DNA from: Candidatus Pacearchaeota archaeon
Lineage (GTDB): Archaea > Nanobdellota > Nanobdellia > Pacearchaeales > GW2011-AR1
Assembly (NCBI GenBank): GCA_016866995.1
Contig: VGKQ01000008.1
Span: 1-35,500 of the forward strand
DNA length: 35,500 nucleotides
Direction of reading: 5' to 3'
Part shown: piece after piece, positions 1 through 35,500 of the stretch
Numbering within the stretch: position 1 is the first letter of the stretch
How the letters are laid out: the number at the start of each line of letters is the position of its first letter
The notes under the pieces: generated by a model
Database searches by the model: none
What the model was told of the DNA's origin: nothing
What the model saw: the letters and a program-made list of their open reading frames with translations, nothing else
Program-made: the position numbers and the translations under genes

Positions 1-396
1 TAATTCCAAAATTGCAGCTTGTGGATTGAAAGGCCTTATTTGAGGAACTACGCTTCTGCCGCTTCTGTCCCTCAAATCTGTAACAAGTTTTGCAACAACA
101 TCAACTAAAAGATAGCCTCTATGCTCTGTTCCGTCTGCATTTTTCCCAGCTAAAAATTCAGTTAAAGATGCATAACACGGTTCTTTATGTGCGTCATTGT
201 TTCTGCTTTCAAATTGAATCATTCCTTCTGGATTTGCCAGTGCTTCCAACATTTCTTGCGGGTTGCTAGGATCTGCTGGAATAAATACTTCCTCTCCACC
301 CTGCCTTATTGCTCTTAAAGCAGTACTTCTATAATCTCTGCATAGAGATGCCAGTGCTTCAACAGCTTTTTCTCCACCAATGATTGATTTTGCCAT
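1..396 (-). CDS. Unknown protein, 5' part only (runs off the window)
   Basis: An open frame of 132 codons runs from an ATG at 396 to the window edge without a stop, which is why the ORF track misses it. The protein begins MAKSIIGGEKAVEALASLCR and is a soluble mixed alpha/beta-looking sequence; I see no signal peptide, membrane segment or family motif I recognise. A TATA-like TTTAAATA about 35-40 bases upstream lies inside a 39-base element that is repeated in front of the minus-strand operon at 1936, so the two are probably controlled together (inference). Function unknown; the C-terminus is outside the window. Confidence 0.7.
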   Translation of the reverse strand, partial: MAKSIIGGEKAVEALASLCRDYRSTALRAIRQGGEEVFIPADPSNPQEMLEALANPEGMIQFESRNNDAHKEPCYASLTEFLAGKNADGTEHRGYLLVDVVAKLVTDLRDRSGRSVVPQIRPFNPQAAILEL

Positions 397-430
397 CTTA
401 AACCTCACATAAAACCCAAGAAAAACAACT

Positions 431-469
431 ATTTAAATCTTTCTATTTGTAACTACTTAAAAGTAACAT
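431..469 (-). promoter_or_regulatory. Promoter element, copy 1 of a 39-bp repeat
   Basis: ATTTAAATCTTTCTATTTGT and the following bases to 469 (plus-strand reading) match 1959-1997 at about 35 of 39 positions. Read on the minus strand it contains a TATA-like TTTAAAT upstream of the gene starting at 396. The match extends well beyond a TATA box, so it probably also carries a regulator site. Confidence 0.5.
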
Positions 470-494
470 ACAAATAGGCAAAGCATAAGCAAAG

Positions 495-538
495 GTTTAA
501 ATACTATAACCTATTATAGCAAACTATAAGGAATTATA
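495..538 (+). promoter_or_regulatory. Promoter and double inverted-repeat operator of toxin-antitoxin pair 1
   Basis: A TATA-like GTTTAAATA (495-503) is followed directly by two similar inverted repeats: CTATAA-CCTA-TTATAG (504-519) and TATAA-GGAA-TTATA (525-538). Equivalent positions are 20 bases apart, about two helical turns. This is the arrangement expected for cooperative binding of a dimeric antitoxin that represses its own operon (inference). An AAGGA about 9 bases before the ATG at 542 may act as a ribosome binding site. Confidence 0.6.
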
Positions 539-541
539 AAA

Positions 542-760
542 ATGCCAACAACAATACAGATATCAGATAGTGTTAAACAGACACTGGATAGAATGAAAAT
601 GATGGAAAGAGAAACATACAACGAGATAATTGAAAGAATGATAGAAGATGACTTAGAACTTAATAAGAAAACTAAAATTGAAATAGAAGAGGCAAGAAAA
701 AGAATAAAATCCGGACACTTTATAACTCAAGAGGAAGCTAAAAAAAGGCTCAGATTATAA
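542..760 (+). CDS. Antitoxin of a RelB/RelE-type pair (archaeal RelB/VapB-like)
   Basis: A 72-residue protein with a short N-terminal strand (TTIQISDSVKQTLDRMK) followed by helices, as in the DNA-binding end of ribbon-helix-helix-type antitoxins. The charged C-terminal half is the part expected to wrap the toxin. Its stop overlaps the start of the RelE-like gene by one base (TAATG), so the two are translationally coupled. The paired inverted repeats just upstream suggest autorepression. The family call rests on length, layout and partner rather than on a diagnostic motif. Confidence 0.75.
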   Translation: MPTTIQISDSVKQTLDRMKMMERETYNEIIERMIEDDLELNKKTKIEIEEARKRIKSGHFITQEEAKKRLRL

Positions 761-1011
761 TGCCCTTTAAAATAATTTGGGATGAAAAGTCCTGGGATGC
801 TTTAAACAAACTTGAACCCAGCATCTCAAGAAGAATTCTTAAAAAAGTCGATGAGTTATCTGAAAATCCCTTCTCAAAGGATATCAAAAGATTAAAAGGA
901 AGTTATGATTTTAGATTAAGAATTGGAGATTATAGAGTTGTCTTTGCAATTGAGCAAAATGTAATCCAGATTCTAAAAATTGGGCATAGAAAACATATTT
1001 ATGATTACTGA
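760..1011 (+). CDS. RelE/ParE-family toxin (likely mRNA interferase)
   Basis: An 83-residue protein with the RelE fold pattern: N-terminal FKIIWDEKSWDALNKL, two helices, then the beta hairpin DFRLRIGDYRVVFAIE and the C-terminal IGHRKHIYDY. The basic and aromatic residues R, R, H, K and Y near the C-terminus fit the usual active-site set of ribosome-dependent RelE nucleases (family knowledge). It overlaps the antitoxin gene by one base. Cleavage of mRNA is inferred from the family; a ParE-like gyrase target cannot be excluded. Confidence 0.85.
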   Translation: MPFKIIWDEKSWDALNKLEPSISRRILKKVDELSENPFSKDIKRLKGSYDFRLRIGDYRVVFAIEQNVIQILKIGHRKHIYDY

Positions 1012-1016
1012 TTAAA

Positions 1017-1129
1017 CTACATTCTCCTGCTCTTCAAAAATTCTCTTAATTCTTCCCCGCCCATTCTGAGAATTTTTGCTTTAAGTGCCATTCTTGCAAT
1101 GCTTTAATTAAATCTTCTTCGAACATCAT
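1017..1129 (-). pseudogene. Two overlapping tiny ORFs, possibly one frameshifted small gene
   Basis: Downstream of the 1936-1155 operon the minus strand carries a 27-codon ORF (1129-1046, MMFEEDLIKALQEW...) that overlaps, in another frame, a 24-codon ORF (1091-1017, MALKAKILRMGGEELREF...). Both have protein-like amphipathic helix composition. They could be the last gene of the operon broken by a frameshift, or two unrelated chance ORFs. No family recognised. Confidence 0.25.
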
Positions 1130-1154
1130 CCTAATTAAATCTTTATCATTTATC

Positions 1155-1484
1155 TTAGTCTATCCTCCTTATATCTGCGCCTCTGGCTTTTGCTTCAATT
1201 AATGCCTTTCGCTGTTTCTTCAAATCATAATAGTGAGATAATCCTTTGTAATGTCTGTATTGGCAACTTTCGCACGCAGCACCATCATGATTAGGTTCAC
1301 AAGCGAGCAATACCCAAACGCCATTTGTTCCTGGAATGCCTATAGGGGTTGATTTTAATTTTTGTTCTATATCGCCTCTTGGATAAGTATGTCCTGCTAA
1401 ACCCCTGGATTCAGCATGGCATCTATGACGAAAGCCATGGGTATCTTCTTCCGCCCAAATTTGGCAGGTTATTTTTTCAGTCAT
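1155..1484 (-). CDS. Hypothetical protein with Cys/His pairs
   Basis: A 109-residue protein whose ATG overlaps the stop of the upstream AbrB-like gene (GATGACTGA), so it is the third gene of a coupled operon. It has several Cys and His residues (HRCHAES, CEPNHDGAACESC, YRHYKG), spaced as if for zinc binding or disulfides, then a basic C-terminal helix. I do not recognise a family. An AGGAGG motif lies near its stop codon, possibly serving the tiny ORFs downstream. Confidence 0.65.
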   Translation of the reverse strand: MTEKITCQIWAEEDTHGFRHRCHAESRGLAGHTYPRGDIEQKLKSTPIGIPGTNGVWVLLACEPNHDGAACESCQYRHYKGLSHYYDLKKQRKALIEAKARGADIRRID

Positions 1485-1662
1485 CTTTCCCTTCCTCTAA
1501 ATTTAATTCAGAACTCAGAACATCAAATGTCATCTTGACAACTGTTCCTGGCTTCAGCTTTTCCTCAAGAACTCGTGGGATTACAACTATAGCCTGCTTG
1601 CCGTGCTTGGCTATTTTCTTTGTGATTACAAACTGCGATTTATTTTCTGTCATTTTACTCAT
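1477..1662 (-). CDS. AbrB/SpoVT-like DNA-binding protein
   Basis: From the ATG at 1662 the product is about 61 residues. The core VITKKIAKHGKQAIVVIPRV followed by LKPGTVVKM resembles the swapped-hairpin AbrB/MazE-like domain, with the typical 'K...HG...VVIP' stretch. The ORF track starts at a TTG at 1695, deep inside the upstream gene. The ATGAG overlap with the previous stop makes 1662 the better start. It may regulate its own operon through the 39-bp repeat upstream (inference). No toxin with a recognisable fold sits beside it. Confidence 0.65.
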   Translation of the reverse strand: MSKMTENKSQFVITKKIAKHGKQAIVVIPRVLEEKLKPGTVVKMTFDVLSSELNLEEGKDD

Positions 1663-1936
1663 CTCTCCATTTAGCGAATTCGTAAGGATAATCAATCAAG
1701 AAATTAATAGCAATATAATTTAGTCCAATCCCATTTTGCCTTGCTTGACTTATTTCTTCTCTTCTTGCTTCAACCATCCTTCTAAAAAGCATTCTGTCAG
1801 ATAATCTTGGTTTGAAAGAAGGCGGAGCCTTCCCAAGAAATTGTTCCCAAGTAAGGGGAATCAGCTCATCTAAATCCTGGGCTTTCTCGTACATTCTCCT
1901 TAAAATTTCTGCTTCAACATCTGCTTCTATTACCAT
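1655..1936 (-). CDS. Hypothetical protein, first gene of a three-gene operon
   Basis: A 93-residue, mostly helical protein (MVIEADVEAEILRRMYEKAQ...) with no membrane segment and no motif I recognise. Its stop overlaps the ATG of the AbrB-like gene. It is preceded by the second copy of the 39-bp promoter repeat, so it likely shares regulation with the gene at 1-396. Confidence 0.6.
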   Translation of the reverse strand: MVIEADVEAEILRRMYEKAQDLDELIPLTWEQFLGKAPPSFKPRLSDRMLFRRMVEARREEISQARQNGIGLNYIAINFLIDYPYEFAKWRDE

Positions 1937-1958
1937 AAAAAATGTATAAAATATACAT

Positions 1959-1997
1959 ATTTAAATCTTTCTATTTGTTATTATTTTAAAGTAACAT
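1959..1997 (-). promoter_or_regulatory. Promoter element, copy 2 of a 39-bp repeat
   Basis: Bases 1959-1997 repeat 431-469 with about 35 of 39 identities, including an exact run of 20 at the TATA-proximal end. It lies 23 bases upstream of the ATG at 1936, the spacing expected for a leaderless archaeal promoter. Confidence 0.55.
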
Positions 1998-2037
1998 CAT
2001 AATCAGATTAATCTATAAATACTGCTTGCCATTATTT

Positions 2038-2292
2038 ATGTGTATAAAAACCAGTAAGATAAAAATGAAACCAAATAAGATGAACAATAAAGAAATTAAT
2101 AAGATAATGAAGAAATATAAGTATGTATTCGAAACTCTGGAAAATTACGACAAAACTCACGAGCTTCCATTCCAGAGAAAAAGAATAGACATAACTCTCT
2201 CAGTCAGCACTATAAATAAATTAAAAAAATTGCGAGATAAAACAGGAAAGCCAATTTCGCAGATAATTGAGGAAAAGATAAAAAATTGCTGA
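2038..2292 (+). CDS. Small ribbon-helix-helix-like protein upstream of polB
   Basis: From the ATG at 2038 the product is 84 residues; the longer track ORF uses a TTG. A TATA box (TCTATAAATA, about 2010-2019) is about 25 bases before the ATG. The C-terminal 36 residues, RIDITLSVSTINKLKKLRDK then PISQIIEEKI, have the strand-helix-helix pattern of RHH/CopG proteins. A later ATG at 2065 is possible. The gene ends 6 bases before the polB ATG, so it may be co-transcribed with the polymerase. Function unknown. Confidence 0.6.
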   Translation: MCIKTSKIKMKPNKMNNKEINKIMKKYKYVFETLENYDKTHELPFQRKRIDITLSVSTINKLKKLRDKTGKPISQIIEEKIKNC

Positions 2293-2297
2293 ATAAA

Positions 2298-4754
2298 ATG
2301 GAAATTCAATTCACACCTATAGACTATGATTATTTTGATTTTCAAGGAAGAAATATAATCAAAATAATAGGCAGAAACGAGAAAGGAAAGAGAATCTGCA
2401 TACTTGATGAATTTTCTCCTTATCTCTATGCTATCCTAAAAGAAGATGTAACAGAAAAGCAGATTTCAACTTTAATTGAAAAAATAAAGAAAATAACAAT
2501 TGAATCATCAAGCAGAACAACAAAAATAGAGAAAATTCAACTAGAAGAAAAGAATTTTCTCGGAAAAAAGAAAAAAACTCTGAAAATTTTTATAACAAAC
2601 TACAAAGATGCACACCCAGTAGCAGATAAACTGGACTTGGAAGAAATTCAGGCAAGAAGAGAATATGACATTCCTCTGATAACAAAATACATAATTGACT
2701 CAAGACTCGAGCCTCTGGAAACATACAAAATTACAGGAGAAATAATCAATAATTCTGAATTTGGCGGAATAAATAATCTAGATGTCGAGTTTGCATTAAA
2801 AGCAGAAAAAATTGAAAAATTAAGAGAAGAAGAAACAAAAAAGATTAAATTTGAGCCGCGAATTTTTGCATATGATATAGAAGCTTCTGAGTTTGAAATC
2901 GGAAAAGGCGAAATCCTGATGATTTCGCTTGTAGGAAAAAACTTCAAGAAAGTTTTAACATGGAAAGATTGCAGGAAAAAACAGGATTATGTTGAGTGTT
3001 TTAAAGATGAAGCAGAAATGATAGAAAAATTTTGCGAGTATATAAAAAAATTAGAGCCCGATTTTCTTATAGGATATTTTTCAGATGGATTTGACTTGCC
3101 ATATTTAAGGGCAAGAGCTGAAAAAAATAAAATTAAATTAAATCTGGGTATTGATGGAAGCCAGCCAAGTTTTGCACGAGGTAGGGTTCCATCTGGCTCA
3201 ATTTCTGGAATAGTTCATATTGACTTGTTCAGATTTATTGAAACAGTCTATTCCCAGTATCTTGAATCAGAAACTCTGGGACTTGATGAGGTAGCAAGAG
3301 AACTGCTTGGAGAAGGAAAAAAAGATTTTTATTTTAAAGATGCAGGAAAATTCAAAGATGATGAGTGGAAGGATTTTTTTGAGTATAATTTGCAAGATTC
3401 TCAATTAACTTTTAAGTTAGCAGAAAAATTCTGGCCAGACATGCTAGAATTCTCAAAAATTATAAAAGAGCCATTGTTTGACATAACACGGGACGGCCTG
3501 TCGCAATTAGTCGAGACTTATATTATTCATAATCTCCCAAATTACAATGAAATAGCTGAAAAACGCCCCTTGCATGATGAAATAGAAGCAAGAAGAAATC
3601 TGGAAAAATACGAAGGAGCATTTGTCTTCCAGCCCGAGCCGGGATTGTATGAGAATGTTGTTTTCTTTGACTTTACAAGCATGTACTCATCTGTAATTGT
3701 AACATATAATCTGTCAAAAACAACTTTTACAGAAAAAGGAAAAGAAAATTTAGAAGTAGATTTAGGAAAAGAGGGAAAAGCATATTTCAGCAGAGAAAAA
3801 GGATTTTTCTCAGAAATGTTAAAGGAAATTATAGAAAAAAGAAAAAAAGCCAAGCAAGAGTACAAGAAAAACGAGAATAATTACACAAAAGCAAGAAGCA
3901 ATGCATACAAGCTAATAGCAAATGCAAGTTATGGCTACTTGGGATTTTTCGGAGCAAGATACTATTGCAGACAAGCTGCTGCCTCAACAGCAGCACTGGC
4001 AAGAAAAAATATTCTTGAAACAATTGAAAAAATAAAAAATTCAGGTTATCAAGTAATTTATTCTGACACTGATTCGATTTGTTTTCTTCAGGGTGAAAAA
4101 ACTAGGAAAGAAGTTTTCGAGTTTCTTGAAAAATTGAATAAAAATCTTCCGGGAATTATGGAGCTTGAGCTGGAAGATTTTTACAAGAGAGGATTGTGGG
4201 TTTCAAAGCGAGCCAGTGAGTCAGGAGCAAAGAAAAAATACGCCCTGATTACAGAAAAAGGAAATATTAAGATAAGAGGATTTGAAACAGTAAGAAGAGA
4301 CTGGTGTCCCCTGGCTAGAGAATTGCAATCCAAAGTTTTAAAGATAATACTCGAAGATGGAAATGAAAAAAAAGCTCTGGAACTTGTCAAAAAAACAATT
4401 TGCGAGTTAAAGAAAAGAAAAATAGCCAGAGAAGCAATAATGATTCATACTCAGCTCAAAAAGCCAATTTCAGAATACAAAGCAATAACTCCTCATGTTA
4501 TTGCTGCTCAAAAAATGAAGGAAAAGGGAATGCCAATTGATGTTGGCATGCTTCTCGAATATTTTATAGCAGAAACACGAGAAACCAAAAAGCTTGTGAG
4601 AGAAAAAGTAAAACTGCCAGATGAAAAAGGAGAATACAATATCAAATACTATCTCGAGCATCAGATTCTTCCTGCAGTAGAGAATATCTTTGAGGTTTTT
4701 AATATAAGCATAAAGGAAATTGCATCTGGCTCAACCCAGAAGAAGCTGTTCTAA
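2298..4754 (+). CDS. polB: Family B DNA polymerase with 3'-5' exonuclease
   Basis: A replicative archaeal B-family polymerase of about 818 residues. In track numbering, ExoI is YDIEA (D197, E199), ExoII FSDGFDLPYL (D270) and ExoIII YNLQDSQ (Y367, D371), so proofreading residues are present. Polymerase motif A is DFTSMYSSVI (D462), motif B is KLIANASYG (542-550) and motif C is YSDTDS (D594, D596). The usual Asn of ExoII is Phe here (GYFSD). The C-terminus ends QKKLF, a PCNA-interacting peptide. The track starts at a TTG at 2286; the ATG at 2298 is preferred because the protein then begins MEIQFTPIDYDYF like relatives. Neighbours are toxin-antitoxin genes, not replication genes. Confidence 0.97.
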   Translation: MEIQFTPIDYDYFDFQGRNIIKIIGRNEKGKRICILDEFSPYLYAILKEDVTEKQISTLIEKIKKITIESSSRTTKIEKIQLEEKNFLGKKKKTLKIFITNYKDAHPVADKLDLEEIQARREYDIPLITKYIIDSRLEPLETYKITGEIINNSEFGGINNLDVEFALKAEKIEKLREEETKKIKFEPRIFAYDIEASEFEIGKGEILMISLVGKNFKKVLTWKDCRKKQDYVECFKDEAEMIEKFCEYIKKLEPDFLIGYFSDGFDLPYLRARAEKNKIKLNLGIDGSQPSFARGRVPSGSISGIVHIDLFRFIETVYSQYLESETLGLDEVARELLGEGKKDFYFKDAGKFKDDEWKDFFEYNLQDSQLTFKLAEKFWPDMLEFSKIIKEPLFDITRDGLSQLVETYIIHNLPNYNEIAEKRPLHDEIEARRNLEKYEGAFVFQPEPGLYENVVFFDFTSMYSSVIVTYNLSKTTFTEKGKENLEVDLGKEGKAYFSREKGFFSEMLKEIIEKRKKAKQEYKKNENNYTKARSNAYKLIANASYGYLGFFGARYYCRQAAASTAALARKNILETIEKIKNSGYQVIYSDTDSICFLQGEKTRKEVFEFLEKLNKNLPGIMELELEDFYKRGLWVSKRASESGAKKKYALITEKGNIKIRGFETVRRDWCPLARELQSKVLKIILEDGNEKKALELVKKTICELKKRKIAREAIMIHTQLKKPISEYKAITPHVIAAQKMKEKGMPIDVGMLLEYFIAETRETKKLVREKVKLPDEKGEYNIKYYLEHQILPAVENIFEVFNISIKEIASGSTQKKLF

Positions 4755-4766
4755 CCGAAATCTTTA

Positions 4767-4851
4767 TATACTACTTAATACTACCAAGTAGTATAGAGAA
4801 CTATAGTTCTCTATCTGTCTAACTGCAAGACACGTAATTAACAAGCAGTTA
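4767..4851 (+). promoter_or_regulatory. Cluster of three inverted repeats between polB and an antitoxin gene
   Basis: Three inverted repeats follow each other: TATACTACTT/AAGTAGTATA (4767-4795), the perfect 22-bp palindrome ATAGAGAACTA/TAGTTCTCTAT (4793-4814) and TAACTGC/GCAGTTA (4820-4851, 18-base loop). The first overlaps a TATA box (TTTATATA, 4763-4770). They probably combine an antitoxin operator with the 3' end of the polB transcript; the last repeat would lie in the 5' leader of the antitoxin mRNA. Confidence 0.6.
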
Positions 4852-4856
4852 TCCAT

Positions 4857-5084
4857 ATGGAAAATGTAAGCTTAAAACTTGAAGAAAATTTCTTAAAAGC
4901 AATAGAAGCAATTATGAAAAAGAATAATTACATGACAAAAACAGAGTTCATAAGAGAAGCAATCAGAGACAAGATGAGAAAATTAGAGGAAAAAGAAATA
5001 ATTGAAAACAAAGATATGTTCAACCAGATTGTTGCAAGTGAAAGAAACATAAAAAAAAGGAAAATAAAGGAATTAAAGTATTAA
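4857..5084 (+). CDS. Ribbon-helix-helix antitoxin, convergent with a RelE-like toxin
   Basis: A 75-residue protein with an RHH N-terminus: a strand (NVSLKLEENFLKAIEAIMKK), then a helix-turn-helix ending FIREAIRDKM. A charged tail follows. Its stop codon directly abuts that of the toxin-like gene on the opposite strand. Most toxin-antitoxin pairs share one operon, so this tail-to-tail layout is unusual. The elaborate operator upstream supports an autoregulated DNA-binding role. Confidence 0.75.
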   Translation: MENVSLKLEENFLKAIEAIMKKNNYMTKTEFIREAIRDKMRKLEEKEIIENKDMFNQIVASERNIKKRKIKELKY

Positions 5085-5342
5085 TCAATAAATTTTATGG
5101 CTTCCAACTGCTTCAATAATTATCATTTCTTTTTTGTCATCAATGCTATAAATCATTCTAATATTATATCCAAGCCAACAACTCCACTTTCCTTCAAGTC
5201 TTCCGTGCAAAGGATGTGCTCCATTAACTCTTCTCGGTTCAACCTTAAGTTTTTCTAATTTCTCCCTAATATCATCTCTAGAACAAATATACTCCATCAA
5301 TCTCTTTTCAGTTTTCGAATTTGCAGTAAATATCTTATACAC
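5085..5342 (-). CDS. RelE/YafQ-like toxin
   Basis: An 85-residue protein with RelE-type features: PLHGRLEGKWSCWLGYNIRM followed by a strand, then IIIEAVGSHKIY. The 'HPLHGRLEGKWS...RMIYSID' segment and final GSH-Y are typical of RelE/YafQ-like mRNA interferases. The start is a GTG at 5342, with an AT-rich TATA-like stretch (TTAAATATTTTAAA, about 5355-5370) just upstream. No antitoxin precedes it on its own strand; the RHH gene facing it is the likely partner. Confidence 0.8.
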   Translation of the reverse strand: MYKIFTANSKTEKRLMEYICSRDDIREKLEKLKVEPRRVNGAHPLHGRLEGKWSCWLGYNIRMIYSIDDKKEMIIIEAVGSHKIY

Positions 5343-5401
5343 CTGATTAAATATAATTTAAAATATTTAAGTTTATCTTTCAAGCTTTTTTAAAAAAGCA
5401 A

Positions 5402-5413
5402 AAATATTTATAT
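5402..5413 (+). promoter_or_regulatory. TATA box for the gene at 5436
   Basis: AATATTTATATAAT lies about 25 bases before the ATG at 5436, consistent with a leaderless transcript. Confidence 0.6.
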
Positions 5414-5435
5414 AATCTGGATTGATAGAAAATTA

Positions 5436-5636
5436 ATGCCAAAAATGTATTCCTACACTCTTGTAAAAGGAGATGAAGTTTATGTTATAAAATACAGCAA
5501 AGGAAATGAAATGAATGCTATTGAACAAACAAGAAAGTGGGCAAATAATCCAGAATTAAGCTTTGACTGGTTTGATGCTATAATTTTAACAAGGCAGATA
5601 TGTCTAAGATTGAAAGATTTAAGCTCACGAATATAA
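5436..5636 (+). CDS. Hypothetical small protein
   Basis: A 66-residue protein beginning MPKMYSYTLVKGDEVYVIKY. It looks like a beta strand pair followed by helices and has no membrane segment or metal-binding motif. The TATA box at the leaderless spacing supports expression. Family not recognised. Confidence 0.6.
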   Translation: MPKMYSYTLVKGDEVYVIKYSKGNEMNAIEQTRKWANNPELSFDWFDAIILTRQICLRLKDLSSRI

Positions 5637-5670
5637 TTTAATTCTAAAACATATCCTAGAATATACAGAT

Positions 5671-5680
5671 ATTTATAAAT
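5671..5680 (+). promoter_or_regulatory. TATA box of the sugar cluster
   Basis: ATTTATAAAT ends 20 bases before the ATG at 5700, placing transcription start at or near the start codon. It is the first promoter of the four-gene sugar cluster. Confidence 0.6.
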
Positions 5681-5699
5681 AATAAAAATATATAAAAAA

Positions 5700-6638
5700 A
5701 TGCCTCCAAACTTAAAAAAAATAATATATGGAGCATGTTTATGGGGATTAAAATTTCCTATTGCAATAGCTGATATCGAGCCCACTTTTAGACAAGCAAG
5801 AAAAATATTTGATGAATCTGGTTTTCTAGGACAATGTTCTGTTGAATTATTTGCAGCATCAGAGCCAATACCAACTGCAGATATACATTATGCTGCAGCT
5901 GTCAGGGAAGCCTCACAGGAAAATAATTTTGTTCCAATAACAATGATTTTCCGCCCAAAACCAAGTCCAAGCATGGTTTCTTCAAGCAGAAAAAAGAGGA
6001 AGGAAGCTGTTGAACAGTGTGGCAGAAGCATAGAACTTGCAGTCATAGCCACTCCCCAGCAACATCCAGTAATTGTAAACGGCCCGTTTCAATTAGTTCA
6101 TGGAGCAGGAAAAATTGAAACTATTACTCCCACAAGAAAAAAATATTTAGTAGATAGCTTAAAGCATGTTGCTGAAAAACTAGAAGAAAAAGCAAGAGCA
6201 TACGGAGCACTCGAGCCATTAAGACGAAGCGAGACAAAAATGCCAAGCCAAGCAGATTTCTGGCTTGATGTTCTTGACAGGGTTAAAAGTCCCCGCCTCG
6301 GACTTTTAGTAGACACTGTTCATTTTTACGAGGGAAATGGGGGTTCAGAAGAAATGCTAAAAGCTCTTGAGATGGTTTGCCAGGCAAGAAGATGTTTCGG
6401 AGTTCATCTAAGCAATTACCCAAGCAGAGTTGAATGGGAGCCAAGTGGAATTGCAAAATACACTCCAGAAATACTTAGAATATTAATAGAACATAAATGT
6501 AAAGTGCCTGTTGATTATGAAGGTTTTGATACATGCCTGGATAAACTTGTTGGACTTCAAAGAAATCCAAATCAAAAAAACCAGACAGAAGTATTTGCTC
6601 GTTCAATGAGATATCTTGCCAGCCATGTAAAACAATAA
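5700..6638 (+). CDS. Sugar isomerase/epimerase, xylose-isomerase-like TIM barrel
   Basis: A 312-residue AP-endonuclease-2/xylose-isomerase-like TIM barrel. The pattern matches ketose 3-epimerase-type enzymes: metal/catalytic Glu in ALEPLRRSE (E172), DTVHFYEG (D205, H208), GVHLSN (H236) and DYEGF (E274). Such enzymes use a divalent metal to move a proton on a ketose or ketose phosphate. It opens a same-strand cluster with a second TIM barrel, a xylose isomerase homologue and a xylulokinase homologue, so a free ketose substrate is likely (inference). The exact sugar cannot be read from the sequence. Confidence 0.8.
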   Translation: MPPNLKKIIYGACLWGLKFPIAIADIEPTFRQARKIFDESGFLGQCSVELFAASEPIPTADIHYAAAVREASQENNFVPITMIFRPKPSPSMVSSSRKKRKEAVEQCGRSIELAVIATPQQHPVIVNGPFQLVHGAGKIETITPTRKKYLVDSLKHVAEKLEEKARAYGALEPLRRSETKMPSQADFWLDVLDRVKSPRLGLLVDTVHFYEGNGGSEEMLKALEMVCQARRCFGVHLSNYPSRVEWEPSGIAKYTPEILRILIEHKCKVPVDYEGFDTCLDKLVGLQRNPNQKNQTEVFARSMRYLASHVKQ

Positions 6639-6667
6639 AATAAAAGATAAATTTTTTCAAAAATTGT

Positions 6668-6677
6668 AAGGAGGTAA
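6668..6677 (+). promoter_or_regulatory. Strong Shine-Dalgarno sequence
   Basis: GTAAGGAGGT lies about 9 bases before the ATG at 6686. It is one of very few strong Shine-Dalgarno sites in a window dominated by leaderless starts, and it supports co-transcription of this gene with the one before it. Confidence 0.7.
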
Positions 6678-6685
6678 AAATAAAA

Positions 6686-7729
6686 ATGGTAAGTACTTTA
6701 ACAAAACCAAGCCTGGGTTTTCTTACAATATGCCGTGATATGGGGCAAGACCTTAAACCAGGTTTAGATGCACTTCAAGATAATGCTCTATTTGCAGTAA
6801 AAAATGGATATAAATTTTTAGAAGCAGCAGCTTTTCCAAGGCAAATGGAAGGAGAAACCACAGTAAGAGATTTTTATGGAGAAACAGTTAGTGTTGACTG
6901 GGTTTTAGCCAATCAAGCAGCAGCCAAAGAAGGAGTAAAAAGAATACAAGATAAAACAGGAGTTTCTGTTGAAGCTCTTTGCTATTGTGCAAATACAATT
7001 GGAAATGAAGCAGACAGAAAACATTTCCATAAAGTTGTAAAGGCAGCCGCAGTATTGGGTGTTCCAAATGCAGTTGGATTTATTGGAAATGTCTGGAATG
7101 AAACAGCAGGAATGAAAGGAGAACAAAGAAGAGATTATACTGCAAGAGCACTCACAGAAAGATTAGGGCCAATAGTTGATGAAGCAGATTCCTCTGGAGT
7201 TAATGTTGCAATTGAAAACTGCTCTATGAGAGGAGCTCTTGGATATGGCAGTCAAAGCCTTACATCTAATTGGTTCTCAACGCATTCAGAAATAAGATTT
7301 GTGTTGGGTGTATTGCCTAAGCTAAAAATGTGGTTTGACCCTTCACATATAAGAAACTACAGGGCTCAAAATTGTCCAGAACCTAGCGCAACAGTTCCAA
7401 TAGTAAGAATGATACAGGAGTTTGGAAAACATTTCAGTGGCTCGCATCTTAAAGATGGAGAAGATAATGTTGCCGGAATGTTGATACACGCGTCTACAGG
7501 AGATGTTTATGGAGATAATTCACACACAGGCGGAATATGGATTGCACGAGCGCCTGGAAGAGGACAGATATACTGGCATCCTTTTGAGGGAGCTATGCAA
7601 TTATATGCACCACAAGCTTTTGCAAGGTCTGTTGAAATGGAAGATTTAGCTGTCATGGGAAGAGCAGCAAATGAAGATGCTTTAAGAGGAGTGAAAGCTT
7701 TCTATCAGCCAATACTTGACAGAAATTAA
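6686..7729 (+). CDS. Second sugar isomerase/epimerase-like TIM barrel
   Basis: A 347-residue member of the same TIM-barrel superfamily but only distantly similar to the gene before it. Likely metal ligands are E177 (VAIENCSMRG), D218 and H221 (WFDPSHIRNY) and H254 (SGSHLKDGE); a longer insert follows before the barrel ends. It is translated from a strong Shine-Dalgarno site 47 bases after the preceding stop. It may act on a different stereocentre or on the cyclic/phosphorylated form of the sugar used by its neighbours. Substrate unknown. Confidence 0.75.
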   Translation: MVSTLTKPSLGFLTICRDMGQDLKPGLDALQDNALFAVKNGYKFLEAAAFPRQMEGETTVRDFYGETVSVDWVLANQAAAKEGVKRIQDKTGVSVEALCYCANTIGNEADRKHFHKVVKAAAVLGVPNAVGFIGNVWNETAGMKGEQRRDYTARALTERLGPIVDEADSSGVNVAIENCSMRGALGYGSQSLTSNWFSTHSEIRFVLGVLPKLKMWFDPSHIRNYRAQNCPEPSATVPIVRMIQEFGKHFSGSHLKDGEDNVAGMLIHASTGDVYGDNSHTGGIWIARAPGRGQIYWHPFEGAMQLYAPQAFARSVEMEDLAVMGRAANEDALRGVKAFYQPILDRN

Positions 7730-7762
7730 TTTTTTATTTTTTCTTTTTTTATTTTTTTAAAT
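7728..7762 (+). terminator. T-rich transcription terminator
   Basis: TTTTTTATTTTTTCTTTTTTTATTTTTTT directly follows the stop codon at 7729. Runs of T are the usual archaeal terminator. It would separate the first two sugar genes from the last two, which have their own TATA box. Confidence 0.55.
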
Positions 7763-7807
7763 ATATATCAGAACTATAAATTATCTTATATATTTTTCAA
7801 GACATAA

Positions 7808-7820
7808 ATATTTATAAATA
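7808..7820 (+). promoter_or_regulatory. TATA box for the xylose isomerase homologue
   Basis: ATATTTATAAATA lies 27 bases before the ATG at 7847, giving a leaderless or near-leaderless transcript for the isomerase-kinase pair. Confidence 0.6.
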
Positions 7821-7846
7821 TCCCCAAGTTAAATAAATAAACAAAA

Positions 7847-9004
7847 ATGCCACAAACATCTAAGCATAATTTCTGTGCATGGACTTTTAATGACGGCAAA
7901 AAAGGATTTACGCCATGCATGAGGCCTATGTGGAGCAATCTTTCTACTGTTGATAAAATTCAAATTACACGAGAAAGAGTTATTCCAAGAATACAAAAAG
8001 CAGCCGGATTATTTATTGCTCCTCTTGAGTTTGGATTTGAATTTCATTATGATAATGAATTAAATGAAGAAAATGCAGATGATGTTGCTCATGCTCTTGT
8101 TGAAGAAGAGCCAAAAATTTATGTTGGAATGACTACTCCTGGAGCTCATGTTCACTATGCATTTGGAGGAAGCGGCTCTTTAGATGATGTTGAAAGAGAT
8201 GGAGCAAGCAATCTTGGAATAAGAACAGTTGATTTGACATATAATCGGTTAAGAAAAGCATGGCATCCTGACACGCCTCCAACTCTTGTTTTATGGAATG
8301 GCTCGTGGGGTTATCATCTTGCAAGTCCTGCTATTCCTGGAATGCGCCAGCGCCTAAAAGGAGGTATTGCAGGATTGTGTAAACACGAAATGCAAAAAGG
8401 CGGATTATTATATTTTGCTATTGAACCAAAAGGAAATGAGGGGCATGCTCATCACATGGTTCCTGTTGTCGGAAGCGCAATCTCAATGTGGAGAGAAATA
8501 GAAGATGAATACGGAATTCCAAGAAAGAAAAAAGGTGTTAATAGAGAATTAGGACATGATGAAATGCTTGGACTTTGTACTATTTTTTCAACATCAGAAG
8601 AAATTGATAATGACATGCTTGTTCACGAGCATTTAAATTCTCAGGGCGGAAATGATGGAATAAGTTTAGGAGGGCCAGGAAAGTTTGATATTGACCATGA
8701 GGTTAAAGTTACTGGCAATGGAATAGTTATTGCAAGAATGATGCAAAATGCAGGATATTCAAGATGGTGCGGGCATGATATGCAGCCTCGCCCGTATGAT
8801 GCTATCAAGCAGGCTTTAGAAAGATGTGTAAGAGCAGCTTTGGCATGGGAAGCATGCAGAAAAGCTGGCAAGGAAATGCCATGGAATGAGATGATAAATG
8901 CATATGCAAGAAGAGATACAATTACTGTCGAAGACATGATGCGAGATTCTTTAACAAAAGCTCATGGTTATTTCAGAGAAACGTACCAAGCTTCTCTGTC
9001 TTAA
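7847..9004 (+). CDS. xylA: Xylose isomerase homologue (class I-like, divergent)
   Basis: A 385-residue protein of normal class I xylose isomerase length. Recognisable elements are FHYD (H67, D69; like FHDxD), AIEPKGNEG (E193, K195), NRELGHDEM (E234, H237; like NPEVGHEQM), KFDID (D281, D283) and HDMQPRP (D311). These supply most ligands of the two metal sites that carry out the aldose-ketose hydride shift. The Asp usually found in 'HIDLN' appears as His in VHEHLNSQ, so one ligand may be altered. It is followed 33 bases later by the kinase gene. Xylose isomerase is mainly bacterial, so acquisition by transfer is likely (inference). Another aldose or ketose could be the true substrate. Confidence 0.85.
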   Translation: MPQTSKHNFCAWTFNDGKKGFTPCMRPMWSNLSTVDKIQITRERVIPRIQKAAGLFIAPLEFGFEFHYDNELNEENADDVAHALVEEEPKIYVGMTTPGAHVHYAFGGSGSLDDVERDGASNLGIRTVDLTYNRLRKAWHPDTPPTLVLWNGSWGYHLASPAIPGMRQRLKGGIAGLCKHEMQKGGLLYFAIEPKGNEGHAHHMVPVVGSAISMWREIEDEYGIPRKKKGVNRELGHDEMLGLCTIFSTSEEIDNDMLVHEHLNSQGGNDGISLGGPGKFDIDHEVKVTGNGIVIARMMQNAGYSRWCGHDMQPRPYDAIKQALERCVRAALAWEACRKAGKEMPWNEMINAYARRDTITVEDMMRDSLTKAHGYFRETYQASLS

Positions 9005-9037
9005 ATTAATTTTCTGAAAAAATAAAAAGATAATAAA

Positions 9038-10528
9038 ATGACAATTTTAGCAGGAATTGATGCTGGAACAACCAGAGTTAAGGGTGTGATAATCAAAGAT
9101 GATGGAGCAATTCTCGCAGAAGTAACAACTCCTGATAACGATATACCAAAATATGTTGATAGTGAAAAAGCGTATTCTGAACAAAACCCAGATGACTGGG
9201 TAGATGCTGCTAAACAGAATCTAGCAGCTCTTGTTCAAAAAAGTGGAAAAAAACCAGATGCAACAGGAGTTTCAGGACAAATGCACGGTTTAGTTGCTCT
9301 TGACAAACACGGAAAACCATTAAGAAGAGCTATAATCTGGGATGACAGAAGAACAGATGCTGAGTCAAAACATATTCAGGAAGCAACAGGAAAAGATGTC
9401 GGGCATTTTACTGTTGCAAAATTATTATGGGTTAAAAATAATGAGCCAGAAGTTTTCGGAAAGATTGACAAGATAATGTTGCCAGAAGATTACGTAGCCT
9501 ATAAGCTCACTGGAGAGATGACAACAACTCCTCAAGGTTTATCGCAAATGAGATTATGGGATTTTAAAAAACACTGTCTAGATACAAGAGTTTTTGATGC
9601 AACTGGAATTCCAAGATTTATGATTCCACAAGTGATAACAAATACAGGTGTACATGGAAGAATTACAAGAGAAGTTGCAAGTCAAACAGGTTTATCAGAA
9701 GGGACTCCTATTCATGCAAAAGCAGGAGACCAAGAGTCAGCTGCAATCTCAAATGGTGCTGTAAGAAAAAAAGATGCATACGTAAACAGCGGGACATCAG
9801 GAATTATTGGAATTATAACAGAAGATATGCAGGATAAATCAGGAAGAGGAATTTACTGGATGGGACATCTTAATGAAACTGCTATCATTCTTGCTTGTAC
9901 TCTTGCATGTGGAGCTTCTTACAAATGGGCAAGAGACAATTTATTCCCGGATGCTAAAGAAAAATTAACTGATGATTTAGTCTATCCTGTAATAAATATC
10001 TTTGCTGGAAGAGCCCCTGCTGGCTCAGGAGGAGTTATCTGGCTTCCGTATCTCAAGGGAGAAAGGTCTCCACGAGATGATTCAACAATACGGGCAGCAC
10101 TAATAGGAATGGGTGAAAAAACTCCGCGAGATTATTTAGCACGCGCTGTTTTAGAAGGAGTTGCACACTCATTCAGGCACTGTCAGCAAGTTCTTGCACA
10201 GCAAGGAAATAGATTTGAAAAAGTCAGAGCAAGTATGACAGGACTATTATCAGAAACAAGTCCCTTTATACATATACTAGCAGATGATTTACAAGTTCCA
10301 ATAGAATTTGTCAGTAATCCTGGAGGCTGTTACGGAGTTGCATTAGCAGCTGGAGTCGGAGTGCAAGTTTACTCTTCTTTAGAAGAATCTTGTGACAGAA
10401 CAATAAAACCTCTTGCAGTAGTTGCTCCAAGGCAGGAAAATCTTGAAGCTCTGACACGCTCGTACAAGAGATTTGTTGAAATGGGAGATGTTTTATCTCC
10501 TATATTTGCAAAAAATGCAGAAAAATAA
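9038..10528 (+). CDS. xylB: Xylulokinase-like FGGY carbohydrate kinase
   Basis: A 496-residue, full-length FGGY kinase. The N-terminal phosphate loop is GIDAGTTRVKGV; the sugar-binding segment GVSGQMHGLVALD is characteristic of xylulokinase. The likely catalytic Asp is D231 in AKAGDQESAA. Later ATP-domain elements are NSGTSGIIG, GERSPRDD and the C-terminal MTGLLSETSPF...GCYGVALAAG. It would phosphorylate D-xylulose or a related ketose at O5 with ATP. Its position behind the isomerase supports the assignment. No pentose transporter lies nearby. Confidence 0.9.
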   Translation: MTILAGIDAGTTRVKGVIIKDDGAILAEVTTPDNDIPKYVDSEKAYSEQNPDDWVDAAKQNLAALVQKSGKKPDATGVSGQMHGLVALDKHGKPLRRAIIWDDRRTDAESKHIQEATGKDVGHFTVAKLLWVKNNEPEVFGKIDKIMLPEDYVAYKLTGEMTTTPQGLSQMRLWDFKKHCLDTRVFDATGIPRFMIPQVITNTGVHGRITREVASQTGLSEGTPIHAKAGDQESAAISNGAVRKKDAYVNSGTSGIIGIITEDMQDKSGRGIYWMGHLNETAIILACTLACGASYKWARDNLFPDAKEKLTDDLVYPVINIFAGRAPAGSGGVIWLPYLKGERSPRDDSTIRAALIGMGEKTPRDYLARAVLEGVAHSFRHCQQVLAQQGNRFEKVRASMTGLLSETSPFIHILADDLQVPIEFVSNPGGCYGVALAAGVGVQVYSSLEESCDRTIKPLAVVAPRQENLEALTRSYKRFVEMGDVLSPIFAKNAEK

Positions 10529-10577
10529 ACTAAGATTTCCTATTTTTAGTTCACTTAATTTTCCTTAAAATAAAAAA

Positions 10578-11840
10578 TTATCTTATTCTCTCTTTTAACT
10601 GATACATGAAAACTCCAAGCTGCTCATCTTTTACAGGGTCTGAATGCCCATCATAGCTCAAGTTCAGCATAGGAATGTTATTATTTCTTGCTCTCAACTC
10701 AGCTGTTTTTGATGAAACAACAGTTCCAGGCATGCAGTTGAAAGGCAGAACATTTACAATTCCCTGAACACGAGATGCAAAATACTCGCTTGCTCCTAGA
10801 GTGACAATTGCCTCTCCTTTGTAAGCTTCATGAACATATTCTCTTCCACGAGCAATGACTTCAGAAGCAGATGCATCATGAGAAAATTCTCCTAAAACTC
10901 CCGAGAATAAATGAGCAATATCTCTCTCATCTCTTCTCATCATTCTTACATCAATCCAGGTTTTCAAAAATTTTCTCCACTCTCTTTCATCTCTCGCCTC
11001 TCTCAGCTTGAACTCATTAATATAATCAAAAAATGATGTTACAGGCTCTAATAAAACAACTCCGCCAAGATTTTCAATTCTCTCAGCAAGATTCTGATTA
11101 GCAACATCACTTGAGCGGACATAAATCTCTCCTGTTAAAAATACAACAGGCTTTTTCTGCTCTCTCTTTTTAACTTTAACAAACTCTTCCACAGCTTGTT
11201 CAATTGTTCCTAATAATTCACATTTATGTTTATTTAAAAGAATTCTTGCCCTCTTCCCTGTTCTCGAGCCAGGAATTCTTTTTTCTATAACTCGAACAAT
11301 TCCCTTGAGATATCTGTCATAAATTTCTCTGCTTGTTCCAGGTTCTATTTCAAAAGGGCGGGTAAAGTGCAGACATCTTTCAAGCAAAGAAAGAGCAACC
11401 ATTCCATCCCAGATTCTAATTTTAGCATCACTTCCCATCCCAGAATAAGCATCTCTGTTGTCAAGAGTAAGTATGGGAACATTAATTCCTAAATCATGCA
11501 AAATTGCTTCTTGATTCATACAGTATCTTCCAAATCTGCACGGCCCCTCGCTCTTCCCCTGGAAAAATGCTTCATTATCTACTTGAAAATCTTGAGAAAA
11601 AACTCTCTCTAAAATATCTTGTGTTGTAATAATAGAAGGCAGACACTGATCCCCATTTGTATATTTTCTTCCAATTGAGAATCCAGCATCCTGAGAACGA
11701 GTCAGAACACCAGAATTATATCCCATACTTCTTAATACAGCAGCAAGTATGTAAGCAGAATCACACATATGTGGAATCCATATCTTTCTGTCTCTCAAAT
11801 CTTCAAGTTTATAGTCTCTAAATTTAAATCCAGGCTTCAT
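10578..11840 (-). CDS. HgdB-like C-terminal part of a split acyl-CoA dehydratase activase system
   Basis: A 420-residue protein resembling the last third of bacterial 'acyl-CoA dehydratase activase/DUF2229' giants, related to the 2-hydroxyglutaryl-CoA dehydratase D component. Typical stretches are WIPHMCDSAYILAAVLRSMG, NGDQCLPSIITTQDIL, GPCRFGRYCMNQ and NCMPGTVVSS. The conserved cysteines could hold an Fe-S cluster. Its start overlaps the stop of the DUF2229 gene by four bases (ATGA). No acyl-CoA-forming gene lies nearby, so the substrate is unknown. It is convergent with the sugar cluster, 49 bases away. Confidence 0.8.
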   Translation of the reverse strand: MKPGFKFRDYKLEDLRDRKIWIPHMCDSAYILAAVLRSMGYNSGVLTRSQDAGFSIGRKYTNGDQCLPSIITTQDILERVFSQDFQVDNEAFFQGKSEGPCRFGRYCMNQEAILHDLGINVPILTLDNRDAYSGMGSDAKIRIWDGMVALSLLERCLHFTRPFEIEPGTSREIYDRYLKGIVRVIEKRIPGSRTGKRARILLNKHKCELLGTIEQAVEEFVKVKKREQKKPVVFLTGEIYVRSSDVANQNLAERIENLGGVVLLEPVTSFFDYINEFKLREARDEREWRKFLKTWIDVRMMRRDERDIAHLFSGVLGEFSHDASASEVIARGREYVHEAYKGEAIVTLGASEYFASRVQGIVNVLPFNCMPGTVVSSKTAELRARNNNIPMLNLSYDGHSDPVKDEQLGVFMYQLKERIR

Positions 11841-13027
11841 CTTCTTTCTCCTTGTAATTCTATGCTGTCCAAAAATGCCTCTAATCTTGTAACAAGCCCG
11901 GCATCTGCTGTATGCTCATCAATCTGCAAAGTTAAAAACGGCTTTCCAAGCTCTCTTTCAAAAAAACTTCTTAAAAATGAATTTGGCCCGCATCCAAAAT
12001 AATCAAGAAAAACAGCATTCAGCCCAAGTTTCCTTGAAACATTTGCAGCTCCAAGTATTAATTGCCCCTGAATTGAAAACTCATTCCCCCATCTTCTTGA
12101 CAAATCTTCATCAGGAAGAGGAAGGAAATCCATTGGCAGAGGAGTAAAGCCATAATGCGCAACTTTCCCAGCAAGTTTTAAATTCATTTCTTCGTCATAA
12201 GCAGTATAGGGCCTTCCAACAATAACAATTCCTCTGCTTCCAAGATTATCAAGAACTTTTTTTCCTTCTGCCCTCAATGATTTTTTAAATCTTAAGTAAG
12301 CAATTTCTCCATCAACAAAAGCATTTTCTATTTCTCTCTCGCTGAAATTCAAGCCAGCTCTTGAAAAACTATCTCTCAATTCCATGAATAATTTTTTTCT
12401 GTCTCCTCTTAAATTAATAACAGGATTTATGCATCTTGTTTTTAAAGTATTTCTCGCAACAACCGGGCCAAAATTCTGCAGATATGGGCATGTTCTGCTT
12501 CTGTCCCATTCAGTTTCCCTTATTCCACTATCATCAGAATACTTGCTTCTCTGGCTCTGAATAATATCTGGAGCAAAAACAAAATCAACTCTGCCGTCCA
12601 AATCTGCAAAATGCCCAAATGCAACTTTAAACGGATAGCAGAATTCAGCAGTTGTCTTTTCCAAGCCGTCAGAAATTATTCTCTTGTTTGTTTTCTGTGA
12701 AGGAACAACACTAAAGCCAAGATTAGAAAGAAATACTGCCCACAAAGGTGCAAGTTCATAAAACATTCCTGCTCTCGGCAGTCCAGCACTTGTTTTCTGC
12801 CTTGATTTTTGCAGATATTTTTCTAACATTTTTTCACGAACATCAAAAGGATTGCTTGCTTCCTCTTCTGATTTTCCTTGATACTTCTCGCATCTGTCTC
12901 CATAAAACATTTTTCTTCCTTCTGTTTCTACAATAGTCACATCACAAGTATTTTCGCAGCCCTTGCATCTGAAAATTCTCTGCTCATAACTTGAAGTTGC
13001 AATTTCATCAAATCCTCTGAAGCTCAT
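11837..13027 (-). CDS. DUF2229 protein, middle part of the split activase system
   Basis: A 396-residue protein. It starts with a probable Fe-S or zinc motif (FRCKGCENTCDVTIV ... DRCEKY) and continues with the DUF2229 pattern: GLPRAGMFYELAPLWAVFLS, TTAEFCYPFKVAFGH, VGRPYTAYDEEMN, FGCGPNSFLRSF and IDEHTADAGLVTRLEAF. In bacteria this sequence is the centre of a single polypeptide of about 1,400 residues (family knowledge); here it stands alone between the activase and HgdB-like genes. It is coupled to both neighbours. A low-potential electron-transfer role is inferred from the family. Confidence 0.85.
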   Translation of the reverse strand: MSFRGFDEIATSSYEQRIFRCKGCENTCDVTIVETEGRKMFYGDRCEKYQGKSEEEASNPFDVREKMLEKYLQKSRQKTSAGLPRAGMFYELAPLWAVFLSNLGFSVVPSQKTNKRIISDGLEKTTAEFCYPFKVAFGHFADLDGRVDFVFAPDIIQSQRSKYSDDSGIRETEWDRSRTCPYLQNFGPVVARNTLKTRCINPVINLRGDRKKLFMELRDSFSRAGLNFSEREIENAFVDGEIAYLRFKKSLRAEGKKVLDNLGSRGIVIVGRPYTAYDEEMNLKLAGKVAHYGFTPLPMDFLPLPDEDLSRRWGNEFSIQGQLILGAANVSRKLGLNAVFLDYFGCGPNSFLRSFFERELGKPFLTLQIDEHTADAGLVTRLEAFLDSIELQGERR

Positions 13028-13116
13028 TTTATAGGCAAAGACTCTGAAAATTTAATTTTGTTATCTTCAAAATTTATTTTAGTTTTTGTTACTTTGCGTA
13101 ATTTAATGAAGCTCAT
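13024..13116 (-). CDS. Possible 30-residue leader ORF before the DUF2229 gene
   Basis: An ATG at 13116 opens a 30-codon ORF (MSFIKLRKVTKTKINF...) whose TGA lies inside the ATG of the DUF2229 gene (ATGA). Its start region TATAAAATGAGCTTCA is an exact 16-base copy of the DUF2229 start region 90 bases away. It could be a coupled leader peptide, or the old start duplicated. No family and no other evidence of expression. Confidence 0.3.
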   Translation of the reverse strand: MSFIKLRKVTKTKINFEDNKIKFSESLPIK

Positions 13117-13136
13117 TTTATATTTTGCATATTTTC

Positions 13137-14891
13137 TTATGCAACCTTCCTCCTCTCATTTTTTTCTTTATAACTTTGTTTTGCAATCATAGCAATCCCA
13201 ATTGCTCCTGTTAAATCAGGATATTTAGGAACTTGAATTCTTTTCTCAAGAAGTGTTTCAAACCCAGCAACAACAGCCTGGTTAAAAGCAACAGCACCCT
13301 GAAAAACAACATTCTGCCCAACTTCCTTTGCAACTCTATTCAAATAATTCCTGCATATTGCATAAGCTAATCCAGCGCACCTGTCTTCAAGTGGAGAATC
13401 TTGATAAGATAATAAGCTTGATGCCATAAAAACAGCGCATTTCTCAGACAAATCACATGGGTTTCTTGAAGCAAGTGCGAGCCTTGCAAAATCTCCCTTA
13501 ATGCTTATTCCAAGAATTTTTGCCTGCTCTTCAAGAAACGAGCCAGTAGAAGCAGCGCAAACCTTGTTCATCTCATTGTCAACAACTTTTCCATCCTGAA
13601 TTTTAATATACTTAGAATCCTGCCCGCCAATCTCAAAAACAGTGTCAGCATCAGGAAAAAAATAAACAGCTCCCTGAGCCTGCGCAGTTATCTCATTTTT
13701 AACAACAGCTCTTTTTCCAGGAACACTAATCCAGTCAGCAGCAATCTCTCTTCCAGAGCCAGTAACTCCTGCTTCAAGAACATCAACAAGCTCTTTGATT
13801 TTTTTTCCTCCAAGTTCAATATTTCCAAGCCTCTTCATGACATCAGTGACTGCATCAAGCGGCTTTCCGCTTGTTCTTTCATACAAGCCAAGAATAAATC
13901 TTCCATTTTCATCAAGCAATACTGCCTTTGTGCTCACGCTTCCAACATCCAAGCCAAGATAAACTCGTGTTCTTCCTGAAAGATTATAATCGCGGTTTAC
14001 AGAAAGAGTAACTTCATTTCCATTCTGCCTGTCTATAACTTCATAAGAAACCCTAATCCCTTCAAGCAATTTAAGTGAAAGCAAACCACAAACATCTTTT
14101 CTGAAATTTTTTAATTTTTCAATCACATCTCTCAATTCAAATCTTTGTCTTGCATAGTGCGCACATCCTGCTGCTTTCAAGTATAAAAAATCTTTTGGAA
14201 TAATTACCTCTTTTCCAGTTCCTTCTTTAAGAAATCTTACAACTGCTTTGTTCATTCCAACTCCTCCAAGCAGAAAAATTGGCTCTTTTGTTTTTCCTCT
14301 GCATATCCCATTCACAAAATTTCTTGCTAAAACCTGGCACAAGCCAGCGGCAATCCCGTCTGCTTTTGTTCCTCTCTGATAATGATGAGTAACATCGCTC
14401 TCTGCAAAAACAGCGCACCTTGCTGAGATGTTTGCAGCAACCTCTGCATCATATGCTGCCTGGACAAATTCTTCAAGGCTCATATTCAGCCTTCTTGCCA
14501 TTTTCTCAATTAATGCCCCTCCGCCTGCGCCACATAATGGGTTTGTTGCAAAGTCCTCCAGAACAAGCTCCCCATCTTCATAATGTATTGAATAGTGCGA
14601 GGAATTTTCTTTCCCAATATCAAAAACACTTCTTGCATCAGGATGATATCTTCTTATTCCCTCAAGAACTGCAACTGCATTTGGTGTATGTAAAATTTCA
14701 AGAATCTCAGCAATTGCCTTGCCATTAATCCCAGTAACTCCAACTTCATACTCTCCATCTTCAAATTGCTGAAGAACTTCAACTGTTCTCTCTCTCGGCT
14801 TTCCCTCAATTGCTTTTCTGATTATTCTCAAGCCATTATTCAAAGCAACAGCAGTTATATTCCCGGCTCCAATATCTAATCCAAGTTTCAT
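13137..14891 (-). CDS. Two-domain BcrA/BadF-type ATPase (acyl-CoA dehydratase activase)
   Basis: A 584-residue protein with two ASKHA-fold domains in tandem. The first begins LGLDIGAGNITAVALN and contains CGAGGGALIEKMA and ARCAVFAESD; the second begins YLGLDVGSVSTKAVLLD and contains FEIGGQDSKYI, CAASTGSFLEEQA and EKCAVFMASS. The Cys in CAASTG and KCAVF normally hold a [4Fe-4S] cluster between subunits in HgdC-type activases. Such proteins couple ATP hydrolysis to electron transfer onto a partner reductase. The gene starts the minus-strand operon with DUF2229 and HgdB-like genes; a TATA-like TTATAAG lies about 25 bases upstream. Confidence 0.9.
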   Translation of the reverse strand: MKLGLDIGAGNITAVALNNGLRIIRKAIEGKPRERTVEVLQQFEDGEYEVGVTGINGKAIAEILEILHTPNAVAVLEGIRRYHPDARSVFDIGKENSSHYSIHYEDGELVLEDFATNPLCGAGGGALIEKMARRLNMSLEEFVQAAYDAEVAANISARCAVFAESDVTHHYQRGTKADGIAAGLCQVLARNFVNGICRGKTKEPIFLLGGVGMNKAVVRFLKEGTGKEVIIPKDFLYLKAAGCAHYARQRFELRDVIEKLKNFRKDVCGLLSLKLLEGIRVSYEVIDRQNGNEVTLSVNRDYNLSGRTRVYLGLDVGSVSTKAVLLDENGRFILGLYERTSGKPLDAVTDVMKRLGNIELGGKKIKELVDVLEAGVTGSGREIAADWISVPGKRAVVKNEITAQAQGAVYFFPDADTVFEIGGQDSKYIKIQDGKVVDNEMNKVCAASTGSFLEEQAKILGISIKGDFARLALASRNPCDLSEKCAVFMASSLLSYQDSPLEDRCAGLAYAICRNYLNRVAKEVGQNVVFQGAVAFNQAVVAGFETLLEKRIQVPKYPDLTGAIGIAMIAKQSYKEKNERRKVA

Positions 14892-15320
14892 TTTGATATA
14901 TTTTCAAGCGAATATAATACTTATAAAGATTTATGGGGCAGAATGAAATATTGATTTTTTATTTTCTTTTAATGTCAATTATAAGAACTTTTCCCAAGCT
15001 AAAAAACTCTATGCCGGGCGCAGCTCTGCTCACTGGTCGACTTTTATAAAATAAAAAATTGTTAAGTCGGCGCAGCTCGCCCTTCGGGCTCGCTAGTATT
15101 AAATTGAATTTATTAATTTTTGGAAAAAGTGTGAAAAAACCTTTTAATTAAAATAAAGAAACAAAGATATTCCTGACATTTTTGACATCAAAAAATAATA
15201 TAATATAAAAATTCAGCTTCAATTCAATATATATTCGATAAATTTAATTAATAAAATAATTCATGTAAGATATTAATTCAAAAAATAAATAAAATGTAAA
15301 ACAATAACAAAAACAAAAAA
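14892..15320. other. 429-base gap between activase and membrane protein genes
   Basis: I see no protein gene on either strand here. It holds the activase promoter next to 14891, a GC-rich structured island at about 15010-15096, and then about 220 bases of very AT-rich sequence in which I see nothing. Confidence 0.6.
15010..15096. ncRNA. GC-rich structured island, candidate small RNA
   Basis: In a very AT-rich setting this stretch is strongly GC-rich. It contains GTCGACTT and AAGTCGGC, able to pair over 8 bases, and a short CGCCC-TTC-GGGC hairpin flanked by AGC/GCT. The motif GGCGCAGCTC or close variants occurs twice. GC-rich islands in AT-rich archaea often mark structured RNAs, but I see no clear TATA box or known RNA family, and the strand is undecided. 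Confidence 0.3.
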
Positions 15321-16265
15321 TTACTTCTTGTAATCAAGATATAAATTTTTCATCAGCAAAAACATAACCAAACTTGTCACTCCAGTCATTAATCCATAAA
15401 TTGCAATAATAATTCCAACAAAAATAAAAATTATAATTGCTATTCCAACAACACCAAGATAAATTGCAAAAAACATAAAAGCAAGAAAAAAGAAATAAAG
15501 AACCTGCATAATCATAGAAGCAACAAAAGACAAAGCCCAAGAAATCATTGAAAATAAAAGTATGCAGCCAAAAGTTTTCCACCATCTTCCTGTCACAAGA
15601 GCAGAACTTCTCCTTATTGCCTCTGTTATTTTTGTATCTTCCTTAAGAAGTATATATGGAGATAAGCTGAATTTAACTCCAAAAAATCCAGCAAGAATAA
15701 TTCCGCCAATTAAAAAAATAATAAATAATGGAATTCCAAGAATAAGAAGTTTTGAGAATGCAACAAGAGAAAGAATTCCAAGAAGCATTGGAACACCAAA
15801 AAGAAGGCTAAGAATTACCATAATTAATAAAGTTAATCCTAAAAATATCCAGAAATTATCTCTTGCTTTTTTAGATGCTTCTTTTCTTTTCATTCCTCCT
15901 TTTTCATTGAAAATTGTCATGCATAATATGACAAGTTGTGTAAAATAAATTACAAGAAAAAATACTATTGCTGAAATTATAATTATAATAATTATAAGAA
16001 AACCAATTGCAGTATATTGGGCAGAATCATTTACAACATTTCCAGTAATTCCTGTGCTCATGTTAAAATCTGGAGTTGAATAGAATTGTGCAGAATAGAA
16101 TTGTGCAGGTTTGATGCTTGCAATTATTCCGGCAAAAAGAGAAACAACAATCAAAGCAAGAATAAGAAGAGGAAAAATAAAATACCACCACGAAACTTTC
16201 AAAGATAAAACTATATTTTTAGTAAATTCTTCCCATGATTTTTTGAATATGCTTTCAACTGTCAT
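15321..16265 (-). CDS. Multi-pass membrane protein, glycerophosphodiesterase-membrane-domain-like
   Basis: A 314-residue protein with about six hydrophobic segments. The cytoplasmic-looking stretch SPYILLKEDTKITEAIRRSSALVTGRWWKTFG has the 'ED...ai.rS..l..g.' signature of a broad family of integral membrane proteins of unknown function. A 15-base tandem duplication (GAATAGAATTGTGCA, near 16083-16112) doubles AQFYS in the first outer loop. A TATA box (TTTATATA) lies about 25 bases before the ATG. It is broadly similar in layout to the DUF6159-like protein at 34498-35364. Confidence 0.7.
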   Translation of the reverse strand: MTVESIFKKSWEEFTKNIVLSLKVSWWYFIFPLLILALIVVSLFAGIIASIKPAQFYSAQFYSTPDFNMSTGITGNVVNDSAQYTAIGFLIIIIIIISAIVFFLVIYFTQLVILCMTIFNEKGGMKRKEASKKARDNFWIFLGLTLLIMVILSLLFGVPMLLGILSLVAFSKLLILGIPLFIIFLIGGIILAGFFGVKFSLSPYILLKEDTKITEAIRRSSALVTGRWWKTFGCILLFSMISWALSFVASMIMQVLYFFFLAFMFFAIYLGVVGIAIIIFIFVGIIIAIYGLMTGVTSLVMFLLMKNLYLDYKK

Positions 16266-16345
16266 TTATAAATTCAGTAGAAAGAGATATATAAACTTAA
16301 TTATTCATATTTAACAGGAGATATTCTCTTGTTTATTTGAACACC

Positions 16346-16395
16346 ATTGTTAAAGATTAAATTGTTAAAGATTAATAGTATAGACAATATATAAA
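16346..16395 (+). promoter_or_regulatory. Tandem 15-bp repeat plus TATA box before the NYN gene
   Basis: ATTGTTAAAGATTAA occurs twice back to back (16346-16360 and 16361-16375), followed by a TATA box ATATATAAA (about 16387-16395) that ends some 24 bases before the ATG at 16419. The repeat sits where an archaeal activator or repressor would bind. Confidence 0.5.
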
Positions 16396-16418
16396 AAGCA
16401 ATTTTATCTGACTTAAAT

Positions 16419-17084
16419 ATGCCAGAAGCAAAAATTTATAAATCTCAGAATAATATTAATATTAGTATGCACCCCGGTGATCCGCAAGGGTCGCCGGATG
16501 ATTGCTTACCTTGTTTTATTTTCATTGATGATGGATTTTTAGCTAAGCTTTCTAAATATTTTGGAGGAGGTAAATACTTAAAATTTGACAGAATCTCTTT
16601 TTCAAATAACCTTGCAAAAAAGGAAAATTTGATATGCAAAAAAATATTTTATTATACTGCTCCACCATTTCAGTCAAATAAACCAACAATTGAAGAAAAA
16701 GCAAAAAAAGACAAATATAATAAATTTGTGGCAAAAATGAGGCAAAGAGAGGTTGTTGTTCAGGAAGGAAGATGCCAAAAAATTAAAGTTAATGAAGAAC
16801 AAGCAAGATATTGCCAAAAAGCAGTAGATATTTTATTAGCTATGGATTTAATGTCTGTGCCAGTAAAATATCCAGAAATAAAAAAGATAATATTAATTGC
16901 ATCTGATTCTGATTTTGTTCCAGTAGTTGAACAATTAAAAGATTTGGGAATAGAAATTATACTTTATACTTATTATGTTAAAAAGAGAAATACTGGATTG
17001 TCCAGAAGCAATTATCTATTAAAATCGGTTTCAAGATATGCGAAGATAACTAAACAAGATTTTGATAATTCACCATTATTATGA
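16419..17084 (+). CDS. NYN-domain (PIN-like) nuclease
   Basis: A 221-residue protein. After an unusual 30-residue N-terminus comes FIFIDDGFL, the first acidic patch of the NYN/LabA fold; KAVDILLAMDLM and IILIASDSDFVPVVEQLKDLG supply the other acidic residues. NYN proteins are metal-dependent RNases. The gene overlaps the NSUN methylase start by four bases, suggesting a shared role in RNA processing (inference). The 5' end of the coding region contains a stable GNRA-capped hairpin (16474-16497), odd for an AT-rich leaderless mRNA. Confidence 0.85.
   Translation: MPEAKIYKSQNNINISMHPGDPQGSPDDCLPCFIFIDDGFLAKLSKYFGGGKYLKFDRISFSNNLAKKENLICKKIFYYTAPPFQSNKPTIEEKAKKDKYNKFVAKMRQREVVVQEGRCQKIKVNEEQARYCQKAVDILLAMDLMSVPVKYPEIKKIILIASDSDFVPVVEQLKDLGIEIILYTYYVKKRNTGLSRSNYLLKSVSRYAKITKQDFDNSPLL
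16474..16497 (+). other. GNRA-tetraloop hairpin inside the NYN coding region
   Basis: CCGGTGATCC-GCAA-GGGTCGCCGG folds into 10 consecutive pairs (two G-U) closed by a GCAA tetraloop. It lies about 55 bases into the message and encodes HPGDPQGSP, ahead of the NYN domain. It may control translation or be a target for the nuclease itself (inference). Confidence 0.5.
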
Positions 17085-18016
17085 TGCAGCCAAAACAACT
17101 ATTTGAAGAAAGAATGAAGAAGCTTGTTGAAGATTATGACAAGTGGCTCGAGTTTTCAGGAAAATCCCCAATAAATTCAATCCGATGCAACACTCTTAAA
17201 ATCAAGCCTGAAAAATTAAAAGAAAATCTGGAAAATAAAGGATGGAAAATTCAGCAGCCGTTTCCAGAATTTCCAGAAATAATGATTATAACAAGTGAAT
17301 TGAAGCCGGGCGAATTAGGAAAAGCTACTGAACATCTTCTTGGATATTATTATGTTCAGGAAATTTCAAGCATGATGCCTGTGCTTGCTCTTAACCCAAA
17401 GCCCAATGAACTTGTTTTAGATTTATGCGCATCTCCGGGCTCAAAGACAACTCAAATGTCAGCAGTGATGGAAAATAAAGGAACAATTATTGCAAATGAC
17501 AAAGATATAGGAAGAATACTAATTTTATCAAGTAATCTGGAAAGATGCGGGTGCACAAATGTTATTGTTTCAAGAAATGATGCTGTTCAGTTCTGCAACA
17601 AGCTTCAGGGAAAAATAAAATTTGACAAAATTCTCCTTGATGTCCCGTGTTCAGGAGAAGGTACAATAAGAAGCTCGCCAAAAACATTTTTAATGTGGAA
17701 TATAAAAATGATTTCCAAATTAAGCAGAATGCAGAGAAAAATTGCTTCAAGTGCAGTTTCTTTATTAAAAGATAACGGCGAAATTGTATATTCAACCTGC
17801 ACCCATTCTCCAGAAGAAAATGAAAGCAATGTAAATTTTCTTGCTGAAAGATTTAATCTTCAGGTTGAAAAAATCAAATTGCCTGTAAAATGCCGTCCAG
17901 GAATAACAAACTGGGAAAACGAGAAATTTTCAGAAGAAATAAAAAATTGCTGCAGAATTTATCCACAGGATAATGATACAGAAGGATTTTTTCTGGCTAA
18001 ATTAAAGAAAAAATGA
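17081..18016 (+). CDS. NSUN/NOL1-family RNA cytosine-C5 methyltransferase
   Basis: A 311-residue enzyme with the full NOL1/NOP2/sun signature. The SAM-binding loop is DLCASPGSKTTQM (115-126); motif IV is LLDVPCSGEGT with C190; motif VI is VYSTCTHSPEENE with the catalytic C240. It would methylate cytosine in tRNA or rRNA using S-adenosylmethionine. It has no PUA domain of its own, but a separate PUA protein is encoded at 20025. Overlaps both neighbours (ATGATG and ATGA), so it sits in a tight operon. Confidence 0.92.
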   Translation: MMQPKQLFEERMKKLVEDYDKWLEFSGKSPINSIRCNTLKIKPEKLKENLENKGWKIQQPFPEFPEIMIITSELKPGELGKATEHLLGYYYVQEISSMMPVLALNPKPNELVLDLCASPGSKTTQMSAVMENKGTIIANDKDIGRILILSSNLERCGCTNVIVSRNDAVQFCNKLQGKIKFDKILLDVPCSGEGTIRSSPKTFLMWNIKMISKLSRMQRKIASSAVSLLKDNGEIVYSTCTHSPEENESNVNFLAERFNLQVEKIKLPVKCRPGITNWENEKFSEEIKNCCRIYPQDNDTEGFFLAKLKKK

Positions 18017-18477
18017 TAAAATTAAAAATTGAAATAGATATAAGTGGACAGATACAGCAATTAAAGTTAAATTCTGCATTAGGAATAAAAAGAACCGATA
18101 AAGCAGAAAACAGCATTTTTCTAAAAAGTGAAGTTAAAAAAGAAATAATCAAAAAATATAAAGGACAAGTTACTAACCTAATTGAAAAACTGCATTGCAT
18201 CTTAATTTATTATTGCATAAAAGATTTTTTAGAAAATGTTAATGAGATAATAATTTGTAGAGATGTCAGCTTCAGGAGAATAAAAAATTTGCTTCCATTG
18301 TTATTTAAAGAGCAAAACTATTTAAATAATATAAAAATTTCCCAAAGAACTAGTTGTGAAAAAAAATCTCTTGGACATAAAGTTGCACTTAAAACCCTAA
18401 GAAATAAAAAGTTAGCTAATTTAATAATTAAAAATGAAATGATTGAAGATGTTTTATTTAAGTTTAAAAGAAAATAA
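18013..18477 (+). CDS. Hypothetical protein coupled to the NSUN methylase
   Basis: A 154-residue lysine-rich soluble protein (MIKLKIEIDISGQIQQLKLN...) that overlaps the methylase stop by four bases. I do not recognise a family. Residues EIIICRDVSFRRIKNLLPLL and the basic C-terminus could form an RNase-H-like or nucleic-acid-binding fold, but that is a guess. Position implies a role with the methylase or NYN protein. Confidence 0.65.
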   Translation: MIKLKIEIDISGQIQQLKLNSALGIKRTDKAENSIFLKSEVKKEIIKKYKGQVTNLIEKLHCILIYYCIKDFLENVNEIIICRDVSFRRIKNLLPLLFKEQNYLNNIKISQRTSCEKKSLGHKVALKTLRNKKLANLIIKNEMIEDVLFKFKRK

Positions 18478-18479
18478 AA

Positions 18480-18568
18480 GTAAGAGTGGACATCCGAAGA
18501 TGCGAACCCCGATTATGCTGTATTTGAAAGCCAAAGGCATCCATACAGCTCCTCCAGGCAACTCTTAC
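18480..18568 (-). ncRNA. Structured RNA of unknown type with tRNA-like closing stem
   Basis: On the minus strand the 89-base segment is closed by a perfect 7-bp stem GTAAGAG/CTCTTAC. Inside are CTGTAT...ATACAG (19-base loop holding GCC-TTT-GGC) and CATC-TTCG-GATG, a UUCG-capped hairpin, plus a GGGGTTCG stretch resembling a T arm. A TATA box (TTTTATATAG on the minus strand, near 18590-18599) lies about 26 bases before the 5' end, and a T-rich run follows the 3' end. I could not fit a regular tRNA: the D arm is too short and extra bases separate the T-like arm from the acceptor. Confidence 0.55.
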
Positions 18569-18587
18569 AATTTATTAAGATACTCAA

Positions 18588-18598
18588 ACTATATAAAA
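18588..18598. promoter_or_regulatory. Shared TATA box between the RNA element and the DUF1284 gene
   Basis: AACTATATAAAATTTT reads as a TATA box in both directions. It is about 25 bases from the ATG at 18616 on the plus strand and about 26 bases from the 5' end of the minus-strand RNA element. Confidence 0.5.
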
Positions 18599-18615
18599 TT
18601 TTCGGTTGATATAAA

Positions 18616-19038
18616 ATGATAAAATTAAGAGCTCATCATCTTTTATGTTTATCACGCAATTATGCAACAAAAGACGAATGGTATAATAAAAAACTTACAC
18701 AGCATGCACATAAAATTCATTCAAGACTTATTAAAAATCCAAACTTAAAAATAAAAATAATAAAAAAATGCGACGATATTTGTAAAAAATGTCCTCATAG
18801 AAAAGGAAAAATCTGCAAGAAAAGAGAGAAAATTAATTACTGGATAAAAGTAATGGACAATAAAGTTTTAAGATTAATTAAAATAAAACCAAATACAAAA
18901 CATAAAGCTTCAGAATTATTCAAATTAACAATTAATAATATTACTAACAAAGATTTAAGAGATATTTGCAGAGGTTGTGAGTTCCTTAAAAATTGCATAA
19001 AATATAGAGTAAATAAATCATTTGTTAATTCAATCTAA
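18616..19038 (+). CDS. DUF1284 cysteine-rich protein
   Basis: A 140-residue protein beginning MIKLRAHHLLCL, the hallmark opening of DUF1284. Cysteines in CDDICKKCPHRKGKICKK and near the C-terminus (DICRGCEFLKNC) are spaced to bind an Fe-S cluster or zinc. DUF1284 proteins are annotated as iron-sulfur binding; the reaction is unknown. The 3' end overlaps the convergent DUF192 gene by 14 bases. Confidence 0.85.
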   Translation: MIKLRAHHLLCLSRNYATKDEWYNKKLTQHAHKIHSRLIKNPNLKIKIIKKCDDICKKCPHRKGKICKKREKINYWIKVMDNKVLRLIKIKPNTKHKASELFKLTINNITNKDLRDICRGCEFLKNCIKYRVNKSFVNSI

Positions 19039-19468
19039 TTTTATCCCCAACTTTCAAGCCTAATCTATCAGCTTCTCCAAAATTAATCTCAAGAACATAT
19101 TTTGATTTCTTGCCGGGATTTATAGAATTGCAGGTTTCATTGCAGGGCTGCATATTTTCAGCAATATAAACAACTTCCTTGTCAGAGTTAATCCAGATAA
19201 TATCAAGCGGAATTAAAGTATTTTTCATCCAAAAGTTATATTCTCCCTCAGAAGGAAAAATAAACAACATTCCAGAGCTAGTGTCAAGTTTTTCGCGAAA
19301 CATTAACCCTCTCTCCCTCTCTTCAGCAGATTTTGCAATCTCAATATTGTAGCATTTCTCTTTCAAGCATACTTGTGAATGCTTCTCCATTAAATTAAAA
19401 TAAACAATTAATGCTAATATAATAATAAAAATCAAAGTTATAGTGAGGATAATAATGCTATTTTTCAT
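19025..19468 (-). CDS. DUF192 (UPF0127) protein with N-terminal membrane anchor
   Basis: A 147-residue protein: residues 4-24 form a hydrophobic anchor, followed by the DUF192 domain with IEIAKSAEERERGLMFREKL, GMLFIFPSEGEYNFWMKNTLIPLDIIWI and LEINFGEADRLGLKVGDKI. The domain should face outside the cell. Two extra cysteines (MQPCNETCNSINPG) could form a disulfide. DUF192 function is unknown. Its TATA box is shared with the divergent gene at 19519. Confidence 0.88.
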   Translation of the reverse strand: MKNSIIILTITLIFIIILALIVYFNLMEKHSQVCLKEKCYNIEIAKSAEERERGLMFREKLDTSSGMLFIFPSEGEYNFWMKNTLIPLDIIWINSDKEVVYIAENMQPCNETCNSINPGKKSKYVLEINFGEADRLGLKVGDKIRLN

Positions 19469-19488
19469 CTTAGTTCTAGATTCACTAA

Positions 19489-19499
19489 TTTTATAAATC
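19489..19499. promoter_or_regulatory. Bidirectional TATA box
   Basis: ATTTTATAAAT is almost its own complement and lies 20-25 bases from both divergent start codons (19468 minus, 19519 plus), so one box probably serves two leaderless transcripts. Confidence 0.55.
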
Positions 19500-19518
19500 T
19501 ACTTGAACTTGAATTGAT

Positions 19519-20028
19519 ATGAAAATTCTGATAATAGGCTCGTGCAGAAATAATGATAATGAGAGCAGGATAAAAAAAGACAGAAAGCTTGCTGAAAAAA
19601 TAGGAAAAGAACTTGCAAAAAGAGGGCACGAAATAATTACAGGAGGAGCCGGCGGGCTAATTGGATTTCTGGTAAATTCATACAAAAAAAATAATGGTAA
19701 AAAATGGATAATATACTATGCTATTAATGAGAAAAAAAACAAGGAAGCTATTCCTCCTGAAAATATAAAAGCCGATGAAACAATTCAGACTAATTTTAAT
19801 TTTGCTTTAAGAGATGCTTTTTACATAGAAAAATGTGATGCAGTCTTGGCATTAAGCGGAAAACTTCTTACATTTTCTGAAATAATTCAGGCTGTAAAAA
19901 ATTATAATAAAAAAGTATTGCAATTGAACATTGGAAAAAACATAAAAAGAATAAAAGATAATCTAGAATTAAATAGTGTATTCATATCTTCAGATATTAA
20001 AAAAGGAATTAATTTTTTAGAGAAATGA
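19519..20028 (+). CDS. LOG/SLOG-like Rossmann protein (TIGR00725-like)
   Basis: A 169-residue protein with N-terminal MKILIIGSCRN and GHEIITGGAGGLIGF, matching the nucleotide-binding start of the LOG/DprA-like (SLOG) superfamily. The second usual motif, PGGxGTxxE, is replaced by LSGKLLTFSEI, so the phosphoribohydrolase active site looks degraded except for the Glu. It may bind a nucleotide ligand instead of cleaving it (inference). It overlaps the PUA gene start by four bases. Confidence 0.7.
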   Translation: MKILIIGSCRNNDNESRIKKDRKLAEKIGKELAKRGHEIITGGAGGLIGFLVNSYKKNNGKKWIIYYAINEKKNKEAIPPENIKADETIQTNFNFALRDAFYIEKCDAVLALSGKLLTFSEIIQAVKNYNKKVLQLNIGKNIKRIKDNLELNSVFISSDIKKGINFLEK

Positions 20029-20483
20029 ACATAAAATTTATAGAAAGAAGTGAGAAAGATAAAATAATTGAAAAGTTAAATGAGCAGTTTGGAATTACAG
20101 AACTGCCATACTTGCTGATTATGATAGGAAAAGAAAAAATCCGGGCATATTCTGGAAGTTTGTCAAAAGCGGAAATAATGGAGCTTGGAAGAAGTGTTAA
20201 TGTTGAGCTAATAGGAATTTATCTTGCCAAGTTTGAGAAAGACGGAATAAGATTAAGCCATGATGGTATTTCATTATTGAAAGAGAGAATAACAAAAAAT
20301 ATTCTCGAAGTAAATGAAAAACAAGCTTCAAATTGGTTAAAAGGAAATGATATTTTTATTGAGGATAAAAATCTGTTTGGATATTTTGTTCTGAAACACA
20401 GAAATGAATTAATCGGCTGCGGGAAATTATCTCAGGGCAGAATTGTCAATTTTGTTCCAAAAGAGCGCAGGGTAAAAAATTAA
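20025..20483 (+). CDS. PUA-domain RNA-binding protein
   Basis: A 152-residue protein with a pre-PUA N-terminal half (KIIEKLNEQFGITELPYLLI) and a C-terminal PUA domain (ASNWLKGNDIF ... GYFVLKHRNELIGCGKLSQG ... FVPKERRVK). PUA domains bind structured RNA in methyltransferases and pseudouridine synthases. The arrangement resembles the N-/C-terminal extension of archaeal NSUN enzymes and Nip7, so it may act with the free-standing NSUN methylase at 17081 (inference). Confidence 0.78.
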   Translation: MNIKFIERSEKDKIIEKLNEQFGITELPYLLIMIGKEKIRAYSGSLSKAEIMELGRSVNVELIGIYLAKFEKDGIRLSHDGISLLKERITKNILEVNEKQASNWLKGNDIFIEDKNLFGYFVLKHRNELIGCGKLSQGRIVNFVPKERRVKN

Positions 20484-21358
20484 GAACTAGCACTTGCAAC
20501 AAGATTTGCAAAAGCCCCATTTGTCTCATCTACTAAAGTGTTCATGCCACTAAAAAAAGCATCTGTGCTTTCTGGCCTTGAGGCATATGCTTTTCTGTCT
20601 TCTGGAGAAGGGTCATAAGGCAGAACACTCACTCCAATTGCAATTTTTCTCCCACCTCTTTCATAAAATCTCGGGCTTGAAGTCAAATACAACTTTTGTT
20701 CAGGATCAGTTGCAGTCTCTGCCTCATAATGAAGAAGCCTTGCACCTAATTTTATTGCCCTAAATATATGTGTTCTCTCGCCAGATTCTACTTTAATTAA
20801 TCTAACCCAATTTTTTAATGATACTCCTTCTGTATATTCTGGATCAATTCCTAAAAGCTCTTCTGCAGCAGGAGTATGCACAAATGCTCGGTTTGCAAAA
20901 TCATAATAAGAATATGCAACATCTCTCGCGCCAGGAGCCGATTTAATGGCAATTCCAACAGCAATTCTCGGTCCATCTGCCCGGAGAATATGCGCAATTC
21001 TCTCAGCATCTACTAATCTTTCAGAAACACCTCGAAGCTCATCTTGAACTTGTCTTAATTCAGCTTCATACTCTCTCCCCCTAGTATCAATATAATCTCG
21101 AGCAAGGACACATTTTCCCGGCTTGCATGCTCCAGACATAATTCTTTCTACTCTTAATCTTCTTGTTAATTCATCAACTCTTTCAAGCAATCTACCAATT
21201 TCAGGAGAAGCACTCACCAATGCATCCAAAGAACCAATTTTACCCAAAACCCGCTGAAGAACTCCTTGGATTAATCTTAATTCTTCAACTCGCCAAGGAA
21301 TGCTATCACTAGAAGCCGGAATTACTCCTCCCTTTCCCTCTTTATCCATTTTCAGCAT
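20480..21358 (-). CDS. Unknown protein with coiled coil and PAS-like C-terminal half
   Basis: A 292-residue soluble protein. Residues about 25-125 are helical and heptad-like (LERVDELTRRLRVERI, LRQVQDELRGVSERLVDAER). The second half, YYDFANRAFVHTPAAEELLG then SLKNWVRLI, resembles a PAS sensor fold. It is rich in Arg and Ala, unlike its Lys-rich neighbours, which hints at transfer or an unusual role. Two cysteines (GACKPGKC) could bind metal. No output domain is visible. The stop overlaps the convergent PUA gene by four bases. Confidence 0.65.
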   Translation of the reverse strand: MLKMDKEGKGGVIPASSDSIPWRVEELRLIQGVLQRVLGKIGSLDALVSASPEIGRLLERVDELTRRLRVERIMSGACKPGKCVLARDYIDTRGREYEAELRQVQDELRGVSERLVDAERIAHILRADGPRIAVGIAIKSAPGARDVAYSYYDFANRAFVHTPAAEELLGIDPEYTEGVSLKNWVRLIKVESGERTHIFRAIKLGARLLHYEAETATDPEQKLYLTSSPRFYERGGRKIAIGVSVLPYDPSPEDRKAYASRPESTDAFFSGMNTLVDETNGAFANLVASASS

Positions 21359-21399
21359 AAGAGAACAAGCTTTTTAAGCTTAATTATTCTCAAGTTTTC

Positions 21400-22284
21400 A
21401 TGAATAAGCAGGAAATAGAAAATTACAGAAAAGCAGGAAAAATAGCCAAAGAAGCTGTAAAATTTGCAAGAGAAATAATAAAAAAAGATTCAAATTTATT
21501 GGAAATAGCTGAGAAAATTGAGAAAAAGATAGAAGAATTAGGAGGAAAGTGTGCTTTTCCAGTAAATTTAAGCATAAACGAGATTGCAGCCCATTACACT
21601 CCTTCAAGTAATGATGAAAAAAAAGCAGAAGGTTTGTTAAAAATAGATATTGGCATACATATTCAAGGATATATTGCAGATACTGCTTTTAGTTTAGATT
21701 TGGAAAACTTAGAGGAAAATAAAAAATTAATTGAAGCTTGCGAGTTAGCCCTGCAGGAAGCAATAAAAACAGCAAAAAAAGATGTAAGAATCAGCGAGAT
21801 AGGAAAATCAATTCATAAAAAAATAACAGAAGCAGGATTTTCTCCAATACGAAATCTGTCAGGGCATCAACTTGGAAATTATCTTATTCACGCTGGATTG
21901 ACAATTCCAAATTATGACAATAATAATCCTGTCAAATTAGAAGAAGGAGCATATGCCATCGAGCCATTTGCAACAACAGGAGAAGGAGTTGTAAGAGATG
22001 GCGCAAAATCAGGAATTTACAGGCTCGAGGAAAGAAAAGCAATAAGAGATAATTTGGCTCGCGAGATACTTAATTTTATTGAAAAAGAATACAAAACACT
22101 TCCATTTTGCGAGAGGTGGATTGTAAAAAAATTTTCAAGCAGAGCTTTGATGAGCTTGAGATTAATGGAACAGGCAGGAATAATCTCGCAATATTCCCAG
22201 CTCGTGGAAAAATCAGGCAAGAAAGTTTCCCAGGCAGAACATACAATCTTGGTTTCAGACAAAATTGAAGTTACAACAAATTAA
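21400..22284 (+). CDS. map: Methionine aminopeptidase, type II
   Basis: A 294-residue archaeal-type MetAP that removes the initiator Met from nascent proteins. Substrate His is H65 in AAHYTP; the dinuclear metal ligands are D83 (KIDIG), D94 (YIADTA), H156 (LSGHQL), E188 (AIEPF) and E280 (QAEHT). The type II helical insert lies at about 195-265. It is transcribed away from the gene at 21358 from a short shared AT-rich promoter containing the small hairpin AAGCTT-TTT-AAGCTT. Confidence 0.95.
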   Translation: MNKQEIENYRKAGKIAKEAVKFAREIIKKDSNLLEIAEKIEKKIEELGGKCAFPVNLSINEIAAHYTPSSNDEKKAEGLLKIDIGIHIQGYIADTAFSLDLENLEENKKLIEACELALQEAIKTAKKDVRISEIGKSIHKKITEAGFSPIRNLSGHQLGNYLIHAGLTIPNYDNNNPVKLEEGAYAIEPFATTGEGVVRDGAKSGIYRLEERKAIRDNLAREILNFIEKEYKTLPFCERWIVKKFSSRALMSLRLMEQAGIISQYSQLVEKSGKKVSQAEHTILVSDKIEVTTN

Positions 22285-22544
22285 TAATAAACAACATCAT
22301 GATGGTCGTAGTCAAGAAGCCTTACAATCTTCTCATTTTCCAATATTTCATAAACTAAAACAAAATTCCTGACATGAACGCTTCTCTGCCCAGCCATGTT
22401 TCCTGTCAATGGCTCTCCTATTTTGGGATTTTCCAGAATTTCATTTATTTTTCTTGTTAATATTTCAAACTGCAGTTTGTCTTTTTTAGAAAGTTTGGAG
22501 AAAACTCTGTCTAAATGTTCAGAAACTTCAAGAATATAAACCAT
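22281..22544 (-). CDS. RelE-family toxin
   Basis: An 87-residue RelE-like protein: MVYILEVSEHLDRVFSKLSK, a helix pair, GEPLTGNMAGQRSVHVRNFVLVYEI, and the final LLDYDHHDVVYY. The 'pL.g...g.rsvhv..f.lvYe' core and the His-rich tail fit mRNA interferases of the RelE/YoeB type. It follows its RHH antitoxin by 8 bases and its stop overlaps the convergent map gene by four bases. Confidence 0.82.
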   Translation of the reverse strand: MVYILEVSEHLDRVFSKLSKKDKLQFEILTRKINEILENPKIGEPLTGNMAGQRSVHVRNFVLVYEILENEKIVRLLDYDHHDVVYY

Positions 22545-22552
22545 AAGGATAA

Positions 22553-22780
22553 TTAAACATACCTCTTCTTAAAATTCTCCATGCTTCCTATCTTGATAAA
22601 TTTTCCTTTTCTTATAGCTTCCAGCCTTTGCAGATATTCTGCCCTGACTTTTGGCTTTTCTTCAAGCTGCGCTTTCATGAAGATATCTATTTGCTTGCTC
22701 ATGCTTATTCCATTCTGCCTGCAAAAGTCAGAAAACTTCTGATAAGTTTCTTCTTCCACATTGAATGTTTTTAATGCCAT
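22553..22780 (-). CDS. Ribbon-helix-helix antitoxin
   Basis: A 75-residue protein with the RHH pattern ALKTFNVEEETYQKFSDFCRQNGISMSKQIDIFM followed by a basic toxin-binding tail. It is the first gene of a normal antitoxin-toxin operon. An inverted repeat TTAAATAAC/GTTATTTAA (22797-22824) overlaps its TATA box and is the likely autoregulatory operator. Confidence 0.8.
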   Translation of the reverse strand: MALKTFNVEEETYQKFSDFCRQNGISMSKQIDIFMKAQLEEKPKVRAEYLQRLEAIRKGKFIKIGSMENFKKRYV

Positions 22781-22796
22781 TTTTCAATATTCTCCA

Positions 22797-22824
22797 TTAA
22801 ATAACATTAAATAAGGTTATTTAA
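22797..22824 (-). promoter_or_regulatory. Operator/promoter of toxin-antitoxin pair 3
   Basis: TTAAATAAC and GTTATTTAA form a 9-bp inverted repeat with a 10-base centre. The distal arm is part of the TATA box (ATTTAAATA on the minus strand), so a bound repressor would block TBP. Confidence 0.5.
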
Positions 22825-22864
22825 ATACTTTTTGGTTATGTATTGAATTTTAGAAATTATCTAA

Positions 22865-25147
22865 TTAATCAACATAAGTTGTATGCTCCAACGCAGCCTT
22901 TGCAGATTTAAGATAATCAGTCTCCATCTTCCTGTATCTGTCCATGGCATCTTTTGACACACTTGCTCGAACTTTTTTCATAGCTTCTTCAAAATGTTTT
23001 TTTGTAACTTCTTTTATTTTCATATCTTCTCGAAGAGCAAGCATTGCAGCCTCTCTGCATAAAGATTCAATATCAGCTCCAACATATCCCTCTGTTTTTT
23101 CTGCCAGATTATTAATTAATTTCTCCTTGTCAGAAACAGGCATATTTTTTGTATGAATTTTAAATATCTCAAGTCTTCCTTCTTTTTCAGGCGGAGAAAC
23201 AAGCACAAGCCTGTCAAATCTTCCGGGACGGAGAACAGCAGGGTCAAGCATATCAGGGCGATTTGTAGCTCCAATAACAACAATATTCTGCAATTCTTCA
23301 AGTCCATCCATCTCAGCCAAAAGCTGATTTAGCACTTGATCATGAACTCTCGAACCAGCTTCTAACCCTCTTCTGCTGGCAAGAGAATCTATTTCATCAA
23401 AGAAAACAACGCACGGAGAAACCTGTCTGGCTCTCTCAAAAATCTTTCTCACTCCTTCTTCTGATTTCCCAACCCACATTGACAATAATTCAGGCCCCTT
23501 AACCTGAATAAAATTTGCTTCTGATTCTTTAGCAACTGCCTTGGCAAGAAGAGTTTTTCCTGTTCCAGGCGGCCCGTATAAAAGTATTCCTCTCGGAGGC
23601 CTTATTCCCATCCTAGTAAACGAATCTGGAAATCTCATAGGCCATTCAACAGCTTCTTTTAATTCCTGCTTTACTTTATCCAATCCGCCAACATCATTCC
23701 AGGAAATATTTGGAGTTTCTACTAAAACCTCTCTCATAGCACTTGGACGGACAATTTTCAAAGCCTCGTAAAAATCCTTTCTTGTAACTTTTAAATCCTT
23801 AAGAACTTCTTCTGGAATTTCCTGGTCTTCTTTCAAATTCAATTTTGGAAGAACTTTTCTTAATACAATCATAGCAGCTTCTTTAACCAGTGCAGACAAG
23901 TCAGCTCCTACAAACCCATGAGTAATTCCTGCTATCTCACTTAAATTAACATCTTTATAGAGAGGCATATTTCTTGTATGAATTTTTAAAATTGCAAGTC
24001 TTCCTTCTTTATCAGGAACAGAAATCTGCACTTCTCTGTCAAATCTTCCAGGCCTTCTTAATGCAGGGTCAACAGCATTTGGCCTGTTTGTAGCCCCAAT
24101 AACAACAACCTTTCCGCGAGATTGCAGCCCATCCATTAATGTAAGCATCTGAGAAACAACTCTTCTTTCTACTTCTCCTGAAATATCCTCTCTTTTTGGT
24201 GCAATTGCATCAATTTCATCAATAAAAATAATAGAAGGAGCAGACTTGCTTGCTTCTTCAAACTTGTCTCTCAAGTTTTTCTCGCTCTCTCCGTAAAACT
24301 TGCTCATTAATTCTGGGCCATTAATTAATATAAAATTTGCCTCGCTTTCATTCGCAACCGCCTTGGCAAGAAGAGTTTTTCCTGTCCCAGGCGGGCCATG
24401 AAGCAAAACTCCTTTTGGCGGCTCTATTCCTAATCTCTCAAAAATCTCAGGATGTTTTAATGGCAATTCTACCATTTCTCGAACTTTCTTGACTTCCTCT
24501 GTCAATCCTCCTACATCTTCATAAGTTACCTCTGGAATTTTTTCCTCTGAAATTTCAATTGCCTTGCTTGACAAGGTTAATTCAGTATTCTCTGTAATTA
24601 CAACAGCCTGTAAAGGCATTGCATTTGAAACAATAAATCTTACTTGAGCCATTCCTCCAAATCCAAATCCTCCCATTCCTGAAAAAGCTTCTGCAAAAAT
24701 ATCGCCAAAATCTCCAAAATCACTCATTAAATCTCTTCTCTGCCTTGCCCCTCCAAGAACAAGAATGTCTCCTTTTATAGCAGCCCTTCCTAAAAGCTGC
24801 TGCTTTACAAGTTCAGGATCTCCTTGTACCATGATATTTTTCTGCGCAGGCGCGATTGTGATTTTCTTTGCTTCTTTTACATCTGCCCGAGCCACTGTAA
24901 CAAGCTCGCCAATTCCCGTTCTTGAGTTTTTTCTTATAATTCCATCAATTCTTATAATTGGCTCACCAATATCAGCAGGATAAGCCCTGTCAACAATTGC
25001 AACAGTTTCTCTTCTTCCTTTAATCAAGATTACATCTCCTCTCTTCAATCCTATTTTTTTCATCATTTCCATATCTATTCTTGCAATTCCTTTATATGCA
25101 TCATCCTGAAGAGCTTCAAGAACTTTTAATTTAACTTGTTCTGCCAT
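22865..25147 (-). CDS. cdc48: CDC48/VCP-type AAA ATPase
   Basis: A 760-residue double-AAA unfoldase. The N-domain covers about 1-195; D1 has Walker A GPPGTGKT (251-258), Walker B IIFIDEID and arginine fingers in RRPGRFD; D2 has GPPGTGKT (525-532) and VVFFDEID. It works as a hexamer that extracts and unfolds proteins for degradation. A Gly/Phe/Asp-rich insert (about 137-168, [17 protein letters not shown]...) interrupts the second half of the N-domain and is not in textbook family members such as VAT. The C-terminus ends in YVD, not the HbYX proteasome-docking motif. Confidence 0.97.
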
Positions 25148-25241
25148 ATTTGTTGATTTTATTTTTTATTTTATTAGTTTTGTTTAATTTTATCTTAATT
25201 ATCTAATAACTTAATTTTATACTTATTAATTTATTTTTTAT

Positions 25242-25385
25242 TTAAGCACAAACCAAATCTTCCTCCCTTCTGTCTTCATTAACTTCTGAATGATGCATTT
25301 TTTCTTCAACTTTTTTCTTTTCTTCTTTAGTTAATTTCCTTTTTAATTTTCTTTCCATTTCTTTGATTAATAATTCGCATACCAT
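25242..25385 (-). CDS. Possible 47-residue charged protein
   Basis: A short ORF missing from the track: ATG at 25385, stop at 25242, product MVCELLIKEMERKLKRKL then a lysine/glutamate-rich helix. It fits between cdc48 and the zinc-ribbon/AbrB gene on the same strand, 31 bases after the latter's stop. Composition suggests a single amphipathic helix. Could be real or a chance ORF. Confidence 0.45.
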   Translation of the reverse strand: MVCELLIKEMERKLKRKLTKEEKKKVEEKMHHSEVNEDRREEDLVCA

Positions 25386-25416
25386 TTTTATTATTTTTAT
25401 TTTTTTATCTTATTTT

Positions 25417-25764
25417 TTAATTTTCCTCCTCTCCAAACATCAGGCTTAGTTTTCTTGCATCATTAAAAGCAATTCTCACAAAATCATCCATAATTCTTTC
25501 CTGCTGTTTGATAAATTCTACTATTTCTTTTGGAATAGAAACAGCATACGAATTTCCCACAATTCTCATTTTAACATGAAACTGCTTATTCTTTAATTGC
25601 TGAAATCTCTGATATTCTGCCTCATCATCAGGGTGAATAATTTTTTCTCCGCATTTCTCGCACTGAAGTGCTCGAAGTACAAATCCATTTCTCTCAATAG
25701 AAACAGGCTTCATTTTCAGATTGCATTTTCCGCATAAAATTGTGTTTGAAAATATGTCACTCAT
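25417..25764 (-). CDS. Zinc-ribbon plus AbrB-like regulator
   Basis: A 115-residue protein. The N-terminal zinc ribbon has CGKC (11-14) and CEKC (35-38); the C-terminal AbrB/SpoVT-like domain has FHVKMRIVGNSYAVSIPKEIVEFI. This combination suggests a DNA-binding regulator. Upstream lies a remarkable hairpin chain (25820-25945), a TATA box near 25957-25966 and three TGCACAA copies, so this gene probably has a structured leader of about 170 bases and may control itself (inference). Confidence 0.8.
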   Translation of the reverse strand: MSDIFSNTILCGKCNLKMKPVSIERNGFVLRALQCEKCGEKIIHPDDEAEYQRFQQLKNKQFHVKMRIVGNSYAVSIPKEIVEFIKQQERIMDDFVRIAFNDARKLSLMFGEEEN

Positions 25765-25819
25765 TTGTTTATTTTAATTATATTTTGTTTATGTTATATT
25801 TATTATTCTTCGTGCTTTG

Positions 25820-25945
25820 GTTCTTTCTCTGAAAGAACATGAAGCTATATCTCTTGCGAGATATAGCTGGGAAAGGAGGTATATCTGTATATACCTTATG
25901 TATACACATAAAGGATATACTATTTAAATCTTTCGATTTAAATAG
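25820..25945 (-). other. Chain of five hairpins in the leader of the zinc-ribbon/AbrB gene
   Basis: Five strong inverted repeats follow each other: GTTCTTTC-TCT-GAAAGAAC (25820-25838), AGCTATATCTC-TTGC-GAGATATAGCT (25843-25868, 11 bp), AGGTATAT-CTGT-ATATACCT (25877-25896), CCTTATGT...ACATAAAGG (25894-25914, one bulge) and CTATTTAAATC-TTTC-GATTTAAATAG (25920-25945, 11 bp). The third and fourth share CCT, and GTATATC (25879-25885) can instead pair with GATATAC (25914-25920), so at least two alternative folds exist. Confidence 0.75.
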
Positions 25946-25948
25946 CTT

Positions 25949-25992
25949 TGCACAACCATATAAAATCCTGCACAAAAAATTAATCTGCACAA
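25949..25992 (-). promoter_or_regulatory. TATA box flanked by three TGCACAA repeats
   Basis: TGCACAA occurs at 25949, 25969 and 25986 around a TATA-like CATATAAAAT (25957-25966). On the minus strand these read TTGTGCA. Spacing is 20 and 17 bases. They are likely operator sites for the hairpin leader and the gene at 25764. Confidence 0.5.
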
Positions 25993-26044
25993 GAAAACTT
26001 TGAAAAATTATTATTCTAAATCCATTTTTCTGATTATTATATTA

Positions 26045-26347
26045 TTATTGTAATCCAATTATTTGAAGAATTGTTCCAATAAGAATTAATAGGAATCCTA
26101 AGATTTCCAATTTGTCTTTTGGGGGTAAAAAGCCGTCTACAATAACAATATGGTTTAATTTTATCACCCATTTGTGTGTCCATGTATTCTTATAAAAAGG
26201 TCTCCAACCATGCCAAGAATAACGTTTATTCCAAGGTTTTGTATAATCTTTCTGATACCATCCAATAAAAATAAAATTTTTTAGAAAAAGGGCCAGGGCT
26301 CCAATAGCAGTAAAGATAAGTCCTATAACTATTAGATTTATTACCAT
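26045..26347 (-). CDS. Small membrane protein of unknown function
   Basis: A 100-residue protein with a hydrophobic segment at each end (about 4-25 and 82-99) and a Trp/Tyr/Lys-rich middle (WYQKDYTKPWNKRYSWHGW). It would form a two-span hairpin in the membrane. First of a cluster of three small unknown membrane proteins; no family recognised. Confidence 0.6.
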   Translation of the reverse strand: MVINLIVIGLIFTAIGALALFLKNFIFIGWYQKDYTKPWNKRYSWHGWRPFYKNTWTHKWVIKLNHIVIVDGFLPPKDKLEILGFLLILIGTILQIIGLQ

Positions 26348-26371
26348 ATTTGTCTGATTAACTTTTTAGAT

Positions 26372-26578
26372 TTAAGCTTTTCCATAACCATATAAAATAA
26401 ACACCGCTACAATAAAAAAAGCTACCATTAAAATCCCTGCAAAAAACCCCACGAGCCAATATGCTTGTGTTGGTACAATTGCTCCTGCTAGATGAAATCC
26501 TTCAAGACATACACTTAACATTGCTATTGAAAAAGCAAATAAGCTTATTCCAAGCATTGTTCTTTCATATTCATTCAT
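26372..26578 (-). CDS. Small two-span membrane protein
   Basis: A 68-residue protein with two hydrophobic segments (about 8-28 and 40-65) and a short charged N-terminus (MNEYERTM). It lies 24 bases upstream of the gene ending at 26045, on the same strand. No family recognised. Confidence 0.55.
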   Translation of the reverse strand: MNEYERTMLGISLFAFSIAMLSVCLEGFHLAGAIVPTQAYWLVGFFAGILMVAFFIVAVFILYGYGKA

Positions 26579-26630
26579 TTTTCTTTTTAATCCTCATTTC
26601 TTCTAGAATAGCTTTTTCAGGATTTTAAAA

Positions 26631-26948
26631 TTATCTTCTCCTGTGCCTTCTATTTCTTTTGAAATTTCTATGCTGTCTAAATCTCCTAACATTTCTAGGT
26701 TTTCTCCTCTTCCTAAAAACAAGATAAAGTAAGATAAAAATACCAATTACTAGAAAAATTCCACCCATTTGGTAGTTTTTGTTATAATAAATAAATCCAA
26801 TTCCAATCAAAATACAAACAATTAAAACTACATCAAGAAAAATAAACCATTTCCTTCTTCTATTCCTCTCTTCAATTCTTTGCATATCCCAAGCATTTGC
26901 AGTTACAATAACCTGTTGATGCTTGTTTTTTGTATTTCCCCAACCCAT
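26631..26948 (-). CDS. Small membrane protein with Arg-rich tail
   Basis: From the ATG at 26948 the product is 105 residues (MGWGNTKNKHQQ...). The track uses an upstream GTG at 26999, but a TATA-like TTTTTAAG lies about 28 bases before the ATG. It has two hydrophobic spans and then a strongly basic C-terminus (RKRRKPRNVRRFRQHRNFKR), which may bind nucleic acid or the membrane surface. Function unknown. Confidence 0.55.
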   Translation of the reverse strand: MGWGNTKNKHQQVIVTANAWDMQRIEERNRRRKWFIFLDVVLIVCILIGIGFIYYNKNYQMGGIFLVIGIFILLYLVFRKRRKPRNVRRFRQHRNFKRNRRHRRR

Positions 26949-27010
26949 GTACAAACAAAGTAAAAGGTGCTTAAAAATCTGCCGATTTATTAGTAACACT
27001 TAAAAATAAT

Positions 27011-27028
27011 ATATTCTCCAGAATATAA
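27011..27028. promoter_or_regulatory. Perfect 18-bp palindrome, copy 1 of a shared operator
   Basis: TATATTCTCCAGAATATA is a near-perfect inverted repeat around CC. Sixteen of its bases recur at 27990-28005 in front of TFS. It sits between divergent genes, about 12 bases before the TATA box of the signal peptidase gene, where an archaeal regulator could act. Confidence 0.55.
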
Positions 27029-27063
27029 ATAAAATTAAGGTTTAAAAACCAAAATTAACTAAT

Positions 27064-27687
27064 ATGAATATGGAACTAAAAGAGATAAAAGAAAACATAA
27101 AAAAATTTTTCACATGGCTCTGGAAATCAGACAGTGTTTTAAGCTGGATTGTTTCATTGATTCTGGCTTTTCTTATTGTCAGATTTATTTTCTTTCCTCT
27201 TTTATCCCTGATTCTAGGAACAAGCCTGCCTCTTGTGGTAGTTGAAAGTTCAAGCATGTCTCATCCAGGAGGTTTTATTGGAAACACTCTTGGATTGCAA
27301 GGAAGTTTTGACACATGGTGGCTTCAAGTTCATGACTGGTATGAGGAAAGAAATATAACAGAACAGGAAGCTGAAAAATGGAAAATGAGAACAGGAATGG
27401 AAAAAGGAGATATCATAGTTGTTTCTGGCTACGGAAAGCCAAAAATAGGGGATATTATAATCTTCAATGCAAACCAAGCCCACCCAATAATTCACAGAAT
27501 AATAAACAAGACAACAATAAATAATCAAGTTATATATTCAACAAAAGGCGACAATAACCCTGAACAATTATATGTGGAAAAGCAGATTCCAGAAGATGCA
27601 ATAGTTGGAAAAGCAGTATTTAAAATTCCAAAATTGGGCTGGATAAAATTAATTTTTGTGAATATAATTAATTTATTCAGAAGCTGA
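27064..27687 (+). CDS. Signal peptidase I, archaeal S26B type
   Basis: A 207-residue membrane protease that removes signal peptides from exported proteins. A hydrophobic anchor (about 24-58) is followed by the catalytic Ser in VVESSSMSHPGG (S64). His replaces the bacterial Lys (PIIHRI, H144), and TKGDNNPEQL carries the Asp (D163), as in S26B/Sec11 enzymes. A C-terminal hydrophobic stretch (about 185-204) may be a second span. TATA-like GTTTAAAA (27040-27047) gives a leaderless start. Confidence 0.92.
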   Translation: MNMELKEIKENIKKFFTWLWKSDSVLSWIVSLILAFLIVRFIFFPLLSLILGTSLPLVVVESSSMSHPGGFIGNTLGLQGSFDTWWLQVHDWYEERNITEQEAEKWKMRTGMEKGDIIVVSGYGKPKIGDIIIFNANQAHPIIHRIINKTTINNQVIYSTKGDNNPEQLYVEKQIPEDAIVGKAVFKIPKLGWIKLIFVNIINLFRS

Positions 27688-27689
27688 AT

Positions 27690-27956
27690 TTATTGAAGAA
27701 TTGCTCTTACTTGTTCTGGCGTGGCTTTGCGGCTTCTTAAATCATCACAACACTCACGCATAATCATTAAAATCTCAGCATCTGGATTGCTTGCAACAGC
27801 AACAACCTCTAAACCATCACTAACAACGCCAACAGGAACAGGGTTATCAAAGCCTTTCAGGGAATATGTCTTCCATGCAGCATTACTTGATGCTACAATT
27901 GCAACAGCTTTATATCCCATAACTTCTGTGACATTTCTAAGGCTGGATTCATTCAT
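27690..27956 (-). CDS. Hypothetical protein
   Basis: An 88-residue protein starting at the ATG at 27956 (the track uses the TTG before it). Alternating hydrophobic stretches (KAVAIVASSNAAWKTYSLKG, VGVVSDGLEVVAVASN) suggest an alpha/beta fold; two adjacent Cys occur in MRECCDDL. It is convergent with the signal peptidase gene and divergent from TFS, with which it shares the palindrome-containing promoter. No family recognised. Confidence 0.6.
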   Translation of the reverse strand: MNESSLRNVTEVMGYKAVAIVASSNAAWKTYSLKGFDNPVPVGVVSDGLEVVAVASNPDAEILMIMRECCDDLRSRKATPEQVRAILQ

Positions 27957-27989
27957 CAAAAAAAGAAAAAATCATCATTTTTAAATATT

Positions 27990-28005
27990 TATATTCTCCA
28001 GAATA
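27990..28005. promoter_or_regulatory. Palindrome, copy 2 of a shared operator
   Basis: TATATTCTCCAGAATA is identical to 16 bases at 27011-27026 and lies between the divergent gene at 27956 and the TATA box of TFS (TTTATAAATC, about 28030-28039). Confidence 0.55.
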
Positions 28006-28060
28006 ATTCTACTTGCAAGTTACTAGAAAAGTTTATAAATCAAGAAAAACAAAATTCCTG

Positions 28061-28369
28061 ATGGAATTTTGTCCAAGGTGCGGCTCTGTGTTTGTAGAAA
28101 AAAGAAAAAATTTTGGATGTGCTAGATGCGGATATTCTGCAAAAGGGAAAGTAAAAATAGAAGCTTCTGAAAAAATAAAGGAAAAAGAGAGAATAGGAGT
28201 AGTAAAGGAAAAAGAAATTGATGTTTTTCCAGTAACAGCTGCAACATGCCCGAAATGCAAGAACAAAGAAGCTTATTTCTGGTCAAGTCAAACAAGAGCA
28301 GCAGACGAGTCTGAAACTCGTTTCTTTCGATGCAAGAAATGCCAGCATACATGGCGAGAATACAGGTGA
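28061..28369 (+). CDS. tfs: Transcription factor S (TFIIS/RPB9-like)
   Basis: From the ATG at 28061 the product is 102 residues; the track's TTG start adds 16 residues that do not belong to the family. A TATA box about 25 bases upstream supports this start. The N-terminal zinc ribbon is CPRCGSVF...CARCGY and the C-terminal one is CPKCKNKEAYFWSSQTRAADESETRFFRCKKC. The RAADESET loop carries the DE pair that enters RNA polymerase to stimulate transcript cleavage, so it should be a functional cleavage factor. Confidence 0.93.
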   Translation: MEFCPRCGSVFVEKRKNFGCARCGYSAKGKVKIEASEKIKEKERIGVVKEKEIDVFPVTAATCPKCKNKEAYFWSSQTRAADESETRFFRCKKCQHTWREYR

Positions 28370-28519
28370 GTGTGATTAAATATTATTTACGAACCTGTAT
28401 TCGAGAAGAGAATATCGCTGATACTAAATTATAGTATCAATCAGCGATATTCGAGCAGAGAATACAGATAATAGTAAATGTATAGCATAAGATTATCAAT
28501 ACTCGAGAAGAAAATACAG
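28358..28519 (+). repeat. Hairpins and three ~20-bp repeats after TFS
   Basis: GAATACAGGT (28358-28367, ending in the TFS stop) pairs with ACCTGTATTC (28393-28402). GAATATCGCTGAT (28410-28422) pairs with ATCAGCGATATTC (28440-28452). The unit TATTCGAGAAGAGAATAC or variants occurs at 28398, 28448 and 28500, spaced 50 and 52 bases, and each unit can itself form a small TATTC/GAATA hairpin. The region has no ORF and may be the TFS 3' end, an RNA, or a small palindromic element. Confidence 0.55.
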
Positions 28520-28594
28520 AAAAATATAAGATATCTTATAAAATAGATAATAATATGCAACAATATTTATAATACTTAAAAAATTAGTTTCTGC

Positions 28595-29041
28595 ATGCTA
28601 CAAGACAAACTAATAGAAGGGACAGGTTCTCCTTCACTTAATGCAAGCCACAAAGGAATTTCAGTGGGTGCGAGGGCATATGCCGCTACAGTTAGGCAAG
28701 AGCCTTGTAAAACAGGAAAGGAATTTCAGCTTGCTTATGTATTTATAGGAGCCACTGCTGATAATGTTTTTTTAGATGATGCTAGAAGAAGATTAGGACT
28801 TTCTAATAATTATGGAGCTGTTTTCATACCGAAAAAAATTTTAAAGGGAGTTGACACAAAATCCTCAGCAGGGATAATCAAAGAAAAAGAGGATTGTTAT
28901 GTTGTCAGGGGGCTTTTGCCAACTCCTAACTTAAGATTTGAAGCAGAATTAAGAGGGTATTTATTAAAAGAAGAGGGCATTGTCTTCGCATCGCCAGAAG
29001 ATTTTCCTAGATTAAAGTTAAAAATACCCTCATCTAAATAA
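28595..29041 (+). CDS. Hypothetical protein
   Basis: A 148-residue soluble protein. Predicted strands and helices (EFQLAYVFIGATADNVFLDD, NNYGAVFIPKKILKGV) suggest a compact alpha/beta domain. A TATA box TATTTATAATA about 25 bases upstream gives a leaderless start. No family recognised. Confidence 0.65.
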   Translation: MLQDKLIEGTGSPSLNASHKGISVGARAYAATVRQEPCKTGKEFQLAYVFIGATADNVFLDDARRRLGLSNNYGAVFIPKKILKGVDTKSSAGIIKEKEDCYVVRGLLPTPNLRFEAELRGYLLKEEGIVFASPEDFPRLKLKIPSSK

Positions 29042-29075
29042 GAACTATATAAAACTACAACAATATTAATTTAAT

Positions 29076-29291
29076 ATGAACAAAATTTGCATAGGTGAAA
29101 GATGCCCTGTTTATGTTGATGAAGGCTGCGGCTTTAATTCTTCTAACCTTTCTCCTAATAAAAAAGAAGGTGCACCTTATGAAAAAATAGTGCCTGGAAA
29201 ACCATGTCTCCATCCAGAAATTCTTGACGAGCAAGGCAGAATAAAATCCAGTTCTCTTGAAGATGCTGCAAAAAGATGGCTGGGAAGATAA
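29076..29291 (+). CDS. Small Cys-containing hypothetical protein
   Basis: A 71-residue protein with four cysteines (KICIGERCPVYVDEGCG and GKPCLHPE), possibly a zinc- or Fe-S-binding knuckle. A TATA box CTATATAAAA (about 29044-29053) is at the leaderless distance. No family recognised. Confidence 0.6.
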   Translation: MNKICIGERCPVYVDEGCGFNSSNLSPNKKEGAPYEKIVPGKPCLHPEILDEQGRIKSSSLEDAAKRWLGR

Positions 29292-29295
29292 CTAA

Positions 29296-29607
29296 TTATC
29301 TACTCAATTTCTCAGAAAAAAACCCAATCAAAGCTCCAAGAAAAATTGCAGATAATGCAATAGGAATAAGGTTAATATTATCCTGCCATCCTACAATAAT
29401 TGCAAGCGGAATAATCATAATCACAGCAAGAATTATCCCTTTCTCAGCCCCTTTCCACAATTCTAATCTTGAAAATAAAAAGCCAAAGATAATCCAGAAA
29501 GCAAGAACAGAAACTGCAATCTCAAAATTAATAATATAAAGAATAAATATAAAATCAAGAATTCCAGCCATAATTCCAAACAATAAGCTAAGATTATTTT
29601 TATTCAT
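29296..29607 (-). CDS. Small multi-span membrane protein
   Basis: A 103-residue protein from the ATG at 29607 (track uses a GTG at 29628); a TATA-like ATTATAAAG lies about 26 bases upstream. Four hydrophobic segments are separated by short loops (FSRLELWKGAEKG). It resembles small unknown archaeal membrane proteins; no function can be assigned. Confidence 0.6.
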   Translation of the reverse strand: MNKNNLSLLFGIMAGILDFIFILYIINFEIAVSVLAFWIIFGFLFSRLELWKGAEKGIILAVIMIIPLAIIVGWQDNINLIPIALSAIFLGALIGFFSEKLSR

Positions 29608-29730
29608 CTTTTTTATAAGAGAAAGCACTTTATAATTTTTACTATAAATTTAAAAATAGGATATTCTTATCTGAAATACTACTCGAACTTGCACTCAGGA
29701 TAAAATAAAATTCACTCGTGCAAATCCTCG

Positions 29731-29855
29731 GGACCCGTAGCTCAGCCCGGTTAGAGTACTTGGCTCTTATAAACCTTTTAGAAAAAGGTTTCCAAAAGAT
29801 GGCATAAAGCCATGAAGAAACCAAGGTGTCGTGGGTTCAAATCCCATCGGGTCCA
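29731..29855 (+). tRNA. tRNA-Lys(CUU) with a 50-base intron
   Basis: Acceptor GGACCCG (29731-29737) pairs with CGGGTCC (29848-29854); the discriminator is A29855. D arm GCTC/GAGT, anticodon stem CTTGG (29759-29763)/CCAAG (29821-29825) and T arm GTGGG-TTCAAAT-CCCAT are all intact. The loop reads C-T-CTT, giving anticodon CUU (29766-29768). An intron of 50 bases follows position 37/38 (29770-29819 or 29771-29820). It holds two hairpins, AAACCTTTT-AGA-AAAAGGTTT and ATGGC-ATAAA-GCCAT. TCTT/AAGA pairing near the junctions resembles the bulge-helix-bulge used by archaeal splicing endonuclease. Confidence 0.92.
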
Positions 29856-29865
29856 TGTTTGTTTG

Positions 29866-29927
29866 CCGCAGCGAGAAAGCCCGCAGCAAGGCGAGGAGCT
29901 TCGCAGCAAGAGCAAATCAAACATATA
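29866..29927 (+). other. GC-rich trailer with GCAGC repeats after tRNA-Lys
   Basis: GCAGCGA, GCAGCAA and GCAGCAA occur within 50 bases, framed by GTTTGTTTGC and GCAAATCAAAC, which pair with one bulge. The element follows the tRNA 3' end and precedes the Toprim gene. It may be a processing or termination structure or a small RNA. Confidence 0.35.
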
Positions 29928-29933
29928 CAGAAT

Positions 29934-30278
29934 ATGAAACAGGAAGAACTTCTCAAAGAACTTGAAAAAGCAAAAGAATATCTTGTTATAGTGGAAGGCA
30001 AAAAAGATTTTCAGGCTCTCAAAAATCTCGGTTTTAATAGTATATTCATAATAAATGAAACTGGCAGGAGTTTAGGAGAAAAAATAGAGCAGGTAGAAAA
30101 ATTAGCAGGAAAAACAAAAATCTGCATCCTCACTGATTTTGACAAAAAAGGCAAGAAACTCTATTTATTGTTAAAGTCAGAATTAAGCATGAGAAATGTT
30201 CGTCTTGATAATTCACTTAGAGGCATGCTTCTCAAGAACCGAGTTCAGCATATAGAAGACATTAAGATTGATAATTAA
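29934..30278 (+). CDS. Toprim-domain protein (small primase-like/UPF0292-like)
   Basis: A 114-residue protein from the ATG at 29934. The track's 29826 start would run through the tRNA and the GC-rich trailer and is wrong. The Toprim core is clear: YLVIVEGKKDFQALKNLGF (catalytic Glu) and ICILTDFDKKGKKL (DxD). Small Toprim proteins are relatives of DnaG, topoisomerase and RNase M5 domains and act on nucleic acids; the exact substrate is unknown. Confidence 0.85.
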   Translation: MKQEELLKELEKAKEYLVIVEGKKDFQALKNLGFNSIFIINETGRSLGEKIEQVEKLAGKTKICILTDFDKKGKKLYLLLKSELSMRNVRLDNSLRGMLLKNRVQHIEDIKIDN

Positions 30279-30384
30279 TGTTTCTATTAATCTTATAATA
30301 AGCAGTTAATTAAATATTTTAGAATATCCATTTATACTAAAATAGTATAGAAAGCTAATTTAAAGATTAATAATAATTAAAAAA

Positions 30385-30651
30385 TCAGCCTACAACTCGT
30401 TTAATATTGTCAATATTATCTGCAATTTCCTGCCCTTTCTTTGTCAGCTTGATAAGCTTTATTCTTCCCTGTTTCTCAAATGTTACTAAATTAAGCTTCT
30501 CAAGTGTCTGCAGAATCTTGACAGCATGAGAATAAGTGCAGTCAACTTCCTTGGCAAGAATGCTTCCGTATCTGGCTCTTGATAATTTTTTTAGAGCAAT
30601 CAGCATAAGTGCCGGCTTTCTTCTGAAGAATATATCGAAGTTATCTTTCAT
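30385..30651 (-). CDS. Winged helix-turn-helix transcription regulator
   Basis: An 88-residue protein: SRARYGSILAKEVDCTYSHAVKILQTLEKLNLVTFEKQGRIKLIKLTKKGQEI is a typical winged HTH with recognition helix YSHAVKILQTLEK and a basic wing. It resembles small archaeal MarR/PadR-like regulators without a ligand domain. It stands divergent from serS. Target unknown. Confidence 0.8.
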   Translation of the reverse strand: MKDNFDIFFRRKPALMLIALKKLSRARYGSILAKEVDCTYSHAVKILQTLEKLNLVTFEKQGRIKLIKLTKKGQEIADNIDNIKRVVG

Positions 30652-30759
30652 TTTGTAACATATACTTTCTAAACTATATATTCAAGTAATAATGTGCCTT
30701 TTAAATCTTTCTGTAAAAAAGTTTCATCAATTAGTAGAGAAAATTTCAGGCTGAGAAAT

Positions 30760-30768
30760 GTTTAAATA
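30760..30768 (+). promoter_or_regulatory. TATA box of serS
   Basis: TGTTTAAATAA lies about 25 bases before the ATG at 30790, consistent with a leaderless transcript. Confidence 0.55.
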
Positions 30769-30789
30769 ACTCTCAAATCTTAAATAAAT

Positions 30790-32094
30790 ATGATAGACAT
30801 AAAACTGATACGAGAAAACCCAGAGCTTGTAAAGGAGAATATAAAGAAGAAATTCCAGAATGATAAACTTTCACTTGTTGACAAAGTCCGCAAGCTGGAT
30901 GAAGAGTGGAGAAAACTCAAGACAGAAGCAGACAAGCTGCGGGCAGAGAGAAACAAGATTTCTGAGGAAATTAACAAAGCCAAGAAAGCAAAGGATGAAA
31001 AAAAAGCCTGGGATTTGATAAAAAAAGCAAAAGAAATCCCGGAAAAAATAGAGAAAATAGAAGAAAAAACAGCAAAGCTTGAAGAAGAAATCAAGCAGAT
31101 AATGTACACAATTCCGAACATAATACATAAATCAGTCCCAAGAGGCAGAGATTCTTCAGAAAATGTTGAGAGGAAAAAGATAGGAAAGCCCAAAACCCCA
31201 AAATTTCCTGTCTTGCATCATGCAGAACTTGCAGAAAAATTAGGTGGAGTTGATTTTGATTCTGCAAGAGAAACTTCTGGAAATGGGTTTTATTTTTTAA
31301 AAGGAAAGCTTGCAATACTTCATGAAGCAATATTGGCATTTGCAAGAGATTATATGATTAAACAGGGTTTTGAGTTTCTTATTCCTCCATTTATGATAAG
31401 AAGAAAAGTTGTAGATGGTGTTATGAGCTTCAAAGAGGTTGAAGTAATGATGTATAAAATTGAAAATGAAGATTTGTATTTAATAGGAACATCAGAGCAC
31501 TCAATGATAGGAAGATTTATTGACAAAACTTTGAAGAAAAATGAGCTTCCAATAATTCTCACAAGCTACTCTCCTTGCTTCAGAAAAGAAGTTGGGGCTC
31601 ACGGGATGGAAGAAAAAGGATTTTACAGGCTTCATCAATTTGAGAAGCAGGAAATGATAGTAATTTGCGAGCCAGAAGATTCTTACAAATGGTATGACAA
31701 AATGCTTCAATTCACAATAGATGTTTTCAGGGCTTTAGATGTTCCTGTCCGGGTTCTAGAGTGTTGTTCAGGAGATTTGGCTGATTTAAAAGCTAAATCA
31801 TGTGATGTTGAAGCATGGAGCCCAAGGCAAAAAAAATATTTTGAAGTTGGCTCTCTTACAAATATGGAGGCAGCACAGGCAAGAAGATTAAATATAAAAA
31901 TAGAAGGAAAAGAAGGAAAATATTTTGCTCATACTTTGAATAATACTGTTCTTGCATCTCCTCGAGCCTTAATAGCTCTTATGGAAAATAATCAGACAGA
32001 AAAAGGAGAAATAAAAATTCCAAAAGCTCTCTGGAAATATACTGGCTTCAAGGAAATAAAGCCAGAAAAAGCAGAGAAAAAGAAGAAAAAATAA
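30790..32094 (+). CDS. serS: Seryl-tRNA synthetase
   Basis: A 434-residue class II synthetase of the common (bacterial/eukaryal) type, not the rare methanogen type. Residues about 1-110 form the tRNA-binding antiparallel coiled coil. The catalytic core has the TSEH serine-binding motif, motif 2 FRKEVGAHGMEEKGFYRLHQF and motif 3 TVLASPRALIALMENNQ. It charges tRNA-Ser with serine. The Lys-rich C-terminal tail (EKAEKKKKK) is a small extension. Standalone plus-strand gene; convergent neighbour at 32095. Confidence 0.96.
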   Translation: MIDIKLIRENPELVKENIKKKFQNDKLSLVDKVRKLDEEWRKLKTEADKLRAERNKISEEINKAKKAKDEKKAWDLIKKAKEIPEKIEKIEEKTAKLEEEIKQIMYTIPNIIHKSVPRGRDSSENVERKKIGKPKTPKFPVLHHAELAEKLGGVDFDSARETSGNGFYFLKGKLAILHEAILAFARDYMIKQGFEFLIPPFMIRRKVVDGVMSFKEVEVMMYKIENEDLYLIGTSEHSMIGRFIDKTLKKNELPIILTSYSPCFRKEVGAHGMEEKGFYRLHQFEKQEMIVICEPEDSYKWYDKMLQFTIDVFRALDVPVRVLECCSGDLADLKAKSCDVEAWSPRQKKYFEVGSLTNMEAAQARRLNIKIEGKEGKYFAHTLNNTVLASPRALIALMENNQTEKGEIKIPKALWKYTGFKEIKPEKAEKKKKK

Positions 32095-33096
32095 TCAAGC
32101 TAAACTAGAAATATAATCAGCCATCTCAATCAAACAATTTTTCCCTTCATCTCTCAAATCAGATGGAAGTGAATTTTTTCCTTTTTCAATCATCTCACTC
32201 ATCTTCTTTCTGCAGTAATCCAAACTCAATTTTTCAATTATCTCTCTAATTTTCTTAATATCATTCTCAGAAATATTCTTTTTTCCGTAATTCTCAAGCA
32301 GGAATTTTTTATCTTCAGAATTAGCAAATTCAAGAGCTTTCACAATTAACAATGTTTTCTTTCCCTCTTTGATATCAGAATCATTTGGCTTTCCTGTCTC
32401 TTCAATATTTCCAAAAATTCCTATAATATCATCCTGAATCTGAAACGCAATTCCAATATTTTTTCCATACTCTTGCAATTTTTCAATTTCAGCAGAAGGG
32501 GCAGAAGCAAGACAAGCCCCAAGATATAAAGGCCCCTGAACTGTGTAAGTTGCAGTCTTTAATTCATAAATTTTCATAACATCCTCTTCATTCAAATTCT
32601 CAAATCCAGGAATAATATCAAGCGCCTGCCCGTAATTTTCCCTTTCTGCAATCCATCCAAGATACTTAATTGCTTCAATTTTCTCTTTGTCAGAAAAATC
32701 TGATTCAAGAATAGAATCATACATATAGTGAGAGCACAAATTCCCAGCAAGAATAGCCATAGACTTTCCAAAATCTCCAGAAGAATAAATCTTATGCATT
32801 GCAGGCTTCCCTCTTCTCAAATCAGCATTATCAATAATATCATCATGAATCAATAAGTAAGCCTGCATCAACTCAATGCAGATAGAAGCATCAATAACTG
32901 CCTGTTCGTTGTTGTCCTTAAAGCACTTGTAAGCAAAAATAATCAAAAGCGGGCGTATTCTCTTTCCACCTCGAAGACTATACTCAAGAATATTCTCAAT
33001 TAGTTTCTTAATTTCTGGCGAGTATTTCCCATCATCAAGCTTCTTCTCAAGAAATCTTTTCAGGGCAAAATTTACTTTTTCTTTATATTCTTTCAT
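32095..33096 (-). CDS. Isoprenyl diphosphate synthase (GGPP-type)
   Basis: A 333-residue trans-prenyltransferase that builds the C20 or longer chains for archaeal lipids. It has GGKRIRP, the first Asp-rich motif LIHDDIIDNADLRRG, and a second motif FQIQDDIIGIFG in which the last Asp is Gly. The bulky FAYK...ASICIELMQAYLL before the first motif governs product length, but I cannot fix it to GGPP or GFPP. The ATG at 33096 is preferred over the track's TTG. It shares a TATA box with the divergent kinase-like gene, also a lipid gene. Confidence 0.92.
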   Translation of the reverse strand: MKEYKEKVNFALKRFLEKKLDDGKYSPEIKKLIENILEYSLRGGKRIRPLLIIFAYKCFKDNNEQAVIDASICIELMQAYLLIHDDIIDNADLRRGKPAMHKIYSSGDFGKSMAILAGNLCSHYMYDSILESDFSDKEKIEAIKYLGWIAERENYGQALDIIPGFENLNEEDVMKIYELKTATYTVQGPLYLGACLASAPSAEIEKLQEYGKNIGIAFQIQDDIIGIFGNIEETGKPNDSDIKEGKKTLLIVKALEFANSEDKKFLLENYGKKNISENDIKKIREIIEKLSLDYCRKKMSEMIEKGKNSLPSDLRDEGKNCLIEMADYISSLA

Positions 33097-33115
33097 CAAA
33101 AATCACAATTAACAA

Positions 33116-33125
33116 TATTTATAAA
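33116..33125. promoter_or_regulatory. Bidirectional TATA box between two lipid genes
   Basis: ATTTATAAAT is its own complement and lies about 20-25 bases from both the ATG at 33096 (minus) and the ATG at 33147 (plus), so one box likely drives both leaderless genes. Confidence 0.55.
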
Positions 33126-33146
33126 TTTTTATTCACTTGATTGTAT

Positions 33147-33740
33147 ATGAATAAAAGTAACAAATTAAACAGGACAATCATACATATTTTTTCAGGAATA
33201 ATTATCATGCTTCTTCTTATTTTTTATAATCAGGCAGCCTGGATTTTGTTTCTTGTTTTAATAGCAGGGATAATTTTCTCTGCAATATCATTTTCAGTAA
33301 GAATTCCGATAATCTGCCATTTTCTTGACACATGCGAGCTTAAAAGAAACAAGAAGTTTCCTGGAAAATCAGCAATATTCATGATAGCAGGCTCCTTAAT
33401 TGTTGCAAAATTCCTTCCGATGAATACAGCTCTTGCTTCAATTGCCATCTTAACTTTTGCAGATCCTATTTCACATTATGCTTCAAATCTAAGCAAAATA
33501 AAATATAAATCAAGATTTTTAAGCAAGGAAAAGAATATTATAGGAACAATTCTTGCAATGCTTGTTGCTTTTCTTGCATCATCAATTTTCATCTCCTGGC
33601 AATATGCTCTTCCAGCTTCAATTCTCTCAATTCTGGCTGAAAATCTTGTTCTCAAGATTAGGGATGAATACATAGATGATAATCTTCTTGTGCCATTAGT
33701 TGCGGGATTTTCAATTTTCTTGCTTCAGAAAATAATATAA
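33147..33740 (+). CDS. Dolichol/diacylglycerol kinase-like membrane protein (SEC59/DGK1 family)
   Basis: A 197-residue protein with about six hydrophobic segments. Loop motifs KFPGKSAIFMIAGS, LTFADPISHYASN, LSKEKNIIGTILAM and the C-terminal DEYIDDNLLVPLVAG match the CTP-dependent kinase family that includes dolichol kinase and yeast Dgk1. It likely phosphorylates an isoprenoid alcohol or lipid (inference). Divergent transcription with the isoprenyl diphosphate synthase supports a shared lipid pathway. The ATG at 33147 is chosen over the track's TTG. Confidence 0.75.
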   Translation: MNKSNKLNRTIIHIFSGIIIMLLLIFYNQAAWILFLVLIAGIIFSAISFSVRIPIICHFLDTCELKRNKKFPGKSAIFMIAGSLIVAKFLPMNTALASIAILTFADPISHYASNLSKIKYKSRFLSKEKNIIGTILAMLVAFLASSIFISWQYALPASILSILAENLVLKIRDEYIDDNLLVPLVAGFSIFLLQKII

Positions 33741-33768
33741 TAAAGAATAAAAATAAATAAATACTTTG

Positions 33769-33794
33769 ATAATTCCAAAATTAATAACAATAAA
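33769..33794 (+). repeat. 26-bp direct repeat, left copy
   Basis: ATAATTCCAAAATTAATAAC and the next six bases are repeated exactly at 34328-34353. The two copies flank the small gene at 34018-34323, 559 bases apart. Confidence 0.7.
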
Positions 33795-33948
33795 TAAATC
33801 AAATTACAAAAATAAATCTAAAAACTCCTTAATTAATGCAACAAATACCTAATTAATTAAATAAGTTAATAATTGAACAGGTTAGATTGTGAGTTAATTG
33901 CAAAAACAATTTACTTTGAATTAGAAGCAAAAGGAGCATTTTCGAAAA

Positions 33949-34009
33949 GTTTATAAGTATATCCTTGCTGGTTTTATTGAGGTGATTAAGCCTCAGACTG
34001 AATTCTGAG
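33949..34009 (+). promoter_or_regulatory. Promoter, Shine-Dalgarno-like site and leader hairpin
   Basis: A TATA-like AAGTTTATAAGTATA (about 33947-33961) is followed by GAGGTGATT (33979-33987) and the hairpin CTCAGA-CTGAAT-TCTGAG (33992-34009) just before the ATG at 34018. Unlike most genes here this one appears to have a short structured leader. Confidence 0.45.
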
Positions 34010-34017
34010 AAAATAGC

Positions 34018-34323
34018 ATGAAAAAGCCAAAAATTATAGAAATAAGAAGATGGATTAACAATTCCGGTTTTGGGCGTTCAGTTAATGACACAGTTTTAGG
34101 GGTTATTGTTGAAGCTTTGTCTCTCAAATTAAATGCTTTAGTCAGAGGAAAAGATTATATAGAATTGAGTAATGATCAACTATATTACCCATATTCCTAT
34201 TGTTTCGGAAAAGGAGTTTCTGAAAGGCCTTCTAATATATCATTAGGTGTTAGAGACTCATTAAGAAATTTCTATTACAAAAGATTTGGTGAATATATAA
34301 GACCAGAAAATATTTTAAGATAA
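34018..34323 (+). CDS. Hypothetical protein between 26-bp direct repeats
   Basis: A 101-residue soluble protein (MKKPKIIEIRRWINNSGFGR...) with aromatic-rich centre LYYPYSYCFGKG. Not recognised. It has its own promoter and leader hairpin and lies between identical 26-base repeats, which could mean insertion as a unit or duplication of flanking sequence. Confidence 0.6.
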   Translation: MKKPKIIEIRRWINNSGFGRSVNDTVLGVIVEALSLKLNALVRGKDYIELSNDQLYYPYSYCFGKGVSERPSNISLGVRDSLRNFYYKRFGEYIRPENILR

Positions 34324-34327
34324 ACTA

Positions 34328-34353
34328 ATAATTCCAAAATTAATAACAATAAA
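34328..34353 (+). repeat. 26-bp direct repeat, right copy
   Basis: Exact copy of 33769-33794, starting 5 bases after the stop of the gene ending at 34323. Confidence 0.7.
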
Positions 34354-34392
34354 ACAAGTTAATTGCGAGTTAATAAAAGTTAGTAAAATTAG

Positions 34393-34496
34393 GAGCTGGC
34401 TTGATAGTATCTTTGAGGTTTTGGGGGTTTGGCGAGAAAATTTTTAGAGTTAGTCCAGATTAGGCGCAGTTATTAGTTTCAGTTGGGGGTCAGCTC
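34393..34496. ncRNA. Possible structured RNA with closing stem and G-rich runs
   Basis: GAGCTG (34393-34398) and CAGCTC (34491-34496) could close a domain of about 104 bases. Inside are the G-rich runs GAGGTTTTGGGGGTTTGG and AGTTGGGGGTCAG, unusual in this AT-rich genome. No ORF, TATA box or known RNA family is clear; it could instead be the 3' end of the neighbouring minus-strand gene. Confidence 0.25.
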
Positions 34497-34497
34497 G

Positions 34498-35364
34498 TTA
34501 TTTTTTCATCTCATAGAAACTGTCTAATAAATCTGGTTTCTTAACAGAAGATAAATTACCTTTGCTTCCTTTCTTTTCCCATTTCATATACCAAAGGTAC
34601 AATAAACCAACAGACATTTGTTCTAAATAGATTCCTAGTGTCCAGATTATACATTCATAGATTATTACGCCAGTCCAAACCGCAGTAGAGAATACATATC
34701 CCCATTCATCCGCCATGAATATCGGAATCAAAGGTAATGCCATAACTAATGCTGTTGCTTCAGTAAGAGTATAAGCTGTTAAGAATTGAACAGGATGTTT
34801 CCTTATAATTTTCGTGGATCTTCCTAATGCTTCAAAAGATCCCTTATCTTCCCAAGCAATAGCAGGTAATGCTAAAAATATCCACATTCTCAGAGCTTTT
34901 TCGAGCATATTCAATCCAACTCGCCACCATAAAAATGGATTATCTGCTCCAGCCAGAGTTTTTGCAGCATTCTCCATAGATATTTGTTTTTCTTTATCAG
35001 ACTTGTTTTTTTCTTCAGTAAAAGATTTTAAAATAAGAATTATCAGCCAGATTACTGCCCAAAGTATTGCTAAGGGGATGATAGTAAGGATATGAACAAA
35101 AGATTTCTTTAAGGCTTTAGAAAATTTGGTTTTTTGTCCAGACTCTATCTGTTGAACAATCTCAAGCATTACGATATTACACATACAAATAACCATCGTA
35201 ACCAAAAAGAGTAAGAGAAAAAAAGCTAAGATATAAACTCCATAACTAATCTGCTCAAATCTTTGATTAAGCCAGTATTCAATAAAAAGAACCACACCTG
35301 CAAAAATAAACCAGCTAAATAGAATGGGAATTGTTAGTATTGGTTTCTTAAATAAAACTTTCAA
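34498..35364 (-). CDS. DUF6159-like membrane protein, N-terminus cut by an in-frame TGA
   Basis: A 288-residue ORF with about six membrane segments. The cytoplasmic loop LALPAIAWEDKGSFEALGRSTKIIRKHP fits the DUF6159-like family of unknown function. The track start is a TTG at 35364. In the same frame, an ATG at 35415 with a TATA box 28 bases upstream would add MAFFKSVKEG, then a TGA (35383-35385), then LLLVDS before the TTG. The added residues look like the natural N-terminus, so the gene may carry a nonsense mutation at a likely Trp codon, or start at the TTG. Confidence 0.7.
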   Translation of the reverse strand: MKVLFKKPILTIPILFSWFIFAGVVLFIEYWLNQRFEQISYGVYILAFFLLLFLVTMVICMCNIVMLEIVQQIESGQKTKFSKALKKSFVHILTIIPLAILWAVIWLIILILKSFTEEKNKSDKEKQISMENAAKTLAGADNPFLWWRVGLNMLEKALRMWIFLALPAIAWEDKGSFEALGRSTKIIRKHPVQFLTAYTLTEATALVMALPLIPIFMADEWGYVFSTAVWTGVIIYECIIWTLGIYLEQMSVGLLYLWYMKWEKKGSKGNLSSVKKPDLLDSFYEMKK

Positions 35365-35437
35365 TGAGTCTACTAATAATAGTCAACCCTCTTTAACACT
35401 TTTAAAAAATGCCATCTTAATCTACCTAACACTTCCC

Positions 35438-35448
35438 TATTTAAAAAC
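35438..35448 (-). promoter_or_regulatory. TATA box upstream of the apparent original start
   Basis: TTTTTAAATAG on the minus strand lies 23-33 bases before the ATG at 35415, the spacing of a leaderless promoter; it supports 35415 as the original start of the membrane protein. Confidence 0.45.
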
Positions 35449-35500
35449 TCATCGCCAAACAAATACTCGAACCCAACTAAATAATGCCCAAACAAAGCGG

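Follow-up and report, generated by a model that had tools for sequence, protein, structure and literature searches.

A DPANN-type archaeon probably gained a bacterial xylose isomerase and xylulokinase pair by an old lateral transfer

Gene content and setting of the locus

The window, by which we mean the whole 35,500-nucleotide stretch of DNA analysed, contains four intact, adjacent open reading frames on the forward (+) strand. The first two, B1 (5700..6638) and B2 (6686..7729), each code for a TIM barrel of the PF01261 family, with B2 being of the 'sugar phosphate isomerase/epimerase' type. They are followed by XI (7847..9004), a xylose isomerase-like gene of a family without classification, and XK (9038..10528), a gene for an FGGY kinase of the xylulokinase type. 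The window's contig is the eighth of 70 in a genome of 1,064,373 bases that is 85.6% complete, and the host is, judging partly by gene content, a DPANN-type archaeon, whose relatives have small genomes. Archaeal genes, namely those for PolB, TFS-like and CDC48-like proteins, lie on both flanks of the cluster. The GC3 of the four genes is 0.20-0.23 as against 0.255 +/- 0.063 for the genome, while their overall GC is high (0.39). Contamination or a chimeric assembly is rejected as the main reading on account of the host-like GC3, codon use, TATA boxes and archaeal flanking genes, all of these being properties of the assembled sequence rather than of reads.

Several other elements occur around the cluster. 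Between PolB and B1, a gene for an RHH/CopG protein (4857-5084, +) and an oppositely oriented one for a YafQ/ParE-like protein (~5085-5345) form a probable toxin-antitoxin pair. Convergent with the xylose genes is a group of three genes (10578-14891, -) that look like a 2-hydroxyacyl-CoA dehydratase activase system in split form, a group which is also GC-rich and in which BadF/BcrA is found twice and DUF2229 once, with the third gene having no family. Further along, a GC-rich ORF of 292 aa (20480-21358, -) with no Pfam or NCBIfam match sits among AT-rich neighbours.

The octamer TTTATAAA is found at 5672..5679 (+), 28 nt 5' of the start codon of B1, and again at 7811..7818 (+), 36 nt 5' of that of XI. 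Across the genome, 44 genes have it 20-29 nt 5' of the start codon, as opposed to 2-13 per other 10-nt bin, and such an enrichment would be expected if it is the TATA box of the host. The octamer is not present upstream of B2 or XK; B2 is instead preceded by a Shine-Dalgarno-like AAGGAGGT (6668..6675, +). Immediately 3' of B2 lies a T-rich tract of 29 nt (7730..7758, +), a candidate archaeal terminator going by its sequence. Since TTTATAAA precedes B1 and XI only, and the T-rich tract follows B2, we infer two separate transcription units, B1-B2 and XI-XK. The host-like GC3 together with the host TATA boxes suggests a long residence in this genome and hence an old transfer.

A xylose isomerase-like family with a histidine at the metal site

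XI has no match to any Pfam family, and its match to the xylose isomerase model TIGR02631 is partial and, at 43.5 bits, far short of the 447-bit cut-off; a member of the same family from Atribacterota likewise stays below it with 66.9 bits. Nevertheless, XI matches solved xylose isomerases both as a sequence (E 5e-8) and as a profile (9e-19). Its predicted model (pLDDT 86.6) has the XylA TIM-barrel fold, and the 50 best PDB matches listed for it are xylose/glucose isomerases with a TM of about 0.7.

We aligned XI to XylA proteins of class I (Kitasatospora, Thermus, Deinococcus) and class II (E. coli, Priestia, Roseinatronobacter). At positions of known catalytic residues of XylA, XI has E193, K195, E234, H237, D281, D283 and D311; its W150 corresponds to XylA W137 and its H67 to XylA H54. 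The counterpart of XylA Asp57 is E71, which comes after a one-residue insertion in the H54-D57 motif. The catalytic and metal-ligating roles of these XylA positions are well understood, including that of an Asp at the metal site in both class I and class II. Out of Glu181, Glu217, Asp245, Asp287, His220, Asp255 and Asp257, XI keeps all but Asp245, the Asp of 'HIDLN', in place of which it has His262. This His is invariant in all 64 aligned members of the family. Thus, XI shares with XylA the fold, most of the catalytic residues and, as seen below, a XylB partner; the family differs in the His for Asp245 throughout the aligned members, in its missing Pfam match and in scores of 43-67 bits against 447. 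The active-site loops, too, are unlike those of XylA. By sequence, XI is outside XylA classes I and II. A literature search for a XylA family with a His metal ligand found none, and to our knowledge no member of the XI family has been assayed.

When 84,980 species genomes were scanned with a profile, the family was recovered at 74 loci, which are nearly all bacterial, span about 20 phyla and, except for a few remote ones, show 46-56% identity to XI. A xylulokinase or XylB-type gene is present at 47 of these, usually adjoining XI, and four Atribacterota loci (L024, L028, L036, L075) have the XI-then-XK order of the window. Upstream in the Atribacterota operon are genes for a XylF-like binding protein (334 bits, with xylF as the best family), a permease and a ROK regulator, and its XylB scores above the cut-off (601 versus 380 bits). 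A GH3 cluster, of which the representative is beta-xylosidase/beta-glucosidase-like, occurs at 11 of the 74 loci. Because these bacterial neighbours comprise a XylF-type ABC importer, XylB and GH3 xylosidase-like genes, D-xylose is the likely substrate of the family. Two of the loci (L022, L023) are on an identical contig of 56,302 bases in two MAGs assigned to separate phyla (Phycisphaerae and KSB1), and one of these two bins is probably contaminated. Viral contigs contained no relatives of XI, B1 or B2; plasmids yielded only remote matches to XI, one of them annotated xylA, and no match to B1.

One may alternatively regard XI as the isomerase of another aldose, perhaps a hexose or a rare pentose, and XK as adapted to the matching ketose. 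The invariant metal-site His, the insertion in the H54-D57 motif and the loops unlike those of XylA would accord with such a shift in specificity, as would the adjoining B1 and B2. However, the bacterial neighbours, i.e. the XylF-like importer, the XylB above its cut-off and the GH3 xylosidase-like genes, indicate xylose, and we consider another aldose to be a distinctly unlikely substrate.

XK carries both the FGGY_N and FGGY_C domains. Its best family by far is XylB (TIGR01312), with 320.7 bits; this is below the cut-off of 380.25, but about 150 bits ahead of the next-best families (171 and 148 bits). The GQMHG motif at 80-84 and the catalytic Asp in AGDQE at 229-233 are those of a xylulokinase. 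XK thus has the domains and the GQMHG motif of XylB but differs from it in its score and in being only 27-34% identical to most of the bacterial XylB proteins compared, with araB and one Streptomycetaceae copy being lower. As we infer the chemistry of the pair, XI would isomerise D-xylose to D-xylulose through a metal-dependent hydride shift, with the family's His replacing Asp as one ligand of the substrate-side metal, and XK would phosphorylate the product to D-xylulose 5-phosphate.

The two TIM barrels of the upstream unit

Both B1 and B2 score above the PF01261 cut-off of 31.1 bits (56.1 and 47.4 bits, respectively). B1 retains E172, E178, D205, H208, H236, R243 and E274, the signature of ketose 3-epimerases of the DTE/IolO-like type, with the metal ligands (Glu, Asp, His, Glu) and the ExxxxxE and DxxH spacing both in place. 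We read this signature by the roles that we take the DTE active-site residues to have. The nearest PDB sequence is that of TM0416 (IolO; E 0.0014), and the match to the IolO model NF041099 is weak, at 32.6 bits versus the 300 of its cut-off. Hence, B1 has in common with the D-tagatose 3-epimerase/IolO (TM0416) group the active-site residues E..(6)..E, D-x-x-H, H, R and E; it differs by falling below the IolO cut-off and by its greater length of 312 aa, compared with the 269 positions of the IolO model and the 290-residue chain of TM0416. The single-sequence structure model of B1 (pLDDT 37) is too low in quality for a comparison with DTE. In B2, we observed the motifs E177 (EN), D218-P-S-H221 and H254-L-K-D. 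Its plasmid relatives (25-29% identity) are called sugar phosphate isomerase/epimerase, and two of the three annotated ones examined adjoin Gfo/Idh/MocA oxidoreductases. B1 would most likely epimerise a free ketose at C3, and B2 would isomerise or epimerise a sugar.

The initial annotation described a bacterial-type xylose isomerase and FGGY kinase accompanied by two extra TIM barrels, and this description of the proteins holds. It further proposed that the barrels mark an input other than plain xylose. This would be so in a single four-gene route, wherein B1 and B2 epimerise a rare sugar or ketose for use by XI and XK, and the adjacency and common direction of the four genes, their similar composition and the ketose 3-epimerase residues of B1 are all compatible with it. 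However, the complete set was found in no other genome searched. B1 and B2 were not found in the host's relatives, except for one weak match to B2 of 78 residues, nor did 50 bacterial genomes with XI contain any convincing counterparts, and a custom PF01261-type barrel profile detected a barrel near XI at just one of the 74 loci (L032). Accordingly, the four genes are not conserved as a set, an outcome that the annotation itself had named as counting against its proposal. Moreover, the XI family occurs in bacterial xylose operons without B1 or B2, and in the window itself the separate promoters and the T-tract divide B1-B2 from XI-XK. We therefore think a joint four-gene route unlikely, and the case for a special input falls with it. 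The reading that we favour as probable is that the host gained the XI-XK pair from bacteria by an old lateral transfer, for turning D-xylose into D-xylulose 5-phosphate, with B1-B2 being a separate neighbouring unit of distant PF01261 barrels.

Bacterial ancestry of XI and XK

Among 275 DPANN-like genomes, XI is found in just two, the host and another (G089), which has a lone homologue (6373-7512, -, on a contig that we list as both L008 and L078) with 35-36% identity, located near ribosomal-protein genes. In the XI tree, the two archaeal copies fall in different bacterial groups. The G089 copy belongs with two other loci (L076 and L077) in a divergent subfamily, and that of the window comes near Bacillota, on a long branch without firm support. 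An AU test rejects the monophyly of archaeal XI (p = 3.5e-5), and on this phylogeny the host and G089 gained XI separately. XK, barring three remote FGGY kinases, is seen in the host alone among its relatives, and is on a long, weakly supported branch in its tree.

A bacterial origin is thus well supported for XI and likely for XK. The possibility that the genes belong to long-standing archaeal clades, against which the initial annotation was to be checked, does not apply to XI; the phylogeny that it suggested for finding the donor points to bacteria in the case of XI, although the long branches and weak support fix no particular donor for either gene. Furthermore, XI and XK may have been gained separately, because XK is only 27-34% identical to most of the bacterial XylB proteins compared, as opposed to about 50% for XI. 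If the transfer is as we propose, the pair would have come to be run from its own host promoter.

The fate of xylulose 5-phosphate

No transporter is encoded within the cluster, and, as had been noted of its vicinity, pentose-phosphate genes are missing; this latter result extends to the entire accessible genome (85.6% complete, with 4.4%, or 47,157 bases, read as N), in which we found no RPE, transketolase or RpiA and, with E. coli queries, no RpiB or transaldolase. Genes counted here as missing could lie within the N stretches, which are located in C55-C70, C30, C35 and C26. Among the relatives, RPE was found in 29 of 140, RpiA in a single one. The accessible genome also yielded no phosphoketolase motif. 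As neither the lower pentose-phosphate enzymes nor this motif were found, xylulose 5-phosphate would have no visible outlet, and the route appears incomplete in the part of the genome that is accessible. We also considered cleavage of a ketose 1-phosphate by an AraD/FucA aldolase, but rejected it, the sole AraD-like match being a fusion in an unrelated cluster. In that cluster, an apparent fusion of a flavoprotein-like and an AraD-type aldolase module (C7:7840-8901, -) lies among methyltransferases and a thioredoxin-reductase-like gene.

These absences raise the prospect of a bypass at the level of the free ketose. Here, B1 would epimerise D-xylulose to D-ribulose ahead of phosphorylation, because the cell lacks a ribulose-phosphate 3-epimerase, and XK would then produce ribulose 5-phosphate for nucleotide and RuBisCO metabolism. 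Apart from the missing enzymes, this would fit the ketose 3-epimerase signature of B1 and the presence in the genome of RuBisCO and of relatives of AMP/thymidine phosphorylase and PRPP synthetase. The genome has relatives of GAPDH and PGK as well. Yet neither RpiA/B nor a phosphoribulokinase-like P-loop motif was found that could carry ribulose 5-phosphate onward, XK retains its xylulokinase motif, and the absences themselves come from an incomplete and partly masked assembly. The bypass is thus highly doubtful, and there is an even slighter chance that it is headed by a third xylose isomerase class, marked by its His metal ligand, in the form of the XI family.

The acquired pair finds a close parallel in Halorhabdus (Huta_2443/Huta_2446), an archaeon with a bacterial-type D-xylose route of isomerase and xylulokinase gained from bacteria (PMC8551123). 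The initial annotation took the well-studied archaeal pentose routes to be oxidative, and Halorhabdus is a published case to the contrary. However, the isomerase of Halorhabdus belongs to XylA class II, and the archaeon is listed as having RPE, Rpi, transketolase and transaldolase (PMC8551123). In our host, by contrast, XI falls outside both XylA classes, and these lower enzymes were not found.

Implications

The bacterial isomerase route has so far been shown in Halorhabdus (PMC8551123); our favoured reading would extend it to DPANN-type archaea with small genomes, in which XI appears to have been gained at least twice, on separate occasions. The missing lower pathway poses the question of how xylulose 5-phosphate is used in such a cell; were the bypass true, it would mean that an archaeon without a pentose-phosphate pathway turns xylose into ribulose 5-phosphate. 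More generally, these results bring to light a large xylose-isomerase-like family that is missed by both Pfam and NCBIfam and whose members share an altered residue at the catalytic metal. Given that XylA is an industrial enzyme, a class with a different metal ligand would be of interest for assay.

Follow-up and report, generated by a model that had tools for sequence, protein, structure and literature searches.

The chain of hairpins at 25820–25945 of the window (the whole 35,500-nucleotide stretch of Pacearchaeota DNA that was analysed) is not a single object but three layers on the minus strand: a promoter, an operator and a structured 5′ leader. The minus strand is the one to read because the gene for an AbrB-like protein, 25417–25764, lies on it. 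We consider it likely that the three layers together serve this zinc-ribbon/AbrB regulator gene, that the gene is autoregulated at the level of DNA and that the leader acts on the same mRNA. Comparison with related genomes supports the assignment of the promoter, the operator, the leader structure and their cis linkage.

All five hairpins described in a sequence-only reading of this DNA were found at their coordinates: one of 8 bp with a 3 nt loop (25820–25838), one of 11 bp (25843–25868), one of 8 bp (25877–25896), a bulged one (25887–25920) and a second one of 11 bp (25920–25945). They are real and exceed chance, with a fold z of about −7: the plus strand of 25820–25945 gives −6.7 against dinucleotide shuffles and the minus strand of the 280 nt intergenic region gives −7.0 against shuffles. 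The proposed location, after a TATA box in the leader of the zinc-ribbon/AbrB gene, is borne out by the comparison of orthologous upstream regions. The idea of a structured RNA element holds for part of the region, which is a structured leader with compensatory changes, but not for the entire chain of hairpins.

A zinc-ribbon protein with an AbrB-like domain

Pfam, the cysteine pairs, a conserved motif, the predicted fold and the orthologues all point to a 115-amino-acid zinc-ribbon protein with an AbrB/MazE-type DNA-binding domain. The N-terminal zinc ribbon contains Cys11, Cys14, Cys35 and Cys38, which are invariant among the orthologues, while the C-terminal AbrB/MazE-like hairpin carries the string VGNSYxxSIPKE, conserved throughout them. 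The Pfam family MazE_antitoxin matches residues 67–83 with an E value of 1.4e-4 and 22.2 bits, under the curated cut-off of 24.7, and the match to NCBIfam TIGR02609 is likewise weak. The AlphaFold model is of moderate confidence (mean pLDDT 76) and agrees with this domain reading, with strands predicted at residues 65–69 and 72–76 (pLDDT about 75). A Foldseek search with the model returned nothing significant (best E 0.087), and the assignment of the AbrB fold therefore rests on sequence motifs. The conserved motif, together with its sub-threshold Pfam score, is consistent with the AbrB swapped hairpin.

Orthologues are present in 163 of the 181 genomes of the window's family, and the upstream DNA of 165 orthologues was used to compare promoters and leaders. 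The genome of the window itself measures 1.06 Mb in 70 contigs. The neighbours of the gene in the window encode a Cdc48-like ATPase and small membrane proteins; a toxin gene adjoining the AbrB gene, as in type II toxin–antitoxin systems of the MazEF or Doc type, was not found within the window. A RelE/YafQ-like toxin gene (22281–22544, minus strand; TIGR02385 above cut-off) is located just downstream of the Cdc48-like ATPase gene. It is preceded by a small gene (22553–22780, minus strand) that resembles its antitoxin and is not paired with the AbrB gene. An archaeal signal peptidase I gene (TIGR02228) occupies 27064–27687 on the plus strand. By eye, a similar signal peptidase N-terminal stretch seems to be divergently encoded upstream of AbrB in four relatives (L032, L038, L048 and L058).

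Promoter and operator on the DNA

The promoter spans 25935–25921 on the minus strand and has the layout CGAAA-nn-TTTAAATA. Its BRE (CGAAA, 25931–25935) is conserved directly before the TATA box (TTTAAATA, 25921–25928) in the orthologous upstream regions. For 14 relatives the distance from the initial T of the TATA box to the ATG is exactly 29–30 nt, and their mRNAs are expected to be leaderless. Since these leaderless relatives calibrate the distance from the TATA box, which runs from 25928 to 25921 in the window, the transcription start of the window is predicted at about 25898–25899, minus strand. The match of the leader model R3, described below, begins at this same site (25899).

An inverted copy of the TATA box at 25938–25945 pairs with the BRE and TATA box to form the hairpin at 25920–25945. 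A TATA hairpin of this length (11–12 bp) occurs only in the window; the next best is 8 bp and the median elsewhere is 4 bp. As it was found in the window alone, the TATA hairpin is a peculiarity of the window's species. Together with the arm 25914–25920 it would be promoter DNA and should not be transcribed. The sequence-only reading had also pointed to an alternative pairing between GTATATC (25879–25885) and GATATAC (25914–25920). The complementarity is indeed there in the sequence, but the pairing should not form in RNA because its second arm lies in untranscribed promoter DNA, upstream of the predicted start at about 25898. The suggested switch RNA of five hairpins is not supported: one of its hairpins is confined to the window and its alternative pairing extends beyond the predicted transcript.

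What the bulged hairpin at 25887–25920 and the GTATATC/GATATAC pairing reflect is the mutual pairing of operator palindromes. The operator consists of tandem GTGTATACAC-like palindromes that span the start site from 25920 to 25887 on the minus strand, namely GTATATCC (25920–25913), GTGTATACAT (25907–25898) and GTATATAC (25894–25887). With a combined score for promoter and operator of at least 18, a BRE and TATA box with two spaced GTGTATACAC-like words downstream is present in 141 of the 165 orthologous upstream regions and in none of 825 shuffled ones. The commonest spacing between the words is 13 nt. A search for the pattern GTRTATACN{2,6}GTRTATAC gives a single match in the 1.06 Mb genome of the window, at the AbrB promoter. 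Across the family there is usually about one such pair per genome, mostly at the AbrB promoter, and a reversed-pattern control gave 0 matches in the 181 genomes. Because the operator occurs once, beside its own gene, autoregulation is favoured over a wide regulon. The palindromic repeats on the gene's own promoter are conserved together with the AbrB-like gene, and the GTGTATACAC palindromes are probably the operator of the encoded zinc-ribbon/AbrB protein.

One relative (G191) has 70 matches to the GTRTATAC pair per strand, compared with about one elsewhere, and the matches listed share an identical 20 bp GTATATACNNNNGTATATAC spacing; they may represent either a repeat family or an expanded set of operators. 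Further upstream of the BRE, the window contains three copies of TGCACAA at 25949–25992, with starts 20 and 17 nt apart. A few relatives have TGTGCA or TGCACA words at distances of about −26, −46 and −63 from the TATA box (17 sites against an expected 4; 9 of 138 regions), and these words upstream of the BRE could be a site for a second regulator.

The structured 5′ leader

Downstream of the predicted start, the minus strand contains a covarying secondary structure in the predicted 5′ UTR. Its first element is P1, the 5′-terminal hairpin AGGUAUAU-acag-AUAUACCU at 25877–25896, the 5′ arm of which overlaps the last operator unit. This is followed by a conserved pyrimidine tract, ACCUCCUUUC (25871–25880), the TTTC core of which is invariant or nearly so in an alignment of 40 sequences (A1). 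Next comes P2, an 11 bp hairpin closed by a GCAA tetraloop (25843–25868), and a conserved tail, CAUGUUC (25835–25841), which corresponds to the consensus YAURNU(C/A)AAA and to invariant A, T and T columns in A1. The 8 bp hairpin P3, GUUCUUUC-aga-GAAAGAAC (25820–25838), overlaps the tail motif; it is species-specific and absent from the family consensus.

This order, with P1 at the 5′ end and then ACCUCYUUUC(AACC), the P2 stem-loop and YAURNU(C/A)AAA, defines what we label type A. By our labelling, 53 of the 165 upstream regions are type A, 15 are type B and 97 are neither, so that 68 have a leader. The pyrimidine tract is in the right place in 70 upstream regions with a strong promoter and operator, and it is also present in the type B leader, which is specific to one genus (g56). 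Type B shares CACCUCUUUUC, but its stem is longer and contains a conserved internal loop, AAAGA/AAACUR. Pairs are formed in 89.7% of the type B cells, clearly above slid versions, and the covariation is thinner. Members include L075, L083, L097 and L122, while L099 seems to exchange the internal loop for full pairing.

Comparison of homologous leaders, which are kept upstream of the orthologues, reveals compensatory changes in P2; this is the check that the sequence-only reading had proposed. In A1, double changes occur in seven of the eight consensus pairs. The 8 bp consensus is paired in 91.7% of the cells, compared with 78.2% after shuffling and at most 51.4% after sliding, and the covariation score is 0.621 versus 0.356 for shuffled sequences, although the A1 sequences were chosen by eye as bearing the element, which inflates the apparent pairing. 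For this reason the safer evidence is the held-out search, the single matches genome by genome and a control for P1. In that control, a significant fold at the predicted 5′ end is found at 76% of 70 leader loci and at 7% of 57 relatives that have the operator and lack the leader (p = 7e-16); a strong P1 is confined to loci that also have the other parts of the leader.

These data bear on the possibility that only DNA is involved, with all palindromes being protein-binding operators and P1 and P2 being extended operators rather than RNA structures. The operator units are indeed palindromic, AbrB-type proteins bind DNA, and P1 shares its 5′ arm with an operator unit. Yet P2 is unlike the operator, its sequence changes completely while its pairing is kept, and P1 pairing is missing at loci with an operator but no leader. 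Moreover, the four-base loops of P2 include seven GNRA and two UUCG loops when read on the gene strand and one GNRA-type loop on the other strand, nine against one. As these loops sit on the gene strand, an RNA is favoured over a DNA palindrome, and we regard an arrangement of DNA operators alone as quite unlikely.

A covariance model of the leader (R2), which uses the RNAalifold structure and was trained with the window included, finds matches in 46 of the 181 family genomes, one in each except for one weak extra match in one genome. Those whose position was compared are immediately 5′ of the AbrB gene. Searches of 200 genomes from the order and 378 from the class gave matches within the window's family only. 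Because the training of R2 included the window, a further model (R3) was built from 21 sequences with the window left out. With R3, the window is the top match of the genome to which it belongs (E 1.9e-4, 43.8 bits), the next place scoring 20.3. Rfam 15 gave no match at gathering or permissive thresholds. The leader is thus single-copy, in cis to the AbrB gene and found only in the window's family.

A trans-acting small RNA, made from the AbrB promoter while the downstream gene is read separately, would fit a compact folded RNA with its own promoter, and the spacing between leader and AbrB ATG varies from 0 to 379 nt. The element is, however, located upstream of the AbrB gene and co-directional with it, and many relatives have the leader directly against the ATG, so that a second promoter could not fit in between. 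About 20 of 47 model matches end no more than about 8 nt from the first ATG, which is that of AbrB or of a short upstream ORF. We judge a stand-alone small RNA, one of the options of the sequence-only reading, very improbable. Another option was the remnant of a palindromic mobile element, suggested by the many perfect inverted repeats within a short span. The element is not repeated elsewhere in the genome, where just one hairpin and short fragments recur; neither the multiple copies nor the target duplications of a MITE or palindromic mobile element were found. A search of a plasmid collection yielded one spurious partial match and no plasmid relative. Given also the orthologous position and the covariation over dozens of genera, the chance of such a remnant is negligible.

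A near-copy of P3 (27 nt, 96%, comprising the hairpin 25820–25838 plus CAAAGCACG) is present in the same genome at G000 C3:6158–6184 (L002:1476–1540). A TATA-like box and a TATCCTTTC tract precede it, and an ORF for a 190-amino-acid membrane protein (L002:1570–2142) follows. The locus matches the leader model weakly, at 17.4 bits, and is perhaps a distant second leader.

On a poorly resolved gene tree the leader state requires about 23 gains or losses, at least eight of which are forced on well supported branches. With more than half of the orthologues lacking it and repeated gain and loss, the leader is not essential and has been dispensable over evolution. In seven loci (L036, L039, L050, L101, L133, L148 and L160) the transcript includes, between promoter and AbrB, a short ORF that often encodes a small membrane protein, and a different family of short ORFs recurs upstream of the AbrB orthologue in L041, L106 and L134.

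Proposed control at the levels of DNA and RNA

In the proposed mechanism, a dimer of the AbrB-like protein would bind the palindromes, cover the start site and repress its own promoter, resulting in negative autoregulation. After transcription, the 5′-terminal P1 and the module of P2 and the pyrimidine tract would act in cis on their own mRNA, most likely by providing a protein-binding site that limits translation or sets the stability of the first ORF. A role in translation initiation or 5′-end stability is the simplest reading because the element often ends near the first ATG. Since another small ORF comes first in some operons, the target of the leader may be the transcript instead of the translation of AbrB.

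Three other functions were considered for the RNA and rejected. P2 as an intrinsic terminator is not supported because the U-run that follows it (in the window, UUCAUGUUC) is not conserved. Mimicry of an anti-Shine–Dalgarno sequence by CCUCC was set aside, as by eye the tract varies (CCUCC, CCUCU, CCCCU or CUUCC), whereas an rRNA-like tail would be expected to stay constant. An L7Ae-binding k-turn, with a C stem, a 3 nt bulge, tandem G–A pairs and an NC stem, was not recognized by eye either: the type A stem lacks an internal loop, and in type B the loop AAAGA/AAACUR does not fit, as 6 nt are left on its non-bulged strand.

As the leader tracks one gene, a protein ligand is likelier than a metabolite. 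A riboswitch for a metabolite or ion would agree with conserved single-stranded motifs beside a covarying stem, with the regulatory nature of the gene and with the additional conserved internal loop of type B. Its restriction to a single gene, with one copy per genome in one family, speaks against it, as do the small and simple leader, the lack of an Rfam riboswitch match and the fact that no conserved alternative pairing was found inside the transcript; a riboswitch is accordingly improbable. The protein bound by the leader could be the AbrB-like protein itself through its zinc ribbon. Its AbrB half would then bind the GTGTATACAC repeats and its zinc ribbon the folded leader, consisting of P2 and of P1 with the last operator unit as an arm. 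We put forward this dual autoregulation by DNA and RNA as a speculative, rather doubtful extension of the preferred reading.

Three known systems come closest. Archaeal L7Ae limits its own mRNA through a k-turn structure in the 5′ UTR (PMC5539422). Both leaders are structured 5′ UTRs of archaeal mRNAs, and the limitation of translation by a bound protein that was shown for L7Ae is proposed here. The AbrB leader differs in having no recognizable k-turn, a different protein, an additional DNA operator and a ligand that is only predicted. The archaeal ribosomal-protein leaders of S15, eL15 and L4 (PMC7247131) are likewise single-gene cis leaders with covariation support, but the AbrB gene is not a ribosomal-protein gene and its leader has another structure. 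DPANN, Woesearchaeota and Pacearchaeota are not mentioned in that paper. On the DNA side, AbrB-fold proteins autoregulate antitoxin operons in the manner of MazE6 (PMC9477884), where, as expected here, an AbrB/MazE-fold protein binds palindromes within the promoter of its own gene. The AbrB gene analysed here differs in having no noted toxin partner, a zinc ribbon in its protein, and a different operator and leader. Our search of the open-access literature turned up no description of a structured cis-acting leader in DPANN archaea, nor any article dealing with a leader of this kind in Pacearchaeota or with a leader for AbrB; the leader family is apparently undescribed.

Because relatives switch the same gene between leaderless and leadered forms, pairs of lineages allow a direct test of what a 5′ leader contributes to expression in archaea. 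The region offers a regulator circuit that can be tested, comprising a defined operator, a predicted start and a covariation-supported leader, in organisms that are mostly uncultured. If the dual reading were true, a single stretch would hold a DNA-plus-RNA autoregulatory module that is new for DPANN archaea.
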